Of a stretch of DNA of 64,000 bases, positions 1 through 64,000 are shown piece after piece. The notes beneath the pieces were generated by a model. That model had not been told where the DNA came from and did not search any database. It saw only the letters and a list, made by a program, of their open reading frames with translations. The position numbers and the translations under genes are program-made. The stretch is from Cytophagaceae bacterium (lineage in GTDB: Bacteria; Bacteroidota; Bacteroidia; Cytophagales; Spirosomataceae). The stretch is from positions 1-64,000 of the forward strand of contig JAIYBU010000154.1 in NCBI GenBank assembly GCA_027488335.1, in the 5' to 3' direction. Numbering within the stretch: position 1 is the stretch's first letter; every line of letters starts with the position of its first letter.

Positions 1-162
1 TGTAGTGCCTTTTACTGTGATACTGGCACCTGGTACGCCATCTCCTTTTGCATCACTTACTTTACCACTTACGGATTTTTGTGCAAAAGCAGTTATGGAC
101 ATGAGCCACAACAACCAGCAAAACAGAGCCACCTTGATGGGAACAAAGTAGTTTTGTTTCAT
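1..162 (-). CDS. SusC/RagA-type TonB-linked outer-membrane protein, N-terminus only
   Basis: Reading the minus strand from the ATG at 162 gives 54 residues before the window edge cuts the gene. It starts with a signal peptide (basic MKQNYFVPIK, a hydrophobic stretch, then AFAQ), followed by KSVSGKVSDAKGDGVPGASI. That is the start of the carboxypeptidase-regulatory-like beta-sandwich that precedes the plug and barrel in SusC/RagA receptors. Such receptors import glycans or other large ligands across the outer membrane with TonB energy and usually pair with a SusD lipoprotein. Substrate and partner lie outside the window. The family call rests on this N-terminus only, so a SusC-like receptor and another CarboxypepD_reg-containing TonB receptor cannot be told apart. 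Confidence 0.75.
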   Translation of the reverse strand, partial: MKQNYFVPIKVALFCWLLWLMSITAFAQKSVSGKVSDAKGDGVPGASITVKGTT

Positions 163-667
163 AGTTTTGATTAAGTTAAAAAATTAGAAAAAAAATTGAT
201 TAAGATTTTTCCTTGTATATACAAATTTACTTATTAAAGTAAGGTTTATCCGCTAATAAATACCTGATTAAGTGTATTTGATACAATTATAAGAACCCTC
301 TTGTCTTGTTCCAAATATTTCTCAATATTTTTATATTTTTCTGATGAAGATGTGAATGATTTTTTGATTTAATAGGTATCATCAAAAGAACCATTTTTGC
401 ATATTGTATCAATATGATGCAATATTAAATATTTTATAGAAAACTACAAAATATTTCTATTTGTAATTTTATTTTTCGTTGTAAAAAGAATTCATCACAT
501 TAAATGTGGAAATATTTATATAGTTACAAATATACAAAACTTTAAGGTTGTATTGATTGTATAGACAAGTTTTTGCTTGTAGATAGCAAAATAGTATTAT
601 TTTATGTCAAAATAATTGAAGAAAAGAGAGTTGTGTGGAAATGTGGCGATTTGAAGAAGTAATAGTA
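163..667. other. 505-bp intergenic region, no gene seen
   Basis: This very AT-rich stretch separates the start of the SusC-like gene from the stop of the dipeptidase gene, both on the minus strand. I see no credible open frame or structured RNA. The only signals are TAnnTTTG-like -7 elements on the minus strand at 229-222 (TAAATTTG) and 534-527 (TATATTTG). Either could drive the SusC-like gene. Neither has a clear -33 TTTG at the right distance. Confidence 0.5.
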
Positions 668-1882
668 TTATTTTTTAGAAAATTTTTCAGCAGCTGCTAA
701 AACACGCATTGTATTTTCACCCCAAATCTTTTTGATGTCTTTTGCAGAGTAACCACGTCTGAGTAGCTCAATAGTTACATTCTTTATTTTACTTACATCT
801 TCAACGCCTATTACATCGCTACCGCCGTCCATATCCATACCGATTCCTACGTGGTCAATGCCTACGAGTTTTACTACGTGGTCGATGTGATTCACCACAT
901 CTTTTACAGTTGGTACATCGCTGGGATATTTGTATTTTATCTGGCGAAGTTCGGCATTTAGCCTTTTCTTATCTTCTGGAGTAGCATCGGCTTTCTGTAC
1001 TTGCATTCTAATGGTCTTTATCGAAATGGCTACTTCGGCTGAAGGTTTTTTCAAAAAATCGGCCACGAAGTTTATTTGAATCACTCCGCCTTTCGAGGCC
1101 AAAAGTTTTATCATATCATCGGTCATGTTTCGCTTTACATCACACAAGGCACGGCACGAAGAATGAGACGCAAAAACTGGAACTTTACTTAAACGCATGA
1201 CATCATAAAAAGCCGAGTCGGACAAATGAGATACATCCACCACAATTCCCAAACGATTCATTTCGGCGATACATTCTTCTCCGAGTTTGCTTATGCCGCC
1301 GTGTTCTGCTCCTTGTGGGTCGCCCGATGAATCACTCAGGTCATTATTAAAAGAGTGAGCAAGTGTAATGTAGCGTAAGCCTAAATCATAGTATAATTTC
1401 AGATTCGATAAATCAGTGCCAACTGGCCAGCCGTTTTCCATTCCTATAAATACTCCGAGTTTGCCTTGTTTGTGAGCAGCATAACCTTCTTTGGCGGTGC
1501 TTACTAAACTTACTTTATCGGTATTATTTTTTACTGCTTCGTGAATTTTGGCAAAAATCTTTAAGGATTTTTCTTTCGCTTCGGCATTGGCTTCGGGAGT
1601 GCGTTTGCCTTGTCCCAGATAAACTGCAAAAAACATCGCATCCATACCGCCTTCTTTCATTCTCGGAAAATCTATTTGCGTTCCATCTTCATTATAATTA
1701 TGTTTTGCTCCTACATCAAAGCCTTCTATATCCATCATATTAATAGGGGCGTCAGCGTGTGTATCAACCGTGTAGGCTTTTGCATGAATTTTATCGGCCT
1801 TTTTCAATAGACGTTTTTCGGCTTTATCTTGTGCAAAGCATAGAGAAGGTAAGCAAAAAAGAAGAGCATAAAGATGTTTCAT
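668..1882 (-). CDS. Secreted M19-family dipeptidase (membrane/renal dipeptidase type)
   Basis: The 404-residue product is a zinc peptidase of family M19, which cleaves dipeptides, often with D-residues at the C-terminal position. A signal peptide (MKHLYALLFCLPSLCFAQ) sends it to the periplasm or a membrane. The metal ligands are visible: H42 and D44 in VDTHADAP, the bridging E149 in GMENGWP, H219 in VVDVSHLSD and H240 in FASHSS, plus a late Asp in DHVGIGMDMDGG. The length is normal for the family. It stands alone; the next minus-strand gene upstream in transcription is a glycosyltransferase with no obvious link. A role in peptidoglycan or dietary dipeptide turnover is inference. Confidence 0.9.
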   Translation of the reverse strand: MKHLYALLFCLPSLCFAQDKAEKRLLKKADKIHAKAYTVDTHADAPINMMDIEGFDVGAKHNYNEDGTQIDFPRMKEGGMDAMFFAVYLGQGKRTPEANAEAKEKSLKIFAKIHEAVKNNTDKVSLVSTAKEGYAAHKQGKLGVFIGMENGWPVGTDLSNLKLYYDLGLRYITLAHSFNNDLSDSSGDPQGAEHGGISKLGEECIAEMNRLGIVVDVSHLSDSAFYDVMRLSKVPVFASHSSCRALCDVKRNMTDDMIKLLASKGGVIQINFVADFLKKPSAEVAISIKTIRMQVQKADATPEDKKRLNAELRQIKYKYPSDVPTVKDVVNHIDHVVKLVGIDHVGIGMDMDGGSDVIGVEDVSKIKNVTIELLRRGYSAKDIKKIWGENTMRVLAAAEKFSKK

Positions 1883-1925
1883 TGTTTTTGAAGGTTTATT
1901 TGAAGTTTTAAAATTTGGTAATTGC

Positions 1926-3134
1926 CTATTTTAGTTTTCGTCCTTTCCATGTATATTCACCTTGTTTTTGTGCTACGAGTCCAAAAAAGACAACATAGAA
2001 AGGATAAACGATTTGTACAAAAGGAATCAACCAAATTAAAGACTTTTTGCGTAAAAAACTGATAATAAGGCCTAAAAAAATAAATTCTGTCGAAAATTTC
2101 AGTGAAAGTATTAAGAAAAGGGTTTGAGTAGAAATAAAGTTAAAGAACCCAAAGCAGAAAGTTAAAGGCACAACTAAATTTGCTACGAAAATAAAAACCG
2201 CCAAAACAGTAGTTTGCCAGTTATTATAATGTCTCCATTTGCTGGCCCAACGTTTACGTTGGTTATAAAACGACTGCCAGCTCGTGTGAGCTTTAGTGCC
2301 GACGATAGTGGTAGGGTCTTTCAGAAAACGTACTTTATCGGGGTACTTCGCTGAAATTTTATGCATCAAAAATTCATCATCGCCCGAAGCCAAATTCTCG
2401 TTTCCTACAAAACCATTTACGTCATAAAATGCTGATTTTAAATAAGTTAAATTTGCTCCATTGCACATGTTAGGTTTCTGAATAAGCATTGCACAAGCTC
2501 CCGAACCCACCAAACTCGCAAATTCGATGATTTGAGCATTATTACTGATAGAGTAAATGAATGTATGCTTTTGCCCTCGGCTTCGCTTGGGCAGCGGCTG
2601 CGAAGTGGACGGCGTTCTGCTCGAAGGCAAAAACGTCACGGCACAACTTACCAAATACGCCCCAGTTTGGGCTTGAAAATTAGCAATGCTTTCGAGCCAG
2701 CGTTCGCCAACTCTACAATCGCCGTCAGTTGTGGTAATTAATTCTCCATTTGCCAATTTTATGGAAGAATCAATGGCTCGTTTTTTAGGTGATGTATTAT
2801 AGGCTTTTAGAGGTAATTGATTGATAATGAGGCTTATGTTGGTGTTTTTTCTAAACTCTTGAACAATTTTTAAGGTATCATCAGTCGAATCATCATCTGC
2901 AATGATTACCTCAAATTTGTGTTTTGGATAAGTCTGTTTTTCTAAGTCTTGTAGTAAAAAAAGAATGTTTTCAGCTTCGTTCCGTACAGGAATGATAACT
3001 GATATGTTTAAGCATTTATAAGTATTTTCTTTCAAAAAAGAACTGTAACTTGGATTCCTGAGCCAAATAATAATCAAGCTCAAATTTGCCAAAAAATATA
3101 TTCCAGAAATTAGTAATAGAATTACTACAAGCAT
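1926..3134 (-). CDS. Membrane-anchored family 2 glycosyltransferase with an in-frame palindromic insertion
   Basis: The product (402 residues) has an N-terminal membrane helix (MLVVILLLISGIYFLANLSL), a GT-A domain (ISVIIPVRNEAENI, then IIADDDSTDDT, then the TTDGDCRVG metal site) and C-terminal membrane helices after a QRKRWASKW motif, the usual plan of processive inner-membrane GT2 enzymes. I chose the ATG at 3134: it lies one base after the stop of the upstream gene and directly precedes the membrane helix, whereas an ATG at 3206 would overlap that gene by 71 bases. Residues about 168-189 (LPSSRTPSTSQPLPKRSRGQK) look foreign and are encoded by a GC-rich palindrome at 2569-2632. The acceptor is unknown; coupling to the adjacent flippase-like gene suggests lipid-linked glycan synthesis. 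Confidence 0.85.
   Translation of the reverse strand: MLVVILLLISGIYFLANLSLIIIWLRNPSYSSFLKENTYKCLNISVIIPVRNEAENILFLLQDLEKQTYPKHKFEVIIADDDSTDDTLKIVQEFRKNTNISLIINQLPLKAYNTSPKKRAIDSSIKLANGELITTTDGDCRVGERWLESIANFQAQTGAYLVSCAVTFLPSSRTPSTSQPLPKRSRGQKHTFIYSISNNAQIIEFASLVGSGACAMLIQKPNMCNGANLTYLKSAFYDVNGFVGNENLASGDDEFLMHKISAKYPDKVRFLKDPTTIVGTKAHTSWQSFYNQRKRWASKWRHYNNWQTTVLAVFIFVANLVVPLTFCFGFFNFISTQTLFLILSLKFSTEFIFLGLIISFLRKKSLIWLIPFVQIVYPFYVVFFGLVAQKQGEYTWKGRKLK
2569..2632. repeat. GC-rich palindromic element inserted in frame in the glycosyltransferase gene
   Basis: The 64-base segment is about 61% G+C by my count in a much more AT-rich gene. Its ends are inverted repeats (TTTTGCCCTCG at 2569-2579, and its near-complement at 2622-2632, 10 of 11 matching). 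Inside are a second inverted pair (CTTCGC 2581-2586 / GCGAAG 2600-2605) and a tight GCAG-CGG-CTGC hairpin at 2591-2601. It keeps the reading frame and adds a Ser/Pro/Arg-rich stretch between the metal-binding region and the next conserved block. The pattern resembles palindromic elements that insert into coding sequence in other bacteria. Confidence 0.65.
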
Positions 3135-3135
3135 T

Positions 3136-4131
3136 TTAATGTTTTTTAGGTGTGAGTTTGAGTTGCAAGATAAAAGTACTTCCGACAATGATGGGCAGTA
3201 AAACATTGACCAGCCAAATCATAAAGGTTGCGGAGGAAACAGCAGCAATATTTGCCCCAAAAAAACCAAAATAGTAAATCGAAGTCAATTCTCGGATGCT
3301 TAAATCTCCGAAAGTATTAAGTACGGAAATCAGCGTTTTAGTTAGAAAAATGATTCCAACTCCAACTAAAAGTACAGAAATGGGTAGATTTATCTGAAAA
3401 ACTTTAAACATCAACATAAATTGTAATGAAAAAATAAAATATCGGCTGATGGCAATTATAAAAAGCGTTTGTAATTCAGTAAGCGTATAATTTTCTAAAA
3501 TCCCCAAATATTTTTTCAGGTATTCAAAGAATTTATTTTTGGATAAAAACGCATTGATATTTGATAGGTTAAAACTCAGCAAAATACCGAAAATCAAGCA
3601 AATCATTAAAAAAACAATAATAGAAATATGTAAAATCAAAGGACTGGGATTTGCCCAAATGGTAAAAAATAGATACGAAATCGTACCAAAAAGCAGCGAA
3701 ACATACATCTGTAAGCTATTGCCAAGTAAAATTGCCCCAATACTTTGTAGACGTTTGTTGGTTTTGAGCATCAGTATTTTTCCTGCGTAATCGCCAATCA
3801 TCATTGGGGTAGCGGTTGAAAAAGTAAGCCCAATCAAAACTCCTTTGTAGGCTTCTCCAAAACTGGTGTTTTCTATTTTTGAAGCCAATTTTTGCCATTT
3901 CCAAGCCTCAAAAGCCCAATTTATTGGTGTAAGAAGTAGAATAATAATAAGTAAGAATATACTTTTCTGTAAAAATAATGACGTAAAACTTTGTTTGACT
4001 TCATCAAAATGTTCAATTTTTGATTGAATCAAGCGACAAAGTGAGAAAACAACCGTTAAAAATACGATAGTTTTTATCCACCATAACATTCTACTTGACG
4101 TAAGATTTGAGAATTTTGAGTTAATTTGCAT
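3136..4131 (-). CDS. Polytopic membrane protein, lysylphosphatidylglycerol synthase-TM/AglD (UPF0104) type
   Basis: The product is about 331 residues, nearly all hydrophobic, with roughly seven or eight membrane helices. It carries the family pattern EAWKWQKL early, then LTFSTATPMMIGDYAGKILML, and later FLTKTLISVLNTFGDLSIREL. Proteins of this fold lack an obvious catalytic domain and often act beside glycosyltransferases in lipid or glycan transfer. The next gene starts one base after this stop, so the two are very likely cotranscribed. The ATG at 4131 lies two bases from the divergent ruvC start; an internal ATG at 4089 (MLWWIKTIVFLTV), right before the first membrane helix, is an equally good start and would leave 44 bases between the genes. 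Exact activity unknown. Confidence 0.75.
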   Translation of the reverse strand: MQINSKFSNLTSSRMLWWIKTIVFLTVVFSLCRLIQSKIEHFDEVKQSFTSLFLQKSIFLLIIILLLTPINWAFEAWKWQKLASKIENTSFGEAYKGVLIGLTFSTATPMMIGDYAGKILMLKTNKRLQSIGAILLGNSLQMYVSLLFGTISYLFFTIWANPSPLILHISIIVFLMICLIFGILLSFNLSNINAFLSKNKFFEYLKKYLGILENYTLTELQTLFIIAISRYFIFSLQFMLMFKVFQINLPISVLLVGVGIIFLTKTLISVLNTFGDLSIRELTSIYYFGFFGANIAAVSSATFMIWLVNVLLPIIVGSTFILQLKLTPKKH

Positions 4132-4133
4132 CT

Positions 4134-4694
4134 ATGAATCAAGATAAAATAATTTTAGGTGTTGACCCAGGTACACGTTTGATGGGCTACGGAATTATTT
4201 CCGTACAAGGGAGTGCTTTAACGCTTATTCAATACGGTGTTATAAAACTTGACAAATATACTTCACACGAACTAAAGTTAAAGAAAATATTTGAGCGAAT
4301 TACACAGCTAATCACCGAATACCTACCCGACGAAATGGCTATCGAAGCACCTTTTTATGGGGTAAATGTGCAATCAATGCTCAAATTGGGGAGGGCTCAA
4401 GGTGTTGCCATTGCCGCAGCATTAAATAGAGAAGTGCCAATTGTAGAATATTTACCGAAAAAAGTAAAGCAGTCGGTCACAGGAAACGGAAATGCCACCA
4501 AAGAACAAGTGGCTTTTATGTTGGAGCATTTGCTGAAAACAAAATTAGAAACCCAATTTTTGGATGCCACAGATGCGTTAGGCGTAGCTGTTTGCCACTA
4601 TATGCACGGAAAAACGAAGGCATTAACAGGCAACAGCTCAAAGAAAAAGGGTTGGGCTGCCTTTGTGAGCGAAAATCCAGATAGGATGAAGTAG
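4134..4694 (+). CDS. ruvC: Holliday junction endonuclease RuvC
   Basis: RuvC cuts Holliday junctions symmetrically at the end of homologous recombination, working with the RuvAB branch-migration motor (not in this window). The 186-residue product has the RNase H-like fold markers and all four acidic catalytic residues in the expected places: D11 in ILGVDPGT, E71 in MAIEAPFYG, and D144 and D147 in FLDATDALGVAVCH, spaced like E. coli D7/E66/D138/D141. It also has the GRAQGVAIAAA and KQSVTGNGNATKEQV motifs. About 25 extra polar residues at the C-terminus are poorly conserved in such proteins. The start is two bases from the divergent membrane-protein start, so its promoter must lie inside that gene. 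Confidence 0.95.
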   Translation: MNQDKIILGVDPGTRLMGYGIISVQGSALTLIQYGVIKLDKYTSHELKLKKIFERITQLITEYLPDEMAIEAPFYGVNVQSMLKLGRAQGVAIAAALNREVPIVEYLPKKVKQSVTGNGNATKEQVAFMLEHLLKTKLETQFLDATDALGVAVCHYMHGKTKALTGNSSKKKGWAAFVSENPDRMK

Positions 4695-4726
4695 ATTTTT
4701 TCGTTCCCTGAGCGAAGTCGAAGTGA

Positions 4727-4759
4727 ACTTGTGACACACTTCAAAAGCGTGCCACAAGT
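4727..4759. repeat. GTGCCACA-type palindromic repeat, copy 1
   Basis: ACTTGTGACACAC (4727-4739) faces GCGTGCCACAAGT (4747-4759) across a 7-base loop, with two mismatches or wobbles. It sits between the convergent ends of ruvC and hisB, so it could also end transcription. Just upstream, 4704-4722 contains TTCCCTGAGCGAAGTCGAAG, a motif of the kind common between genes in this phylum. The stem core is shared with the hairpins at 22465-22515 and 54054-54109. Confidence 0.55.
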
Positions 4760-4773
4760 ATTTTCAATAATAT

Positions 4774-5910
4774 TTATAGTACTCCCTTCGTACTCGGAAG
4801 TGAGTTCATTTCGTTTAAATTTCTCTTCACCGCCATTTTTATAGATTTAGCAAATGCCTTAAAAATCGCTTCGATTTTGTGGTGTTCGTTATCTCCTTCA
4901 CACTTAATATTAAGATTACATTTGGAAGTATCTGAAAACGATTTAAAGAAATGATAAAACATTTCGGTTGGCATTTCGCCTATTTTCTCACGTTTAAAAC
5001 TTGCCTCCCAAACCAACCACGGTCTGCCCGAAAAATCTATTGCTACTTGAGCTAAAGCCTCGTCCATTGGCAATAAGAAGCCATAGCGATTAGTTCCTTT
5101 TTTATCGCCTAAAGCTTTCAAATAGGCTTCTCCGAGAGCCAAAGCCGTATCTTCAATGGTGTGGTGTTCATCAATATGTAAATCGCCCTCAACGAAAATC
5201 TTCAAGTCAGAACCCGAGTGTTTAGCTACTTGGTCGAGCATGTGGTCATAAAAACCAAGCCCTGTATGAATTTCAGATTGACCCGTGCCATCAAGATTTA
5301 GCTCAATTTTTATCTTTGTTTCTTTCGTATTTCGCTCAATTAATGCCGTTCGTGCTGGCAATTTCAAAAACTCATAGATTTCGTCCCAGTTGTTGGTCAC
5401 TAACTTGGTTGCCTCCTTTTGTTCGGGGGTAAAACCATCAATCAGATTATTTGTCAATCCATCAGTAATAAAAACTGCTTTTGCTCCCAAGTTTACAGCC
5501 AACTGAACGTCGGTGGCTCTATCGCCGAGTACGTAAGAGTTAGCCAAATCATATTGTTGGGTATCAAAATACTCAGTCAATAGACCCGTTCCAGGCTTAC
5601 GAGTTGGCAAGTTTTCGTGCGGGAAACTACGGTCGATATGAATAGCTGAGAAATGAATATTTTCATTTTCCATTGTTTTCAACATCTTATTATGGGCAGG
5701 CCAAAAAGTATCTTCAGGAAAAGAATCCGTACCGAGTCCATCTTGGTTCGTCACCATAATGAGTTTATAGTCAGTTTCTTCAGCAATTTTACGAAGATTT
5801 GAAAGTGCTTTTGGAAGAAATTCTAATTTTTCGAGCGAATCTATCTGAAAATCAGTTTTTGGCTCATCTATAATCGTACCATCACGGTCGATGAAAAGGA
5901 GTTTTTGCAT
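4774..5910 (-). CDS. hisB: Bifunctional histidinol-phosphatase / imidazoleglycerol-phosphate dehydratase
   Basis: This 378-residue fusion carries two histidine biosynthesis activities. Residues 1 to about 165 form a HAD phosphatase ([13 protein letters not shown] with the nucleophile Asp, then MVTNQDG and the [10 protein letters not shown] motif), which dephosphorylates histidinol phosphate. Residues about 180-378 form the imidazoleglycerol-phosphate dehydratase with its manganese-binding histidine clusters [19 protein letters not shown] and [13 protein letters not shown]. The fusion matches E. coli HisB in order and is slightly longer. No other his gene is in the window, so it is separated from the rest of the pathway or lies outside a his operon. 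The ATG at 5910 starts directly at the HAD motif. Confidence 0.95.
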
Positions 5911-6099
5911 TATCTTAGATTATCTTATAAAAGCCCAAAATTAGGCATGATTTAGCTCAAATGCCAAAAATGGCCGATAAGTATATTTTATTGGAAAAAC
6001 TAATAAGTCAATAAAGATAGAAAATATTGTTAATTTAAAATAATTAGAAATTATGAAAAATAAAATATATTCAAAATAAATTGAAAATAATGAAAATTT

Positions 6100-6136
6100 A
6101 AAAATCCGTCAAATCGTTTTGAGAAGACGGATTTTT
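6100..6136 (-). terminator. Intrinsic terminator after the GMC oxidoreductase gene
   Basis: AAAAATCCGTC (6100-6110) pairs perfectly with GACGGATTTTT (6126-6136) around a 15-base loop. The stem ends in A/T runs on both sides, so it can work in either direction. It lies 21 bases past the stop of the GMC oxidoreductase gene. The remainder of the 246-base gap (5911-6156) is AT-rich and shows nothing else. Confidence 0.7.
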
Positions 6137-6156
6137 ATAGAATTTAGCGAATCCTG

Positions 6157-7872
6157 TTAAAGATTCCCTTTTTTCATTTCTTTTACTGCATAATCGGCCG
6201 CACGAGCTGTGAGTGCCATGTATGTCAATGACGGATTTTGGGTTGAAGTAGAGGTCATTGATGCTCCGTCAGTCACGAAAACGTTTTTGCAATTGTGCAG
6301 AGCATTCCATTTATTCAACAACGAAGTTTTAGGGTCTTTGCCCATTCTTACGCCACCCATTTCGTGAATATCTAAGCCTGGTGTACGATTCGAGTCGTTG
6401 GTTCTGATATTTTTAAAGCCAGCTTTCGTAAACATTTCGCTTAATTGGTCGAAATAATCTTTGGTCATTTTTACGTCGTTATCGTCATAATCGACCGAAA
6501 TTTTCAACTGCGGAATTCCCCACGGGTCTTTTTGGTTTTTATCCAATGCCACGTAGTTGCTTTCTTTCGGAATTGTTTCGCCCATCATGTGCGAGCCAAC
6601 GCTCCAAACATTGTTTAAGTATGGATTTAAGATTCCTTTTTTCAAATCTTCGCCTAAACCATTTCTATTGTCACGTTCGTAGCGTCCTGCCGAAAACCCT
6701 GCTGCATAACCACGCAAAAAGTCGGTTTCTTGCTTAAATACATTGCGGAAACGTGGGATATAAGGCGAGTTCGGACGACGACCGTCGGTCATGCTATCTA
6801 AATAACCTTCGTATTCGGCGTTGATGGTTGCACGGTAATTGTGGAAAGCCACGTATTTTCCAAGCAAACCGCTATCATTACCTAAACCATTCGGGAAACG
6901 GCTTGAGGTTGAGTTTAATAAAATTAAGTTAGAATTGAGAGCTGCGGCATTTACGAAAATGATTTTTGCGTAATACTCAATCATTTCTTTGGTGTTAGCA
7001 TCAATCACTCTTACGCCCGAGGCTTTACCTTTTTTCTCATCATAAATAATAGAATGAACCACCGAATGAGGGCGAAGTGTCATTTTACCAGTACGAGCCG
7101 CCCATGGTAGGGTAGAAGAATTACTACTAAAATAACCACCATACGGACAGCCACGCTCGCAAATTGTGCGGTGCTGACAAGTGCCACGGCCTTGGTCAAA
7201 ATGAATTTGCTTCGGTTGCGTAAGATGAGCCGCACGCCCCATAATAATGTGGCGGTCTTTATAATTCTGAGCTACTGCTTGAGTAAAATGTTTTTCAACG
7301 CAATTCATTTCGTGTGGTGGCAGAAACTCACCATCGGGTAGATTTGGTAAACCGTCTTTATTTCCTGAAATACCCGCAAATTTTTCTACATAGCTATACC
7401 ATGGAGCCAAGTCGGCGTAGCGAATTGGCCAATCAACGGCAAAGCCATCACGGGCAGGGCCTTCAAAATCAAATTCCGACCAACGTTGGGTTTGCCTTGC
7501 CCACATCAATGATTTTCCACCTGTTTGGTAGCCACGAATCCAATCGAATGGTTTTTCTTGTACGTACGGATGTTCAGCATCTTTTACAAAAAACTGCTCT
7601 GTTCCTTCATAAAAAGCGTAACATTTACTAATAATCGGGTTAGCATCACGCATTTCTTTCGTGAGCTGCCCACGATGCTCAAATTCCCACGGCTGTTTCA
7701 TGGTCGTTGGATAATCGGTTACGTGTTTTACTTCACGTCCACGCTCCAATACGAGTGTGCGTAAACCTTTGCCAGTTAGCTCTTTAGCTGCCCAGCCACC
7801 CGAAATTCCCGAGCCAATAACGATGGCGTCGAAGGTTTGTGCTTTTACTGCATCTATATTTATGTTTGACAT
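6157..7872 (-). CDS. GMC-family FAD-dependent oxidoreductase (sugar or alcohol dehydrogenase type)
   Basis: The 571-residue flavoprotein belongs to the glucose-methanol-choline family. An N-terminal dinucleotide-binding motif (DAIVIGSGISGGWAAKEL, about residues 15-33) is followed by LVLERGREVKH; the C-terminal active-site region shows DIHEMGGVRMG and TDGASMTSTSTQNPSLTYM, with the family His and Asn. A Cys-rich HRTICERGCPYGGYF segment is typical of the bacterial sugar-dehydrogenase branch. It has no signal peptide. The neighbouring gene 7976-8497 encodes a gluconate dehydrogenase subunit 3-like protein, the usual partner, which may carry the catalytic subunit out in a complex by the Tat route. 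The substrate cannot be read from sequence; no cytochrome subunit is adjacent. Confidence 0.9.
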   Translation of the reverse strand: MSNINIDAVKAQTFDAIVIGSGISGGWAAKELTGKGLRTLVLERGREVKHVTDYPTTMKQPWEFEHRGQLTKEMRDANPIISKCYAFYEGTEQFFVKDAEHPYVQEKPFDWIRGYQTGGKSLMWARQTQRWSEFDFEGPARDGFAVDWPIRYADLAPWYSYVEKFAGISGNKDGLPNLPDGEFLPPHEMNCVEKHFTQAVAQNYKDRHIIMGRAAHLTQPKQIHFDQGRGTCQHRTICERGCPYGGYFSSNSSTLPWAARTGKMTLRPHSVVHSIIYDEKKGKASGVRVIDANTKEMIEYYAKIIFVNAAALNSNLILLNSTSSRFPNGLGNDSGLLGKYVAFHNYRATINAEYEGYLDSMTDGRRPNSPYIPRFRNVFKQETDFLRGYAAGFSAGRYERDNRNGLGEDLKKGILNPYLNNVWSVGSHMMGETIPKESNYVALDKNQKDPWGIPQLKISVDYDDNDVKMTKDYFDQLSEMFTKAGFKNIRTNDSNRTPGLDIHEMGGVRMGKDPKTSLLNKWNALHNCKNVFVTDGASMTSTSTQNPSLTYMALTARAADYAVKEMKKGNL

Positions 7873-7975
7873 TTTGAATCTAATGATTGAATGGGTGAAT
7901 GAATACTTATGAAGTCCACAGTTTTCAGTCTACGAAAAATTGAAGTTATTCCGCCAACTGACGACTATTAACTGC

Positions 7976-8497
7976 CTACTTTTTGACGGGTACACAGCCG
8001 TGATAACGAGCTGGGGCAAATTCAAAAATTCGTAGGTTAGTCATGACGTATTCCGAGTTGAGGTAGCCTTGAATCGTAAGGTTTTTTACTAAACGCACGA
8101 AGCCTTTTTCATCGGCATTCTCCGAATTTGACATTTTATTCAAAACTTCGAGTTTTTGTTTGCCATCACACTCAATGAAGGTTTTTGAGAAATCTCTTTT
8201 TGCAGCAGCATCAACCAAATCAAAGCCTTTCGAGAAAGTTTCTTGCGATTTTTTATCGTAGCAGTCTGCCACCATTTTGATGGTAAACTGATGCACATTG
8301 AGGTCTTTTGCTCCGAGTGTATCGGTTTTAGGAATAATTGTTTCGACGATTTCTGCCAGTAGGTTTTCTTGCGATGTTGAAATCTTTAAAGAAGTGCTTG
8401 CGATGGCTTCTTTGTTCCATGCGTTTGCCCACGAAGGTAGCACTATTGTACCGCCAATCGTTAGGGCAATATTTTTTATTGCCGAACGTCTTTGCAT
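7976..8497 (-). CDS. Gluconate 2-dehydrogenase subunit 3-like protein
   Basis: This 173-residue protein starts MQRRSAIKNIALTIGGTIVLPSWANA, a short twin-arginine-like leader with a hydrophobic core and an Ala-x-Ala-type end. The body contains LLAEIVETIIPKTDTLGAKDLNVHQFTIKMVADCY, the typical start of the subunit 3 family. Such proteins are small partners of membrane-bound GMC dehydrogenases. It is transcribed 103 bases ahead of the GMC gene, on the same strand. The protein ends in FEFAPARYHGCVPVKK, as in many Bacteroidota members. Function in the complex (chaperone, exporter or electron-transfer partner) is known only by analogy. Confidence 0.8.
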   Translation of the reverse strand: MQRRSAIKNIALTIGGTIVLPSWANAWNKEAIASTSLKISTSQENLLAEIVETIIPKTDTLGAKDLNVHQFTIKMVADCYDKKSQETFSKGFDLVDAAAKRDFSKTFIECDGKQKLEVLNKMSNSENADEKGFVRLVKNLTIQGYLNSEYVMTNLRIFEFAPARYHGCVPVKK

Positions 8498-8634
8498 TTT
8501 GAGTAGGGTTGAATTTTAAACGGATACAAATAAAACAATTTTTTATGAAAAAAAGTATGCTGTATCTGTGACAAGATAAAATTGTGTTAAGTTTAGTTAG
8601 TTGTGTTTTAGAAATTACATGTGTTAATAAAAAT

Positions 8635-8670
8635 AAAACTCTCGAAAAATATTGCATTTTCGAGAGTTTT
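8635..8670 (-). terminator. Intrinsic terminator after thiL
   Basis: AAAACTCTCGAAAA (8635-8648) pairs with TTTTCGAGAGTTTT (8657-8670) across an 8-base loop. It lies 33 bases beyond the thiL stop on the minus strand, with A/T tracts on both sides. The remainder of the 205-base gap to the subunit 3 gene start has no other clear feature. Confidence 0.75.
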
Positions 8671-8702
8671 GAAGCTGGTCGGATGTACTGTTGTCAGACC
8701 TT

Positions 8703-9725
8703 TTATTGTAGATGATTCCAGCCTTGGGCTTTGATGGCGGCTGTTCCACCGCTGTTGAGTGCCAATTGAACGGCTTTATCTTGCGTTATGTATCCGATTG
8801 GTAAAACATCGCTCATGTTTTTGATTTTATCAAAATCTGATTGTTTTACAGTAAATAAAAGCTGATAATCTTCGCCGCCGTTGAGTGCTGCCGTTATCGG
8901 ACTTACATTAAATTCGGTAGCTGTAAGCATCGTAATGTCTTCAATCGGAAGTTTATCTTCAAAGACCATTGCTCCCACGCCCGATTGCGAGCAAATATGT
9001 AATAATTCGGAAGCTAATCCATCAGAAATATCAATCATTGAAGAAGGTACTACACCCAACTCGTCGAGTTCGTGAATGATGTCAGTGCGGGCTTCAGGTT
9101 TTAGAATTTTACCTACCAAATATTCTTTTTCGGTGAGTTCGGGTTGCATATTTGGATTGGCCAAATAGACTTGTTTTTCACGCTCTAAAACTTGTAAACC
9201 AAAATATGCCGCAGCCAAATCGCCCGTTACGCATAAAATATCGTTGGGTTTTGCTCCGTTTCGGAAAACGATTTTATCTTTAGCAACAAAACCTGTAGCT
9301 GTAATTGAAATTACGAAGCCCGATGCTGAAGCACTGGTGTCGCCACCGATTAGGTCAACATTATAACTTTCGCAAGCAAATTTGATTCCTTCGTAAAGCT
9401 CATCAATGGCTTCTACTGAAATACGGTTGCTTAACCCAATTGTTACGGTAATTTGCTTAGCAATACCATTCATGGCCGCAATGTCAGAAATATTGACGGC
9501 TACTGCTTTGTAGCCTAAATGGCGTAGTGGTGTGTATGAAAGGTCGAAGTGAATTCCTTCAAAAAGGATGTCGGTCGTGACCAACATGTATTTATCGCCC
9601 ACATCAATAACGGCTGCATCGTCGCCAATGCCTTTGATTGTTTCGGCGTTTTTATTCGTAAACTTTGATTTGATTCGGTCGATTAGGCCAAATTCGCCGA
9701 GTGTATTTAGTTCTGTTCTTTCCAT
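8703..9725 (-). CDS. thiL: Thiamine-monophosphate kinase ThiL
   Basis: ThiL phosphorylates thiamine monophosphate to thiamine pyrophosphate, the last step of cofactor synthesis. The 340-residue product shows the PurM/AIR-synthase-like fold signatures: LGEFGLIDRIKSKF at the start, GIGDDAAVIDVGDKYMLVTTD with the metal-binding Asp pair, HFDLSYTPLRHLGYKAVAVNISDIAAMNG, LIGGDTSAS, and MIDISDGLASELLHI followed by LNGGEDYQLLF. Length is usual. No other thi gene is nearby and I see no TPP riboswitch upstream. An 11-bp perfect inverted repeat (9741-9751 / 9769-9779) lies in the leader region. Confidence 0.95.
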   Translation of the reverse strand: MERTELNTLGEFGLIDRIKSKFTNKNAETIKGIGDDAAVIDVGDKYMLVTTDILFEGIHFDLSYTPLRHLGYKAVAVNISDIAAMNGIAKQITVTIGLSNRISVEAIDELYEGIKFACESYNVDLIGGDTSASASGFVISITATGFVAKDKIVFRNGAKPNDILCVTGDLAAAYFGLQVLEREKQVYLANPNMQPELTEKEYLVGKILKPEARTDIIHELDELGVVPSSMIDISDGLASELLHICSQSGVGAMVFEDKLPIEDITMLTATEFNVSPITAALNGGEDYQLLFTVKQSDFDKIKNMSDVLPIGYITQDKAVQLALNSGGTAAIKAQGWNHLQ

Positions 9726-9740
9726 AATGCAAAATTGAGG

Positions 9741-9779
9741 AAGATTTTAGACTTTATTTAGCAAAAACTCTAAAATCTT
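9741..9779. repeat. Perfect 11-bp inverted repeat upstream of thiL
   Basis: AAGATTTTAGA (9741-9751) and TCTAAAATCTT (9769-9779) are exact complements separated by 17 bases, starting 16 bases upstream of the thiL ATG. It could be an operator or a leader hairpin. It has no G+C-rich stem or U-tract towards thiL, so it is not a clear terminator. Confidence 0.4.
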
Positions 9780-9826
9780 GCGATAATGAACATTTTCTCT
9801 GAGCTAAGTTGAACTTCGTTCCACAA

Positions 9827-9856
9827 AAAAAGGCGAACTTTTCAGTTCACCTTTTT
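9827..9856 (-). terminator. Intrinsic terminator after the small lipoprotein gene
   Basis: AAAAAGGCGAACT (9827-9839) pairs with AGTTCACCTTTTT (9844-9856) around a TTTC loop with one wobble. It sits 22 bases beyond the stop of the lipoprotein gene at 9878, with a run of T on the minus strand after the stem. Confidence 0.7.
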
Positions 9857-9877
9857 CATAAAATATTTTAATACTTT

Positions 9878-10315
9878 TTACTGTGTAATCAAATTGTAGT
9901 TGTTGATAGTTCCACCTGTTTTTGGGCTGGCAGTAGTGCGAGTAATATCAAGAGCAGTATCTGTTACTGAATTGATAGTAAATTCGATAGTTCCTCCTGT
10001 GCCTGTTGGAACTGGTGTAAGATTTTTTAATACTAATTTTGTATCGCCAACCAATTCATATTGGCCCGTGAATGTATTGCCATCTGCTTCTTTCAATGTT
10101 ACTGAGGGAGCAATCAATAAATTAAGTGTAAACGATGAATACCCTGGTTTTGTGTTGGATGCAGCACCTTTTGTGAAAACGGTTGCACTTCCTTCTTTTA
10201 CGATATTGGCTGTCCAGGTTTTCTTGATTTTTTCAGAAACTGGAACAGTTTTGTCTTTACAAGACGAAACTGCAAGAGCAACTAAAGATACAAATAGAAT
10301 GGCAATTTTTTTCAT
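9878..10315 (-). CDS. Small lipoprotein of unknown function
   Basis: The 145-residue product starts MKKIAILFVSLVALAVSSCKDK, a lipoprotein signal peptide with the lipidated Cys after SS. The rest is Thr/Gly-rich and looks like a single beta-rich domain of the lipocalin-like/DUF type (TWTANIVKEGSATVF, TFTGQYELVGDTKLVLKNL, ITRTTASPKTGGTINNYNLI). I chose the ATG at 10315 because it directly starts the signal peptide; an in-frame ATG 33 bases upstream adds only a basic tail. No function is recognised. It is monocistronic with its own terminator. An overlapping frame of similar length on the other strand shows no domain and is not called. Confidence 0.75.
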   Translation of the reverse strand: MKKIAILFVSLVALAVSSCKDKTVPVSEKIKKTWTANIVKEGSATVFTKGAASNTKPGYSSFTLNLLIAPSVTLKEADGNTFTGQYELVGDTKLVLKNLTPVPTGTGGTIEFTINSVTDTALDITRTTASPKTGGTINNYNLITQ

Positions 10316-10485
10316 GCGAATATGTTTGTTTAATAGCCTTATTGACAATTAATGATTTGTGTATAAGACAGATTTTCAGCAAATATGGTTTAAATATAAA
10401 ACAAAAAAAAATGTCGTATGCAAGAAAGACGTTTTTTTTATAGAAAACGTTGTAATGCCCTGAATATTTTGACCAATCAGAAAAA

Positions 10486-10525
10486 AGCCTCGAACCTATT
10501 CGTGTCGAAGAATATATTCGAGGCT
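10486..10525 (-). terminator. Intrinsic terminator after the CzcA pump gene
   Basis: AGCCTCGAA (10486-10494) pairs with TTCGAGGCT (10517-10525). On the minus strand the stem is followed by TTTTTTC, a good U-tract, 37 bases downstream of the czcA stop. It marks the likely end of the metal-efflux operon. Confidence 0.65.
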
Positions 10526-10562
10526 GGATGGCTATTTTGATGAGTATTTAGCTCGCTATTAT

Positions 10563-13500
10563 TTATTTTTTAATGGCTTGGTGTTTTACTCGATTGAAAA
10601 CCCAGAAAATAATTGGGAATACAAGTAGGGTTAGGACGGTTGCCGTAACGAGTCCACCGATGATAACGATTGCCAATGGTTTTTGAGATTCTGACCCAAT
10701 ACCTGTGCTAATTGCGGCTGGTAAAAGACCAATTGAAGCCATGAGGGCGGTCATTACAACGGGGCGAGTCCTGACTTTTACAGCTTCCAGAATGGCGTCG
10801 TCGAGTGCCATTTTTGCCTTTATATTCTTATGAAATTCGGAAATCAGAATGACGCCATTTTGGATACAAATACCAAAGAGAGCAATAAAACCTACACCCC
10901 CTGAAATACCAAAATTGATACCCGTAAGGTGTAAAGCAATAATACCTCCGATGATGGCAAAAGGCACATTTGCCAACACTAAAAGTGAGTCTTTTACATT
11001 GCCAAACATGATGAAAAGCAACACAAAAATACCGACTAAACTGATAGGGACCATTTCGCCGAGACGCTTGGTGGCACGCACTTGGTTTTCAAACTCACCT
11101 GTCCAACCAATTGAGTAGCCTGCTGGGAGTTTTACGGTTTTTTCTACATTTTTCTGAGCGTCGGCAATGGTGCTTCCTAAGTCACGGTCACGAACTGAGA
11201 ATTTTACGCCAATGAAACGCTTATTGTTATCTCGATAAATGAAGGCTGGGCCAGTAATTTTCTGAACGGTAGCTATCTCTTTGAGCGGAATCTTGACACC
11301 CTGAATCGTGGGTACTTTCAAATTCTTCATGTCTTCTTCGTCTTTGCGATAGTTTTTTAGGTAACGCACCCGTACATCAAATTTCTTTTCACCTTCAAAC
11401 TTTTGGGTAGCGGTTTTTCCGCCAAAAGCCATTTCAAGTACGGCTTGTGCATCGGCGAGCGTAACACCATAGGCGGCCATGCGTTCACGGTCGAGAATTA
11501 CGCTGATTTCGGGTTGGCCTACGTTTCGGAGGATACCAACATCTTTTATGCCTTCCACTTTTTCGATTTGCTTGATAACTTGGTTCGCTATTTTATCCAA
11601 TTCGTTGAGGTCATCGCCAAAAATCTTTACAGCATTCGAGGCATTAATACCTGCCACACTTTCGGCCACGTTATCAATGATTGGCTGTGAATAATTATAG
11701 CCAATTCCTTGATATTTAGACAACGAATCGTCCATCTGACGCACTAAACCGTCCATCGTGATTTTTCGTTTCCAATCGTCTTTGTGCTTGAGGTTTACCT
11801 GCATCTGTACATAATAAAAACCACTTGGGTCAGTTCCGTCGTTGCTTCGACCCACCTGCGAAAGCACGCCATTTACCTCAGGAAATTTGCGAAGTTCATT
11901 GCGTAAAATGGCAGTTTTCTGTACAGTTTCGGGCAAACTCTGACTCATCGGGAATTTTGCTTCTACCCATAATGCACCTTCGTTGAGTTGGGGTAAAAAT
12001 TCGGTTCCGAGAAACTTGGCCGAAAAGAACGTAAGAAGCATAAATGCAATAGACAATAAAAGCGTGATTTTCTTGTGAGCGAATGTCCAAGTAAAGCCTT
12101 TTACTACGATATTATTCCAAAAATTAACAAAAGGATTGTTTTTTTCTCGAACGTTTTTATTCAAGAAAATATGTGAAAGAACTGGTACTAAAGTAAGTGT
12201 GAACAACAACGCTCCCAATAAGGCAAAACCCAATGTGTAGGCCAGTGGCGAAAACATTTTTCCTTCCACTTTCTGAAAAGCAAAAATGGGCATCAAAGCT
12301 GTGATAATGATGAGTTTTGAGAAGAAAATGGCTTTTCCGAGTTCAGTTCCTGTCTTTTTTATGACACTCCCGATGGCTAATTTATTATAAGCCGCCATGC
12401 CTTTTTTGTGGGCAATGTGGTCGAGGGTTACAAAAATACCTTCAACCATTACTACCGCACCATCAATAATGATTCCGAAGTCAACTGCCCCCAACGAGAG
12501 TAAATTGGCACTCATACCCTTGAGCTTGAGACACAAAAATGCGAATAAGAGTGACAGCGGAATAATGATAGAAACCGTGACAGTAGTACGCCAATCGGCC
12601 ATGAACAAAAATACGATGACGGTCACGAACAAAATCCCCTCAAACATATTGTGCATCACGGTGGTGGTGGTGTAGTTCATGAGGTTGTCTCGGTCGTAGA
12701 ATGTTTCCATTTTTACATCTGAAGGCAATATCCGTTCGTTGAGGTCTGCAATTTTGGCTTTTACACGTTCAAGAACCTCTTTTGGGTTTTCGCTTTTACG
12801 CATCACCACAATTCCCTCTACTACATCATCATTATCATTTAAGCCAACTTGGCCTACACGAGGCATGGCTGCTTCATGAACATCTGCCAGATTTTTGACC
12901 AAAATTGGGTTTCCACCTGCATCATCGACAATGATATTTTCGATGTCTTGTATCGAACTTAGTAACCCGATTCCACGAACCACATACGCTTGTTTATTTT
13001 TTTCGATAACATCGCCACCTACGTTGAGATTGCCTTTATTTACGGCCTCATACACTTGTAGTGGCGTAATATCATATTTGGATAAGCGATTAGGGTCAAC
13101 GCTTATTTCGTAGGTTTTTTCTTGTCCACCAAAAGCTACTAAATCAGCGACGCCAGGAACAGAACGAAGTTGGCGGTCAATGACCCAGTTTTGAATCGTA
13201 AGCAAGTCTTTCGAGTCTCTTGATTTACTTTTGAGGGTATATCTAAAAATTTCGCCTGTCGGGCCATAAGGTGGTTGAACGTCGGGTTCTACACCATCGG
13301 GAAGGGAGACATTACGAAGAAGATTATTGACTTGTTGGCGAGCAAAAAAGTCTTCGACATCATCTTCAAAAATGATTTTGATGACCGATAAACCGAACAT
13401 CGTGATGCTTCGGACACTCGTTTTTTTCTGCACCGAATTCATCGAAATTTCGATGGGAGTAGTTACAAAACGCTCAATTTCTTCGGCACTTCGTCCGTTC

Positions 13501-13667
13501 CATTCGGTCACGATGATAATCTGTGTATTGGTTACATCGGGAAACGCCTCAATGGGCATATTTTTGAACGAAATAAAGCCCGAAATAACCAATATGCCGA
13601 CCCAAAAGAAGGTAAAAGGCTTGTTTTTGAGCGAAAAGGCTATAATATTTTTGATGAATTTATTCAT
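10563..13667 (-). CDS. Heavy-metal efflux RND pump, CzcA/CusA family
   Basis: At 1034 residues this is a full-length inner-membrane RND transporter that uses the proton gradient to drive metal ions out through a tripartite channel. It opens with one membrane helix and VTNTQIIIVTEWNGRSAEEIERFVTTPIE, typical of the CzcA branch. Membrane helix 4 carries DFGIIIDGAVVMVEG (around residue 400) with the Asp/Asp/Glu set of divalent-cation (Zn/Co/Cd/Ni-like) pumps, rather than the Cu/Ag type. GVGFIALFGICIQNGVILISE near the C-terminus is the matching second-half motif. Adaptor and outer-membrane channel genes lie upstream in the same operon, but an unrelated fatty acid hydroxylase gene separates them from this one. 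Exact metal not decidable. Confidence 0.95.
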   Translation of the reverse strand: MNKFIKNIIAFSLKNKPFTFFWVGILVISGFISFKNMPIEAFPDVTNTQIIIVTEWNGRSAEEIERFVTTPIEISMNSVQKKTSVRSITMFGLSVIKIIFEDDVEDFFARQQVNNLLRNVSLPDGVEPDVQPPYGPTGEIFRYTLKSKSRDSKDLLTIQNWVIDRQLRSVPGVADLVAFGGQEKTYEISVDPNRLSKYDITPLQVYEAVNKGNLNVGGDVIEKNKQAYVVRGIGLLSSIQDIENIIVDDAGGNPILVKNLADVHEAAMPRVGQVGLNDNDDVVEGIVVMRKSENPKEVLERVKAKIADLNERILPSDVKMETFYDRDNLMNYTTTTVMHNMFEGILFVTVIVFLFMADWRTTVTVSIIIPLSLLFAFLCLKLKGMSANLLSLGAVDFGIIIDGAVVMVEGIFVTLDHIAHKKGMAAYNKLAIGSVIKKTGTELGKAIFFSKLIIITALMPIFAFQKVEGKMFSPLAYTLGFALLGALLFTLTLVPVLSHIFLNKNVREKNNPFVNFWNNIVVKGFTWTFAHKKITLLLSIAFMLLTFFSAKFLGTEFLPQLNEGALWVEAKFPMSQSLPETVQKTAILRNELRKFPEVNGVLSQVGRSNDGTDPSGFYYVQMQVNLKHKDDWKRKITMDGLVRQMDDSLSKYQGIGYNYSQPIIDNVAESVAGINASNAVKIFGDDLNELDKIANQVIKQIEKVEGIKDVGILRNVGQPEISVILDRERMAAYGVTLADAQAVLEMAFGGKTATQKFEGEKKFDVRVRYLKNYRKDEEDMKNLKVPTIQGVKIPLKEIATVQKITGPAFIYRDNNKRFIGVKFSVRDRDLGSTIADAQKNVEKTVKLPAGYSIGWTGEFENQVRATKRLGEMVPISLVGIFVLLFIMFGNVKDSLLVLANVPFAIIGGIIALHLTGINFGISGGVGFIALFGICIQNGVILISEFHKNIKAKMALDDAILEAVKVRTRPVVMTALMASIGLLPAAISTGIGSESQKPLAIVIIGGLVTATVLTLLVFPIIFWVFNRVKHQAIKK

Positions 13668-13756
13668 AAAACGAATCCATTATGGAAATTTATATTTTAC
13701 TTATTCTGTCGATTTTCGACGATAAATAGATGAATGAACTAATGGTTGAGTTATGG

Positions 13757-14608
13757 CTATTTTGGGGTAATATTGCCAGAGTCAAACTTTTTTTGTGCAT
13801 ATTTTTTTCTAATTTGAATGGGCATGGATAAAAGAAACGTAAATTTTTTAAGTTTTTCTTTATCCATTTCTGTATCTACTCCAAAGACTAAATCTTGAGC
13901 GTTTATTTTTTGATATGTACCAAATATTCTATCCCAAATACTTAAAACATCTCCATAGTTACTATCGGTGAAAGGAACGACATAATGGTGATGGACTTGG
14001 TGCATATTGGGTGTTACTAAAAAATAGCTAAGTATGGTGTCGCTCTTTTCACTTAGACGAAGGTTGGCATGAGCGGTGACATTTGAGATTATTTGAATGA
14101 ATTGTCGGCCCATAAGCATCCAAAAAGAAACCCCTGATATGAACACCCATAATAGTGTAAAACTTAGTCTGATAAATGTTTCAATTGGATGTTCACGAAG
14201 TGTTGTAGAAACATCCATATTTTGGTCACTATGGTGTACTAAATGGAAAAGCCAAAAAAAATGAAATTTATGCATAACTACATGGTACACATATTCGAAG
14301 AAGTCAAGAATAAAGAACGAAATAATAAATAAAAGTAAAGGGTTTTGGATGCCTAAATGATTAATCAGACCTAATTTATTATTTTCATTCCAGCTTAATA
14401 GTTGATTAAATACAAGACCTAAAATGAATTGTACAGGGGCAGCCCAAAGTACAAAAGAAACATTGATAAGGGCATGTTTCCATTTATTATTGCTGGCCCG
14501 AAAACTTAGAATATTTTCGAAATTCCAAGTGAAAAATAGAGCAAAAAACAGTAACGCTATTCTATGAGAGTCGGGAACATGATTAAAATATTCAATAATA
14601 GAGTTCAT
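13757..14608 (-). CDS. Fatty acid hydroxylase / sterol desaturase superfamily membrane protein
   Basis: The 283-residue integral membrane protein has the eight-histidine di-iron pattern of the superfamily: HVVMHKFHFFW, HLVHHSDQ and PNMHQVHHHYVVPFTDSNYGD, with several membrane helices before and between them and LSIWDRIFGTYQ after. These enzymes hydroxylate or desaturate fatty acyl chains or other lipids using O2. It lies 89 bases before the CzcA gene and 45 bases after the adaptor gene, all on one strand, so it appears to be part of the metal-efflux operon. A role in altering membrane lipids under metal stress is inference. The substrate is unknown. Confidence 0.85.
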   Translation of the reverse strand: MNSIIEYFNHVPDSHRIALLFFALFFTWNFENILSFRASNNKWKHALINVSFVLWAAPVQFILGLVFNQLLSWNENNKLGLINHLGIQNPLLLFIISFFILDFFEYVYHVVMHKFHFFWLFHLVHHSDQNMDVSTTLREHPIETFIRLSFTLLWVFISGVSFWMLMGRQFIQIISNVTAHANLRLSEKSDTILSYFLVTPNMHQVHHHYVVPFTDSNYGDVLSIWDRIFGTYQKINAQDLVFGVDTEMDKEKLKKFTFLLSMPIQIRKKYAQKKFDSGNITPK

Positions 14609-14653
14609 AAAGTAGGTTTAAGGGTTTATAAAACAATAGCGACTTTTGTGAGA

Positions 14654-15733
14654 TTAGTCATTGAGTTCGTCATAAACCAAGAGCTGATTTGCGGTCATTA
14701 CTTTTTCACCTTCTTTTAAGCCTGATAAGATATAAGTTATATTGCCCACTTGGCGGAAAACCTCCACTTGGCGGGTTTCGATATTATTGCGGTCTTTGAA
14801 AATCATTACGAAGTTTTTGCTCTTATCAAAAATCACGGATTCGGACGGAATCGCCAACATTTGTTGGCTTTCGGTGTAAGATAATTTGATATTAGCACGC
14901 ATTTCGGGTTTTAGTAAGTAATCGGCATTTTTGAGTCTGATTCTTACTTTCATGGCTTTGGTTTCAGGGTCGATGATATTAAAGATTTTATCGACTTTAC
15001 CATTGAAAACCTTATCAGGATAACTCAAGGTCGTAACGTCGGCATCAATACCCAGCTTTACTTGGTTAATATCGCTTTCGTTGACATTGGCAATGGCCCA
15101 AACATCATCAATTTCGGCAATATCGAAGATATTATCGGTGCGGTCATTGCGGAGGAGCATATCTTGGTTGATGTTTTTCTGAATCACAAAGCCACTCAAA
15201 GGTGAGCGAACTTCGTAGATGGCTCCTTGTTTGATGTTATAAATGCTATACGTTTCTTCGATTCGGTGGAGTTGTGATTTTGCCTTGTCGAGTTGGCTAC
15301 GGGCTTCAATTACGTCTCGTTCGGCGGTTAATTTTCCTTCAAAAAGCTCTTGGGCTACTTTTAGGTTATTTTTGGCCACTAATAAATCATTACGGGCATC
15401 ATCTAATTCTTTCTCAAAACTGGCTACTTCTGTACTTCGAATGGTGGCCAACAGTTGTCCCTTTTTTACGTAATCGCCAAGTTCGACAAAAACCTTAGTT
15501 ACGTTTCCGCCAACTACTGGATACACCTCAATCATTTTATTATTATCGGCCGTAATTTTTCCGTAAAAATTAAGTTCGTTGCGTAGGTTTTGCATCGCAA
15601 CGTCTTGTGTTTTAGTGGTTTCGAGCATCTTATTGCTCAATGCGAATACTGTTTGGGTTTCTACTTTTTTTGGTGTTTTATCACAGGCAAAAAGGCCGCA
15701 AACTATGAAGGTTAGCACTATTATATTTTTCAT
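14654..15733 (-). CDS. RND efflux periplasmic adaptor (CzcB/CusB-like lipoprotein)
   Basis: The 359-residue product starts with a lipoprotein signal (MKNIIVLTFIVCGLFACDK). It then shows the membrane-fusion plan: a barrel-sandwich half (YPVVGGNVTKVFVELGDYVKKGQLLATIRS), an alpha-helical hairpin rich in charged coiled-coil residues (about 105-165), the second lipoyl half (YEVRSPLSGFVIQKNINQ), and a beta-barrel region (VWAIANVNESDINQVKLG). It bridges the inner-membrane pump and the outer-membrane channel. No metal-binding His-rich N-terminus is present. The gene begins two bases after the outer-membrane factor gene stops, so the two are translationally close. Confidence 0.9.
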   Translation of the reverse strand: MKNIIVLTFIVCGLFACDKTPKKVETQTVFALSNKMLETTKTQDVAMQNLRNELNFYGKITADNNKMIEVYPVVGGNVTKVFVELGDYVKKGQLLATIRSTEVASFEKELDDARNDLLVAKNNLKVAQELFEGKLTAERDVIEARSQLDKAKSQLHRIEETYSIYNIKQGAIYEVRSPLSGFVIQKNINQDMLLRNDRTDNIFDIAEIDDVWAIANVNESDINQVKLGIDADVTTLSYPDKVFNGKVDKIFNIIDPETKAMKVRIRLKNADYLLKPEMRANIKLSYTESQQMLAIPSESVIFDKSKNFVMIFKDRNNIETRQVEVFRQVGNITYILSGLKEGEKVMTANQLLVYDELND

Positions 15734-15735
15734 TG

Positions 15736-16983
15736 TCAGAATAAATTTACGTTTACGATATGATTGATGCTTTCGCCTGAAAGAATGACTTGTTTACGCA
15801 TTTCGATGAGCAAAAGGGTGCTTTGGTTGTAGCTTTCTATGAAATCGGTGAATTCGAGCAAAGAAATATTTTGTTTCTGGAAGTTTTGTAAGATGCCTTT
15901 ATAGACAGCTTCAAGGTTTTCAGAACCTGAAGCCGTGATTTGGGCGTATTGTAGGCGTTGTTGCTGCCAAGTTTGCGTAGCATTGGCAATTTTACTTCGT
16001 AATTCAATTATTTTTTGGTCTTGTAGTCGTTTCGATTTGTCGAGTTCGGCCTCGGCAATTTTAATATTACCTTTGTTTCGATTCCATAAATTGAGCGGAA
16101 TTCCGAACGTAAAGTTTACTTGATTGCCAAATGCCCCGCCACGTTGGTCGTATGATGCCCCAACTGTAAGGTCAGGCTTGGCGAGCGATTTTTGCCATTT
16201 TATCATCAATTCGTTGCTTTCGATGATTTTTTGGAAACTCAAATAATCGGGGTTTTTCTCCAGTGCCATGTTGAGCAAGGCTTCAGTAACTGGCAGATTG
16301 TTTTTAGTGAAATAGGTGTTAATAGCCTGTTCATCGACGATTGGGATGATGTTTTCTTGGCTCGAAGTCAGAATCTTGAGTGATTCTTGCTCGTCGTTGA
16401 TTTCTTTTTGAGCAATCATAAATCCATTTTTCAGTTCAAACGATAAAGATTGTAGGCGTACGACATCACGTAGCGGCCAATTCCCTCGCTGAGACTGTAT
16501 GGCATAGCTTTTCACAAGTGTATCAATACTGGCTATTTGCTTATTGATATTAGTGATTTTTTGCTGATTAAAGTAGATACTATAAAAGCTTTGATGTAGC
16601 TCGAAACGCAAGTTTTTGAGGAGTTGTTCAAATTGCAGTTCGGCAATTCCAATGGTTGATTTGGCAAACTCTACCTCGTTTTGCTTCTTCTTTCCTAAAT
16701 ACAAAAGTTGCTGTACGGCAATGGCCTTCTGGCCTTTCGCACCAATATCTAGCACCCGCTTGTTTTGTGGATTGATGGCATTGAATTCGCCCGAAGCCAC
16801 GGGTAAGTCCCAGATTTTGGCTTGAATGACACTGGCTTTGGCTATGTCGAGGTTGTACTGCTCGGCCAAGAGCAGCAAATTGTTTTTAACAAACCTATCT
16901 TCGCATTGTTGCAGTGAGAGATTTTGTTGTGAAAAAACAGTATGAGTGACAATTAAAAGGAAAAAGGTTAGTTTTTTTAACAT
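15736..16983 (-). CDS. TolC-family outer-membrane efflux factor (CzcC-like)
   Basis: This 415-residue protein has a signal peptide (MLKKLTFFLLIVTHTVFSQQ) and the two repeated coiled-coil/beta segments of outer-membrane factors, starting LSLQQCEDRFVKNNLLLLAEQYNLDIAKASV. The C-terminal half contains LTVGASYDQRGGAFGNQVNFTFGIPLNLWNRNKGNIKIAEAEL, the strand-turn pattern of CzcC-type channels. It would form the trimeric exit duct for the CzcA pump. It is the first structural gene of the operon after the two-component regulators, with 76 bases from the kinase stop. Confidence 0.9.
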   Translation of the reverse strand: MLKKLTFFLLIVTHTVFSQQNLSLQQCEDRFVKNNLLLLAEQYNLDIAKASVIQAKIWDLPVASGEFNAINPQNKRVLDIGAKGQKAIAVQQLLYLGKKKQNEVEFAKSTIGIAELQFEQLLKNLRFELHQSFYSIYFNQQKITNINKQIASIDTLVKSYAIQSQRGNWPLRDVVRLQSLSFELKNGFMIAQKEINDEQESLKILTSSQENIIPIVDEQAINTYFTKNNLPVTEALLNMALEKNPDYLSFQKIIESNELMIKWQKSLAKPDLTVGASYDQRGGAFGNQVNFTFGIPLNLWNRNKGNIKIAEAELDKSKRLQDQKIIELRSKIANATQTWQQQRLQYAQITASGSENLEAVYKGILQNFQKQNISLLEFTDFIESYNQSTLLLIEMRKQVILSGESINHIVNVNLF

Positions 16984-17059
16984 TACACGTTGAATTTTGA
17001 AAAAGACAAAAATCGGATAGTAAGATTAAAAACACCTTTAATGTTAGCTTAAAAATAGC

Positions 17060-18427
17060 TTAATTGGAGAAAACAATGATGAATTGATTGAGGTTTGGCT
17101 CAATATTGTAGTAATGGATACTGGCCGAATGATAATCGAGAATACGTTTGGAGAGCCTCAAACCTAAGCCCGACCCAATTGTTTTATTGGAGTTTTGTCC
17201 ACGCATGAAAGGTTGAAACAGCTTTTCTTGGTCAGTTTTACTCAAAATTTCACCTTCGTTACTGACGATGATTGTCAGTTGATGTGAGGCATTTTGTTCG
17301 ATAATTACACGAGCCGCTGGTTGAAACGAATACAAACAGGCATTTTTAAAGAGGTTGTTAAAAACAATTTCGAGTAATGATTTAACGCCCAATACTTCTA
17401 CCGAAAGCTCAATTTCGGGGTTATCAATGATTTCAAAACTAAGGTTAAATTGAGGGTTAAATTTCTTAGCTTTTTCGTTGGCAGAAAATATGACTTCGTC
17501 GATTCTTACTTTTTCAAAGCGTTTTTGGGCATCTTCTTTATTGATTTTTGAGAGTAAAAGTAGTGAATTGACTAAGTCAGAAAGTTGATGTACGTAATCA
17601 TTGATGCTTTTTAAGGAAGCAACGGTTTCGGGCGAATGGTCAGGATTTTGCAGTAAATTCTGAATCTTAAAGGTCATTCGAGCCAAAGGCGTGCGAATCT
17701 CATGCGAGGCATTTGATGTAAACTCTCGCTGACTCTGAAATGCACTTTCGATACGTGCCAGCATGATATTGAAGGCTCTGGTAAGCAGGTTAATTTCGTC
17801 GTTATGTTTGCCTTCTTCGAGTTGAATATCCAGTTTATTGGCCGAAATATTAGTGATTTGCTTTTGGAAGGTATCGAGTGGCTTGAGTAACCGTTCGATA
17901 AAAAAATAGGTCGAAAACCAAACCAGCATTGTGCCTGCCAGAAATGTAGCGGCGAGTGTAAAAAGTAAGAATTCAAGTTTATTATTACCATATTTATCTT
18001 CGGCCGAAACCAAAATATAGTAATCGGTTTTTTCAAAATCATAGTAAATTCCCAGCACGTCTTTTTCACTTTCGGTTCTGAAAAAGGTTTTTGCCCGCTT
18101 CAATTCTTGTAAATCCTCTACATCCCAACTGATAGTTGCATCGTCGATGCTGCTATACAGTAGTTTGTAATTTTGGTCAAAAACCAAAGTTTTTTCATTA
18201 TACAATTTGTTGATTGTATTTCGGTCGATGAGTTTAAGTATCTGATTATCAATTTCCTTTACCTCTACAAGTAGCTTGGCAGTTGTGAGGGCTTTCTCTT
18301 CGAGACGCTGGCGAAACTCTTCTATACGAAACGACGAAAATGAATAATAAATGATAAAAGCAGCTAAACCAAACAAAATCGAAAAAGCTACTGCGATGTT
18401 GATAGCGATACGTCGTTTGAGGGTCAT
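17060..18427 (-). CDS. Sensor histidine kinase of the metal-efflux locus
   Basis: The 455-residue kinase has two membrane helices (about residues 10-30 and 160-185) flanking a periplasmic sensor region, then a HAMP linker, a dimerisation/phosphoacceptor box (SNASHEIRTPLARM) and an ATPase domain with N box (NNLFKNACLYS) and G box (GSGLGLRLSKRIL). By position it should sense periplasmic metal and phosphorylate the response regulator encoded just upstream; their genes overlap by one base (TAATG). The sensor region shows no obvious metal-binding cluster, so the signal is inference. Confidence 0.9.
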   Translation of the reverse strand: MTLKRRIAINIAVAFSILFGLAAFIIYYSFSSFRIEEFRQRLEEKALTTAKLLVEVKEIDNQILKLIDRNTINKLYNEKTLVFDQNYKLLYSSIDDATISWDVEDLQELKRAKTFFRTESEKDVLGIYYDFEKTDYYILVSAEDKYGNNKLEFLLFTLAATFLAGTMLVWFSTYFFIERLLKPLDTFQKQITNISANKLDIQLEEGKHNDEINLLTRAFNIMLARIESAFQSQREFTSNASHEIRTPLARMTFKIQNLLQNPDHSPETVASLKSINDYVHQLSDLVNSLLLLSKINKEDAQKRFEKVRIDEVIFSANEKAKKFNPQFNLSFEIIDNPEIELSVEVLGVKSLLEIVFNNLFKNACLYSFQPAARVIIEQNASHQLTIIVSNEGEILSKTDQEKLFQPFMRGQNSNKTIGSGLGLRLSKRILDYHSASIHYYNIEPNLNQFIIVFSN

Positions 18428-19107
18428 TAGTCTTCGATTTTAAGATAATAACCAAATCCAGGGCGAGTATGAATAAGTTTTGTGGGATGATTTCGGTCGA
18501 TTTTTTTTCGTAAAAAATTGATATAAACCTCAATTGTATTCATATTTGAGTCAAAGTGAATGTTCCAAATCTGCTCTGCAATACTTTGTTTTGATAACAC
18601 ACGTCCTTTTGCCTTTGCTAAGGTTAAAAGTAGTAGATATTCCTTGGGAGTTAGGTCAATAAGTTCGCTTTTTCGATACACTTTCATTTCGGTAGTATTG
18701 ATTTCGAGGTCATCAATGACTATCAAGTTGTCGGCATCTTGTGGTGTGCTGCTGCGGCGTAGGAGTGAGGTAATACGTAAAAAAAGCTCCTCAAAATGAA
18801 AAGGCTTTACCAGATAATCATCCGCTCCGAATCCGAAAGCATCGGATTTGTCTTGAATATCACCATAAGCCGTCAGCATAATAATGGGCGTAAGCTTATT
18901 CGACTCCCGTACTTGCCGACATACATCTAAACCATTGATTCTTGGCACGTTAATATCTAACAAAAAAATATCGTAGTCGTTTTTTTTGATTTGACGAAAG
19001 AATAATTCGCCATCAAAAACCGTATCACATTCGATTTTTTTTGATAATAAAAAACGTTGTATTTCTCTCGATAAATCAGGGTCGTCTTCTAAGAGCAGTG
19101 AAGTCAT
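18427..19107 (-). CDS. OmpR/PhoB-family response regulator of the metal-efflux locus
   Basis: The 226-residue regulator has a receiver domain with the acidic pocket (LLLEDDPDL), the phospho-acceptor D51 (DIFLLDINVPRINGLDV) and the conserved Lys in DYLVKPFHFEEL, followed by a winged-helix DNA-binding domain (LIDLTPKEYLLLLTLAKAKGRVLSKQSI ... NTIEVYINFLRKKID). It is the first gene of the presumed six-gene operon and shares a one-base overlap with the kinase gene. It likely activates the efflux genes in response to metal. A -33/-7-like signal lies just upstream on the minus strand. Confidence 0.9.
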   Translation of the reverse strand: MTSLLLEDDPDLSREIQRFLLSKKIECDTVFDGELFFRQIKKNDYDIFLLDINVPRINGLDVCRQVRESNKLTPIIMLTAYGDIQDKSDAFGFGADDYLVKPFHFEELFLRITSLLRRSSTPQDADNLIVIDDLEINTTEMKVYRKSELIDLTPKEYLLLLTLAKAKGRVLSKQSIAEQIWNIHFDSNMNTIEVYINFLRKKIDRNHPTKLIHTRPGFGYYLKIED

Positions 19108-19125
19108 TAGCTTAGTTATTTAGAT

Positions 19126-19155
19126 GCGAAGATACTTATAAAGATGAAAAGACAA
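19126..19155 (-). promoter_or_regulatory. Candidate promoter of the metal-efflux operon
   Basis: On the minus strand TATCTTCG (19134-19127) differs by one base from the Bacteroidota -7 consensus TAnnTTTG. TTG (19155-19153) lies 18 bases upstream, near the usual -33 position. The response regulator ATG is 20 bases downstream of the -7 box. Confidence 0.4.
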
Positions 19156-19227
19156 TTTGATTTCCTATAAAAATCGCTGATATTCGCAGAAAAGAATGTA
19201 TTATTTCTGCGGGAATAAAACATTAAA

Positions 19228-19779
19228 TTACTGCGTATTCAGCCACATCGGTTTACTCTTCAAAACTTCAGCGTAAACTTCACAACTTTCATCATGTGCA
19301 TGAGGTAAATAGCCGATACTCATCAAAAATTCATTCACAATTTCTCCACCCGTAAATTTGAATGTTTTCTTGAAAATCTTTATCCATTCAGTTTTTGTTT
19401 TTGGATGCTCCGAAGCCAGCCAATTTCCAAACGAACCATGTTCTTTTTGTAGATTCAGGATAGTCTTAGCATTTTCGATGGCGGCATTGACTTTAAGTTT
19501 ATTTCGTATGATTCCCGCATCGGCCAAAAGTCGTTCACGGTCAGCCTCGGTGTAGGCGGCTACTTTCTGAATATCAAAATTATCGTAGGCTGCTCTGAAA
19601 GAGGCTTCTTTTCTAAGAATAGTTTCCCAACTAAGACCAGCTTGATTGATTTCAAAGATGAGTCGGCAGAAAAGCTCGTTGTCATCGTGAATCGGGAAGC
19701 CGTATTGGTGGTCGTGGTAGGCTTTGTGCAGGGCTTTTCTTTCTCCTGACATTGATTTGATAGCTGTGCAATAAGACAT
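19228..19779 (-). CDS. tag: DNA-3-methyladenine glycosylase I
   Basis: This 183-residue enzyme excises 3-methyladenine from alkylated DNA. It matches the Tag family along its length: MSYCTAIKS with Cys4, KAYHDHQYGFPIHDDNELFCRLIFEINQAGLSWETILRK, RNKLKVNAAIENAK, and the C-terminal YLPHAHDESCEVY. The two N-terminal (Cys4, His22) and two C-terminal (His, Cys) zinc ligands are all present, and the catalytic Glu region is in the DNELF segment. I chose the ATG at 19779, which places Cys4 where the family has it; a longer frame from 19842 would run into a hairpin. The gene appears monocistronic. Confidence 0.92.
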   Translation of the reverse strand: MSYCTAIKSMSGERKALHKAYHDHQYGFPIHDDNELFCRLIFEINQAGLSWETILRKEASFRAAYDNFDIQKVAAYTEADRERLLADAGIIRNKLKVNAAIENAKTILNLQKEHGSFGNWLASEHPKTKTEWIKIFKKTFKFTGGEIVNEFLMSIGYLPHAHDESCEVYAEVLKSKPMWLNTQ

Positions 19780-19818
19780 TTTGATTGAAGAGGATGGTGA
19801 TGTAATTTTAAATAAAAA

Positions 19819-19855
19819 CGGACATAATTGCTTGAAATACAAGTAATTATGTCCG
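19819..19855 (-). terminator. Intrinsic terminator of tRNA-Arg
   Basis: CGGACATAATTGCTTG (19819-19834) pairs with the complementary half at 19840-19855 across a short loop, with one wobble. Four bases separate it from the 3' end of the minus-strand tRNA, and the stem is followed by TTTTTATTT. A textbook tRNA terminator. Confidence 0.8.
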
Positions 19856-19859
19856 TTAG

Positions 19860-19931
19860 TAGCTCCGAGGGGAATCGAACCCCTATCTAAAGTTTAGGAA
19901 ACTTCTATTCTATCCGTTGAACTACAGAGCC
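19860..19931 (-). tRNA. tRNA-Arg (anticodon CCU)
   Basis: The minus strand folds as a tRNA: acceptor GGCTCTG / CGGAGCT with G-U pairs, D arm GTTC...GAA region, anticodon loop TTCCTAA (anticodon CCT in DNA, reading AGG), and T arm GGGGTTCGATTCCCC. The discriminator base is A; no CCA is encoded. It is followed by a strong intrinsic terminator. Confidence 0.9.
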
Positions 19932-19935
19932 ATTT

Positions 19936-19973
19936 ATATTAAAAGAGTGAAATCGGATTCACTCCTTTAATAT
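19936..19973 (-). terminator. Inverted repeat / terminator between the GH20 gene and tRNA-Arg
   Basis: ATATTAAAAGAGTGAA (19936-19951) faces a 16-base partner at 19958-19973, 15 of 16 matching. On the minus strand it lies 35 bases past the GH20 stop and runs into TTTTAATAT, so it likely ends the GH20 transcript. It ends only four bases before the 5' end of tRNA-Arg, which leaves no room for a separate tRNA promoter downstream of it. Confidence 0.6.
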
Positions 19974-20008
19974 TTCAACAAAAATAAAAAGAATTTGTTT
20001 CTATTGCA

Positions 20009-22345
20009 TCAATCAATCCCAATTTCATCAACAAATAACCAAGCAGGGTTACCTTTGCCAGGGTGATTATCGGGAAGTTTGCCGTAATTTTGAGCTACAA
20101 CTTTTACATAACGCCCTTTTTTGCCGTCAATTCCTATGCTTAATTGTTGCACTACTTTTTCTTCACCTTCTAAATTTCCTAATGGCATTTTCTTGGCACT
20201 CGTAAATTTCTTACCATCTTCCGAAACAAAAACTTCCACTTCACGAGGGAGCATTATCCACGAACCTCTCGAACGTAAGAATGCAAACGAAATCTTTTGT
20301 AGGTTCATTACTTGTCCTAAATCAATCGTTACATCAAGGTTTTTACCCTCAAACCCTACCCAAGTGTCCAAGTTTCCTACTTCGCCTTTTACGCCATTCG
20401 TTAGACCGTAAGTTTCGCCACCAAGATATTTGGTTGGTTGACTCGCCAACGTATATTTTCGTCCAGTTGATTTATTGATGTAATAATATTTGCTCATATC
20501 CTTACCCAATTTCTGTCCGTTAGCTGTAAATGCGGTTGCTCTGACGGTAGCATCTTTAGTCACGATTACACCCGTTGGCTGATAAACCAACGAACTTGCC
20601 GTTGGTGCTGTGCCATCAATTGTATATCTGATAACTGCCCCATTATCAGCAGTTTTAAGTTGCACCGCTACTTGACTTTTGGCATTTACCGACGAACTCG
20701 CCGAAACATCATAATACGCATTTGAGTAGTTGACGGCCAAAAATCTTAGACGCTCAAAGTGTGTTTTTAGGCGAGTCGTAAAATCTTTGTAGTCTTTGGC
20801 AGTATTGGCTGTCCAACCCACTTCGGCCAAAGCCGATGCTCTCGGAAACACCATATATTCGGCATGGCTTGGCGTGGCAATGTATTCAGTCCAGACGTTT
20901 CCTTGTACGCCCAAAATATGTTTGGCTTGCTCGGCCGTAATTCCCGCAGGAATTGGGTTGTACGAATACACTTTTTCGAGTGGCAAAAAACCGCCAATTG
21001 CCACTGGCTCTGACGAGGGGTCTGACTGATATGCATCTAAATAACAGTGGCTTCCAGGAGTCATAATGGCATCGTGGTTTTGTTTCACGGCTTCGATTCC
21101 GCCCTCAATTCCTCTCCACGACATAATTGTGGCGTTTGGCGAAATTCCCCCTTCTAAAATTTCGTCCCAACCAATCATCTTTTTACCTTTCGAGGTCAAG
21201 AATTTATCTATTCTTTTGATAAAATAACTCTGCAATTCGTGTTCGTCTTTCAAGCCTTCTTTTTTCATTAATTCCTGACAAAATGGACTGTTTTTCCACG
21301 AAACTTTTGGACATTCATCACCACCGATATGTACATAATTACTTGGAAATAAAGCAATTACTTCAGTCAGTACATCTTCTAAGAAAGAAAAAGTTTGTTC
21401 CGTCGGACAAAAAACGTCATCATAAACGCCCCAGTTTACACCCACTTCATAAGGACCTTTTGAGCACCCCAATTCTGGATAAGCTGCCAAAGCTGCCATG
21501 GCATGACCAGGCATTTCGATTTCGGGAATCACGTTTACGAATTTCTTTTGGGCGTATTTAACTACTTCCGAGATTTGTTCTTGGGTATAAAATCCACCGT
21601 AAGGTTTGCCATCAAAACGTTGGTCGGTATAATGCCCTTCCATTGATTCTTTGCGTTTTGAGCCAATTTCGGTCAATTTTGGGTATTTTTTTATTTCAAT
21701 TCTCCAGCCTTGGTCGTCGGTTAAGTGCCAATGAAACGTATTCATTTTGTGCAAAGCCAACAAATCAATGTATTTTTTGATAAACGAAACTGGGAAAAAA
21801 TGACGACTCACATCGAGCATCAAACCACGATACCCAAACTGTGGACGGTCATAAATCGAGCAATTCGGAATGCTCCATTTTACACCATTAGCCGCCGAAC
21901 TGCTATAAATTTCAGTAGGAAGCAATTGCAAAAGACTTTGTAAAGCATAAAATTCGCCTTTTGCCGTTGAGGCTGAAATTGCCACACTATTTGCTTCTAC
22001 TTTTAGGGTATAATCTTCTTCGCCCAACGTTTTATCGCCCGATTTTGGGCTGAGTGGCATAAAAATAATGGCTTTGGTTGTGGCAGGAGCAAAGCCCGTG
22101 AGGTCAAATTCTTCGATGTTGAGTGTCATGCCCGATGTAATCAGAAAACGCTCGGCGAGCATTTCGGCCAACGGACGTAAATCTGGGTTATTTCTCGGAA
22201 TCAAAATCTTGGTTTGGGCATTGACCACAAATGAGCCAGCCGTTTGAACGAGTTGTGTAGGTTTTGGGATAATAGCATATTCGTTTTGTGCAAAACTATA
22301 AACCGCTAAAACCATGAGGCATAGCACGCTGAAAACTTTCTTCAT
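20009..22345 (-). CDS. Secreted beta-N-acetylhexosaminidase, GH20
   Basis: The 778-residue enzyme removes terminal N-acetylglucosamine or N-acetylgalactosamine from glycans. After a signal peptide (MKKVFSVLCLMVLAVYSFAQ) comes the GH20b alpha/beta domain (ITKPTQLVQ-like start, KGEFYALQSLLQLLP), then the TIM-barrel catalytic domain (YRGLMLDVSRHFFPVSFIKKYIDLLALHKMNTFHWHL) with the catalytic Asp-Glu pair in HIGGDECPK. The C-terminus adds a chitobiase-type/Fn3-like module (YTIDGTAPTASS) and a discoidin-like domain (about residues 620-778). I chose the ATG at 22345, directly at the signal peptide, over an upstream in-frame ATG at 22414. It probably feeds on chitin oligomers, peptidoglycan or host glycans. 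Confidence 0.93.
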   Translation of the reverse strand: MKKVFSVLCLMVLAVYSFAQNEYAIIPKPTQLVQTAGSFVVNAQTKILIPRNNPDLRPLAEMLAERFLITSGMTLNIEEFDLTGFAPATTKAIIFMPLSPKSGDKTLGEEDYTLKVEANSVAISASTAKGEFYALQSLLQLLPTEIYSSSAANGVKWSIPNCSIYDRPQFGYRGLMLDVSRHFFPVSFIKKYIDLLALHKMNTFHWHLTDDQGWRIEIKKYPKLTEIGSKRKESMEGHYTDQRFDGKPYGGFYTQEQISEVVKYAQKKFVNVIPEIEMPGHAMAALAAYPELGCSKGPYEVGVNWGVYDDVFCPTEQTFSFLEDVLTEVIALFPSNYVHIGGDECPKVSWKNSPFCQELMKKEGLKDEHELQSYFIKRIDKFLTSKGKKMIGWDEILEGGISPNATIMSWRGIEGGIEAVKQNHDAIMTPGSHCYLDAYQSDPSSEPVAIGGFLPLEKVYSYNPIPAGITAEQAKHILGVQGNVWTEYIATPSHAEYMVFPRASALAEVGWTANTAKDYKDFTTRLKTHFERLRFLAVNYSNAYYDVSASSSVNAKSQVAVQLKTADNGAVIRYTIDGTAPTASSLVYQPTGVIVTKDATVRATAFTANGQKLGKDMSKYYYINKSTGRKYTLASQPTKYLGGETYGLTNGVKGEVGNLDTWVGFEGKNLDVTIDLGQVMNLQKISFAFLRSRGSWIMLPREVEVFVSEDGKKFTSAKKMPLGNLEGEEKVVQQLSIGIDGKKGRYVKVVAQNYGKLPDNHPGKGNPAWLFVDEIGID

Positions 22346-22464
22346 GATGAATTGGAGGGTTTCTGAATTTTTAGGAAAACGAAATTCGGCTTTTCGTGGT
22401 ATAATTGCAAACAAAAATTTATTTTTTTATTTTTGAGTTAATAATAAATTATTTTAATAAATAA

Positions 22465-22515
22465 AAAAGTGTGGTACACCTCTTTATCACTCATGATGAG
22501 GTGTGCCACACTTTT
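22465..22515. repeat. GTGCCACA-type palindromic repeat, copy 2 (between divergent genes)
   Basis: AAAAGTGTGGTACACCT (22465-22481) faces AGGTGTGCCACACTTTT (22499-22515) with one wobble, around a 17-base loop. The stem core matches the hairpins at 4727 and 54054. Here it lies between two genes that start away from each other, so it does not end either transcript; it lies just upstream of the toxin-antitoxin promoter. Confidence 0.65.
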
Positions 22516-22530
22516 AACATAAGAAAGCTA

Positions 22531-22561
22531 TTTGTCAACGAAGAAAATCATTGTATATTTG
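22531..22561 (+). promoter_or_regulatory. Promoter of the DUF433/DUF5615 pair
   Basis: TTTG (22531-22534), 19 bases, then TATATTTG (22554-22561) fits the Bacteroidota consensus TTTG N19 TAnnTTTG exactly. The antitoxin ATG follows 17 bases after the -7 box. Confidence 0.7.
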
Positions 22562-22578
22562 TTTAAAACAATATAAAT

Positions 22579-22824
22579 ATGACAACATATATTGCAGAAA
22601 GAATTTCTATAAACCCAGAAATATGTGGTGGAAAACCCATTATCAGAGGTATGCGGGTAACTGTACAAACAATATTAGAGTTTTTGTATGCAGGCACAAC
22701 CAAAGAAGAGATTTTGGAGCAGTATCCAATGCTTGAAGAGGCTGATATTGATGCTTGTATGCAATTTGCCATAAAGTTGATGGAAAACAAATACTTCATT
22801 AAAGAAATCAGAGCTGTTGCATGA
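22579..22824 (+). CDS. DUF433 protein, putative antitoxin
   Basis: The 81-residue protein is a typical DUF433 member: ERISINPEICGGKPIIRGMRVTVQTILEFLYAG, then TKEEILEQYPMLEEADIDACMQFA. This small helical fold is predicted to bind DNA and to act as the antitoxin of a type II pair. It overlaps the following gene by four bases (ATGA), and a good promoter precedes it, so the two form a compact bicistronic unit. The role as antitoxin is inferred from family and arrangement. Confidence 0.88.
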   Translation: MTTYIAERISINPEICGGKPIIRGMRVTVQTILEFLYAGTTKEEILEQYPMLEEADIDACMQFAIKLMENKYFIKEIRAVA

Positions 22825-23168
22825 TGAACTTAAAGTATTTAGTTGATGCCAATCTGCCTTATCGTTTTTCGGTCTGGAAAAGCGATGAATATATCCACCA
22901 ATTCGATATTCAGTTTGATGCTCCCGATGAAAGTATTTGGGAATACGGAAAGACCAATAATCTGACCATTATTACAAAAGATGCCGATTTTTCTGACCGA
23001 ATACTTCTTGCTCTACCACCACCAAAAATAATTCACATCCGAACAGGGAACATGAGTATGCGTGACTTTCATGTTTTCATTAATGAGATTTGGGAAGATG
23101 TTTTGAGTCTGAGTAATGAAAATAAATTAGTGACTGTTTTTAAAGATAAAATTGAAGCAATTCAATAA
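22821..23168 (+). CDS. DUF5615 PIN-like protein, putative toxin ribonuclease
   Basis: The 115-residue protein shows the DUF5615/Mut7-C-like PIN pattern: KYLVDANLPYRFS with the first acidic residue, DESIWEYGKTNNLTIITKDADFSDR with the central Asp residues, and PPKIIHIRTGNMSMRDFHVFINE. PIN-like folds are metal-dependent nucleases; the usual target is RNA. DUF433 and DUF5615 genes are commonly adjacent and treated as a toxin-antitoxin pair. The start is either 22821 (ATGA overlap with the antitoxin stop) or the next codon at 22824. Toxicity and target are not shown by sequence. Confidence 0.85.
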   Translation: MMNLKYLVDANLPYRFSVWKSDEYIHQFDIQFDAPDESIWEYGKTNNLTIITKDADFSDRILLALPPPKIIHIRTGNMSMRDFHVFINEIWEDVLSLSNENKLVTVFKDKIEAIQ

Positions 23169-23224
23169 GTTCCCATTCTTAAAGTCCTTTCTTTCGTATA
23201 TACAGACCTTACAGGTTTTTTAAT

Positions 23225-23232
23225 TATCTTTG
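23225..23232 (+). promoter_or_regulatory. -7 box of the helicase gene promoter
   Basis: TATCTTTG followed by C matches the TAnnTTTG consensus, 20 bases before the helicase ATG. I do not see a clear -33 TTTG at the usual distance. Confidence 0.5.
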
Positions 23233-23252
23233 CAGTCCAAAAAGAGAAACGA

Positions 23253-25553
23253 ATGGCAAAGGATAATTATTTAGAGAAACTCAACCCACCACAAAGAGAA
23301 GCAGTAACACATCCCGAAGGCCCATTGATGATTATTGCGGGTGCAGGCTCGGGCAAAACCCGTGTGCTCACCTATCGCATTGCGTGGTTGATTGAGCAAG
23401 GCGTTGACCCTTTCAATATTTTATCGTTGACGTTTACAAACAAAGCAGCGGGCGAAATGCGTCAGCGTATCGAGGCTGTTATCGGAAACGATGCCAAAAA
23501 TCTTTGGATGGGAACTTTTCACTCAGTTTTTGCCAAAATCTTGCGTTTTGAAGGAAAAAGCCTCGGTTATACCTCTGATTTTACGATTTATGATACCGAC
23601 GACTCAAAATCTTTGATGCGAACAATTATTAAAGAATTGGGTCTGGACGATAAAACGTACAAGCCAAACTACGTACTCAATCGGATTTCGAGTGCAAAAA
23701 ATGCCTTAGTTTCATGGGAGGCTTACGCCAATAACCCTGTGTATATGGAAGATGATAAAGCCGCCCGAATGCCCGAAATCGGCCGACTTTATAAGATGTA
23801 CGTGCTGCGTTGTTTCCAAGCAAACGCCATGGATTTTGACGATTTGCTCTACAATACCAACGTACTTTTCCGTGACCACCTCGATGTTCTAAACAAATAC
23901 CAGCACAAGTTTAAGCACGTAATGGTCGATGAGTTTCAAGATACCAACGTTTCGCAGTATCTGATTACTCGTAAACTTTCGTCGGTGCATCAGAATATCT
24001 GTATCGTGGGCGATGATGCCCAAAGTATTTATGCCTTCCGTGGGGCAAATATTCAAAATATCTTGAATTTCAAGGCCGATTACCCCGATTTGAAAGTCGT
24101 AAAACTCGAACAAAACTATCGTTCGACCCAAACGATTGTCAATGCGGCCAATTCGGTCATTGCTCGAAATAAAGAACAACTGGAGAAAAAAGTTTTCTCA
24201 GAAAACGAAGAAGGAAGCAAAATTGATGTCATAAAGGCGGCTTCCGATAACGAAGAAGGGCGTTTGATTGCTACTAATATTTTTGAAGAAAAGAATAACC
24301 ATAGCTTAAAAAATACCGATTTTGCGATTCTTTACCGCACAAATGCTCAGTCGAGAGCTTTTGAAGAGGCATTAAGAAAACTCAACATCAAATACCGAAT
24401 TATTGGCGGATTATCTTTTTATCAACGAAAAGAAATCAAAGATTTGTTGGCTTACCTTCGATTCACAATAAATCAGAACGACGAAGAAGCTTTCAAACGC
24501 ATCATTAATTTACCCAAACGAGGCATTGGCGATACGACAGTTGCCAAAATTGTGGTTACGGCAGCCGAAAATGGCAAGTCGGTTTGGGAAGTGGTGAGCA
24601 ACATCAACCAATATATTGCTGGGCGTGCCGCTCAGACGATTGATGATTTTGCGACGCTCATCAAAAGCTACGGTTTGATGATTGAAGAAGGCAAAGATGC
24701 CCACACGGTGGCTTCATACATTGCCAAAACTTCGGGGCTTTTGAAGGAATTGTACGATGATAAAACCGTTGAAGGTTTGGCTCGTTACGAAAATATTCAA
24801 GAATTACTCAACTCAATCAAGCAATTTGTTGATAACCCAGAAAATGAGGAAGTAACCTTGAGTGCGTTTTTGCAGACGGTTACTTTAATGACCACCGCCG
24901 ACCAAGAAGACGAAGATGGCGACCACGACCGTGTGACGCTCATGACGATTCACGGAGCAAAAGGTTTGGAGTTTAAGTATGTTTATATCGTTGGTTTGGA
25001 AGAAAACCTTTTCCCATCGCAAATGATGCTCTCGAAACGCAGCGATTTGGAAGAAGAACGTCGTTTGTTCTACGTGGCCATCACTCGTGCCGAAAAGAAA
25101 CTGACGTTGAGTTATGCCGAAAGCCGTTATAATTATGGTCGTCTGAATTACTGCGAGCCAAGTCGTTTTTTGGAAGAAATCGACCCAAAATACTTGCAAA
25201 TTTCAAGAAATAGAGTGATTTCTTACGGCAATAGCGATGCGAGAAACGACCGACCAGCTACAAGTTCGCCAGTTCCGTCAGGATTTACGAAAAAAGAAAG
25301 TTTGATAGCCAATCTTAGACCTGTACAGAAACCTGCTCCAGTGACCCATACACCAACGGGTGATTTTGTGGCGAGTGATACTTCAAACTTGAAAGCAGGA
25401 GATAAAGTTGAGCATCCGAAATTTGGCTACGGGACTGTCACTAAAATGGATATTAATGGCAATGACCGCAAAGCAACTATCAAATTTGATGCTCAAGGAC
25501 AAGGTGAAAAAACGCTTCTGTTAAGTTTCGCAAAGTTGAGAATTGTGGAATAA
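23253..25553 (+). CDS. UvrD/PcrA-family superfamily 1 DNA helicase
   Basis: This 766-residue ATP-dependent 3'-5' helicase has the full motif set: Q motif and Walker A (LNPPQREAVTHPEGPLMIIAGAGSGKTRVL), motif Ia (LTFTNKAAGEMRQR), Walker B (HVMVDEFQDTN), motif III (IVGDDAQSIYAFRGA), motif IV (LEQNYRST), motif V (VTLMTIHGAKGLEFKYVYIVG) and motif VI (RRLFYVAITRAEKKL). The C-terminus holds the PcrA-type tudor-like domain (KAGDKVEHPKFGYGTVTKMD) that contacts RNA polymerase. These helicases work in nucleotide excision repair, replication restart and removal of recombinase filaments. The PcrA-like tail favours that subgroup over Rep. Confidence 0.95.
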   Translation: MAKDNYLEKLNPPQREAVTHPEGPLMIIAGAGSGKTRVLTYRIAWLIEQGVDPFNILSLTFTNKAAGEMRQRIEAVIGNDAKNLWMGTFHSVFAKILRFEGKSLGYTSDFTIYDTDDSKSLMRTIIKELGLDDKTYKPNYVLNRISSAKNALVSWEAYANNPVYMEDDKAARMPEIGRLYKMYVLRCFQANAMDFDDLLYNTNVLFRDHLDVLNKYQHKFKHVMVDEFQDTNVSQYLITRKLSSVHQNICIVGDDAQSIYAFRGANIQNILNFKADYPDLKVVKLEQNYRSTQTIVNAANSVIARNKEQLEKKVFSENEEGSKIDVIKAASDNEEGRLIATNIFEEKNNHSLKNTDFAILYRTNAQSRAFEEALRKLNIKYRIIGGLSFYQRKEIKDLLAYLRFTINQNDEEAFKRIINLPKRGIGDTTVAKIVVTAAENGKSVWEVVSNINQYIAGRAAQTIDDFATLIKSYGLMIEEGKDAHTVASYIAKTSGLLKELYDDKTVEGLARYENIQELLNSIKQFVDNPENEEVTLSAFLQTVTLMTTADQEDEDGDHDRVTLMTIHGAKGLEFKYVYIVGLEENLFPSQMMLSKRSDLEEERRLFYVAITRAEKKLTLSYAESRYNYGRLNYCEPSRFLEEIDPKYLQISRNRVISYGNSDARNDRPATSSPVPSGFTKKESLIANLRPVQKPAPVTHTPTGDFVASDTSNLKAGDKVEHPKFGYGTVTKMDINGNDRKATIKFDAQGQGEKTLLLSFAKLRIVE

Positions 25554-25559
25554 TATTTC

Positions 25560-25594
25560 TTTAATCGTGCCACGTATAGCGTGACATGATTAAA
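25560..25594. terminator. Hairpin between the convergent helicase and umuC genes
   Basis: TTTAATCGTGCCACG (25560-25574) pairs with CGTGACATGATTAAA (25580-25594), 13 of 15 matching, around a 5-base loop. It lies between two convergent stops and may end both transcripts. The GTGCCACG core resembles the repeat family at 4727, 22465 and 54054. Confidence 0.5.
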
Positions 25595-25598
25595 GCCA

Positions 25599-26858
25599 TT
25601 ATACTCGAATTATAATAATATCAGATAGCTTCGTAGTATAGTTTGGCGAAAGCTTTTCTTGCTTCATTTTCCAAGTCTTTTTAGGGTCTTGCGAACCGAG
25701 TCTTATTTTTTGCTGGCCAAACATTGCATTGACTTTATCAATAGATTGCATCAATTTTTTGTGGCGTTCATCGCTGTTTTCAAAGAGATTTATTTGCGTT
25801 GTTTCTTCATCCGTGAAGTCTTGCACAATTACGCCCGCTCTTTTGTATTCATAACCTTCCCGAAAAATAATTGACAGAGCCTGCAAAGCAAAATTTGAGA
25901 TTTCGATGCTCGAATTGGTCGGAAATGGTAAATTCAGCACAATATTTCGGTTGTATTGCGGTAAATCAAGCCGATGGCGATTGGTTTGAATAAAAACCAT
26001 GACTGAATTGCAGCAAGATTTCTGCAAACGTAGCTTTTCTGCACAAGTAACTGCAAAAGTTGAGATACGTTCTTCCAAAAAATCTCGTTCAGCATGATTC
26101 CCCTCAAAAGAACGAGTAATGGCAATATTCTTTTTTTGTTGAGCTTCTTCCAAATCGAGTGTAGGTTTTCCTTCTAAATCACATTTTAGGCGTAGGCCCA
26201 CAATCGCCATGTTTTCCTGCACCCATCTATCGTCAAGCATTGTAAAATCGAGTGCTGTTTTTACGCCAATGGCCTGTAAACGCTTGGCGTGTTTGCGGCC
26301 AATTCCCCACACATCTTCTATTTTTAGCCATCTTAGGGCTTTTATCCGTTTTTCTTCGTCATCAATCAGATAAACATTATTGGTGTGTTGCGGAAATTTT
26401 TTTGCAATTCGGTTGGCTACTTTTGCCAATGATTTCGTTGGAGCAATGCCCACACTTATCGGTATGCCTGTGCCTTTAGTCACTCGGCGGTGCATGGATT
26501 CACCTGTGTGTTGAAGATTGAATCGTTCAAAGCCCTCAAATTTAATAAAAGCTTCGTCGATGCTGTAAACTTCCATTTCGGGGCTGAAATCATTCAAAAT
26601 GGTCATTACTCGTTGGCTCATATCGCCATAAAGAGTAAAATTTGCCGAGAAAACCACAATGCCATTTTGCTCGAAAAACTTTTCCCACTGATAGGCCGCT
26701 GCTCCCATCGGAACACCCAATGCTTTTGCCTCATTGCTTCGAGAAATCACGCAGCCATCGTTGTTGGAATACACAACAATAGGCTTGCCGACGAGGTTTG
26801 GCTGAAAGACTCGTTGACATGATGCGTAAAAATTATTGCAATCGACTAAGGCAAACAT
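25599..26858 (-). CDS. umuC: Y-family DNA polymerase, UmuC-like
   Basis: The 419-residue protein is a translesion polymerase. The palm motifs FALVDCNNFYASCQRVF and VYSIDEAFIKF carry the catalytic acidic residues, and IPISVGIAPTKSLAKVANRIAKK and WGIGRKHAKRLQAIGV are the thumb/HhH region. The C-terminal extension of about 60 residues after the little finger is typical of UmuC proteins that work with UmuD'. The gene overlaps umuD by one base (TGATG), so they are cotranscribed and probably translationally coupled. DNA-damage induction is expected from the family. Confidence 0.93.
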   Translation of the reverse strand: MFALVDCNNFYASCQRVFQPNLVGKPIVVYSNNDGCVISRSNEAKALGVPMGAAAYQWEKFFEQNGIVVFSANFTLYGDMSQRVMTILNDFSPEMEVYSIDEAFIKFEGFERFNLQHTGESMHRRVTKGTGIPISVGIAPTKSLAKVANRIAKKFPQHTNNVYLIDDEEKRIKALRWLKIEDVWGIGRKHAKRLQAIGVKTALDFTMLDDRWVQENMAIVGLRLKCDLEGKPTLDLEEAQQKKNIAITRSFEGNHAERDFLEERISTFAVTCAEKLRLQKSCCNSVMVFIQTNRHRLDLPQYNRNIVLNLPFPTNSSIEISNFALQALSIIFREGYEYKRAGVIVQDFTDEETTQINLFENSDERHKKLMQSIDKVNAMFGQQKIRLGSQDPKKTWKMKQEKLSPNYTTKLSDIIIIRV

Positions 26859-27304
26859 CAGAAAGATTTGATAGAAAAAGTAATGATTCCCCAGATAATA
26901 AAATCGTTTTCTTCGGTAACTTTTATAGGTTTATAATCTTCGTTTTCGGCAAGTAGCCAGCATTGTTTTTTTTCGATTCTGATTCTTTTGAGCGTAAATT
27001 CTCCATCAATAAAACAGACGGCAATTTTATTATTGATGGGTTCTAAACTTTTATCAATTATCAGAATATCGCCATCGAAAATTCCAACGTTTTTCATCGA
27101 ATGACCTTTCACAAATCCACAAAAAGTGGAAGGTTTGTTTTTGATAAGGTATTTGTTGAGGTCGATAGATAATTCCGTAAAATCAAGGGCAGGCGAAGGA
27201 AACCCCGCACTAATTCCAATATCAACAAAGGGTAATTTCAATGCTGTTTCGGCAGAAAGAGGCGTAATATCAATGGTCGAATCTTTTATTTGAATGAAAG
27301 ACAT
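26858..27304 (-). CDS. umuD: UmuD-like S24 self-cleaving protein
   Basis: The 148-residue protein aligns with E. coli UmuD with a constant offset of nine: cleavage pair Ala33-Gly34 (SAGFPSPALD) where E. coli has Cys24-Gly25, nucleophile Ser69 (KGHSMKNVG) for Ser60, and Lys106 (DGEFTLKRIRI) for Lys97. RecA-stimulated self-cleavage should convert it to the active UmuD' partner of UmuC. I chose the ATG at 27304 (MSFIQIKDS) because a -7 promoter box ends just 27 bases upstream; a longer in-frame start at 27346 would lie upstream of that box. Confidence 0.9.
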   Translation of the reverse strand: MSFIQIKDSTIDITPLSAETALKLPFVDIGISAGFPSPALDFTELSIDLNKYLIKNKPSTFCGFVKGHSMKNVGIFDGDILIIDKSLEPINNKIAVCFIDGEFTLKRIRIEKKQCWLLAENEDYKPIKVTEENDFIIWGIITFSIKSF

Positions 27305-27324
27305 AGTGCTGGTGAAAAATAAAA

Positions 27325-27338
27325 TATCTTCAAAGATA
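27325..27338 (-). promoter_or_regulatory. Promoter and perfect palindrome upstream of umuDC
   Basis: TATCTT-CA-AAGATA (27325-27338) is a perfect inverted repeat. On the minus strand its right part reads TATCTTTG (27338-27331), a consensus -7 box 27 bases before the umuD start. An operator overlapping the -7 box is the expected arrangement for a damage-induced gene, but no LexA site of this type is known to me for this group. Confidence 0.45.
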
Positions 27339-27388
27339 AGTTTCAAGTAAATGTATGAAAGATTTGAACATTTTGATTAGTAGATAAC

Positions 27389-27419
27389 AAAAAATCCAGC
27401 GAACCTCGCTGGATTTTTT
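27389..27419 (-). terminator. Intrinsic terminator after the DCC-protein gene
   Basis: AAAAAATCCAGCGA (27389-27402) pairs perfectly with TCGCTGGATTTTTT (27406-27419) around a 3-base loop. It lies 12 bases beyond the stop at 27431 and ends the cytochrome-maturation transcript on the minus strand. Confidence 0.8.
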
Positions 27420-27430
27420 GTTGGAATATC

Positions 27431-27817
27431 TTATAAAAATCTTGCTTTCAATTCAGGTGTCGGAATGCGGCAGGCATCAGTTCTACCAAAAATTCGATAA
27501 CGATTGTGAGCTACTAAATCATAAATAGGATTTCGGAGAAAAGCTGGAATGATTTTGAAAACATAAAAAATCTTCCAAATTCCATCCATTCTACGAGCTA
27601 TTTCGAGAGCGGCATCTGATTTCTGATAAACTTTATCGCCTTCAATGGCCACAATACTATCAAAATCGCTGGTTTTTAGACCATTTTTCCTGAGTAATTC
27701 TTGACCAATTTCCGATTGTAAGGCCGCAAATTTGAATATGCATTTGCTATCTCTATCAATAATGAAATTGATAGAAGCATTACAAAAATTACAAACACCA
27801 TCGAATAGAATAGTCAT
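27431..27817 (-). CDS. DCC-family (DUF393) thiol-disulfide oxidoreductase-like protein
   Basis: The 128-residue protein begins MTILFDGVCNFCNASINFIIDRD, the DxxCxxC signature that defines the DCC family, followed by FKFAALQSEIGQELLRKNGL and a C-terminal Ile/Arg-rich helix segment (YDLVAHNRYRIFGRTDACRIP). The family is a thioredoxin-like offshoot with a CxxC pair and is predicted to be redox-active. It is the last gene on the minus strand after ccmE, with a palindrome between, so it may be cotranscribed with the cytochrome c maturation genes. Its own partner is unknown. Confidence 0.85.
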   Translation of the reverse strand: MTILFDGVCNFCNASINFIIDRDSKCIFKFAALQSEIGQELLRKNGLKTSDFDSIVAIEGDKVYQKSDAALEIARRMDGIWKIFYVFKIIPAFLRNPIYDLVAHNRYRIFGRTDACRIPTPELKARFL

Positions 27818-27832
27818 AATGTTTCATGGAAG

Positions 27833-27879
27833 AAGGAAGGCTTCGGACTGGGCGTCCCCCTCAAAGCGAAGTCTTCCTT
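27833..27879. repeat. GC-rich palindrome between ccmE and the DCC gene
   Basis: AAGGAAGGCTTCG (27833-27845) faces CGAAGTCTTCCTT (27867-27879), 12 of 13 matching, with a GC-rich 21-base loop. It occupies most of the 67-base gap between two same-strand genes. The CTTCGCTT core is also present in the element inside the glycosyltransferase gene, but the two are otherwise not clearly alike. Confidence 0.5.
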
Positions 27880-27884
27880 AAATA

Positions 27885-28334
27885 TTATTTCATCGAAACC
27901 GCTTTTGCTGGTTCTTCTGCTTCCAAACCTTTTTGGTTATTGTATTTCGATGGGCATTTCAATAAAATTTGGTCAGCCTTGAAGCATTTATTCGCTAAGT
28001 CCATTTTACCAACAACTACCAATTTCTCTGATTTATCTAAATCGGTTGGTTTGGGTTGATTATACACCACTTTCGACTCATAATTTAATGAATCAATCAT
28101 AATAAACTCAAAATGATTGGGGTCAACTGAGGGTTCGTAAACCATTCCCGCAAAATTTCCCGAAGCATCTTTTTTCAAAGAACCAACCACGTGCATTGAT
28201 TTGGTACTACCTTCTTTAGCCACTTGTTCGGCTTCGCTGAAACCTACGTAAGTACTGGCATCGCCCACTGTCGAGATAATGATTGCGATTGCCACCGCAA
28301 TGATTCCGAGTGCTATGATATGTGATTTTTTCAT
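27885..28334 (-). CDS. ccmE: Cytochrome c maturation heme chaperone CcmE, Cys-type
   Basis: CcmE carries heme across the periplasm to the cytochrome c heme lyase. The 149-residue protein has one N-terminal membrane anchor (IIALGIIAVAIAIIISTVG) and an OB-fold beta-barrel (MHVVGSLKKDASGNFAGMVYE, VVYNQPKPTDL, EKLVVVGKMDLANKCFKADQILLKCPSKY). Where E. coli CcmE has the heme-binding HxxxY, this protein has C127-P-S-K-Y131, the CxxxY type reported from Desulfovibrio and archaea. It follows the ccmB, ccmC and ccmD-like genes on the minus strand. No ccmA, ccmF, ccmG or ccmH is in the window. Confidence 0.9.
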   Translation of the reverse strand: MKKSHIIALGIIAVAIAIIISTVGDASTYVGFSEAEQVAKEGSTKSMHVVGSLKKDASGNFAGMVYEPSVDPNHFEFIMIDSLNYESKVVYNQPKPTDLDKSEKLVVVGKMDLANKCFKADQILLKCPSKYNNQKGLEAEEPAKAVSMK

Positions 28335-28430
28335 ATTATTGAAAGTCCATGGTCAACCGACCATAGACAAAAGTTTTTGTTGAAAATAATGTTGCAAATT
28401 TTGTCTTATCTATCGACCGTTGACTACCGA

Positions 28431-28634
28431 CTATAGACCTTTCTCAATCTTACTTATCTTTCTATCTAACAAAACTAAGTAAGCAATAATTCCGACAAAT
28501 ACGATGGCAATTACGCCCACAACTACCCAAATTTTGCCATCGGCACGCATTTGGTCGGCCATTTGTACCTCTTCTTGAGCAAACAAATTGAACGAAGTAA
28601 GAAGTACTACTAAAAACGATATGATTTTTTTCAT
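28431..28634 (-). CDS. CcmD-like small membrane protein
   Basis: This 67-residue protein has a signal-like N-terminal hydrophobic stretch (MKKIISFLVVLLTSFNLFAQ) followed by a second hydrophobic helix (WVVVGVIAIVFVGIIAYLVLLDRKISKIEK). A single helix with a charged cytoplasmic tail next to ccmC and ccmE is the pattern of CcmD, which helps release holo-CcmE from CcmC. Sequence identity in such short proteins is weak, so the call rests on topology and position between ccmC and ccmE. Confidence 0.75.
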   Translation of the reverse strand: MKKIISFLVVLLTSFNLFAQEEVQMADQMRADGKIWVVVGVIAIVFVGIIAYLVLLDRKISKIEKGL

Positions 28635-28665
28635 TATTGTTGAAATTTAACAGTAAAACAAAGAA

Positions 28666-29325
28666 TTAGTTCGAACTCAATCGTTCGATAGCACGCAGGC
28701 GTATGCGTAAACTCGTAATCCAAACACCTAAGAGTGTCCAGCCAATAATGGCAGGGTAGAATACCATTCGCATGGCATTGTCCATGTCATATTTACCAAA
28801 GGCTGGATTTCCGCCGTTTCCTGGGTGAAGTGAATCGGTGAGTCTTGGTAAAATCCAAACTAATGGAATGAATGTAGCGAATGCAAAAATATTATAAATA
28901 GCTGATAATCTGGCTTTTCGTTGCTCATCTTCAAACGAGCTTCTCAGAATAAAATAGGCCGCATAAACCAAAAGTCCAACCTCAACGGCAATGATTTTTG
29001 GGTCTTTCGGAAGCCAATCTCCCCACGTATATTGCCCCCAAAGTGAGCCAGTTAGAAAGCCTAAAATGCCAAAAAAGATAGCCACATTGGCAAATTCGAC
29101 TGAATATTCGTCGTCTTGGATATTTCCATTACGTAAATATTTAATCGCAAACCACATCGAAGCAGTCATTAATGTCATCATTCCGAACCACAACGGCACA
29201 TGAAAATACACATTACGAATGGTTTCATTTAATATCGGTTGACGTGGAACAATTCCACCAAGCCCTTGAATAATTGTGTAGAGAAGTATGACTACACACA
29301 AAATTTTCCACCAAGTTTTTTTCAT
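28666..29325 (-). CDS. ccmC: Heme handling protein CcmC
   Basis: The 219-residue integral membrane protein has six predicted helices and the Trp-rich periplasmic loop SLWGQYTWGDWLPKDPK of heme-handling proteins. Two candidate heme-ligand histidines flank it: NVYFHVPLWFGM and DSLHPGNGGNPAFGKYDMD. CcmC presents heme to CcmE. It is encoded between ccmB and a ccmD-like gene, as in other bacteria with System I cytochrome c maturation. The short length (CcmC-like, not the longer CcsA/ResC) supports the assignment. Confidence 0.9.
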   Translation of the reverse strand: MKKTWWKILCVVILLYTIIQGLGGIVPRQPILNETIRNVYFHVPLWFGMMTLMTASMWFAIKYLRNGNIQDDEYSVEFANVAIFFGILGFLTGSLWGQYTWGDWLPKDPKIIAVEVGLLVYAAYFILRSSFEDEQRKARLSAIYNIFAFATFIPLVWILPRLTDSLHPGNGGNPAFGKYDMDNAMRMVFYPAIIGWTLLGVWITSLRIRLRAIERLSSN

Positions 29326-29407
29326 ATAAACTACTGCTCCCCAATGGGAGTTTTTTTAAGTTAGGAATATTCAAACATTCTCTAATTCAATCATTCTCTC
29401 ATTATTC

Positions 29408-30070
29408 TTAACTCCTCCACAAAAATGGAAAGAGTAAATAACTAATTGTTATTACAATGGCGTCAATTGCCAATAAAATCAAAATTTCGTCGTAACTGGT
29501 GTTCCATTCTAAGCCATCCATGGCATTTTTCGAGAGCCTAATGAGCATCGAAAGCATCGGTAAAATGACTGGAAAACTTAAAACTGCCATCAAAGTAGAA
29601 GTGTTTTCGGCTTTTGAGGCAATTCCTGCTACCATTGTTAGGGTCGAAGAAAAACCGATTGCTCCAAGTATGACGGCCGTTAGGTACATCATTAAATTTT
29701 GTACGGGGTTTCCCAAAAAAATACTATAAATAAACACGCCAATTAGCGAAAGAGTCAATAGCAAAACTATATTATAAATGATTTTTGAGAGGATAATGCC
29801 TTGTGGACTTGCCAGCGTATAATAATAAAGTTGTCGACCTGCTCGCTCTTGTGTAAAACTCTTCGTGATTGAATTAACGGCCGTAAAAAGCAAAATTATC
29901 CAAAGTAGGGTGTTCCAAATGATGGGTTCCATCCCCTTAATTTTCAGAGCAAAACTAATATAACAGACAAAAATGGTACTTACGATATAAAGAATCATGC
30001 CGTTAAGGGCGTAGCGTTGTCGCCATTCCAGTCTGATTTCTTTTTCGATAAGTGCTTTGAGTTCTTGCAT
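29408..30070 (-). CDS. ccmB: Heme exporter subunit CcmB
   Basis: CcmB is the membrane subunit of the CcmAB ABC complex that drives release of heme-loaded CcmE from CcmC. The 220-residue product opens MQELKALIEKEIRLEWRQRYALNGMILYIV, the family N-terminus, and has about six membrane helices with NSITKSFTQERAGRQLYYYTLASPQGIILSKI in the cytoplasmic segment. I chose the ATG at 30070; another ATG 15 bases upstream adds only five residues. It is the first gene of the ccm set here. The ATPase gene ccmA is not adjacent, so it must be elsewhere in the genome. Confidence 0.9.
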   Translation of the reverse strand: MQELKALIEKEIRLEWRQRYALNGMILYIVSTIFVCYISFALKIKGMEPIIWNTLLWIILLFTAVNSITKSFTQERAGRQLYYYTLASPQGIILSKIIYNIVLLLTLSLIGVFIYSIFLGNPVQNLMMYLTAVILGAIGFSSTLTMVAGIASKAENTSTLMAVLSFPVILPMLSMLIRLSKNAMDGLEWNTSYDEILILLAIDAIVITISYLLFPFLWRS

Positions 30071-30125
30071 AGTTTTGTAAAACAACCGCTTCGGCGGTCC
30101 GATTTCCGAAATTATTTGGTGTGTG

Positions 30126-30133
30126 CAAAGATA
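30126..30133 (-). promoter_or_regulatory. -7 box of the ccm operon promoter
   Basis: On the minus strand TATCTTTG followed by C (30133-30126) matches the -7 consensus, 56 bases upstream of the ccmB start. A small hairpin with an AACCGCTTCGGCGGT-type core (around 30083-30096) lies in the leader. No clear -33 box is visible. Confidence 0.5.
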
Positions 30134-30292
30134 CTACTCAAACAATTAGCTTTTTTATGATTTTTATTCTTTTTCTATATTTTTTATGTTTTAGCATTGA
30201 TATACCAACTGACGAAAATCATTTTTATTTTAGAACCAAAAAAGGTAATTTTACGTTTATTTGAAATCAGTCTAAATAAAATATTAAGTATA

Positions 30293-30520
30293 GTGCAAAC
30301 CGAAAAAACTGTTGCCGATTTAAAAGTAGGGGAGAAGGGAATTATTCATAATTTCAAAGACGACGCTATGTCATTAAAACTGCTCGAAATGGGTTGTTTA
30401 CCCGATACCGAAGTGAGTCTCGACTTTATTGCCCCTTTGGGTTGTCCTGTGGGAATTACAGTTGCGGGCTATCATCTTTCGCTGCGTAAAAGAGAAGCAG
30501 CAACGATTGTATTGAAGTAA
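30293..30520 (+). CDS. feoA: Ferrous iron transport protein FeoA
   Basis: FeoA is a small SH3-like cytoplasmic protein that supports the FeoB iron permease. The fold markers are VADLKVGEKGIIHNFKDDAMSLKLLEMGCLPDTEV and PLGCPVGITVAGYHLSLRKREAATIVL. I place the start at the GTG codon at 30293, which gives 75 residues, the usual FeoA length. A TTG at 30197 in the same frame would add 32 residues that match nothing in the family. No in-frame ATG precedes the domain. feoB follows 94 bases downstream on the same strand. Confidence 0.85.
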   Translation: MQTEKTVADLKVGEKGIIHNFKDDAMSLKLLEMGCLPDTEVSLDFIAPLGCPVGITVAGYHLSLRKREAATIVLK

Positions 30521-30593
30521 GTAAAAAATTAGACTGATAAACTTGATTTTGAAATAGTTGAGAAGAGCAGTAGTTCGTTATCATTCGACTATT

Positions 30594-30601
30594 TAATTTT
30601 G
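30594..30601 (+). promoter_or_regulatory. Candidate -7 box in front of feoB
   Basis: TAATTTTG fits TAnnTTTG, 13 bases before the feoB GTG. A TTCG (30573-30576) lies near the -33 position with one mismatch. It suggests that feoB can be transcribed separately from feoA. Confidence 0.4.
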
Positions 30602-30614
30602 AAAAGATAAATTT

Positions 30615-32723
30615 GTGAAAAATAAACAAGTTGTAGCACTTCTTGGCAATCCGAATTCTGGAAAATCATCGCTCTTTAATCAGCTTACTGGGTTGCGTCA
30701 AAAAATTGGAAATTTCCCAGGGGTAACGGTAGATAAAAAAGTAGGATTTTGTCGTTTGAGTGGAAGCATGGACGTTGAAATTCTTGACCTCCCAGGCACA
30801 TATAGTATTTACCCCAACTCGCTCGATGAGCAAGTCGTGCTTGAAGTGCTGGCTAACCCACAAAACCCCGATTACCCTGATTTAGCCGTAGTAGTGGCCG
30901 ATGCTTCAAATTTGAAGCGAAATATGCTGCTTTTTGAGCAAATCAGCGATTTGGGCGTGCCTGCAATTTTAGCACTCAATATGCTTGATGTGGCCGAAGA
31001 GTCGGGTATTTCTATCAATTCTGGCAAACTTTCAAAGATTTTGGGCATTCCAGTGGTCGAACTTAATGCTCGTGAAGGCATCGGAATTGAGGGTTTGAAG
31101 CACACAATTTTCAATCAGCTTCAACACAAAAAAACGCACATTAATCCACCAAGTTTCGATAAAAAAACAGAAACAGTTTTTGAAGAAGTCAAATCGAAAT
31201 TTGGAATTGAAAACAAATATTTAGCACTTCAATACGCTGCACAGGCTCAAAAGCTGATGTTTTTGGGCGAAAATCAACAAAAAGAGTTAGAGGAAATTGT
31301 AAAAAAACACAATTTCAATGCTGATAAATTTCAGTCGAACGAAACCATTGAGCGTTACCGAGATATTGGTGGTACGCTTTCGGAAGTAATCATTGAGGAG
31401 GGTGTTAAAAAAGAAACAATTACTGAAAAAATCGACCATATCTTGCTCCATAAAATCTGGGGATACGTGATTTTCTTGGGTATTTTATTTCTGATTTTTC
31501 AGTCAGTTTTCACAATTGCTGAAGTTCCAATGGACTTGATTGACCAAGGCGTAGCGATGATAAACGATTTTTTAAAGTCAAATCTACCTGATAATCAAAT
31601 TGTTAGCTTACTAACCGATGGTTTAATTGCGGGTATTGGTGGGGTGTTGATTTTTATTCCACAGATTGCATTTTTGTTTGCTTTCATTTCTATTCTCGAA
31701 GAATCGGGCTATATGGCTCGTGTGGTAGTTTTGATGGACAAACTCATTCGTAGATTTGGTATGAGTGGAAAATCGGTCGTACCGCTTATTTCGAGTATGG
31801 CCTGTGCGGTGCCAGCCATTATGTCGGCTCGCACGATTGGCTCATGGAAAGACCGTCTGATTACAATTATGGTTACGCCTTTGATGAGCTGCTCGGCACG
31901 TTTACCCATTTACACGATTCTGATTGCTCTCGTTGTGCCACATACAAAAGCTTTGGGTTTTTTCAATATGCAAGGTGTGGCCTTGATGGGGCTTTATTTA
32001 CTGGGTTTTTTCTCGGCATTGTTGGCAGGTTGGCTGATGAAATTTATGCTCAAGTCGAGCGAAAGAAGCTATTTTATCATGGAGCTTCCAACCTACAAAA
32101 AACCACGTTGGAAGCAAGTAGGTTTTACGATTCTGGAGAAAGTAAAAACCTTTGTTTTTGAAGCAGGAAAAGTAATTGTGGCCATTTCGATAATTTTGTG
32201 GGTATTGGCTTCGTATGGGCCAGGTGATAAAATTGAAAAGGCAGAGAAGGCAGTAATTGACCAAAATCCAACGCTCGAACAGGCACAACTTGACTCAAAA
32301 ATAGCTTCGGTGCGACTTGAAAATTCGTATGCGGGTCATTTCGGGAAATTTATCGAACCAGCTATCAAGCCACTGGGTTATGACTGGAAAATCGGTATTG
32401 CACTCATCACATCGTTTGCGGCACGAGAGGTGTTTGTTGGAACAGTTTCAACAATTTATAGCATCGGAGCTGATGCCGAAAACGAAACAACTATTAAAGA
32501 ACGCCTTAGAAATGAAGTAAATGCCGAAACTGGGCAGCCAACATTTTCAGTGGCAACCTCGTTTTCACTATTGATATTCTACGTTTTTGCCATGATGTGC
32601 ATGAGTACCTTGGCGGTAGTTTATCGAGAAACTAAAGGTTGGAAATGGCCAATCATTCAGTTGATTTATATGTCGGTTTTGGCCTATTTATCAGCATTTG
32701 CAGTGTATCAGTTTTTGAGTTGA
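30615..32723 (+). CDS. feoB: Ferrous iron permease FeoB
   Basis: The 702-residue protein imports Fe(II). Its N-terminal G domain shows G1 (LLGNPNSGKSSLFNQLTG), the switch region GNFPGVTVDKK, G3 (LDLPGTYSI) and G4 (ALNMLDVAE), followed by the helical linker. The membrane part carries two gate domains (IPQIAFLFAFISILEESGYMARVVVLMD with the family Ser/Glu features, and the PLMSCSARLPIYTIL motif) and the AAREVFVGT segment. It starts at a GTG codon; no in-frame ATG precedes the G1 motif. The FeoA gene is directly upstream. Confidence 0.95.
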   Translation: MKNKQVVALLGNPNSGKSSLFNQLTGLRQKIGNFPGVTVDKKVGFCRLSGSMDVEILDLPGTYSIYPNSLDEQVVLEVLANPQNPDYPDLAVVVADASNLKRNMLLFEQISDLGVPAILALNMLDVAEESGISINSGKLSKILGIPVVELNAREGIGIEGLKHTIFNQLQHKKTHINPPSFDKKTETVFEEVKSKFGIENKYLALQYAAQAQKLMFLGENQQKELEEIVKKHNFNADKFQSNETIERYRDIGGTLSEVIIEEGVKKETITEKIDHILLHKIWGYVIFLGILFLIFQSVFTIAEVPMDLIDQGVAMINDFLKSNLPDNQIVSLLTDGLIAGIGGVLIFIPQIAFLFAFISILEESGYMARVVVLMDKLIRRFGMSGKSVVPLISSMACAVPAIMSARTIGSWKDRLITIMVTPLMSCSARLPIYTILIALVVPHTKALGFFNMQGVALMGLYLLGFFSALLAGWLMKFMLKSSERSYFIMELPTYKKPRWKQVGFTILEKVKTFVFEAGKVIVAISIILWVLASYGPGDKIEKAEKAVIDQNPTLEQAQLDSKIASVRLENSYAGHFGKFIEPAIKPLGYDWKIGIALITSFAAREVFVGTVSTIYSIGADAENETTIKERLRNEVNAETGQPTFSVATSFSLLIFYVFAMMCMSTLAVVYRETKGWKWPIIQLIYMSVLAYLSAFAVYQFLS

Positions 32724-32847
32724 GTTAGATTTTAGACAAGAGATACGAGACAAAAGACTTTGAGTTACACTCATGTGGCCTTCTCTATTTATAAAGTATT
32801 TGTATAGAGTTTATTTATTCAACATTCATTAATTCGCTCATTAGATT

Positions 32848-33222
32848 ATGCTCGGCGTAACATCAGATAACAAATTGAAAAGATTAATTGTAGTAGGCGA
32901 TAAGATTTTGGTGAAGCCTAAAAATCCATCAGACAAAACAAATTCGGGGCTGTATTTACCCCCAACTGTTACAGAAAAAGAAGAAATTCAGAGTGGATAC
33001 GTAATTAAAGTGGGGCCTGGGTATCCGTTGCCAACTCAAACTGAAGATGAGCCGTGGAAAGAAACCGAAGAAAAAGTAAAATATATGCCTCTACAAGCCC
33101 AAGAAGGCGATTTGGCAATTTATCTCCAACGGCACGCCATTGAGGTGCAATATGAAGGCGAAAAATATGTGATTCTTCCCCAAGCGGCTATTTTGATGCT
33201 GGAGCGGTTTGAAGATTTGTAA
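32848..33222 (+). CDS. GroES-like co-chaperonin paralogue
   Basis: This 124-residue protein has the GroES beta-barrel pattern: KRLIVVGDKILVKPKNPSDKTNSGLYLPPTVTEKEEIQSGYVIKVGPGYPLP, then EGDLAIYLQRHAIEVQYEGEKYVILPQAAILMLERF. It is longer than a standard 95-residue GroES, with an insertion around residues 65-85 (TQTEDEPWKETEEKVKYMPLQ) and an N-terminal extension. No groEL is adjacent. A variant co-chaperonin working with the main GroEL elsewhere is the simplest reading. It is transcribed after feoB, but 124 bases away. Confidence 0.85.
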   Translation: MLGVTSDNKLKRLIVVGDKILVKPKNPSDKTNSGLYLPPTVTEKEEIQSGYVIKVGPGYPLPTQTEDEPWKETEEKVKYMPLQAQEGDLAIYLQRHAIEVQYEGEKYVILPQAAILMLERFEDL

Positions 33223-33223
33223 G

Positions 33224-33261
33224 AAACAAAAGAGCGATGAACATTCATCGCTCTTTTGTTT
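33224..33261. terminator. Bidirectional terminator between the GroES-like and MFS genes
   Basis: AAACAAAAGAGCGATGA (33224-33240) pairs perfectly with its complement at 33245-33261 around an ACAT loop. It lies between convergent stops at 33222 and 33282 and has A/T tracts on both sides. Confidence 0.8.
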
Positions 33262-33281
33262 TGTAAATATTATCAAAAGAC

Positions 33282-34541
33282 TTACTCCTCTAAGAAATCT
33301 AAATCTTTGCCGTGCGTTTCAGAAATATTGAGTACAGAATAAAACCCGATGGCAAAACAAATAAAACCAACAATTGCTCCTGCCATAATTATACCCTGAG
33401 TAGGCTTTAAAAATTTGTAGGAGATGGTCATTAAAACCACCGAACCTCGAACCATATTTGGAATGGTAGTGGCGGCTGTTGCTCGTAAATTTGTACCAAA
33501 TTGCTCGGCTGCAACCGTTACAAACATGGCCCAAAAACCGTTGCCAAAACCTAAGAAACAACACAACGCATAAAACAAAAACGCACTTTTAATGATACCC
33601 GAAAACAAAAGAATAAACATACATATCAACGCAAATGACATCATAAAGCCAATGGCTTTTCTACGAGAATGCAGAGCATGACTAAAAAAACCACTTAGAA
33701 AATCGCCTACTGAAATACCAACATAAGCCCACATAATGGATAAACCTGGGTCAATTTTTTCAGTGATTCCGAGTGCCTCGCCAAATTCATTGCTTAGATA
33801 AACCAAAATTCCGATACAAAACCAAAGCGGAATTCCGATTCCGATACACTTCATGTACGTCGAAAAACGCTCCCAATTGGTAAAGAATGCAAAGAAATTA
33901 CCTCTTTCAACATGTTTTTTGCCAACTACATCTTTAAAAATACCTGACTCAATTACGCCAACTCGGAGCAATAATAAGGCTATACCTAAGCCTCCGCCTA
34001 TGAAATACGCAATGGTCCAATCGCCTGAGAGTTTTACCGTGAAAGTGGCAACTACTGCACCTAATAGCCCGATTCCTGCTACCAAAGATGTGCCAATAGC
34101 TCGAAGTTGCTTGGGAAGTACCTCCGAAACGAGCGTGATTCCTGCACCGAGTTCACCAGCCAGACCTATTCCTGCAATAAAACGCAACCATTTGTAGGCT
34201 TCTATTTTATCTATAAATTCGATGTGCGGAATCATACCACAGCAAATATTTGCTAATGAATACGTAATAATCGACCCAAAAAGTACAGAAAGACGGCCTT
34301 TTTTATCGCCTAAAACTCCCCAAAAAATTCCGCCAATAAGTAAGCCAATCATCTGAAAATTAATGATAGTTGTGCCGATTGATGAAATTTCTTCTTTGGT
34401 CGAAAGTCCGAGACTTTCAAGACTCTGAACTCGCACAATTCCGAAGAGTTGAAGGTCATAAATATCAACAAAATAGCCCAATGCCGCCACAATTACGGGC
34501 AAGCTAAAAAGATGCTGAAAGGTAGTTTTTTCTTGATTCAT
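33282..34541 (-). CDS. MFS transporter, metabolite:proton symporter type
   Basis: The 419-residue protein has twelve predicted membrane helices with the MFS A-motif-like GVLGDKKGRLSVLFG between helices 2 and 3 and RFIAGIGLAGELGAGITLVSEVLPKQLRAIGTSLVAG in the first half. The layout, including DIYDLQLFGIV near the start and EQFGTNLRATAATTIPNMVRG late, is like the metabolite/phosphate:H+ symporter group. Substrate unknown. It stands alone, transcribed away from the DUF1080 gene side with a 105-base gap from it. Confidence 0.85.
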   Translation of the reverse strand: MNQEKTTFQHLFSLPVIVAALGYFVDIYDLQLFGIVRVQSLESLGLSTKEEISSIGTTIINFQMIGLLIGGIFWGVLGDKKGRLSVLFGSIITYSLANICCGMIPHIEFIDKIEAYKWLRFIAGIGLAGELGAGITLVSEVLPKQLRAIGTSLVAGIGLLGAVVATFTVKLSGDWTIAYFIGGGLGIALLLLRVGVIESGIFKDVVGKKHVERGNFFAFFTNWERFSTYMKCIGIGIPLWFCIGILVYLSNEFGEALGITEKIDPGLSIMWAYVGISVGDFLSGFFSHALHSRRKAIGFMMSFALICMFILLFSGIIKSAFLFYALCCFLGFGNGFWAMFVTVAAEQFGTNLRATAATTIPNMVRGSVVLMTISYKFLKPTQGIIMAGAIVGFICFAIGFYSVLNISETHGKDLDFLEE

Positions 34542-34646
34542 AAGGTTTAGGTTTTTATTAGGCCATTGTCAGTAGTCAATAGCTATTACTACAAAATTTC
34601 TATGGAAAGGGATGACGTCCGCTACATCGACCGTGGACTTTGATAA

Positions 34647-35249
34647 TTATAATTGCTTAATTTTGATTTTACGCCATTTTACTTTGATTCCGCCGCCGCT
34701 ATGAATTTGCAAGGCAATACAGCCATCTTTTCCACCGATTTTTTCGTCGTTAAGTGTTATCATTTCAGTGCCATTTAAGTAAGTAGTTACAACATTTCCT
34801 ACAACTTTTACAGTCATCTTATTCCATTCGCCCATTTTCAAGGCTTTATCTTTTTCGGGTGCGGGTTTAATCAACCAACCACGTCCGTACGATTCATAAA
34901 TTCCGCCTGTCGAACTTCCTGGAGGGGCTACTTCGGCTTGCCAGCCAGCTATTTTTGTACCTTCGATTGATGAATGAAAAAATACACCACTATTGCCGTT
35001 AGCTTCTTGCTTAAACTCAAGTGTAAGTTCAAAATCTTTAAATTTTTGTTCTGTACCTAAGTAGCCATATTCTTTGTCGGGGCCGCTTTCGCAAACCAAA
35101 AGGCCGTTTTCTACGTACCATTTTTCGGTGCCGTAAATTTTCCAACCTGTTAGGTCTTTGCCATTAAAGAGTGTTTGTTTTTTCTGAGCGAAGGTTGCTA
35201 CTGAAAGCACTAATAAAATAAATAGCGATAAACTTAATTTAAGTTTCAT
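34647..35249 (-). CDS. Secreted DUF1080 (3-keto-disaccharide hydrolase-like) protein
   Basis: The 200-residue protein has a signal peptide (MKLKLSLSLFILLVLSVATFAQ) and one DUF1080 jelly-roll domain: TLFNGKDLTGWKIYGTEKWYVENGLLVCESG, then FELTLEFKQEANGNSGVFFHSS, and the C-terminal GCIALQIHSGGGIKVKWRKIKIKQL. The domain is a concanavalin-like beta sandwich; members act on 3-keto-glycosides or related sugars. Length is usual for a single-domain member. No sugar-oxidising partner is adjacent. Confidence 0.88.
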   Translation of the reverse strand: MKLKLSLSLFILLVLSVATFAQKKQTLFNGKDLTGWKIYGTEKWYVENGLLVCESGPDKEYGYLGTEQKFKDFELTLEFKQEANGNSGVFFHSSIEGTKIAGWQAEVAPPGSSTGGIYESYGRGWLIKPAPEKDKALKMGEWNKMTVKVVGNVVTTYLNGTEMITLNDEKIGGKDGCIALQIHSGGGIKVKWRKIKIKQL

Positions 35250-35314
35250 GTCTTGTTAGTTTTGATAGTTTGGTTATGGAAGAATATTTTTCTACAAAGA
35301 AAAGCGAAAATCTT

Positions 35315-35322
35315 TATCTTTG
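35315..35322 (+). promoter_or_regulatory. Candidate -7 box for the secreted protein at 35418
   Basis: TATCTTTG followed by G matches TAnnTTTG. It lies about 95 bases upstream of the chosen start, so the leader would be long; no -33 box is evident. Confidence 0.35.
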
Positions 35323-35417
35323 GATATGATTTAACCGAATATTGTCGTTTACTCAATTTATCAAACAAATAGATGCGATATTCAAGAAAAACTTTACCCA
35401 AATTTATAAGAAATAGC

Positions 35418-36149
35418 ATGAAGAAAATCTTTGTATTAGTCGTCTTTTTATTAGTGGAAGGTTTTAGCTTCGCTCAAACAAAGCTGACTAAACAGTCTTA
35501 CGAAGGCTTAGTCAATAAGTTTCCAGTTAGTCTTTCTTTAACATTCGATGCTAACTTGGTTTATGGAACATTAATATATAAGCGAGTGGGGCAACCAATA
35601 AAAGTAATTGGTTCACTCGAAAACGAAAGTTTTTCATTGCATGAGTTTGGTGAAAAAGCTGAAATTACAGGAATGTTTTACGGAACAAAAAAAGGTGATG
35701 AAATAAGCGGCTCGTGGTCAAGTCCGAGTGGGAAAGAAATGAAATTCAGTGTTAAAAAAACGGCTTCGAGCAATATTGAAAAAAACGAATTAACGTCAAC
35801 AACTGGCTCGTATGCGTATAGTTTCGGCAAAGATGGTGGTACAGGAAATATGTATGTGCAGCAGGTTGCGAAAGATAAAATTATTGTGGAAATCCAGGCT
35901 GTGAAAGGCCCACCAAGTTATAATCAGGCGATTATCAAAAAAACTTTTTTGAAATTAGTCAGGAACGAAGCTATTTATGAAAATAATGAATTTGGTAAAT
36001 GTCTTTTAAAAATAACGTTTTTTGAAGGTGGAGCAAACATCATTTACCTGAATGAAGCCTACGATTGCGGTTTCGGAAATGCTGCTTCGGTAGTCGGAAA
36101 TTATTTTAAATTTGATAGAATAGCTCCACAGTTTGAGAAGAGAGATTAA
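35418..36149 (+). CDS. Secreted protein of unknown function
   Basis: The 243-residue product starts with a clear signal peptide (MKKIFVLVVFLLVEGFSFAQ). I chose this ATG over one 45 bases upstream (35373) for that reason. The mature part has two beta-rich halves: the first (SYEGLVNKFPVSLSLTFDANLVYGTLIYKRVGQPIKVIG ... GMFYGTKKGDEISGSWSSPSGKEMKFSV) resembles small lipocalin-like sandwich domains; the second ends in a Cys pair region (ECDGF-like NEAYDCGFGNAASVVGNYFKFDR). I recognise no family. It is monocistronic and its terminator lies within the end of the convergent gene. Confidence 0.7.
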   Translation: MKKIFVLVVFLLVEGFSFAQTKLTKQSYEGLVNKFPVSLSLTFDANLVYGTLIYKRVGQPIKVIGSLENESFSLHEFGEKAEITGMFYGTKKGDEISGSWSSPSGKEMKFSVKKTASSNIEKNELTSTTGSYAYSFGKDGGTGNMYVQQVAKDKIIVEIQAVKGPPSYNQAIIKKTFLKLVRNEAIYENNEFGKCLLKITFFEGGANIIYLNEAYDCGFGNAASVVGNYFKFDRIAPQFEKRD

Positions 36150-36217
36150 AAAATGCTGTTTTAATTTTTTGAGTAGCAATTGCACCGCCGTTGTATATAA
36201 CGAATCTACAAATACAC

Positions 36218-36796
36218 CTAAAACTTCAAAAAAGGTATCAACATTGGCACTTCTTGTTGATACCTTTTATATTTTTCGCCAAAGACTTCAATCAGTTTTT
36301 TCTCTTCAAAATAGATACCGATAAACAAATAGATTGTTACGGCAACCGCACCCGTCAAGCTTCTGGTTGAGGCATCGGCAACGAACATTCCCCAAACCAA
36401 GAGTAACATTCCAAAATAAATCGGGTGACGCATGTATTTCAATAATCCATCGTTTTTGAACTCGTTTTTTTCTTGGGTTTTACCAAAATCAAAGCCACTA
36501 AATTCACTGAGATTGTAGCCCTGCAAAGCCGTTGCGATAAGAAAAACTCCCCAAACGCTAATAAATTTTCCGATAACAGACTGATAGAGAGACGCTTGCC
36601 AAAGAGTTTCTTTTTCGGTTGAAAACTGCACCGCAAAAACTGGAATGAGTAGCACAAACGCCAAAATATTATACATGAGGCGATAGAAACGGAAGTATTT
36701 ACCCAGTATTTTTACCGCAATGTTTTTAAAAAAATTACTCGCCATGAAACTATGAATTGTCCCGTAAAGTAGCCAAACGAAAGCCAATAAAAGCAT
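36218..36796 (-). CDS. Membrane methyltransferase-like protein (isoprenylcysteine carboxyl methyltransferase / NnrU-like)
   Basis: The 192-residue protein has about five membrane helices and the C-terminal signature of the ICMT/PEMT-like group: LLKYMRHPIYFGMLLLVWGMF, then IYFEEKKLIEVFGEKYKRYQQEVPMLIPF. This region binds S-adenosylmethionine in related enzymes. The N-terminus (MLLLAFVWLLYGTIHSFMAS) is like NnrU-type proteins. Substrate unknown. The last 17 codons overlap a perfect hairpin (36230-36268) that probably serves as terminator for the convergent gene. Confidence 0.8.
   Translation of the reverse strand: MLLLAFVWLLYGTIHSFMASNFFKNIAVKILGKYFRFYRLMYNILAFVLLIPVFAVQFSTEKETLWQASLYQSVIGKFISVWGVFLIATALQGYNLSEFSGFDFGKTQEKNEFKNDGLLKYMRHPIYFGMLLLVWGMFVADASTRSLTGAVAVTIYLFIGIYFEEKKLIEVFGEKYKRYQQEVPMLIPFLKF
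36230..36268. terminator. Perfect hairpin inside the 3' end of the methyltransferase gene
   Basis: AAAAGGTATCAAC (36230-36242) and GTTGATACCTTTT (36256-36268) are exact complements. Downstream of the plus-strand gene ending at 36149, the stem is followed by an AT-rich tail (ATATTTTT), and on the minus strand by TTTTTTGAAG, so both directions have a T-run. The sequence also encodes the residues KRYQQEVPMLIPF of the minus-strand gene. Confidence 0.55.
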
Positions 36797-36842
36797 AATT
36801 GTTGAAGTTTATTTGTAAAGGTTAGAAAATGTTGGAAAATAA

Positions 36843-36875
36843 AAACGCCCTGTTTTCGCTGAAAACAGGGCGTTT
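36843..36875 (-). terminator. Intrinsic terminator after lolA
   Basis: AAACGCCCTGTTTT (36843-36856) pairs perfectly with AAAACAGGGCGTTT (36862-36875) around CGCTG. On the minus strand it lies 14 bases beyond the lolA stop and is followed by a T-run. Confidence 0.85.
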
Positions 36876-36888
36876 GATTGGTAGAAAA

Positions 36889-37536
36889 TTATCGTAAATC
36901 GACCACTTCTACACCTGGGTATTTCTTTTTGTCGAATGTAAAGATTTTGTCGTCAGCAGGGGCGTTTGCCATGAATTTATCCACACGGAAAACTGTGCGT
37001 TTGCCGTTTTTATCCCATACTTTCCAAGATTTTACTGATTTATCTTTTTTATCAACCTTGATTTGCACTTTGGCTACTTTGCTTCCCTTATCTTCTGGCG
37101 AAAGCTCGATTACCTCGTATAATTGGCTACCTTCTTTTACTTCTTCTAAGAAAACATATTTATAACCTTTTTTGTAAATGGTATAAATTTTTGTCGGCGA
37201 AAGAGCGTCCATTTCGGCAGGATTAAAGTCCGAAACTTGGCATTCGTTGGTTTCTTTGGTATAGCTGTAAAGTTCTTTACCGTTGGTAAAAACTTCTTGA
37301 CCGAGCATTTTTAAGCGAAATTTTGCACCTTTTACGGTTACATCTCCTTTGTATGATTCAGTCAATTTTGCATTTGTTCCCTCAACTCCGTAAGTAAACG
37401 CCGCACTAAATGATTTCATTGTTTGGTATTTTTTACTCATTTCATCTAAAATAGCAGTTGCTTTTTTATCTTTTTGAGCCATTACCAAACTACTAACAAT
37501 CAATAAACTCGCAGTTAGAACAAGTATTTTTTTCAT
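36889..37536 (-). CDS. lolA: Outer-membrane lipoprotein carrier protein LolA-like
   Basis: LolA ferries lipoproteins across the periplasm to the outer membrane. The 215-residue protein has a signal peptide (MKKILVLTASLLIVSSLVMAQ) and the LolA half-barrel pattern: AILDEMSKKYQTMKSFSAAFTYGVEG, KGAKFRLKMLGQEVFTNGKELYSYTKETNECQVSDF, then EVIELSPEDKGSKVAKVQIKVDKKDKSVKSWKVWDKNGKRTVFRV. It follows ftsK on the minus strand, 121 bases after its stop, an order common in Bacteroidota. Confidence 0.9.
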   Translation of the reverse strand: MKKILVLTASLLIVSSLVMAQKDKKATAILDEMSKKYQTMKSFSAAFTYGVEGTNAKLTESYKGDVTVKGAKFRLKMLGQEVFTNGKELYSYTKETNECQVSDFNPAEMDALSPTKIYTIYKKGYKYVFLEEVKEGSQLYEVIELSPEDKGSKVAKVQIKVDKKDKSVKSWKVWDKNGKRTVFRVDKFMANAPADDKIFTFDKKKYPGVEVVDLR

Positions 37537-37657
37537 CTTTATAAATGGTTAATTTTCTTCCAATAGTAGTAATTAGACGTATTTTCGGGAAAATAAATTA
37601 AAGTAATTATGTCCCTCTAAAATAACTTAGACGTAAAATTAATTCAATTGGTTGTTT

Positions 37658-40201
37658 TTATCGTAATTTTCTTAAAATTTCCTCCAGATGTTCCATGTCT
37701 TTTACCAAAACTTCACGAGCTTTACTACCTTCAAATGGTCCAACGATACCCGCACCTTCGAGTTGGTCAATGATACGGCCTGCACGATTATACCCCAATT
37801 TCATTTTTCTTTGGATAAGCGATGTACTGCCTTGTTGGTGTGCAACCAATAATCGAGCGGCATCATCAAACATTGGGTCGAGTTCAGAAGCATCAAATTC
37901 AGCTGTTTCTCCTTCTTCATCACCGTAGAATTCTGGTAATAAATAAGCCGATTCGTAAGCTCGCTGCGAACCGATAAATTCGCAAATATCTTCAACCTCG
38001 GGTGTATCCACAAACGGACATTGCAGACGTACCATATCCGAACCCATCGAAAGCAACATATCTCCGTTTCCTACCAATTGCTCAGAGCCGCCAGTGTCCA
38101 AAATCGTACGTGAGTCAATTTTTGAGGTAACTTTAAACGATAATCGAGCTGGGAAATTGGCTTTGATTAGACCCGTAATTACATTGACCGAAGGGCGTTG
38201 CGTAGCCACAATTAAGTGAATTCCGATGGCACGAGCCAACTGAGCCAAACGAGCAATTGGCTGCTCAACCTCTTTACCAGCGGTCATCATCAAATCGGCC
38301 AACTCGTCAATTACCAATACTATATATGGTAAATAACGGTGTCCTTTTTCAGGGTTTAGACGGCGTTGAACAAACTTAGCGTTGTATTCTTTCAAGTTTC
38401 GCACACCTGCATCTTTCAGTAAATTATAGCGGTTATCCATCTCGATACAAAGTGAGTTGAGGGTATAAACCACCTTTTTAGTATCGGTAATAATAGCTTC
38501 TTCCGCATTTGGAAGCATCGCCAAGAAGTGTCGCTCAATTTTGTTATAAAGCGTAAGCTCCACTTTCTTAGGGTCAACCAACACAAATTTGATTTGTGCA
38601 GGGTGTTTTTTGTAAAGCAATGAAGCTAAAATTACATTCAAACCCACTGACTTACCTTGACCCGTCGCACCCGCCATGAGTAGGTGAGGCATTTTGGCCA
38701 AATCAGTTACGAAGATTTCGTTTGAAATCGTTTTTCCGAGAATGATTGGCAAATCGAAGTTCGATTTTTGGAATTTATCGCTCGCAATAACCGATTTCAT
38801 TGTTACCATTTCACGGTTTTTATTTGGTACTTCAATACCAATCGTGCCTTTTCCTGGCATTGGAGCAATGATACGAATACCTAATGCTGCCAAATTCAGG
38901 GCAATATCATCTTCGAGATTCTTGATTTTCGAGATACGAATACCCGCTTCGGGTACGATTTCGTAGAGCGTAACGGTTGGCCCAATCGTAGCCTTGATGC
39001 TGGCAATTCCTATTTGAAAATTTCGCATCGTTTCTACGATATTATTTTTGTTGGCTTCAAGCTCTTCTTCGGTTACTTTCGTGCCAGTGTTGCCATATTC
39101 GCTCAAAAGCGTGATTGGCGGATATTGATAATTACCTAAATCGAGTGTTGGGTCGAAAAGTCCGAAATCTTTCAGTACTTTTTCGTTCACATCATCCGAA
39201 TCCAAGTCATCTCCAAACACATCTTCTTCTTCTTGATTTGTTTCGATAATGAGTGTTGGGCTTCCCTTGAATGGTTCATTCGGCAAGCTGTTTTTCGGTT
39301 TTTCTTCTATTTCGAGCGATAAGTTCTTTTCTTCAAAAGGTTTTGGCACTTCAATATCTTCTCGACTGATTTTTAAGAAGTCAATTTTTGGCTCTTCTTG
39401 CTGAACAACCGGCGGAGGTGTGGGTGAATGTCTGAACGAATTGTCTTTTTCTTCTTCAAAAACTTCATCCTCTTCAATTTGTACTGCTTTACGGATGCGT
39501 TCGGTGGCTATATCTTCACGAGGGGCACGTTTGAAATATTTTGCAAAAAACCAATCATCAATTTCGGTATAGCCGTGAAAGAAAATCAACCAACCTGCTA
39601 AAAGCAAAATAATGATAAAAATGCCACCCCAGCCCATTGCCTGTTGGAAAAACTGATTGACTGCATAACCCAAACCACCACAGATTGTGCTACCTGAAGT
39701 ATCAAAAACTGTAGTGAAGTAGCCTAAAAAGATGCTTGTCCAAATAATATAGAAAATACTCGAAACCGTAAAGCGGTTAAAACTATACGGTAGTAAATCT
39801 TTTTTGGTCACTAACCAATAGCCTGCCCACGTAGTGATAGGAATCCAACCAAATGCCGAAAGTCCAAACCACTCAAAGATAAAAAAGTGAGAGAGTTTGG
39901 CACCCAATAGACCAATAAGATTGGCCGCTTTTTTATCTCCCTGCTTGATTGAAGTCCAGAATGTGCGTTGAACCACATCTTGGTCGGCATCGCCCGTAAA
40001 AAGATACGAAACAAACGAGAGCAGTAAAATCAACGAAAAAAGCAGCAAGAAAATGCCCAAAGCGAGCTGATAACTCTCTTTGCTGACATTGAAATTGAGC
40101 GAAGTCTGATTACCACCACCTTTACCACTCGACGAACCTCGTGGAGGGTTTGGGCTTTTAGGTGGTTGTTTTTTGCGAAAACTGTTACTATTATCGGGCA
40201 T
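37658..40201 (-). CDS. ftsK: DNA translocase FtsK/SpoIIIE
   Basis: FtsK pumps chromosome ends through the division septum and activates XerCD at dif. The 847-residue protein has a Pro/Gly-rich start, about five membrane helices, an acidic linker (about residues 270-380), the alpha/beta motor with Walker A (LMAGATGQGKSVGLN) and Walker B (YIVLVIDELADLMM), the IGIHLIVATQRPSVNVITG segment, and a C-terminal gamma domain (LIQRKMKLGYNRAGRIIDQLEGAGIVG). The ATG at 40201 fits: an in-frame extension to 40381 would lie upstream of the -7 box at 40242-40235. Confidence 0.95.
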   Translation of the reverse strand: MPDNSNSFRKKQPPKSPNPPRGSSSGKGGGNQTSLNFNVSKESYQLALGIFLLLFSLILLLSFVSYLFTGDADQDVVQRTFWTSIKQGDKKAANLIGLLGAKLSHFFIFEWFGLSAFGWIPITTWAGYWLVTKKDLLPYSFNRFTVSSIFYIIWTSIFLGYFTTVFDTSGSTICGGLGYAVNQFFQQAMGWGGIFIIILLLAGWLIFFHGYTEIDDWFFAKYFKRAPREDIATERIRKAVQIEEDEVFEEEKDNSFRHSPTPPPVVQQEEPKIDFLKISREDIEVPKPFEEKNLSLEIEEKPKNSLPNEPFKGSPTLIIETNQEEEDVFGDDLDSDDVNEKVLKDFGLFDPTLDLGNYQYPPITLLSEYGNTGTKVTEEELEANKNNIVETMRNFQIGIASIKATIGPTVTLYEIVPEAGIRISKIKNLEDDIALNLAALGIRIIAPMPGKGTIGIEVPNKNREMVTMKSVIASDKFQKSNFDLPIILGKTISNEIFVTDLAKMPHLLMAGATGQGKSVGLNVILASLLYKKHPAQIKFVLVDPKKVELTLYNKIERHFLAMLPNAEEAIITDTKKVVYTLNSLCIEMDNRYNLLKDAGVRNLKEYNAKFVQRRLNPEKGHRYLPYIVLVIDELADLMMTAGKEVEQPIARLAQLARAIGIHLIVATQRPSVNVITGLIKANFPARLSFKVTSKIDSRTILDTGGSEQLVGNGDMLLSMGSDMVRLQCPFVDTPEVEDICEFIGSQRAYESAYLLPEFYGDEEGETAEFDASELDPMFDDAARLLVAHQQGSTSLIQRKMKLGYNRAGRIIDQLEGAGIVGPFEGSKAREVLVKDMEHLEEILRKLR

Positions 40202-40234
40202 CGTTATGAGTAGGAAAGCAATGTATTTTAGAGA

Positions 40235-40242
40235 CAAATATA
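40235..40242 (-). promoter_or_regulatory. -7 box of the ftsK promoter
   Basis: On the minus strand TATATTTG (40242-40235) matches TAnnTTTG, about 34 bases upstream of the ftsK ATG at 40201. No clear -33 TTTG is seen. It supports the shorter ftsK start. Confidence 0.45.
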
Positions 40243-40445
40243 AGGATTTTGCATAAAAAACACTTAAAAAAAGCAGAAGTTTGTAATTTTGGGAGATAAT
40301 CCAAGCCTGAGAGAGTACTTCTTGATGAAATACTCGCCTAAAGAACTGAAACATAAAAATTAAAAATTTGACATTTATCAACTATTTATTCCAAGAAAAA
40401 AGTGCTATTTTGAAATTCAAAACCCTTCAACCTCTTCTAAACAGT

Positions 40446-41597
40446 ATGAAAAAAATGCTCTCACTTTGTGGGCTTATCTTGGTTTCTACGACCATTTTTG
40501 CCCAAAAAGATATTCAGAAAAAGATACAAACGCAGTTCATCATGGCCGAAAACGGTTCTACTATTGTGCTTGATGAAGGCTCATTCACGTTTACGGCAAG
40601 CCTTTCGCTCGAAGGAAAAAAGAATATTATTATTAAAGGAAAGGGTAAAGATAAAACGATTTTATCGTTTAAAGGTCAAACCGATGGTGCGGAGGGAATC
40701 AGGGTTTCAAATGCTGAAAATATAACGATTGAGGACTTAACGGTGCAAGACTCAAAAGGTGATGCGGTGAAAACGATGAACGTAACTGGAATTACATTCA
40801 GAAATGTAAAAACTGAATGGCTGGGCGAGCCAAAAGCAACCAACGGTGCGTATGGGCTTTACCCTGTACAGTGCGAAAAAGTGCTGATTGAAGGTTGCGA
40901 AGCCATTGGAGCATCAGATGCGGGTATTTATGTAGGGCAATCGAAAGATATAATTGTCAGAAAATCAAGGGCTTATCATAATGTGGCAGGTATTGAAATC
41001 GAAAACTCGCTCAATGCTGAAGTCTATGAAAATGAAGCTACCGAAAACACAGGTGGTATTTTGGTGTTCGATTTGCCCGATTTGATTCTAAAAAAAGGAG
41101 GCTATACGAAGGTTTACAAAAATAATATCCATCATAATAATTTCCCGAATTTCGCTCCGAAAGGGAATATTGTGGGCAAAGTTCCAGATGGAACAGGTGT
41201 ATTGATTTTGGCGGCAAATCATGTGGAAATATTTGATAATCAGATAATTAATAATAAATCAATGGGGGTAGGTGTGATTAGTTATTTCACGACTGAAAAC
41301 CCAATCAAAGACAAAGAATATTATCCATATTCGGAAGCTATTACGATTCGTGATAATAATTTTGAGCGTGAAAAAGTAAAAGCAACCCATAAAGGCCGAT
41401 TCGGACAAATTTATCAATTCAAGTTACGTTTTGGAAAAAATGTGCCGCACATTCTTTGGGATGGAATCGTAGATGATAAAAATCCGAATGCTGTGCTTTG
41501 TATCAAAAATAACAAAAACGAATCGTTTGCTAACATGGATGTTGAGCATAATTTCAAGAATATTTCACGCGATACGAGTAAAATTATTTGTAAGTAG
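40446..41597 (+). CDS. Secreted parallel beta-helix protein (TIGR03805-type)
   Basis: The 383-residue protein has a signal peptide (MKKMLSLCGLILVSTTIFAQ) and a right-handed parallel beta-helix built of repeats such as KNIIIKGKGKDKTILSFKGQ, ENITIEDLTVQDSKGDAVK, KDIIVRKSRAYHNVAGIEIENS and NHVEIFDNQIINNKSMGVGV. It ends immediately before the ATG of a diheme cytochrome gene, with no bases between stop and start. This beta-helix type is known to pair with SO2930-type cytochromes. I chose the ATG at 40446 at the signal peptide, not an upstream one at 40368. Function unknown; polysaccharide or surface binding is a guess. Confidence 0.87.
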   Translation: MKKMLSLCGLILVSTTIFAQKDIQKKIQTQFIMAENGSTIVLDEGSFTFTASLSLEGKKNIIIKGKGKDKTILSFKGQTDGAEGIRVSNAENITIEDLTVQDSKGDAVKTMNVTGITFRNVKTEWLGEPKATNGAYGLYPVQCEKVLIEGCEAIGASDAGIYVGQSKDIIVRKSRAYHNVAGIEIENSLNAEVYENEATENTGGILVFDLPDLILKKGGYTKVYKNNIHHNNFPNFAPKGNIVGKVPDGTGVLILAANHVEIFDNQIINNKSMGVGVISYFTTENPIKDKEYYPYSEAITIRDNNFEREKVKATHKGRFGQIYQFKLRFGKNVPHILWDGIVDDKNPNAVLCIKNNKNESFANMDVEHNFKNISRDTSKIICK

Positions 41598-42668
41598 ATG
41601 AAAAAAATACTTTTACTAATAAGCTCGATTAGCATTTTTGCACTATCAGCTTTTTATCAAAAATCTAATAATGAGGCAACTATGCCTAAAGAAAAATTAT
41701 CTGATTATCAGTTTTTTGAAGGCAATGTAGCAGAGCAAAAACCTACAAAGGGGGTGTTGCCATATTCATTAAATACGCCTTTATTTACTGATTATGCCGA
41801 AAAATTACGTTTTATAAAACTGCCTGATAATCAGACGGTTGCCTATAATGCTACCGAGGTTTTGGAGTTTCCTGTGGGTACGACTATTATCAAAACCTTT
41901 TATTACCCGAACGATTTTCGTAAACCAGAATTAGGTAGAAAACTCATCGAAACTCGTTTACTGATTCATGAAGAAGATGGCTGGAAAGCTCTGGATTATG
42001 TTTGGAATGATGAACAAACCGAAGCGTTTTTGGAAGTGGCAGGCGATACAAAAGAGGTAAGTTACATTGATGCTAATGGCAAAAAGAAAAAACACGAATA
42101 TGGCATACCAAACATTAATCAATGCAAAGGATGCCATAATCGAAACGAACAAATGTCACCTATTGGACCTTCGGCAAGGCAGTTAAATGGCATTTTTCAG
42201 CCTTCATTGGGTGGTGAGAAGTCTTCAATAAATAGTACAGATAATCAGTTAGTCGCTTGGCAAAAAATGAGTGTTTTGACGAATCTGCCAGCCATCGGAA
42301 CCGTACCGAAAGCCGCAGTTTGGAATAGACCCGAAACTGGAAGCCTCGACGAACGTGCCAGAATTTGGCTTGATATTAATTGTGCTCACTGCCACCGAAA
42401 AGGAGGGCCTGCCCAGACTTCAGGTTTGAATTTGAGTATTCATGAAACAGAACCAATTGCCTACGGAATTTTGAAAACACCCGTAGCGGCAGGTCGTGGT
42501 TCGGGCAATAAAAAATATGATATTGTGCCAGGCAAACCCGACGAATCTATTATTGTTTACCGTATGGAATCGACTGACCCTGGAATAATGATGCCCGAAG
42601 TTGGTCGAAAAACTACTCACAAAGAAGGCGTAGAATTGATTAAAGAGTGGATTAGAGCCATGAAGTAG
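41598..42668 (+). CDS. SO2930-family diheme c-type cytochrome
   Basis: The 356-residue exported protein (hydrophobic MKKILLLISSISIFALSAF start) has two CxxCH heme-binding sites: CKGCH (NINQCKGCHNRN, around residue 178) and CAHCH (DINCAHCHRKGGP, around residue 260). A distal Met or His ligand could come from the MMPEVGRKTTHKEGVELIKEW region. It is encoded directly after the beta-helix protein (stop and start codons adjacent), a pairing conserved across unrelated bacteria. It would need the cytochrome c maturation system encoded at 28-30 kb. Electron donor and acceptor unknown. Confidence 0.9.
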   Translation: MKKILLLISSISIFALSAFYQKSNNEATMPKEKLSDYQFFEGNVAEQKPTKGVLPYSLNTPLFTDYAEKLRFIKLPDNQTVAYNATEVLEFPVGTTIIKTFYYPNDFRKPELGRKLIETRLLIHEEDGWKALDYVWNDEQTEAFLEVAGDTKEVSYIDANGKKKKHEYGIPNINQCKGCHNRNEQMSPIGPSARQLNGIFQPSLGGEKSSINSTDNQLVAWQKMSVLTNLPAIGTVPKAAVWNRPETGSLDERARIWLDINCAHCHRKGGPAQTSGLNLSIHETEPIAYGILKTPVAAGRGSGNKKYDIVPGKPDESIIVYRMESTDPGIMMPEVGRKTTHKEGVELIKEWIRAMK

Positions 42669-42711
42669 ATATGAATTCTGAGATTTATCCATTTATTTCA
42701 TAATTCATATC
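42668..42711. terminator. Inverted repeat between the cytochrome and SelT-like genes
   Basis: GATATGAATT (42668-42677) is the exact complement of AATTCATATC (42702-42711), 24 bases apart, in the short gap between convergent stops. It is A/T-rich, so it is only a weak terminator candidate. Confidence 0.35.
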
Positions 42712-42717
42712 TCATCA

Positions 42718-42996
42718 TTATTTTCTATCGCTATGCCCCAACGATTTTTCAGGAGTAATCAAATCTCTGACCAATTGTTTCAATTCTTTAATCTCAGGAA
42801 AATGTCCTTCACGTTTGCGGTCGTAAATTACTTCATCGTTGAGTAACACCTTGAAACTTCCTGCAATGTCGCTTGGGCGTAGGCTTACTTCGCCGAGTTC
42901 TTGCTCAAAAGTTGTCAATAATTCTTGTGCTAACCATGCTGAGCGTAATAGCCAATGGCATTTCGGACAATATTCGAGTGTAATTTTCGGTTTCAT
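42718..42996 (-). CDS. SelT/SelW/SelH-family (Rdx) selenoprotein-like protein
   Basis: The 92-residue protein starts MKPKITLEYCPKCHWLLRSAWLAQELLTTF, the thioredoxin-like Rdx pattern with a CxxC pair (C10-P-K-C13) where eukaryotic relatives have Cys-x-x-Sec. GEVSLRPSDIAGSFKVLLNDEVIYDRKREGHFPEIKELKQ completes the fold. It is presumably a small redox protein. Its start is divergent from the GH127 gene 74 bases away. No selenocysteine insertion signal is needed, as both positions are Cys. Confidence 0.9.
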   Translation of the reverse strand: MKPKITLEYCPKCHWLLRSAWLAQELLTTFEQELGEVSLRPSDIAGSFKVLLNDEVIYDRKREGHFPEIKELKQLVRDLITPEKSLGHSDRK

Positions 42997-43069
42997 ATTT
43001 TTAGAAAGATTTTTGACAAATTACGAAAATTTATTTCTTATTTTTAGCAAAAAAATCAACCCTATCAAT

Positions 43070-45094
43070 ATGAAACGTTTTCTCTTTCTTGTCTTTTGTC
43101 TTACATCTCTTGTCTCATTTTCACAAGTCCAAAAAGATTATCCATATCGTGGTGTGCCTTTCACGCAAGTAAAATTGAATGATAATTTTTGGTTGCCAAA
43201 ACTGGAAATTAACAGAACCGTTACGATTCCGTGGTCGTTTCAGAAATCAAAAGAAACAGGTCGTATCAAAAATTTCGAGCAGGCGGTTGCTCATACTGGT
43301 AAGCTCTGTACGACTTATCCTTTCGATGATTCGGATATTTATAAAATTATTGAAGGGGCAGCTTACTCATTGCACGTAAAATATGATGCTAAACTTGATA
43401 CTTACATCGACTCGCTCATTACGCTCATTGGCAAAGCCCAAGAACCCGATGGTTATTTATATACCACTCGTACAATGGGTGATACAACTCACCCTTGGAT
43501 TGGAAAGGAACGCTACGAAAAAGAGCATGAATTGAGCCACGAACTTTACAACATGGGGCATTTTTATGAAGCCGCAACGGCTCATTATTTAGCTACAAAA
43601 AAACGGAATATGTTGGATATTGCCATTAAAAATGCTGACCATCTTCTAACCGTTTTTGGGCCTGGTAAGAAGGCCGTTGCTCCTGGACATCAAGTAATCG
43701 AGATTGGACTGGGAAAACTTTACCGAGTGACTGGAAATCAGAAATACCTTGATTTATCGAAGTTCTTTATTGATTGTCGAGGGCAACGTAAATATGAAAA
43801 GAAAACGGGTGAAAAAGACGCAACTGTCTGGCAGACAGGAGCTTACTGGCAAGATAATATTCCTGTAACGCAGCAAACCGAAGCACTCGGACACTCGGTT
43901 CGTGCGGGATATTTGTATGCAGGAATGGCCGATGTGGCTTCAATGACCAATAATTTAGAATATCTGACGGCTCTTAATAAAATTTGGGATAATGCTTTCT
44001 CGAAGAAAACCTACATCACGGGCGGACTTGGGCAAGCAGGAAATTGGGAGGGTTTTGGTCCTGATTATGAGCTGTCGAATCATTCGGCCTATTGCGAAAC
44101 TTGTGCCGCTATTTCGAGTGTTTACTGGAATCATCGAATGTTTATGATGTACGGCGACTCGAAATATATTGATATTTTGGAACGCACACTTTATAATGGA
44201 CTCATCAGCGGTATCGGACTTGACGGGAAAACATTCAACTACGAAAATCCGATGGAATATAATTTCCAAAAAGGTAAGTTGAGTGGCGAAAACAAGCGTT
44301 CGCCGTGGTTTGGATGTTCGTGTTGTCCGACAAATATTTGTCGTTTTATGCCTTCGATTCCGAGTTATGTGTATGCTCAAAAGGATAAACAAGTGTATGT
44401 AAATTTGTTTATGTCGAATACGACAACTTTGGAGGTTCTACCCAAAGAAAGTGTAACGATTTCGCAAAATACTGAGTATCCGTGGCATGGAATGATTGTA
44501 ATTTCAGTTGACCCTACCAACAAAAATGGTTTAAAATTTCCGCTTCATGTAAGAGTTCCAGGTTGGGCGAGAGACGAAGCTTTTCCGACGGATTTGTATC
44601 GTTATAAAGAGAAATCATCTGATAAACCTTCAATCACAGTAAACGGTCAGATTGTTGATTATAATATTGAAAATGGGTATGCAATCGTTGACCGAGTTTG
44701 GAAAAAAGGTGATAAAGTAATGATGACTTTACCAATGAAAGTGAAGCAAGTGGTGGCCAACGAAAAAGTAAAGGATAATATTGGTAAAATAGCGATTGAG
44801 CGTGGTCCGATTGTTTATTGTGCCGAATTTGTTGATAATAACGGTTTTACATCTAACTTGGTAGTACCTGAAAATCAGAACTTTGCAACAGAATTTCAAC
44901 CAAATTTATTGAATGGTGTAATGACCCTCAGAGCCTCGGCAAATGCCTTGAGTATCGAAAATAATTTATCAGTTTCGACCAAAACTCAGCCCTTAGTTTT
45001 AATTCCATATTACGCCCGCTCGAATCGTGGGCAAGGAGAAATGCGAATTTGGTTTCCGACCCGAATCAAAAATCTGGAGATTATGACTGAGTAA
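43070..45094 (+). CDS. Secreted GH127-family (DUF1680) glycoside hydrolase, beta-L-arabinofuranosidase type
   Basis: The 674-residue enzyme has a signal peptide (MKRFLFLVFCLTSLVSFSQ) and the GH127 alpha/alpha-barrel: PFTQVKLNDNFWLPKLEINRTVTIPWSF at the start, HELYNMGHFYEAATAHYLAT, GGLGQAGNWEGFGPDYELSNHSAYCETCAAISS and the Cys-rich WFGCSCCPTNICRFMPSIPSYVYAQ. In the characterised HypBA1 a zinc-bound Cys acts as nucleophile and the ligands come from an ETC and a CC motif; both are visible here. I chose the ATG at 43070 at the signal peptide; an in-frame extension to 42839 runs through the divergent SelT-like gene. Likely acts on arabinose side chains. Confidence 0.9.
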   Translation: MKRFLFLVFCLTSLVSFSQVQKDYPYRGVPFTQVKLNDNFWLPKLEINRTVTIPWSFQKSKETGRIKNFEQAVAHTGKLCTTYPFDDSDIYKIIEGAAYSLHVKYDAKLDTYIDSLITLIGKAQEPDGYLYTTRTMGDTTHPWIGKERYEKEHELSHELYNMGHFYEAATAHYLATKKRNMLDIAIKNADHLLTVFGPGKKAVAPGHQVIEIGLGKLYRVTGNQKYLDLSKFFIDCRGQRKYEKKTGEKDATVWQTGAYWQDNIPVTQQTEALGHSVRAGYLYAGMADVASMTNNLEYLTALNKIWDNAFSKKTYITGGLGQAGNWEGFGPDYELSNHSAYCETCAAISSVYWNHRMFMMYGDSKYIDILERTLYNGLISGIGLDGKTFNYENPMEYNFQKGKLSGENKRSPWFGCSCCPTNICRFMPSIPSYVYAQKDKQVYVNLFMSNTTTLEVLPKESVTISQNTEYPWHGMIVISVDPTNKNGLKFPLHVRVPGWARDEAFPTDLYRYKEKSSDKPSITVNGQIVDYNIENGYAIVDRVWKKGDKVMMTLPMKVKQVVANEKVKDNIGKIAIERGPIVYCAEFVDNNGFTSNLVVPENQNFATEFQPNLLNGVMTLRASANALSIENNLSVSTKTQPLVLIPYYARSNRGQGEMRIWFPTRIKNLEIMTE

Positions 45095-45106
45095 AATCAA
45101 GTAAAA

Positions 45107-45137
45107 ACAAATGGCTGCTTTCTTAGCAGCCATTTGT
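45107..45137. terminator. Bidirectional terminator between the GH127 and CE12-GH28 genes
   Basis: ACAAATGGCTGCT (45107-45119) pairs perfectly with AGCAGCCATTTGT (45125-45137). A TTTTTTT run follows on the plus strand, and the minus strand has a TTTTTAC run. It lies between two convergent stops. Confidence 0.8.
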
Positions 45138-45165
45138 TTTTTTATAAAGAAAGTAATAATTAATC

Positions 45166-47526
45166 TTATTTTTTGCTTACAACTTTACTTATCACACCAA
45201 CGCCCAGTTCAATATCTTTTTTTGCTTTTTTAGTGTCGGTGTTGAGTAATTTAACGCCATCTGATTTGTCACCCATCACCTTCAATAATACATTTTTATC
45301 AGCACCATATTGAATATTATTCAACACAACATTTCTACTATTTTGTACTTGCATAACTGTTTTATCATTGGTCAAAAGAGTTATGTTTTTCAAAGAAATA
45401 TTTTCAGCTTCTACGCAAACCAAACCTTTGTTCGATTCAATCATGGCATTTTCGATGTTGATATTTTTAATAGACATTTCAGGCAAACCTCTTATCAAAA
45501 TGGCTGTTTCTGCACCTTTACACACCACGTTTTTGATATAAAAATCTTTAAACTGTGGTGTACCTTCGTTTAAAGGTTCGGCTTTGATAACGGGTAATTC
45601 GTTTTCTTTTCCATCGGCACGAACGGGGTCTTTGGCTGCATAATACATATCAAAAAGTATGGCTTCACCAGGGATGTCGGTCATGTTGATGTTATTTACA
45701 TAAATATTATCAACTACACCGCCACGTCCACGAGCAGTTTTGAAGCGTAAGCCCACATCTGAACCCATGAAAGTACAATCTGAAATGTACATATTTCGCA
45801 CCCCGCCCGACATCTCAGAGCCAATCACAAAACCACCGTGTGCGTGATAAACGATACAATCTTTGATGATAAAGTTTTCGGTCGGAACACCACGTTTGCG
45901 GCCTTGTTCGTCACGGCCTGATTTTATCGTAATTCCATCATCGCCCGTATCAAAAGTACAGCCTTCGAGAATACCATTCCGACAAGACTCTAAATCAATG
46001 GCATCGCTGTTTTGGGCATACCAATAGTTTTTTACAGTTACGTTTTTCACTGAAATATGTTCGCAGAGTAGGGGGTGCATGGTCCAAGCAGGTGAATTTT
46101 GGAAAGTCACGCCCTCGATGATGATGTTTTTACAGCGAGTCAGACTCAACATATTTGGACGCAGAAAATCTTTATAGGAAGCCAGTTCTTCGGGCGTAGG
46201 TTTCACTCCATTTAGTATTCTACCTGCATTCGGAATCATGTTTCCCTTCAAAGACTTTTCTGATGGATACCAGTTGTTTTGTTTTTCGTCTGTGACACCT
46301 CCCGATTTTAGTAGATTTGCCCATTGACCAGCTGTTTGTTTTTCTTTTTTAATGGCACGCCAAACATCGCCACCTCCATCAAGCACGCCTTCGCCTGTGA
46401 TAGCGATATTTTCTAAATCAACTCCCCAGATTGGTGCTTGGCAGCGGTAAGAATCTTGCCCTTCCCAAGTCGTGAGTACAATTGGATAATCATCGTAGTT
46501 TTTGCTGAATTGTAGTAAAGCTCCTTTTTCGAGGTGAATATTTACGTTACTTTTCAATACAACTGGACCCGTTACCCAAAGGCCTTTCGGCACAACAACC
46601 GTTCCACCACCTGCTGCATTACAAAGCTCAATGGCTTGATTGATAGCTTTTGTGTTGACCGTCAGACCATCGGCTTTAGCTCCATAACGGGCAATATTAA
46701 ATGTATCTTTTCTGAAAACTGGGCGATAAGTAAGGGGTAATTCGTAGGCGTATTTATCATTAAATTCAGTCTTTTTTAAGAAGTTTCTTAATGGACTCCC
46801 TGTTGAAACCAAACCTTCGGCAGCCAAACCTGCCATTAATTTTGCCCCATAATAAGTGAAGTGCGTATTATCTTCAAGCCCTTTCGGGAATTTTGGATAA
46901 ATACCTCCAGCGATATTCATAAAGATTTTCTTCGAGCCTTCAACACCGTGTTGCTCAATCACTTTTTGGCTCGAAGCGTGCATATCAATCAACGAAACGT
47001 TGTATTGTTTGGCTATCTCACGCACTACCACTGGGTATTCGCCGTGTTGGTCAACAAACTTACCACTCTCATCAAATTTTCTACGCATCACAGGCGTAAA
47101 CAATACGGGAGTTGCTCCTTTAGCTTGCGTTTCTTCAATGTAACGAATCAAATTTTTGCGGTAATCGGTTTGTGCGGCTGCGTAACGAGTGGTGTCCGAT
47201 TCTTTTTGGTCGTTATGACCGAATTGAATGAAAACGTAGTCGCCTTTGTGCAGTTGGTCATGCACTTTTTTCCAAAGTCCTTGATTACGGAAGCTTTTAG
47301 TACTGCGTCCATTTACGGCGTGATTTTGAATTTCAACCGCACTCGTAAACAGTTCGGGAAGTACTTGTCCCCAGCCAGTTTCGGGGGCATCATAAGGATT
47401 TTTATTGGCACAAGTTGAATCGCCAATCAAGAAAATACGAGGCTTTTCTTCGGTCGGACTAAAAGCAGAATTTGCCCAAAATAAGGCAGTGAATAGCAAT
47501 AATCGGTATAGGGTCTTATTTTTCAT
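45166..47526 (-). CDS. Fused rhamnogalacturonan acetylesterase (CE12) and polygalacturonase (GH28)
   Basis: This 786-residue secreted protein joins two pectin enzymes. Residues about 28-245 are an SGNH esterase: FLIGDSTCANKNPYDAPETG with the catalytic Ser, VFIQFGHNDQKESD and the C-terminal catalytic HFTYYGAKLMAG. Residues about 270-750 are a GH28 beta-helix: FNIARYGAKADGLTVNTKAINQAIE, then the active-site strands NSDAIDLESC, FDTGDDGITIKSG with the Asp pair, AHGGFVIGSEMSGG and GLRFKTARGRGG. A signal peptide (MKNKTLYRLLLFTALFWANSAFS) precedes them. The combination removes acetyl groups and cuts the galacturonan chain. kduI follows upstream on the same strand. Confidence 0.9.
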   Translation of the reverse strand: MKNKTLYRLLLFTALFWANSAFSPTEEKPRIFLIGDSTCANKNPYDAPETGWGQVLPELFTSAVEIQNHAVNGRSTKSFRNQGLWKKVHDQLHKGDYVFIQFGHNDQKESDTTRYAAAQTDYRKNLIRYIEETQAKGATPVLFTPVMRRKFDESGKFVDQHGEYPVVVREIAKQYNVSLIDMHASSQKVIEQHGVEGSKKIFMNIAGGIYPKFPKGLEDNTHFTYYGAKLMAGLAAEGLVSTGSPLRNFLKKTEFNDKYAYELPLTYRPVFRKDTFNIARYGAKADGLTVNTKAINQAIELCNAAGGGTVVVPKGLWVTGPVVLKSNVNIHLEKGALLQFSKNYDDYPIVLTTWEGQDSYRCQAPIWGVDLENIAITGEGVLDGGGDVWRAIKKEKQTAGQWANLLKSGGVTDEKQNNWYPSEKSLKGNMIPNAGRILNGVKPTPEELASYKDFLRPNMLSLTRCKNIIIEGVTFQNSPAWTMHPLLCEHISVKNVTVKNYWYAQNSDAIDLESCRNGILEGCTFDTGDDGITIKSGRDEQGRKRGVPTENFIIKDCIVYHAHGGFVIGSEMSGGVRNMYISDCTFMGSDVGLRFKTARGRGGVVDNIYVNNINMTDIPGEAILFDMYYAAKDPVRADGKENELPVIKAEPLNEGTPQFKDFYIKNVVCKGAETAILIRGLPEMSIKNINIENAMIESNKGLVCVEAENISLKNITLLTNDKTVMQVQNSRNVVLNNIQYGADKNVLLKVMGDKSDGVKLLNTDTKKAKKDIELGVGVISKVVSKK

Positions 47527-47625
47527 GCTTTTGTTGTTTCAAGCAATACAAGAGAATGCTATTGAAATTTTTCTCTGATACAAGACAAAAATTCCAATAG
47601 CTTAAAATATATAGTAAATAATAGG

Positions 47626-48456
47626 TTACTTTAGCTCATTGATGGCCACGAAATCCATATCAGCAAATGATTGATTTTCGCCTGCCATTCCCCAAATAAA
47701 TGAATAGTTGGTAGTGCCACATCCTGAGTGAATTGACCACGGAGGAGAGATAATAGCTTGATGATTGCTTACCCATAAATGGCGAGTTTCTTGTGGTTGC
47801 CCCATTAAATGTAGCACGCCTTGTCCTTCTTGCACATCGAAATAGCAATAAACTTCCATACGGCGGTCGTGTGTGTGCGATGGCATCGTATTCCACACAC
47901 TTCCGTTTTGCAAAACCGTCAGACCCATTACCAACTGACAGCTTCTGATGCCATCAAGGTGAATGTATTTATAAATGGTGCGTTGATTGGCTGTTTCTAC
48001 TGCTCCCATGTGGGCAGGAGTAGAGGCATCTTTGGTCATTAATTGGGTAGGATATTCCTTATGTGCTGGGCAAGAAAGCACAAAGAATTTTGCAGCATTC
48101 GCTGCATCAATGCTACTAAACTGCACTTCTTTTGAACCTTTACCTACATATAAACAGTCTAATTTATTGACGTGGTATTCCTGACCATCTACTACTACTT
48201 TTCCATTGCCCGCTACATTGATAATGCCGAGTTCTCTTCGTTCTAAAAAGTATTCTGATTTTAGGTCTTCGTAAGTACCGAGAGTTAAAGTTTGGTCTGT
48301 TGGCATTATTCCGCCCAAAATCATACGGTCGTAGTGTGAATAAGTTAAATGAATTTGATTGGCTGAAAACAATGTTTCCATCAAAAAATTATTACGTAAT
48401 TCTGCGGTATTCATTCCCGCTGTCTCTCTTGGACTACTTTCGTATCTTGTTTGCAT
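47626..48456 (-). CDS. kduI: 5-keto-4-deoxyuronate isomerase KduI
   Basis: KduI converts 5-keto-4-deoxyuronate, produced from unsaturated galacturonate, to 3-deoxy-D-glycero-2,5-hexodiulosonate. The 276-residue cupin aligns well with E. coli KduI: ELRNNFLMETLFSANQIHLTYSHYDRMILGGIMPTDQT, FLERRELGIINVAGNGKVVVDG, and the zinc site NTMPSHTHDRRMEVYCYFD followed by GQPQETRHLWVSNHQAIISPPWSIHSGCGTTNYSFIWGM. It follows kduD on the minus strand, 86 bases downstream, with a repeat between. Confidence 0.95.
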   Translation of the reverse strand: MQTRYESSPRETAGMNTAELRNNFLMETLFSANQIHLTYSHYDRMILGGIMPTDQTLTLGTYEDLKSEYFLERRELGIINVAGNGKVVVDGQEYHVNKLDCLYVGKGSKEVQFSSIDAANAAKFFVLSCPAHKEYPTQLMTKDASTPAHMGAVETANQRTIYKYIHLDGIRSCQLVMGLTVLQNGSVWNTMPSHTHDRRMEVYCYFDVQEGQGVLHLMGQPQETRHLWVSNHQAIISPPWSIHSGCGTTNYSFIWGMAGENQSFADMDFVAINELK

Positions 48457-48545
48457 AACCCCTAACCCCTGAAGGGGGACTTTTTTATTGATAATCTATT
48501 TATTATTAAGTGGTATTAAGCTTCCCTTTAGGGGCGGAGGGGTTA
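48457..48545. repeat. Paired CCCCT-type inverted repeats between kduD and kduI
   Basis: AACCCCTAACCCCTGAAGGGGGA (48457-48479) and TTCCCTTTAGGGGCGGAGGGGTTA (48522-48545) are imperfect inverted copies about 42 bases apart. Each also contains its own short CCCCT/AGGGG inverted pair. The right copy contributes the TAA stop codon of kduD (48543-48545), and the left copy begins right at the kduI start codon. Repeats of this style are widespread between genes in Bacteroidota. Confidence 0.6.
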
Positions 48546-49298
48546 CCTTCCCATCCAACCACCATCTACGGTCAATATTGTACCATGTACATAATCAGAT
48601 GCTGCTGATGCCAAAAATACCGCTGGGCCTTTGAAATCTTGAGTTTCACCCCAACGACCTGCTGGAATACGTCCTAAAATAGAAGAACTGCGTTCGGGGT
48701 CGTTTCTGAGTGCTTCGGTATTATCAGTAGCAATGTAGCCTGGGGCAATAGCATTGACGTTTACGCCTTTTCCTGCCCACTCATTGGCCAGTGCTTTTAC
48801 CAAACTGCCGATTGCACCTTTACTGGCGGCGTAGCTTGGTACGTTGATTCCTCCTTGAAAAGTTAGCAACGATGCCGTGAAGATGATTTTACCCGAACCA
48901 CGAGCAATCATATCTCGCCCAATTTCACGGGCTAAAATAAACTGAGAATCAAGGTTGATGCTTATAACTCTATCCCAATATTCGTCCGAGTGTTCGGCCG
49001 CAGGGTTTCGCATAATCGTACCAGCATTGTTAATCAAAATATCAATTACAGGAAAATCAATTTTCACTTTTTCAATAAATACCTTGAGGCTATCTCGGTC
49101 ACTAAAATCAGCTTGGTAGGCTTTAAAACTACGGCCAAGAGCTAATATTTCTTGCTCAACCTGACTGCCACTTAGCTCGATACTTGCCGAAACACCGATA
49201 ATGTCAGCCCCAGCTTCTGCTAAACCTAATGCAATACCTTTTCCAATGCCCTTATTGCAGCCCGTGACGAGTGCTATCTTTCCTGCTAAACTAAACAT
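48543..49298 (-). CDS. kduD: 2-deoxy-D-gluconate 3-dehydrogenase / 2-keto-3-deoxygluconate 5-dehydrogenase KduD
   Basis: KduD reduces 3-deoxy-D-glycero-2,5-hexodiulosonate to 2-keto-3-deoxygluconate. The 251-residue short-chain dehydrogenase has the cofactor motif ALVTGCNKGIGKGIA, the NNAG motif (DILINNAGTIMRNP), the catalytic Ser and YxxxK in SYAASKGAIGSLVKALANEW, and GGWMGR at the C-terminus, like other KduD enzymes. It is the first gene of the kduD-kduI pair. A LacI regulator is divergent 300 bases away. Confidence 0.93.
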   Translation of the reverse strand: MFSLAGKIALVTGCNKGIGKGIALGLAEAGADIIGVSASIELSGSQVEQEILALGRSFKAYQADFSDRDSLKVFIEKVKIDFPVIDILINNAGTIMRNPAAEHSDEYWDRVISINLDSQFILAREIGRDMIARGSGKIIFTASLLTFQGGINVPSYAASKGAIGSLVKALANEWAGKGVNVNAIAPGYIATDNTEALRNDPERSSSILGRIPAGRWGETQDFKGPAVFLASAASDYVHGTILTVDGGWMGR

Positions 49299-49598
49299 GT
49301 ATTGTTTTTATTTTTTCTTGTATAATAATGACCAAAATATGTAAAATTCCTTGAAATTTCTTTTGTAGTATCTAATGTTCTTTATATTTGACTTTTCTAA
49401 GATGCAACAAGAATATTTTATGAGCAAATGTTTTACCGACAATCTTTATGCAATCGTTATCGGGAACGTTGCCAAAAAAGATTTTTGAATAATTATGAAT
49501 CAAATAAACTTTGATTTTTAGTGTAAATATCCTATTTTTATGTGCATCTTATGTAAAAAGTGGGGGCGGTAAAATTGTATTTTAACAAGATTTGACGA
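49299..49598. promoter_or_regulatory. 300-bp divergent regulatory region between kduD and the LacI gene
   Basis: The region must hold promoters for both kduD and the regulator. The clearest signal is GCAATCGTT - ATCGGG - AACGTTGC (49450-49472), a near-palindrome with an 8-9 base arm on each side, as expected of a LacI-type operator (CG-centred arms). Nothing else stands out. No gene is seen. Confidence 0.4.
49450..49472. promoter_or_regulatory. Candidate LacI-family operator upstream of kduD
   Basis: The arms GCAATCGTT (49450-49458) and AACGTTGC (49465-49472) are complementary apart from one extra base. The site lies midway between the regulator gene and kduD, where autoregulation plus control of kduDI would act. 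It is a single copy in the gap. Confidence 0.4.
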
Positions 49599-50624
49599 TT
49601 GGAAGCAATTACGATAAAAGATATAGCAAAGGCTCTAAATCTCTCGACTTCAACAGTTTCGAGGGCTTTGCGTGGGAGTTATGAAATCAACGCAGAAACC
49701 AAACGGCTTGTGATGGAATATGCCGAAAAAGTCAATTATTCACCCAATCCGATTGCCCTTAGTTTGAAAGAAAATAAAAGCCGAGCCATTGGCGTAATTG
49801 TACCCGAAATTGCCAATCATTTTTTCTCGCAGGCTATCAACGGTATCGAAGATGTAGCCAACAAGCGTGGCTATCACGTAGTTATTTTTCAGAGCCATGA
49901 ATCGTACGAACGTGAAGTGACCAATATTCAACACATCATTGCTCGGAAAGTTGATGGCTTACTAATTTCTCTTTCTGGGCAAACTAACAGTGTATCGCAC
50001 CTACAAGAAATTCAGCAAAAAAAGCTTCCTTTAGTATTATTTGATAGGGTTTCGGATAAAATAGAAGCTCATAAAGTAGTAGCCGATAACTTTGATGGAG
50101 CATTTAAAGCTACCGAACATTTGATTTTATCGGGTCGTCGTCGGATTGCCCACATCACGAGCCCATCGTTATTATCAATTACCAAGGAGCGTTTGATGGG
50201 CTATCAAGCCGCCCTCGAAAAATATAAAATTCCGTACGATGAATCATTGGTAAAATATTGCGGATTTGAACCCGAAGAAGCAAAAAAACTAATATTCAAT
50301 CTAATAAATGAGCAAAACCCCGATGCCATCTTTACTACCAGTGATAGACTGGCTCTCGATTGTTTTTCGGCTGTAAAAGAGCAAGGTATTCAGATTCCCG
50401 AAGAACTTTCTTTTATTGGTTTTACGAATCTGAAAGTAGCTCATTTATTAGCTCCCTCACTAAGTACAATTGTGCAGCCTGCCTTCGAAATTGGCCAGAC
50501 TGCGGCTGAGTTATTACTTGATTCAATTGAGCGAAAATTAAATTATTCGGAGCAACTCAAGACCATCAAAATTCCTACTGAGATGGTGGTGCGGAAGAGT
50601 TCGGAGATGAATATTCTAAAATAA
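49599..50624 (+). CDS. LacI-family transcriptional regulator
   Basis: The 341-residue regulator has an N-terminal helix-turn-helix (TIKDIAKALNLSTSTVSRALRGSYEINAETKRLV) and a periplasmic-binding-protein-like ligand domain (SRAIGVIVPEIANHFFSQAINGIE, VDGLLISLSGQ, FTTSDRLALDCF). No ATG precedes the helix-turn-helix; translation appears to start at the TTG at 49599. The divergent kduD gene and the pectin genes around it suggest it senses a uronate intermediate, by inference. Its stop is three bases from the convergent rarA stop. Confidence 0.9.
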   Translation: MEAITIKDIAKALNLSTSTVSRALRGSYEINAETKRLVMEYAEKVNYSPNPIALSLKENKSRAIGVIVPEIANHFFSQAINGIEDVANKRGYHVVIFQSHESYEREVTNIQHIIARKVDGLLISLSGQTNSVSHLQEIQQKKLPLVLFDRVSDKIEAHKVVADNFDGAFKATEHLILSGRRRIAHITSPSLLSITKERLMGYQAALEKYKIPYDESLVKYCGFEPEEAKKLIFNLINEQNPDAIFTTSDRLALDCFSAVKEQGIQIPEELSFIGFTNLKVAHLLAPSLSTIVQPAFEIGQTAAELLLDSIERKLNYSEQLKTIKIPTEMVVRKSSEMNILK

Positions 50625-50627
50625 GTT

Positions 50628-51890
50628 TCAATAGCCATACCACTCCGCCCACCAAGTTTGTAGCTGTCTTCTGATTTCGTTTTCACGGGCATTGTTACTT
50701 GGTTCGTAGAGTTTTGTCCCTTTTAATTCATCGGGTAGAAAGTTCTGCTTCGCAAAATTTCCTTCGTAATTGTGCGAATATTGATAGTTTTTGCCATAAC
50801 CAATTTCTTTCATAAGCTTAGTTGGAGCATTTCGTAAGGCTAACGGAACTGATAAATGAGAAGTTTTTTCGGCCAGTGCAATTGCCGCATCAATGGCCAC
50901 ATACGAAGCATTTGATTTGGGCGAAGTTGCCAAATAAATGGCCGTTTGAGAAAGAATAATTCTACATTCAGGATACCCAATTACTTTTACGGCTTGCATA
51001 CAATTATTGGCCATAATTACAGCCGTTGGGTTGGCATTGCCAATATCTTCTGATGCGAGAATCAACATTCTACGGGCGATAAATTCGGGGTCTTCACCAG
51101 CTACAATCATTCGAGCCATCCAGTAAAGAGCTGCGTTGGGGTCAGAACCACGCAGCGATTTGATAAATGCCGAAATAATATCGTAATGTTGTTCACCCGA
51201 TTTATCGTAGCGAGCAATATTTCGTTGAGCGACTTCTTCTACTAAATCATCATTTATGATAATTTCTGAATCGGGTGGATACGAAAACGTAATCAATTCC
51301 AGAAGATTCAATAGTTTTCGTCCATCTCCTCCCGAAACTCGCATGAGGGCATCATACGACTCGACTTTTATGTCTCGTTCTTTCAAAACTCCATCTTCAC
51401 GCAAAGCTCTATCGGTCAGTTCTCGAAGTTCTTTTTCTCCGAAAGCCTCCAGAATATAGACTTGACACCGAGAAAGTACCGCACTATTGAGTTCAAACGA
51501 TGGATTTTCGGTTGTTGCTCCGATGAGTGTGATTTGTCCTTTTTCCACCGCTGCCAAAAGCGAATCTTGCTGCGATTTATTATAGCGGTGAATCTCATCG
51601 ATAAACACAATAGGAGGGAATAGTCCAGAAGCTTTGCTAATAACCTCACGTAATTCTTTCACACCCGAACTCACGGCATTGAGTTGCTGAAATTGACGTT
51701 TGGTGGCTTCGGCAATGAGCAAAGCGAGCGTAGTTTTACCAGTACCAGGAGGCCCCCACAAAATCATTGAAGGCACAAGGTTTGCTTCAATGGCAGTGCG
51801 TAGAGGTTTATTTTTACCCAAAATATGTTCTTGCCCGATGTATTCATCTAATTTCTTGGGGCGTAATCGTTCGGCGAGTGGGGCTGACAT
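50628..51890 (-). CDS. rarA: Replication-associated recombination protein RarA (MgsA)
   Basis: RarA is an AAA+ ATPase that acts at stalled replication forks. The 420-residue protein shows RPKKLDEYIGQEHILGKNKPLRTAI, Walker A (MILWGPPGTGKTTLALLIAEA), Walker B (PPIVFIDEIHRYNKSQQDSLL), sensor 1 (TLIGATTENPSFELNSAVLSRC) and sensor 2 regions, then the tetramerisation C-terminal domain (LYWMARMIVAGEDPEFIARRMLILASEDIG) of the family. Its gene stops three bases from the LacI gene stop on the other strand. Confidence 0.93.
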   Translation of the reverse strand: MSAPLAERLRPKKLDEYIGQEHILGKNKPLRTAIEANLVPSMILWGPPGTGKTTLALLIAEATKRQFQQLNAVSSGVKELREVISKASGLFPPIVFIDEIHRYNKSQQDSLLAAVEKGQITLIGATTENPSFELNSAVLSRCQVYILEAFGEKELRELTDRALREDGVLKERDIKVESYDALMRVSGGDGRKLLNLLELITFSYPPDSEIIINDDLVEEVAQRNIARYDKSGEQHYDIISAFIKSLRGSDPNAALYWMARMIVAGEDPEFIARRMLILASEDIGNANPTAVIMANNCMQAVKVIGYPECRIILSQTAIYLATSPKSNASYVAIDAAIALAEKTSHLSVPLALRNAPTKLMKEIGYGKNYQYSHNYEGNFAKQNFLPDELKGTKLYEPSNNARENEIRRQLQTWWAEWYGY

Positions 51891-52040
51891 GGCAAATAGT
51901 CGAGTGAATGATTTTTGAAATTATCACAAGTTGAAAACTTGTGTTACAAATTCTCTTCAAATATAAACCATTTTTTGCTTTTCAATTTTTAAAAACTATT
52001 TTTACAAACAAATACTTAACCTTGTTTAATATTCAACCTT

Positions 52041-54044
52041 ATGGCAAAAAAAGCAGTTGCTACAAAAAAAGACAAAACAACGAGTACCGAACAAGAAATC
52101 GTAAAAACTGAGTCGCAAGCAGTAGAAGCAGTTCCAACTTTCAATAAAGTAGAGTCGTTTAGCCTTCTTACCGATTATGATATTTCGCTTTTTCGTTCAG
52201 GAAAGCATTATCGTTTGTACGAAAAACTTGGCTCTCATGTAGTTCAGAATCAAGGAGTTACAGGAACTTTGTTTGCCGTTTGGGCTCCCAATGCCAAATA
52301 CGTTTCGGTAATCGGTACGTTTAATGGCTGGAATCGTGGCGAACACCCGCTTAATCCTCGTTGGGACGGTTCGGGTATTTGGGAAGGTTGGATTCCGAAT
52401 ATCGGTAATGGCGAAGTTTATAAATATTTTATTGCCTCAAATACAGGTGCTGATATAGAAAAAGGCGACCCTTACGCATTGCGTTGGGAACATCCGCCAA
52501 AAACTGCTTCAATCGTTTGGGATACTTGGTATGAGTGGAAAGACCAAGATTGGATGAAAACTCGCCGAGCAAAAAATGCCTTGAATGCTCCACAATCGGT
52601 TTATGAATTGCATTTTGGTTCGTGGAAACGCGACCCATCGAATCCCGAAAGATGCCTCAGTTACGGCGAAGTGGCCGATACGCTTGTGCCTTACGTGAAA
52701 GAAATGGGCTTTACTCACGTAGAGTTTATGCCAATCATGGAGCATCCGTATGAGCCATCGTGGGGCTACCAAATTACAGGATATTTTGCTGCAAGTAGCC
52801 GTTTTGGTACGCCACAAGAGTTTATGTATTTGATTGAGCAGCTACACATCAACGGTATCGGCGTGATACTCGATTGGGTACCATCGCATTATCCTGGTGA
52901 TGCTCACGGCTTGCATCGTTTTGATGGAACAGCTCTTTACGAACACGAAGACCCACGTGAAGGCTATCACCCCGACTGGAAAAGTTATATATTCAACTAC
53001 GGACGCTACGAAGTTCGCTCATTTTTGATAAGTAATGCCATTTTCTGGCTTGACCGCTTCCATGCCGATGGCTTGCGTGTGGATGCAGTGGCTTCGATGC
53101 TCTACCGTGATTATTCTCGTAATGCGGGCGAGTGGGTACCCAATGTTTTTGGTGGCCGTGAAAACCTCGAAGTGATTTCGTTATTTAAAGAATTAAACGA
53201 AGAAATCTATCGCTCATTCCCTGATACGCAGACGATTGCCGAAGAATCAACGGCATTCCCTGGCGTTTCTCGACCAGTTTACACGGGCGGACTTGGCTTT
53301 GGAATGAAGTGGATGATGGGTTGGATGAACGACACGCTCCGTTATTTTGCAAAAGACCCAATGTACCGCAAATGGCATCAAAATGATATTACTTTTAGTT
53401 TGGTGTATGCTTTTTCTGAAAATTTCATGTTGCCATTCTCGCACGATGAAGTGGTTTACGGAAAAGGCTCATTAATCGAAAAAATGCCAGGTGATGAATG
53501 GCGTAAGTTTGCTAATTTGCGTTTGATGTTTACGTATATGTTTACCCACCCAGGTACAAAATTGCTCTTTATGGGTGGTGAATTTGCTCAATATGCCGAA
53601 TGGAATTTTGAGAAAAGCCTTGATTGGCATTTACTCGAAAATCAGCCAAACAAAGGTATAAACGAATTAATGAAAGGCCTCAACCACCTTTATCGTTCGG
53701 AAGGAGCTTTATTCGATAAGCAATTTAGCCCCGATGGATTTGAGTGGGTTGATACCAGCGACCGTGAAAATGCTGTAATTGTGTATGCACGTAAAGGTTT
53801 CAACGAAAAAGAAAACTTACTTGTAGTGCTAAACTTTACGCCAGTTCCACGCTCAAATTATCGAATCGGAGTGGCCAATGCAGGTACATACGCTGAAATA
53901 TTTAATAGTGATAGACATGAATATTGGGGAAGTGGAACATTGAATGGTGAAGTAAACACTCAAGTAATTGCCTCTCACGGAAAAGAGAATTCTATCGAAC
54001 TAACGCTTCCGCCTTTGGGTGCGATTGTGTTTAAGTTGAAATAA
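52041..54044 (+). CDS. glgB: 1,4-alpha-glucan branching enzyme GlgB
   Basis: GlgB makes alpha-1,6 branches in glycogen. The 667-residue enzyme has an N-terminal Lys/Ala/Thr-rich tail (residues 1-30), a CBM48 domain (GTLFAVWAPNAKYVSVIGTFNGWN), and a GH13 catalytic barrel with the four conserved regions: DWVPSHYPGDAHG, GLRVDAVASMLY with the nucleophile Asp, IAEESTAFPG with the acid Glu, and SHDEVVYGKGSL with the third Asp. A C-terminal beta domain follows. It is shorter than the two-CBM48 E. coli enzyme, as in many GlgB of this group. No other glg gene is adjacent. Confidence 0.94.
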   Translation: MAKKAVATKKDKTTSTEQEIVKTESQAVEAVPTFNKVESFSLLTDYDISLFRSGKHYRLYEKLGSHVVQNQGVTGTLFAVWAPNAKYVSVIGTFNGWNRGEHPLNPRWDGSGIWEGWIPNIGNGEVYKYFIASNTGADIEKGDPYALRWEHPPKTASIVWDTWYEWKDQDWMKTRRAKNALNAPQSVYELHFGSWKRDPSNPERCLSYGEVADTLVPYVKEMGFTHVEFMPIMEHPYEPSWGYQITGYFAASSRFGTPQEFMYLIEQLHINGIGVILDWVPSHYPGDAHGLHRFDGTALYEHEDPREGYHPDWKSYIFNYGRYEVRSFLISNAIFWLDRFHADGLRVDAVASMLYRDYSRNAGEWVPNVFGGRENLEVISLFKELNEEIYRSFPDTQTIAEESTAFPGVSRPVYTGGLGFGMKWMMGWMNDTLRYFAKDPMYRKWHQNDITFSLVYAFSENFMLPFSHDEVVYGKGSLIEKMPGDEWRKFANLRLMFTYMFTHPGTKLLFMGGEFAQYAEWNFEKSLDWHLLENQPNKGINELMKGLNHLYRSEGALFDKQFSPDGFEWVDTSDRENAVIVYARKGFNEKENLLVVLNFTPVPRSNYRIGVANAGTYAEIFNSDRHEYWGSGTLNGEVNTQVIASHGKENSIELTLPPLGAIVFKLK

Positions 54045-54053
54045 ATTCAAAAG

Positions 54054-54109
54054 AAAAGACTTGTGGCACACCTTGTTATCAGCGATAACAGGTGTGCCAC
54101 AAGTCTTTT
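54054..54109. repeat. GTGCCACA-type palindromic repeat, copy 3
   Basis: AAAAGACTTGTGGCACACCT (54054-54073) faces its exact complement at 54090-54109, and GTTATC/GATAAC extends the stem across a short AGC loop with one bulged base, giving about 26 paired bases. It lies between the convergent glgB and GLPGLI genes and ends in TTTTT, so it may also act as a terminator. It is the strongest member of the family. Confidence 0.75.
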
Positions 54110-54127
54110 TAGTAAAGATTAAGTAAA

Positions 54128-54880
54128 TTAATACCTAATCGCCCAGTAAGGATTTCTTTGCGATTTGATGCTATCTTTTAGATGATTACGAAGTAAAGCA
54201 TCATAATCTACATCTTTAATCTTTTTACCTTTCGCTTTTGGCATAATCAGCTCTTTATCCAATTTCTTGAACTCAACTTTTGTTGCCGTAATCACTACAT
54301 CTCCTTCGTTGATATCCAACTCCAAAATTGCCCCAGGAAGACCAAAATAACGCTCTGGGCCAGCCGAAACGGGAATATCCCCCGCAAACCATGCCGTAAT
54401 TTTCTGTTTCTTGACCGTATCTTCAGTAACTGCTTTCATACAAATATAGCCAGCCACATCCTTAATCTGATTCATCACTTTCCAATTAGGTGTATGTAGC
54501 GAATCGTCAACGATATAGGTTTTTCCGAGCATTTCTATGATTTCGGTTTTCTTTTCTTTCTCAAAATCTCTTGTAATAATTAACTCATCATTTCGCCATG
54601 CCCATGTACCGTCTTCGCTTTCTCCTTGGTCGTTGAGGTAAGTATATAAACTTTTAGTTGGATTAAAAACGAGTTTCATTTTTTCTTTCCATTCATCATC
54701 GCTACCCCAAGTGAGTTTCACGCGGTCTTTTTCTTCTTGGCTCAAATAAGGCAACCTTGCAATAATTTTAGGATAATGCACCATTCGCTCGAAAGTAATT
54801 ATACCTTCATCTTTTTGAGCAAATGTAAGCGAAGCCACAAACAACAAAATGCTTGAATATAGAATGCTGTATTTTTTCAT
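54128..54880 (-). CDS. GLPGLI-family secreted protein
   Basis: The 250-residue protein has a signal peptide (MKKYSILYSSILLFVASLTFAQ) and the family name motif in variant form (RYFGLPGAILELDINEGDVVITATKVEF) after a beta-rich stretch (GIITFERMVHYPKIIARLPYLSQEEKDRVKL). GLPGLI proteins are unknown in function but are typically coded beside TonB-dependent outer-membrane proteins, as here: the gene for such a protein is 62 bases upstream on the same strand. I chose the ATG at 54880 at the signal peptide. Confidence 0.88.
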   Translation of the reverse strand: MKKYSILYSSILLFVASLTFAQKDEGIITFERMVHYPKIIARLPYLSQEEKDRVKLTWGSDDEWKEKMKLVFNPTKSLYTYLNDQGESEDGTWAWRNDELIITRDFEKEKKTEIIEMLGKTYIVDDSLHTPNWKVMNQIKDVAGYICMKAVTEDTVKKQKITAWFAGDIPVSAGPERYFGLPGAILELDINEGDVVITATKVEFKKLDKELIMPKAKGKKIKDVDYDALLRNHLKDSIKSQRNPYWAIRY

Positions 54881-54942
54881 CTGTTTTAAATTTAGGTGGC
54901 ACATCGCTCCTGAGAGGTAATGTGCCAATTATGATAATTGAA

Positions 54943-57798
54943 TCAATCCCACGAATTACGTTTACGTATTTGAGCTTTTACACCTCTCATATTATACGTA
55001 AAACTCAACATAAAATATCTTGAAAGCGTCTGAACACGTTCTTGCGAAACAAAGTTTTGATTAGCCGATTGCGTAATGCCGAGGTTACGTTTGAAAATAT
55101 CGTATGCCGTAAAACGAAGCTCAGCTTTTTGTGCTTTGCCCACAACTTTATAGACCGACATATTCATCAAAGGAATTTTTTGGTCGAAACCGAAACGTTC
55201 ATTTTTATAAACCCGATAATTAAATTTAGTATTGAAATAAATTCCTTTTGGAAATTTGATATTCATATCGCCACCAAAATTATTATTGAATACCTGCTGA
55301 TTTTGGTCAGAATTAATCGAATATTTAGTATTACTGATGCCAAAATTAGCATTTGCATAAAACGTAAACCAATCGAGTGGAGTAAGGTCAAGTCGTACAC
55401 CAATGTTGTAGTTATCGTTATTAGTATTATTCAAAATGCCGTTGATATACGATAAGTTTTTGCTGTAAAAAATACTACTATTGACATTCATGGTTGCCTT
55501 TGTTTTTTTCAAAGGAAAACCGAATCCCAAATATGGACCAGCCGACCAACCACCAGAAATATTGACTGGTTTTGTACGAGTAATAAAATTTTCATCAATC
55601 GTTTGATTATAAACCACTTGATTAGTGTATGAATCGAAGTTGAAATTGATGTACAAATTGATAAATGTTGCAGGGTCAAACTTATTGAAACCACCACTTA
55701 CGGTTTTGGTTACTTGTGGCAAAAGGTCAGGATTCCCCTCCGAAATATAACGTGGATTGCTATTATCTACGATTGGTTGCAAGTCTCGTATGTTGGGTTC
55801 TTGCACACCTACGCTATATTCTGCGTATAAATAGCGATTGTTTTTCAAATCATAATTAAGCGAAACATTTGGTGCAAATGCCGAAAAACTTCTACTTACT
55901 ATTCCTTTTACTTGCGTAAGTTTATTATTGATAAATTCACCCGTTAGGTTGTAATGTTGCCAAGCTAATCCTCCCGAAAGATTCAAACCTTTGGACGAAT
56001 ATCGAAGGCTTGTTCCAACTCGGTTATATCTGATTTCATTTAAATAATTTCGGCTCAATTCATTCACGATACTATAAGCCTCTTTTTCATTTTTGATATA
56101 AATACTGTCTACATCACGGTTTACTTTACTGCTCTGTAAACTTGTATTATAGAATGTCTCCAAGAAAAGTTTTTTATTTAATGGCTCAACAAACAATAAA
56201 CTTCCTTTATACAAATTCGTGGTGCTATTGGTAGTATTGAGTTGTCGAATATTCTTTATGGCATCATTGACGGTTGTGGCATTCAAGAAGTTATTCAACG
56301 CAACTTGTCGAGCATTGGCATCACCTTGATTCATGTTGTAGCCAGCACTTATGGCAAAGCTTCTTCCTTTTTTCTTAAATTTATGCCGATAAATAGCCGA
56401 ATTTACCGTTCCGAAAGAGTTTTTACCGCCACTATTATCAATTTCAGTACCGTTTCTGAATAGATTATTTTTATAAAAGTATTGGTTACTTCCATAAGTA
56501 TTGCTTGCATCAGTAAAGCGACTATTGCTGATAACAATCAAGGTATTGAGCGAGTCGATTTCTTTCTGGAATCTTAGATTCACACGGTGATTTCCATTAA
56601 AACTTGTTCTGTTGCTGGTATCTTTCGTATCAAACGATTCGTTATTTTGCAAGAAAGTTCTACGAAACGAATAAGAATCCATTACGCTACGAACTTGGTT
56701 ATAATAGTAACTTGACGTAAACTTTGTTTTTTTTGTATCGTAGTTATAGTTAAGACCAGCCGAACCATTAGACGAAAAACCACGATTACGGTTGCCACCA
56801 CCACCTGGCGAAATACTCACGCCTTCGTCTTCGTCACCGAAGTAGATAAATCTTCGTCCACTGCTAAAACCAAAGTCGGCATCATCGCCCCAGTTGAAAG
56901 CACTACTGCCTTTAAAATCCTGATAATCGTCCCATGATATTCCACCTTGATTCGTATTATTCATATTGCCAATGAAGGCAAATTGTTGTTTAGAGTCAAA
57001 TTTATTGTAGTTACCCTTCAATTCCGCTCTTTGGTCAGTTCCGACTCCTACCGTTGCTTTTCCAAAACCACCTTTTTTGAAACTCTCTTTTAGCTCCAAA
57101 TTCATGGTTTTTTCTTTTTTTCCATCATCAATACCCGTTACTTTCGATTGCTCAGTTTTATCATTAAAAACCTGAATTTTAGTAATTGCTTCGGCAGGTA
57201 GGTTTTTGGTAGCTAACTTAGGGTCACTTCCAAAAAACTGCTTTCCATCAACGGTTACTTTCTTTACATCTTGCCCTTGTGCCTTAATATTGCCTTCTTG
57301 GTCAATCTGAACCCCAGGGAGTTTTCGGAGTAAATCTTCTACCGTAGAGCCTGGTGGTACTTTAAAAGAAGCAGCATTGTATTCAATTGTGTCGCCTTTG
57401 ATACTCAGCGGAGCTCGGGCAGTCTTGATTACAACCTCCATCAATTCTTTGGCAATCGGTTTGAGTTTCAGATTCCCCAAATCATTGATAGCTTTATCGG
57501 TCGGTTTAATCTCTTCTTGAAAAGGTAAGTATCCTACCGATGAAATTTTTAGTAGATAACTACTATTTTTTACGTTTTTGAACTCAAAAGCTCCTTTTTC
57601 GTCAGTTCTACCAAAATTGACGAGTGTAGAGTCCTTTGGGGTCAGCAGCATGACAGTTGCAAAGGGCATTACGGCATTGCTCGAATCAATGGCTGTGCCT
57701 TTGATGTTGATACGAGCTGGGTTTTGAGCAAACACCACCCCGCACGTAAGCAGTAATAGGCAAAGTATTGCCTGAGTGATAGTAATAGCTTTTTTCAT
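54943..57798 (-). CDS. TonB-linked outer-membrane beta-barrel protein
   Basis: The 951-residue protein has a signal peptide (MKKAITITQAILCLLLLTCGVVFAQ), an N-terminal carboxypeptidase-regulatory-like domain (RINIKGTAIDSSNAVMPFATVMLLTPKDS), a plug-like region (PPGSTVEDLLRKLPGVQIDQEGNIKAQGQDVKKVTVDGKQFFG) and a long C-terminal beta-barrel ending in RKRNSWD. This is the outer-membrane beta-barrel type that pairs with GLPGLI proteins. Cargo unknown. Its long upstream region (57799-58386) has no gene. Confidence 0.88.
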   Translation of the reverse strand: MKKAITITQAILCLLLLTCGVVFAQNPARINIKGTAIDSSNAVMPFATVMLLTPKDSTLVNFGRTDEKGAFEFKNVKNSSYLLKISSVGYLPFQEEIKPTDKAINDLGNLKLKPIAKELMEVVIKTARAPLSIKGDTIEYNAASFKVPPGSTVEDLLRKLPGVQIDQEGNIKAQGQDVKKVTVDGKQFFGSDPKLATKNLPAEAITKIQVFNDKTEQSKVTGIDDGKKEKTMNLELKESFKKGGFGKATVGVGTDQRAELKGNYNKFDSKQQFAFIGNMNNTNQGGISWDDYQDFKGSSAFNWGDDADFGFSSGRRFIYFGDEDEGVSISPGGGGNRNRGFSSNGSAGLNYNYDTKKTKFTSSYYYNQVRSVMDSYSFRRTFLQNNESFDTKDTSNRTSFNGNHRVNLRFQKEIDSLNTLIVISNSRFTDASNTYGSNQYFYKNNLFRNGTEIDNSGGKNSFGTVNSAIYRHKFKKKGRSFAISAGYNMNQGDANARQVALNNFLNATTVNDAIKNIRQLNTTNSTTNLYKGSLLFVEPLNKKLFLETFYNTSLQSSKVNRDVDSIYIKNEKEAYSIVNELSRNYLNEIRYNRVGTSLRYSSKGLNLSGGLAWQHYNLTGEFINNKLTQVKGIVSRSFSAFAPNVSLNYDLKNNRYLYAEYSVGVQEPNIRDLQPIVDNSNPRYISEGNPDLLPQVTKTVSGGFNKFDPATFINLYINFNFDSYTNQVVYNQTIDENFITRTKPVNISGGWSAGPYLGFGFPLKKTKATMNVNSSIFYSKNLSYINGILNNTNNDNYNIGVRLDLTPLDWFTFYANANFGISNTKYSINSDQNQQVFNNNFGGDMNIKFPKGIYFNTKFNYRVYKNERFGFDQKIPLMNMSVYKVVGKAQKAELRFTAYDIFKRNLGITQSANQNFVSQERVQTLSRYFMLSFTYNMRGVKAQIRKRNSWD

Positions 57799-58386
57799 AA
57801 AAGTATTTTTGAATTTTTGTGGAGGAAACTGTTTTCTTTAAATGAGTCGTATTTTTCAAGAATGTTGCATGATTTTTTCTAAATTGTTCATTTATTAATT
57901 ATCTAAACTTACTTGGTTGGCTAAAAAAAGTTACAATCAGATACGTAAATTTTTCGTAAAACTATTGTAAATGCCAACTAAGAAAATAGAAATGTGCTAA
58001 AGCAATGAATATTTGTGATGAAATCTGATGGTTTTTACAAATCAATAAGGCTTGGAAAAATAGAAGAATGAAGAGAAAACAAGTGAAAACTGGAATCGAA
58101 AGAGTGTAAATGCTTTTTCATAAAAATGTTTGACGGTTAATTTTGTATAGGAAAAGTAACTAAGGCTTTAGTTGATAACGAGACAAAGGTATCAATATTT
58201 TAAAATCAAGAATATATTTTAAGAAAGTTTAAGGAAATTGAGTAAGTGGCAGAAATCAGGAAGCGTGTATCGATAATTTAGTTTTACCCATGAATAAAAA
58301 AAAGATTTGTATGTATTTTGTAAGAACGTCCAAACCCGATGTTTTTACAGGAAAAATTTAATCATTAAAATCAAATTGTGAAATTA
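57799..58386. other. 588-bp intergenic region, no gene seen
   Basis: The region lies between the start of the TonB-linked protein gene and the stop of the DeoR-type regulator, both on the minus strand. It is AT-rich. I found a TAATTTTG -7-like box on the plus strand at 58138-58145 without a -33 partner, and a 23-codon frame from 58290, which I do not call. No structured RNA is evident. Confidence 0.5.
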
Positions 58387-59133
58387 TCAGTTCAAAATCC
58401 TAATTCCTTTATCTTGATAAGGTTTTAGTTGCTCAGAAACTTCGTTCGTAACCAAAACATCAACGATACTCAACGAGGCAAATTTTAGGTATTTATCTTT
58501 GCCCAATTTGCTCGAATCGCACAATAAATATGTTTGTTGTGCATTATTCGACATGTTGATTGTTATTTCGGCTTCTTTTTCGCTGGTAGCACTCAAACCA
58601 TTTTCTACCGAAATTCCGTCAACACCCAAAAAAGCTTTATCGGCTTGGTATCGTCTGATGTGTTCGGTAGCCATTTGTCCGTGAATTGCTTGGCGTTTAG
58701 TATCAAGTTCACCACCAATTAAATTTATCGAAACTTCGGTGTTTGATAACTCATAAACTACTGGTAGAGAATTAGTTATAATCTTTATTCGTTTATTTTT
58801 AATAAATTGACAAAGCCTAAAAACCGTACTTCCACAATCCATAAAAATAATGTCACCATCTTGAATTTCCTGTGCTGCCAGTCGTGCAATATAGTCTTTC
58901 TGTGCAATATTGGCGGTATTTTTCTTTTCAAAATTGGCAGGGGTATTTACCAAACTGAGTTTCATGGCTCCTCCATGAGTTCTAAAAATTAGTCCATCGG
59001 CGGCCATGAGAGTCAAATCCCGCCTAATCGTAATTTCTGAAGTCTCGACTTTCATAGCCAATTCTTTTACATCAGCTTCACCTTGTTCTTCTACGATTTT
59101 TAATATTTTCTGCTTTCTGCTTTGATAACTCAT
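58387..59133 (-). CDS. DeoR/GlpR-family transcriptional regulator
   Basis: The 248-residue regulator has a DeoR-type winged helix (KQKILKIVEEQGEADVKELAMKVETSEITIRRDLTLMAADGL), the family link LIFRTHGGAM, and a DeoRC sugar-phosphate-sensing domain (IFMDCGSTVFRLCQFI, LPVVYELSNTEVSINLIGG, DKAFLGVDGIS, LLCDSSKLGKDKY). I chose the ATG at 59133; an in-frame ATG at 59166 adds a region that overlaps the divergent gene and a palindrome. The nudK gene diverges from it, so it may regulate itself or that gene. Confidence 0.9.
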   Translation of the reverse strand: MSYQSRKQKILKIVEEQGEADVKELAMKVETSEITIRRDLTLMAADGLIFRTHGGAMKLSLVNTPANFEKKNTANIAQKDYIARLAAQEIQDGDIIFMDCGSTVFRLCQFIKNKRIKIITNSLPVVYELSNTEVSINLIGGELDTKRQAIHGQMATEHIRRYQADKAFLGVDGISVENGLSATSEKEAEITINMSNNAQQTYLLCDSSKLGKDKYLKFASLSIVDVLVTNEVSEQLKPYQDKGIRILN

Positions 59134-59144
59134 TTCTTTTATGA

Positions 59145-59160
59145 ATATTTGTTCAAATAT
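59145..59160. promoter_or_regulatory. Candidate operator between the DeoR-type gene and nudK
   Basis: ATATTTG (59145-59151) and CAAATAT (59154-59160) are exact complements separated by TT. The site lies 12 bases upstream of the regulator start, and its arms contain TTTG-type promoter elements. Just beyond, AATCAAAA occurs twice (59171-59187). Confidence 0.35.
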
Positions 59161-59188
59161 AATCATTTTTAATCAAAAAAAATCAAAA

Positions 59189-59767
59189 ATGAATCCAAAT
59201 GTTAAAATTATAGAAGAAAAAGTACTATCCGATGATTGGTACATATTAAAAAAAATAATTTTTGAGTATCGAAATAAAAACGGAGAATGGAAAATTCAAT
59301 CTCGGGAAGCTCATGACCGTGGAAATGGAGCAGTAATCTTGCTCTACAATAAAACCTCGCAAACTGTTATTTTGACAGAACAATTTCGGATGCCAACGTA
59401 CATTAACGGTAATGCAACGGGTATGTTGATTGAAGCCTGTGCTGGCCTGTTGGATAGAGATAATCCAGAAGAGTGTATCAGACGGGAAACTGAAGAAGAA
59501 ACTGGTTACAGAATTGGAGAAGTAAAAAAGATTTTTGAAGCCTACATGTCGCCAGCATCGGTTACGGAGGTATTGAATTTTTTTGTAGCTGAATATACAA
59601 AAGACATGAAAATCAACGAAGGTGGTGGGTTAGAAGACGAACAAGAAAATATTGAGGTGCTGGAAATTGATTTCAATAAAGCAATTGAGATGATAAAAAC
59701 AGGAGAAATAAAAGATGGAAAAACAATAATGCTCTTGCAATATGCTCAAATCAATGCTTTGCTTTAG
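59189..59767 (+). CDS. nudK: NUDIX hydrolase, GDP-mannose pyrophosphatase NudK type
   Basis: The 192-residue protein aligns with E. coli NudK, which splits GDP-mannose and similar sugar nucleotides. The early FRMPTYINGNATGMLIEACAGLLD matches the NudK segment, and the Nudix box runs GLLDRDNPEECIRRETEEETGY. Residue N92 sits where the box usually has its first Glu (G86-x5-E); the later catalytic Glu set (E100, E103, E104) is complete. I chose the ATG at 59189; an upstream ATG at 59141 adds a poorly conserved stretch. Divergent from the DeoR-type gene. Confidence 0.85.
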   Translation: MNPNVKIIEEKVLSDDWYILKKIIFEYRNKNGEWKIQSREAHDRGNGAVILLYNKTSQTVILTEQFRMPTYINGNATGMLIEACAGLLDRDNPEECIRRETEEETGYRIGEVKKIFEAYMSPASVTEVLNFFVAEYTKDMKINEGGGLEDEQENIEVLEIDFNKAIEMIKTGEIKDGKTIMLLQYAQINALL

Positions 59768-59909
59768 GTTTTTAGGAGGTATAATTTAAGAATTAGGAAA
59801 AACTTTTTTTGGATTGAAACAAAGGGTTTAATCTAAATACCTGAAAAACAATAGTTTATGCGAGAATGAAAAAAAAGTTTATTTTTTTTTTAGAAATTTT
59901 GGCATCAGA

Positions 59910-59943
59910 TTTGTAAAAAATTAAAAACAGTGTTTTATATTTG
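59910..59943 (+). promoter_or_regulatory. Promoter of tRNA-Ser
   Basis: TATATTTG (59936-59943) is a consensus -7 box, with TTTG (59910-59913) 22 bases upstream. It is followed by CACTCCCAAA, the same start region as at the next tRNA gene. Confidence 0.6.
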
Positions 59944-59973
59944 CACTCCCAAAGGTAAATAGCCTATTGGAAA

Positions 59974-60061
59974 GGAGAGATGACTGAGAGGCCGAAAGTA
60001 GCCGTTTGCTAAACTGCCGTACCTCATAAGGGTACCGAGGGTTCGAATCCCTCTCTCTCCG
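59974..60061 (+). tRNA. tRNA-Ser (anticodon GCU)
   Basis: The 88-base gene has acceptor GGAGAGA/TCTCTCC, D arm ACT...AGT, anticodon loop TTGCTAA (anticodon GCT in DNA), a long variable arm (GTACC TCATAA GGTAC-type) as in class II tRNAs, and T arm GAGGG/CCCTC. The anticodon stem GCCGT/ACTGC has one C-T mismatch in the third pair. No CCA is encoded. Confidence 0.9.
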
Positions 60062-60092
60062 CAAAAAACTTTAAAAAGTTTTTCGTGCAAAG

Positions 60093-60123
60093 TTTGAAAT
60101 ATAAAATTTAATTTATAATTTTG
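60093..60123 (+). promoter_or_regulatory. Promoter of tRNA-Pro
   Basis: TTTG (60093-60096), 19 bases, then TAATTTTG (60116-60123) matches the Bacteroidota consensus exactly. The start region CACTCCCAAAC repeats that of the tRNA-Ser promoter. Confidence 0.65.
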
Positions 60124-60176
60124 CACTCCCAAACGGAAAGATAATCAAGTAAATGATTTTTGATTCGTAAGTTTTT

Positions 60177-60250
60177 CGGGGTGTAGCGTAGCCCGGTATC
60201 GCGTCTGCTTTGGGAGCAGAAGGTCGTCAGTTCGAATCTGGCCACCCCGA
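60177..60250 (+). tRNA. tRNA-Pro (anticodon UGG)
   Basis: The gene has acceptor CGGGGTG/CACCCCG, anticodon stem-loop TCTGC-TTTGGGA-GCAGA (anticodon TGG), and T arm GTCAG-TTCGAAT-CTGGC. The discriminator base is A. No CCA is encoded. A terminator follows about 24 bases later. Confidence 0.92.
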
Positions 60251-60273
60251 CAAAATAAGTAACAAATAGCATT

Positions 60274-60307
60274 AAAAGCCTCAAAATCATACGATTTTGA
60301 GGCTTTT
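60274..60307 (+). terminator. Intrinsic terminator of the tRNA-Ser/tRNA-Pro region
   Basis: AAAAGCCTCAAAATC (60274-60288) pairs perfectly with GATTTTGAGGCTTTT (60293-60307) around ATAC and is followed by TTG. The run of T after the stem fits an intrinsic terminator for the tRNA-Pro transcript. Confidence 0.8.
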
Positions 60308-60355
60308 TTGTTTATTTTGACTTGCCGTCCGCATGCTATTTCAAACCATATCGTT

Positions 60356-61288
60356 TCATATTGTATGTGCCCTATTCGGTGCCCTCATTTTTTTTTTATA
60401 TTTGTGCGATAAACTCTTCAACCCACCAAAAACCTGCTTATACTCGGCAGGTTTTTGGTTTTTCAATAATCTAAAAGAACGGTTAAAATTTGATAAATTA
60501 TGAAATCCACAATCAAATGCTATCTGTTGGATACTTTTTTTGTTTTCAATCAACATTCGACAGGCAAAACCGATTCTGACCTCAGTTAAAAATTGAATAT
60601 AGGTTTTCTGAGTTCTACTTTTAAAATATTTGCAAAAATTAGGTACCGACATATTCGCTACAATCGCAGCCTCTTCAATCAATATTTTTCGATGATATTG
60701 ATTGAGCGTAAATTCATACACTTTATTGATTTTCTGTGTGTCAAACTTTTGATACGCATCCACAAAAGCTTGGCTACTTAGCTGTTTTAATTCATTTGAA
60801 ATCGCAATCAATTCAAGAATTTCCAAAAGAATACAAAGTCGATTTAGGCTATTTGCTGTATCAAATATTTTGGACATTAAATGCACGACTCTCACTTTTG
60901 TTTCTCCCTCAATCCTCAAACCTACTGTTGATTTTTCAAACAGTGCTCTAACGTTTTCCAATTCTTTCAAACCATAAAATGTCTCACCAAAAAACTTTGG
61001 CAGAAACTGAATCACATTAGCCATCGCAATCTGGTCATCTCTACCTTCAAAATAACTACTATCGTTTTTCCAAACATGGGGCAGATTTTCACCAATCAGC
61101 ACTAAATCACCATCCTCGAAAAACTCAATACTATCACCCACGAAACGATTTCCTTTTCCATGAATGATGTAGGTTAATTCTAACTCAGGATGAAAATGCC
61201 ATTTGTTATAAAAATGGGAGAACCTATCTGTCCGAGCCACAAACGAATTGGCATCATTTGAATCAATTTTGCGAAGTATCGCCTGCAT
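60356..61288 (-). CDS. AraC-family transcriptional regulator
   Basis: The 310-residue regulator has an N-terminal cupin-like sensor (FYNKWHFHPELELTYIIHGKGNRFVGDSIEFFEDGDLVLIG) and a C-terminal double helix-turn-helix (EEAAIVANMSVPNFCKYFKSRTQKTYIQFLTEVRIGFACRMLI, then SIQQIAFDCGFHNLSNFNRSFRLLKNQKPAEYK). It diverges from the UxaA-type operon with a 233-base gap, so it likely controls that operon in response to a sugar or sugar acid. I chose the ATG at 61288 just before the cupin; a longer start at 61318 adds ten residues. Confidence 0.9.
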   Translation of the reverse strand: MQAILRKIDSNDANSFVARTDRFSHFYNKWHFHPELELTYIIHGKGNRFVGDSIEFFEDGDLVLIGENLPHVWKNDSSYFEGRDDQIAMANVIQFLPKFFGETFYGLKELENVRALFEKSTVGLRIEGETKVRVVHLMSKIFDTANSLNRLCILLEILELIAISNELKQLSSQAFVDAYQKFDTQKINKVYEFTLNQYHRKILIEEAAIVANMSVPNFCKYFKSRTQKTYIQFLTEVRIGFACRMLIENKKSIQQIAFDCGFHNLSNFNRSFRLLKNQKPAEYKQVFGGLKSLSHKYKKKMRAPNRAHTI

Positions 61289-61470
61289 ATTGAATACAAT
61301 TTGGTAGTGTTTGCACAAATTTGATAATATTTTATCAGTATTCCATAAGATTTCATAAAAAGTGCATCCCTCAATACGGTACTTTTGCTACATCATATTG
61401 TACTTTAATAAGGAAAGGGGAAGTTTCATAGGTGAAAAATAGGTTTAGTTTAAAAATTAGACGAAGAGTA

Positions 61471-61502
61471 GTAAAGGGTTCACATAATGAGTGAATCCTT
61501 AC
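61471..61502. promoter_or_regulatory. Inverted repeat just upstream of the UxaA-type gene
   Basis: GTAAAGGGTTCAC (61471-61483) faces GTGAATCCTTAC (61491-61502), complementary apart from one extra base and one mismatch, around ATAATGA. It ends 19 bases before the start codon. It may bind the AraC regulator or form a leader hairpin. Confidence 0.4.
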
Positions 61503-61521
61503 TTTAAATGATGTTTTAAAC

Positions 61522-63177
61522 ATGAGAAACAAAGTTTTAAAAGTCCATCCATCAGACAACCTAATGGTGGCTCTTCAACCATTAGAAAAATTTGAAGAAA
61601 TTGTTTGGGATGGAGAAAGATACATTTTACCAAATGCTATAGAAGCTAAACATAAATTTGTTACTCATGACCTCAATGTAGGAGATACGGCGACAATGTA
61701 TGGAGTAAGAGTTGGAAGGGCTATACAGAAAATAAATCGAGGAGAACAAATCACGACCTTTAACCTTAAACACGAAGCAGAAGAGTTTTCATCAAAAAGC
61801 AGAGTTCCCAAAAACGACTGGCAAGCACCTGATGTAAGTAAATGGAAGAACCGAACGTTCTTAGGTTATCAGCGGAGTGATGGACAAGTGGGCACTGCTA
61901 ACTACTGGTTAGTTATTCCTTTGGTTTTTTGTGAAAACCGCAATATTCTTAAACTAAAAGATGCCTTTGATAAAGCACTCGGCTATGCATTTCCAGATGT
62001 TTATTTGAAGCAAGTCCAAGATTTGGTTTTGCTGAATCAAAATGGTGAACAAGAAGCTATTAAATCTTACAAACCACAACACGGAGAAGATTTTCATTTC
62101 AACCAAAGAGTATTTTCAAACCTTGATGGAATCAAGTTTTTAACTCATGAAATGGGATGTGGTGGGGCAAACTCCGACTCCGAAAGACTGGCCGCTCTTT
62201 TTGCAGCTTATGCCAATAACGCTAATGTAGCAGGAATTACGGTTTTGAGTTTAGGCTGCCAGAAAACACAGTTAAGTGATTTGATGGATGCCATAAAAGT
62301 CCGTAATCCTTCCTTTAATAAAACTTTACTTTACTACGACCAACAAACTTTTGGGACAGAGTTCGAGATGCTGTCAGCGGCAATCAAAGAAACATTCACA
62401 GAACTTATCGAAGTCAATAAACTCACTCGAAAACCAGCTCCGCTATCTAAATTAAACATTGGATTGAAATGTGGTGGTTCTGATGGCTTTTCGGGAATCT
62501 CAGCAAACCCTGTTTTGGGGCATTTATCCGATTTGGTAGTGGCTTTGGGAGGAAGCACCTATTTAGCAGAATTTCCAGAATTGTGTGGTGTGGAGCAAGA
62601 ACTCATTAATCGTTGTGTAACAGATGAAAAAGCACAAAAGTTTGAGAACCTAATGGGAAACTATGCCGATTTAGCTAAAAGTTTGGGTGAAAGCTTTGAC
62701 ATGAATCCTTCATTCGGCAATATTAAAGATGGACTCATCACTGATGCCATTAAATCGGCAGGAGCAGCCAGAAAAGGTGGTACAGCCCCCATTGTAGATG
62801 TGTTAGATTATACAGAAACAGCTAAAGCAGCAGGCTTACACTTGGTCTGCACACCTGGCAACGATGTATTGGCTACAACTGGAAAAACGGCCGCTGGTGC
62901 AACCATCATTCTTTTTACCACAGGATTAGGTACACCCACTGGCAACCCAATCTGTCCAGTAGTGAAAGTCTCAACCAATACAAAATTGGCAAATAAGATG
63001 CCCGATATTATTGATTTTGACTGTGGAGCAATCATTGAAGGCGAAAAGACCATTCAACAAACTGCCGAAGAACTACTCGAATATTGTATTGATTTAGCAA
63101 GTGGTCAGTTCCAAACCAAGGCCCAGTTGTTGGGACAAGATGATTTTATTCCGTGGCAGAAAGGCATTAACTTATAA
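61522..63177 (+). CDS. UxaA-family (altronate-type) acid-sugar dehydratase
   Basis: The 551-residue enzyme belongs to the altronate/galactarate dehydratase family. Residues about 1-95 form the SAF domain (VHPSDNLMVALQPL ... GDTATMYGVRVGRAIQKINRGEQITTFNL); the rest is the UxaA catalytic part (FLGYQRSDGQVGTANYWLVIP, LTHEMGCGGANSDSERLAALFAAYANN, GLKCGGSDGFSGISANP, GTAPIVDVLDYTE, TGLGTPTGNPICPVVKVSTN). It is somewhat longer than E. coli UxaA. Its operon partners, an SDR and an FAH-family hydrolase, fit breakdown of a 6-deoxy sugar acid such as L-fuconate rather than altronate. Substrate by inference. Confidence 0.85.
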   Translation: MRNKVLKVHPSDNLMVALQPLEKFEEIVWDGERYILPNAIEAKHKFVTHDLNVGDTATMYGVRVGRAIQKINRGEQITTFNLKHEAEEFSSKSRVPKNDWQAPDVSKWKNRTFLGYQRSDGQVGTANYWLVIPLVFCENRNILKLKDAFDKALGYAFPDVYLKQVQDLVLLNQNGEQEAIKSYKPQHGEDFHFNQRVFSNLDGIKFLTHEMGCGGANSDSERLAALFAAYANNANVAGITVLSLGCQKTQLSDLMDAIKVRNPSFNKTLLYYDQQTFGTEFEMLSAAIKETFTELIEVNKLTRKPAPLSKLNIGLKCGGSDGFSGISANPVLGHLSDLVVALGGSTYLAEFPELCGVEQELINRCVTDEKAQKFENLMGNYADLAKSLGESFDMNPSFGNIKDGLITDAIKSAGAARKGGTAPIVDVLDYTETAKAAGLHLVCTPGNDVLATTGKTAAGATIILFTTGLGTPTGNPICPVVKVSTNTKLANKMPDIIDFDCGAIIEGEKTIQQTAEELLEYCIDLASGQFQTKAQLLGQDDFIPWQKGINL

Positions 63178-63182
63178 TAACA

Positions 63183-63950
63183 ATGATATTCAGTTTAAAA
63201 AATAAAGTAGTCGTTGTAACTGGTGGTGCAAGTGGAATCGGATTGGCAATTACCAAACTATTTGCACAACAAGGGGCGAAGGTTCATGTTTTGGAACTCA
63301 GTGCATCAACTGCCCAAAAACAAATCAATGAAGCTATTGATAATACAGAAAATATAGACATTCATGCTTGTGATGTAAGTAATTTGGCACAAGTAGAAGA
63401 TGTGATTAACCGCATAAAGAACATTGATATTTTAGTCAATAATGCAGGAATCGCCCATGTTGGCAACGCAGAAAATACGGATGAGCTTGATTTTGAGAGA
63501 GTAATCAACGTCAATGTAAAAGGGGTTTATCATTGTGTACATGCTGCTTTACCGCTGATGAAAGCTAATGGTGGCGGAGTAATTTTGAATATGGCATCGG
63601 TAGCTTCATCCGTCGGTATTTCTGATAGATTTGCCTATTCCATGTCAAAAGGTGCGGTGCGGTCTATGACGCAATCTATTGCCAAAGACTTTCTAAAAGA
63701 TAATATCCGATGTAATTGCATTTCTCCCGCACGAGTCCACACACCTTTTGTTGATGGTTTTATTGCTAAAAATTTTGAAGGAAAAGAGCAAGAAACCTTT
63801 GAGAAACTCTCGAAATCCCAGCCAATTGGAAGAATGGGGACACCCGATGAAATCGCCTATTTAGCACTTTACCTATGTTCGGCAGAATCAGGTTTCGTCA
63901 CAGGTTGTGATTACCCGATTGATGGTGGATTTATTTACCTAAACAATTAA
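63183..63950 (+). CDS. Short-chain dehydrogenase of the acid-sugar operon
   Basis: The 255-residue SDR has the cofactor motif VVVTGGASGIGLAITKL, the NNAG motif (IDILVNNAGIAHVGN), catalytic Ser and YxxxK (MASVASSVGISDRFAYSMSKGAVRSMTQSIAKDFL), and a C-terminal DGGFIYLNN. It starts five bases after the dehydratase gene and ends four bases before the FAH-family gene. By context it would oxidise the 4-position hydroxyl of a 2-keto-3-deoxy sugar acid, as 2-keto-3-deoxy-L-fuconate dehydrogenases do. Substrate by inference. Confidence 0.85.
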   Translation: MIFSLKNKVVVVTGGASGIGLAITKLFAQQGAKVHVLELSASTAQKQINEAIDNTENIDIHACDVSNLAQVEDVINRIKNIDILVNNAGIAHVGNAENTDELDFERVINVNVKGVYHCVHAALPLMKANGGGVILNMASVASSVGISDRFAYSMSKGAVRSMTQSIAKDFLKDNIRCNCISPARVHTPFVDGFIAKNFEGKEQETFEKLSKSQPIGRMGTPDEIAYLALYLCSAESGFVTGCDYPIDGGFIYLNN

Positions 63951-63954
63951 AAAA

Positions 63955-64000
63955 ATGAAATTATTACGCTTTGGTGAGTTTGAAAATGAAAAACCAGCAC
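63955..64000 (+). CDS. Fumarylacetoacetate hydrolase-family protein, N-terminus only
   Basis: Only 15 residues (MKLLRFGEFENEKPA) are within the window. They match the usual start of FAH-family hydrolases that cleave 2,4-diketo-3-deoxy sugar acids into pyruvate and lactate (typically MKLLRxG...KPG). The start is four bases after the SDR gene. The family call rests on this N-terminus plus the operon context. Confidence 0.65.
   Translation, partial: MKLLRFGEFENEKPA

Follow-up and report, generated by a model that had tools for sequence, protein, structure and literature searches.

Does the short palindromic stretch found inside a glycosyltransferase gene of an Emticicia relative belong to a family of dispersed elements that also code for protein, or is it an ordinary variable loop of the enzyme? 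The stretch, of 64 bases, occupies positions 2569-2632 of the window (by which we mean the whole 64,000-nucleotide piece of DNA analysed), and the genome from which the window comes consists of 5.0 Mb in 240 contigs, with a completeness of 94.7%. Its closest named relatives are in Emticicia (E. aquatica and E. aquatilis), a genus which we take to belong to the family Spirosomataceae; in the set of 11 Emticicia genomes used here, the window's own genome is G000. The 64 bases are very probably an array, now partly decayed, of two or three REP-like units, each with a core CTTCGRCTHCGCTCAG and a variable complementary stem, lodged in a surface loop of the glycosyltransferase, and the family to which they would belong lies mostly between genes, behind them, and less often inside them.

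The segment and its host gene

The features of the window that bear on this question are the following.

1926..3206, minus strand: host gene, a family-2 glycosyltransferase (GT2); ORF of 426 aa, Pfam Glycos_transf_2 (E 5.5e-20) and orthologues
2569..2632, minus strand: putative composite palindromic insert, in frame, read as LPSSRTPSTSQPLPKRSRGQK; composition, ORF, inverted repeats and AlphaFold2 (AF2) model
2573..2592, plus strand: best-preserved REP unit, GCCCTCGGCTTCGCTTGGGC; three mismatches to the genus unit, the gene strand reading P-K-R-S-R-G
2598..2612, minus strand: candidate second, decayed unit in the opposite orientation, gene-sense CCGTCCACTTCGCAG, read P-S-T-S-Q; unscored comparison by eye with UvrA and PepA arrays
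2619..2632, minus strand: candidate remnant of the beginning of a third unit, or outer arm, gene-sense TTTTGCCTTCGAGC; pairs with 2569-2579
4701..4727, minus strand: further copy of this REP unit, between genes, right after the stop of an ORF (4134-4694) that is presumably ruvC-like; REP HMM E 1.2e-6

A sequence-only reading of this locus had described a GC-rich segment sitting in frame within an AT-rich glycosyltransferase gene, and all of this was borne out: the G+C content is 60.9% at 2569-2632 against 38.2% for the window, whose most G+C-rich 64-base stretch starts at 2579, the ORF has a Pfam match (see above) and the segment lies open within it. The gene probably starts at a conserved ATG at 3132-3134, giving a protein of 402 aa; numbered from the ATG at 3134, LPSSRTPSTSQPLPKRSRGQK corresponds to residues 169-189, in agreement with the approximately 168-189 proposed earlier, although the exact ends of the insertion cannot be fixed and 64 is no multiple of 3. 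All six frames are open across the 64-mer. The nested palindrome of the earlier description is present as inverted repeats, but these are imperfect (arms of 11/11 are 91% and arms of 14/14 are 79% complementary), and the 64-mer folds no more stably than its dinucleotide shuffles (z -1.1; 25/200 as good). In an AlphaFold2 model computed from 22 aligned sequences (mean pLDDT 86.4), pLDDT falls below 50 at residues 174-187 only, within the insert, which is predicted to form a low-confidence or disordered loop leading from a strand (166-168) to a helix (192-217).

The whole 64-mer has no second copy in the genome; a full-length search returned the segment itself and four weak partial matches, two of which are exact intergenic units with the 20-base palindrome GCCTTCGGCTTCGCTCAGGC. 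With an HMM built from 103 intergenic units (the REP HMM), the intergenic copy at 4701-4727 is the top match in the window and 2570-2596 ranks second (E 0.0023), well clear of the third (E 0.99); a match at 2621-2630 (E 14) is not significant alone. With an HMM built from six arrays in UvrA and PepA, the window excluded, the insert is the best match in the 64 kb (E 0.0015) and the intergenic copy, at 4699-4723, is the runner-up (E 0.0021). The two frames of the insert, P-S-T-S and P-K-R-S-R-G, are common to the UvrA and PepA arrays. These E-values (0.0015-0.0023 in 64 kb) are modest, the best unit carries three mismatches and decay is strong in the remaining ones.

The intergenic copy that follows the ruvC-like ORF is adjoined, at 4728-4759, by a different palindrome, ACTTGTGACACAC...GTGCCACAAGT. 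Relatives of this palindrome (e.g., TGTGGCACACTTTTGAAGTGTGCCACA) gave nine matches in five loci, and none for a sorted-letter control; it is perhaps a second family of small palindromes.

A dispersed repeat family, between and inside genes

The unit GCCTTCGRCTHCGCTCAGGC, allowing up to three mismatches, has 144 matches in the 11 Emticicia genomes, 10 of which carry it, and the reversed pattern has one; a first, earlier unit pattern had given four 2-mismatch matches versus one for its control. Further copies of the 64-base element had been looked for on the strength of the earlier reading: it is the 20-base unit that recurs, 22 times in the window's own genome (the copy at 2573-2592 included), and not the full 64-mer. 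Counts are highest in the clade of G000, G004-G007 and G010, with 12 to 33 in each; its sister G008 has none, and the outer species have from two to eight. Gains and losses were left uncounted, since support at the nodes on which the order of gains depends is 38 and 51. In all, 137 of the 144 copies were read (those omitted being the window copy, one each from G005 and G006 and two each from G001 and G003), and 134 were kept after exclusion of three that lacked a neighbouring ORF on one side.

Of these 134 copies, 103 are intergenic, and 31 fall within ORFs whose length is 100 aa or more, several of the 31 being spurious. The intergenic copies lie between convergent (47), unidirectional (51) or, in five cases, divergent gene pairs, and a stop codon is found within 60 nt of 79 of 98 (median distance, 20). 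What is conserved among copies is the apical CTTCGRCTHCGCTCAG with its GC stem, that is, a 4-bp GC-rich inner stem and a loop of about 12 nt; the arms outside the core vary in sequence but are complementary within a copy, at 53% of 12 positions against 35% for shuffled partners, a value reached by none of 1000 shuffles. Because the differing arms are complementary within each copy, many intergenic copies look like predicted terminator hairpins with a common cap. The same tendency is seen for the copies in ORFs (43% against 34%; 0/1000), where the four innermost stem positions are 95% paired across the 31 copies, compared with 68% for shuffled partners, while the stem sequence itself varies. 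Five of the six frames of the unit are open, and the TGA in the sixth is absent when the stem is GCCC/GGGC; a unit can therefore persist in a gene in five frames, or in all six with that stem.

No match at the gathering score of Rfam 15 was found in the nine searched loci that hold copies, and searches of phages and plasmids gave nothing better than E 0.05, to unrelated genomes. PF01797 transposase genes are present in all 11 Emticicia genomes. A core copy was absent from 29 of the 30 PF01797 loci examined (out of 57 matches), and the only locus with one in the examined stretch is a decayed gene; no mobilising enzyme for the units was found at these loci, and RAYT was rejected as the mobiliser for want of flanking copies.

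Units also occur in frame in about a dozen genes, the members located in ORFs falling into 18 site clusters. Those accepted as in-frame hosts include the following.

PepA (M17): units in G000, G004 and G007; arrays in three species
AtuA: units in G000, G004, G005 and G007; unit match
GT4: units in G000 and G004; unit match
UvrA: units in G007 and G010; array in G006
Peptidase C26: units in three species; unit match
Part of a transketolase: in-frame unit; unit match
DUF3799 gene: in-frame unit; orthologue without the unit in G010
Molybdopterin/pyridine-nucleotide oxidoreductase ORF: in-frame unit; unit match
ORF presumed to be GIY-YIG-like, at its end: in-frame unit; unit match
GH88-like ORF: in-frame unit; Pfam score below its cut-off

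The evidence for insertion is of two kinds. UvrA loops could be compared in all 11 genomes, three of which have arrays (e.g., PSTSLGQ...PERGSRG) and eight shorter, unit-free loops; PepA has arrays in three genomes and is unit-free in seven of the 10 matched, G005 giving no match; and the best solved relatives of both proteins show gaps at the positions of the arrays. For AtuA, GT4, C26, the transketolase, the GIY-YIG-like ORF and the oxidoreductase, it is the match to the unit that suggests insertion. The idea of a protein-coding palindromic element, put forward from the window alone, thus finds support in a dispersed family whose units lie in frame in other conserved genes and are missing from orthologues of UvrA, PepA and the DUF3799 gene. 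In two loci (L206 1563 and L277) the UvrA arrays contain in-gene tandem repeats of a 7-residue, QSTSLGQ-like unit, as if the palindrome had been expanded by slippage after insertion. Other candidates were set aside: at L084/L222, L097/L183/L241, L099-2241/L187-1814 and L233 the ORF seems to have been extended too far at its N terminus, L095 resembles chance and L199, in an ORF of less than 150 aa, was left out of the accepted sites. A copy read VFGFAQT in four species, in a protein that we assume to be VCBS-like, could be ancestral protein.

Inversion, tolerance and the GT2 loop

The 134 copies group into 93 site clusters, of which 26 are common to two or more loci, and at six of these 26 shared sites the core has opposite orientations in different species, one of the six (L197/L217/L220) being ambiguous on account of two neighbouring copies. 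The inversion is clearest for L186 versus L218 and L080 versus L216, where arms and flanks align base by base; in the first pair (L186 1523, L218 1540) a 46-base intergenic hairpin is inverted between G004 and G005 within surrounding DNA that is 92% identical. In AtuA the core is flipped inside the gene (L082 1739, L203 1578, L211 1601 and L223 1577), so that the peptide reads WLSEAEA in G000 and GFDFAQP in G004, G005 and G007; all of these readings are open. From this we infer inversion in place by means of the flanking complementary arms, with either strand exchange or template switching between them as a possible mechanism; as an alternative, different members of an inverted pair may have been lost. 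One site (L231 versus L114) suggests that the arms may be created at insertion by copying one flank.

A REP-like array in the GT2 gene would fit a simple sequence of events. Units would arrive by copying or transposition, copying being the most likely route; since the unit is open in five or six frames, an insertion of compatible net length would leave the gene alive, and it would add a flexible loop of about 7-40 residues rich in Ser, Pro, Arg and Gln. Such inserts are presumably close to neutral. More speculatively, the tag-less REP core of Emticicia, with its long, site-specific complementary arms, might constitute a self-inverting protein-coding palindrome, one that inserts in a gene, later flips and so rewrites a surface loop with the frame open, diversifying the loops of housekeeping enzymes; we offer this as a tentative idea that we would sooner doubt than assert.

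If the inserts were instead functional, as selected linkers or as RNA hairpins that tune enzymes or mRNAs, the recurrence of PepA inserts in three species and of AtuA copies in four, and the maintenance of stem complementarity within genes, would be readily understood. However, at one and the same site species differ in how many units they have, in the length and sequence of the insert and even in its orientation, the host proteins are unrelated and the insert is of low confidence in the GT2 model, all of which makes a function of this kind unlikely.

The GT2 loop itself was compared across orthologues as the spacing between the V-x-F and QIIEF motifs, measured by a pattern expression, with three lengths shortened by hand where the expression matched too early. 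The spacing is 32 residues in the window protein; among ten orthologues from the genus it is 14-18 in six, 26-28 in three and 40 in G004, and in 12 readable orthologues from other genera it is 10-17, with one at 28. The loop of the window protein is thus longer than most, but its length varies anyway. When the REP HMM was run on 30 GT2 loci, the top three matches all fell in this one loop, in G000 (E 0.0043), G005 (0.021) and G004 (0.13), the next being at 0.66; in three species, therefore, the loop probably contains sequence derived from the repeat. A different, heptamer-like stretch, similar to AAGACACTAAGGCACAAAGATTCAAAGGCACAAAAG and unrelated to the palindrome, occupies the loop in G010 and G006 (L009 and L010), and it is only weakly repeated in the genus (six matches in its own genome versus two for the control). 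Since the loop varies also in repeat-free species, and holds another repeat in two, part of its change in length may reflect ordinary loop evolution.

Could the whole segment have arisen in that way, as an ordinary hypervariable surface loop of low complexity in which point mutation and slippage produced a GC-rich palindrome that resembles the repeat by chance? The range of 10-40 residues across the family, the unremarkable fold z-score and the uniqueness of the 64-mer in the genome would all be expected of such a loop. Against this, the insert gives the second-best REP-HMM match in the window, it is detected by an HMM of arrays from other genes, two sister species have REP-HMM matches of their own (weak, but next in rank) in the corresponding loop, and there are clear in-frame units in other conserved genes; we therefore hold a chance origin to be quite improbable and a partly decayed REP-like array to be the better account. 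An assembly artefact, conceivable in a draft genome of 240 contigs and 94.7% completeness in which repeats can be mis-assembled, is hardly credible given that the reading frame is kept and that independent genomes, G004 and G007 (a 4.8-Mb contig) among them, contain comparable copies in frame.

Relation to other palindromic repeats

The core is found in 112 of 395 Bacteroidota genomes and in 65 of 171 genera, with two matches in all for the reversed pattern; the highest count in one genome is 164, a number that G059 attains with 82+82 exact core copies. A sample of 30 loci with 40 core copies was drawn from the phylum (29 loci from other genera and one from G000). Among the 39 copies from other genera, which include near-identical neighbours in L298, a C/TGTC tag lies on the CTGAG side in 22 and on the opposite side in five. 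In Emticicia, a search of 15 nt to each side found C/TGTC next to the CTGAG end in one of the 134 copies and on either side in three, and CCTC on either side in 10. The outer arms in other genera pair at background (27% against 26% for shuffled; 170/1000 shuffles as high). ORFs of at least 150 aa overlap five of the 40 copies; three look spurious and two, in other Bacteroidota genera, look like real in-frame cases (L318 1501, LSGVEG in an ORF of 991 aa; L320 1501, LSAVEG in an ORF of 487 aa). To judge from these two, Emticicia may not be the only genus with coding copies.

In-frame palindromes in conserved proteins have been known from Rickettsia and, later, as REPs in some other bacteria, and Emticicia adds a case. 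When its sister species (named culture-collection strains among them) are compared at shared sites, copies are seen to be present, absent or inverted, so that the arrival of a palindrome, the formation of its arms and the tolerance or use of the result by the protein become testable in laboratory strains. Neither the core sequence, in five spellings, nor a report of Emticicia palindromes present, absent or inverted at shared sites was found in the open-licence papers searched.

In plastid spacers, small inversions of hairpin loops place the loop in both orientations in related genomes; the Emticicia element differs from these as a dispersed bacterial repeat that is, once, inverted inside a coding gene. 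REPs mobilised by RAYTs are likewise dispersed short palindromes, some as inverted pairs, but the GTAG tag of RAYT-linked REPs is near only five of the 134 copies, and one of 30 PF01797 loci has a core. PARCELs (palindromic amphipathic repeat coding elements) occur in tandem, as units of surface repeat proteins, whereas the Emticicia copies are short insertions in enzymes. Like them, PARCELs are coding palindromic repeats spread among bacteria, according to the accessible text of the paper describing them (PMC2996958).

The earlier reading had likened the segment to the palindromic elements of Rickettsia. As far as the accessible text of the review goes (PMC2229807), RPEs are elements of 105-146 bp, and RPEs and WPEs (Wolbachia palindromic elements) occur in intergenic DNA as well as in frame within conserved genes that are unrelated to one another. 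The likeness in behaviour stands: palindromes are in frame in conserved genes of Emticicia (UvrA and PepA, with unit-free orthologues; to judge from the match to the unit, also AtuA, GT4 and others), apparently as tolerated peptide loops, and also lie between genes. A true RPE or WPE moved between phyla would behave in just this way (PMC2229807, same text), but the units are of about 20 bp, often several together (the 64-bp composite), in place of an element of 105-146 bp, which sets them apart by description, and the core is widespread in Bacteroidota, making a local origin simpler; such a transfer is accordingly most improbable.

A close parallel is provided by the CGTC-tagged REPs, which, in the accessible text of Di Nocera et al. 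(2013; PMC3733652), are short palindromes, mainly intergenic, 3' of genes and often paired, with a CGTC (or TGTC/CCTC) tag at one end of a stem-loop whose stem is of 8-9 bp, with A-T in the first two pairs, and whose loop is of 4-5 bp. Bacteroidetes are listed there among the hosts, and the main text, in that accessible form, names none of Emticicia, Spirosoma and Chitinophaga. Since the same source reports REPs within ORFs, uvrA included, the occurrence of REPs in genes is itself a known phenomenon (PMC3733652). Like them, the Emticicia family has most of its copies in intergenic DNA, between genes that are convergent or unidirectional, and some inside genes, and its core carries the C/TGTC tag in other Bacteroidota genera (22/39); in Emticicia, by contrast, the tag is replaced by site-specific complementary arms flanking the core, the conserved GC-rich inner stem has 4 bp in place of 8-9, and the loop is of about 12 nt rather than 4-5. 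On these sequence features, the class to which the window segment is best assigned is not that of the RPEs: the family is a Bacteroidota REP-like one, related to the CGTC-tagged REPs.
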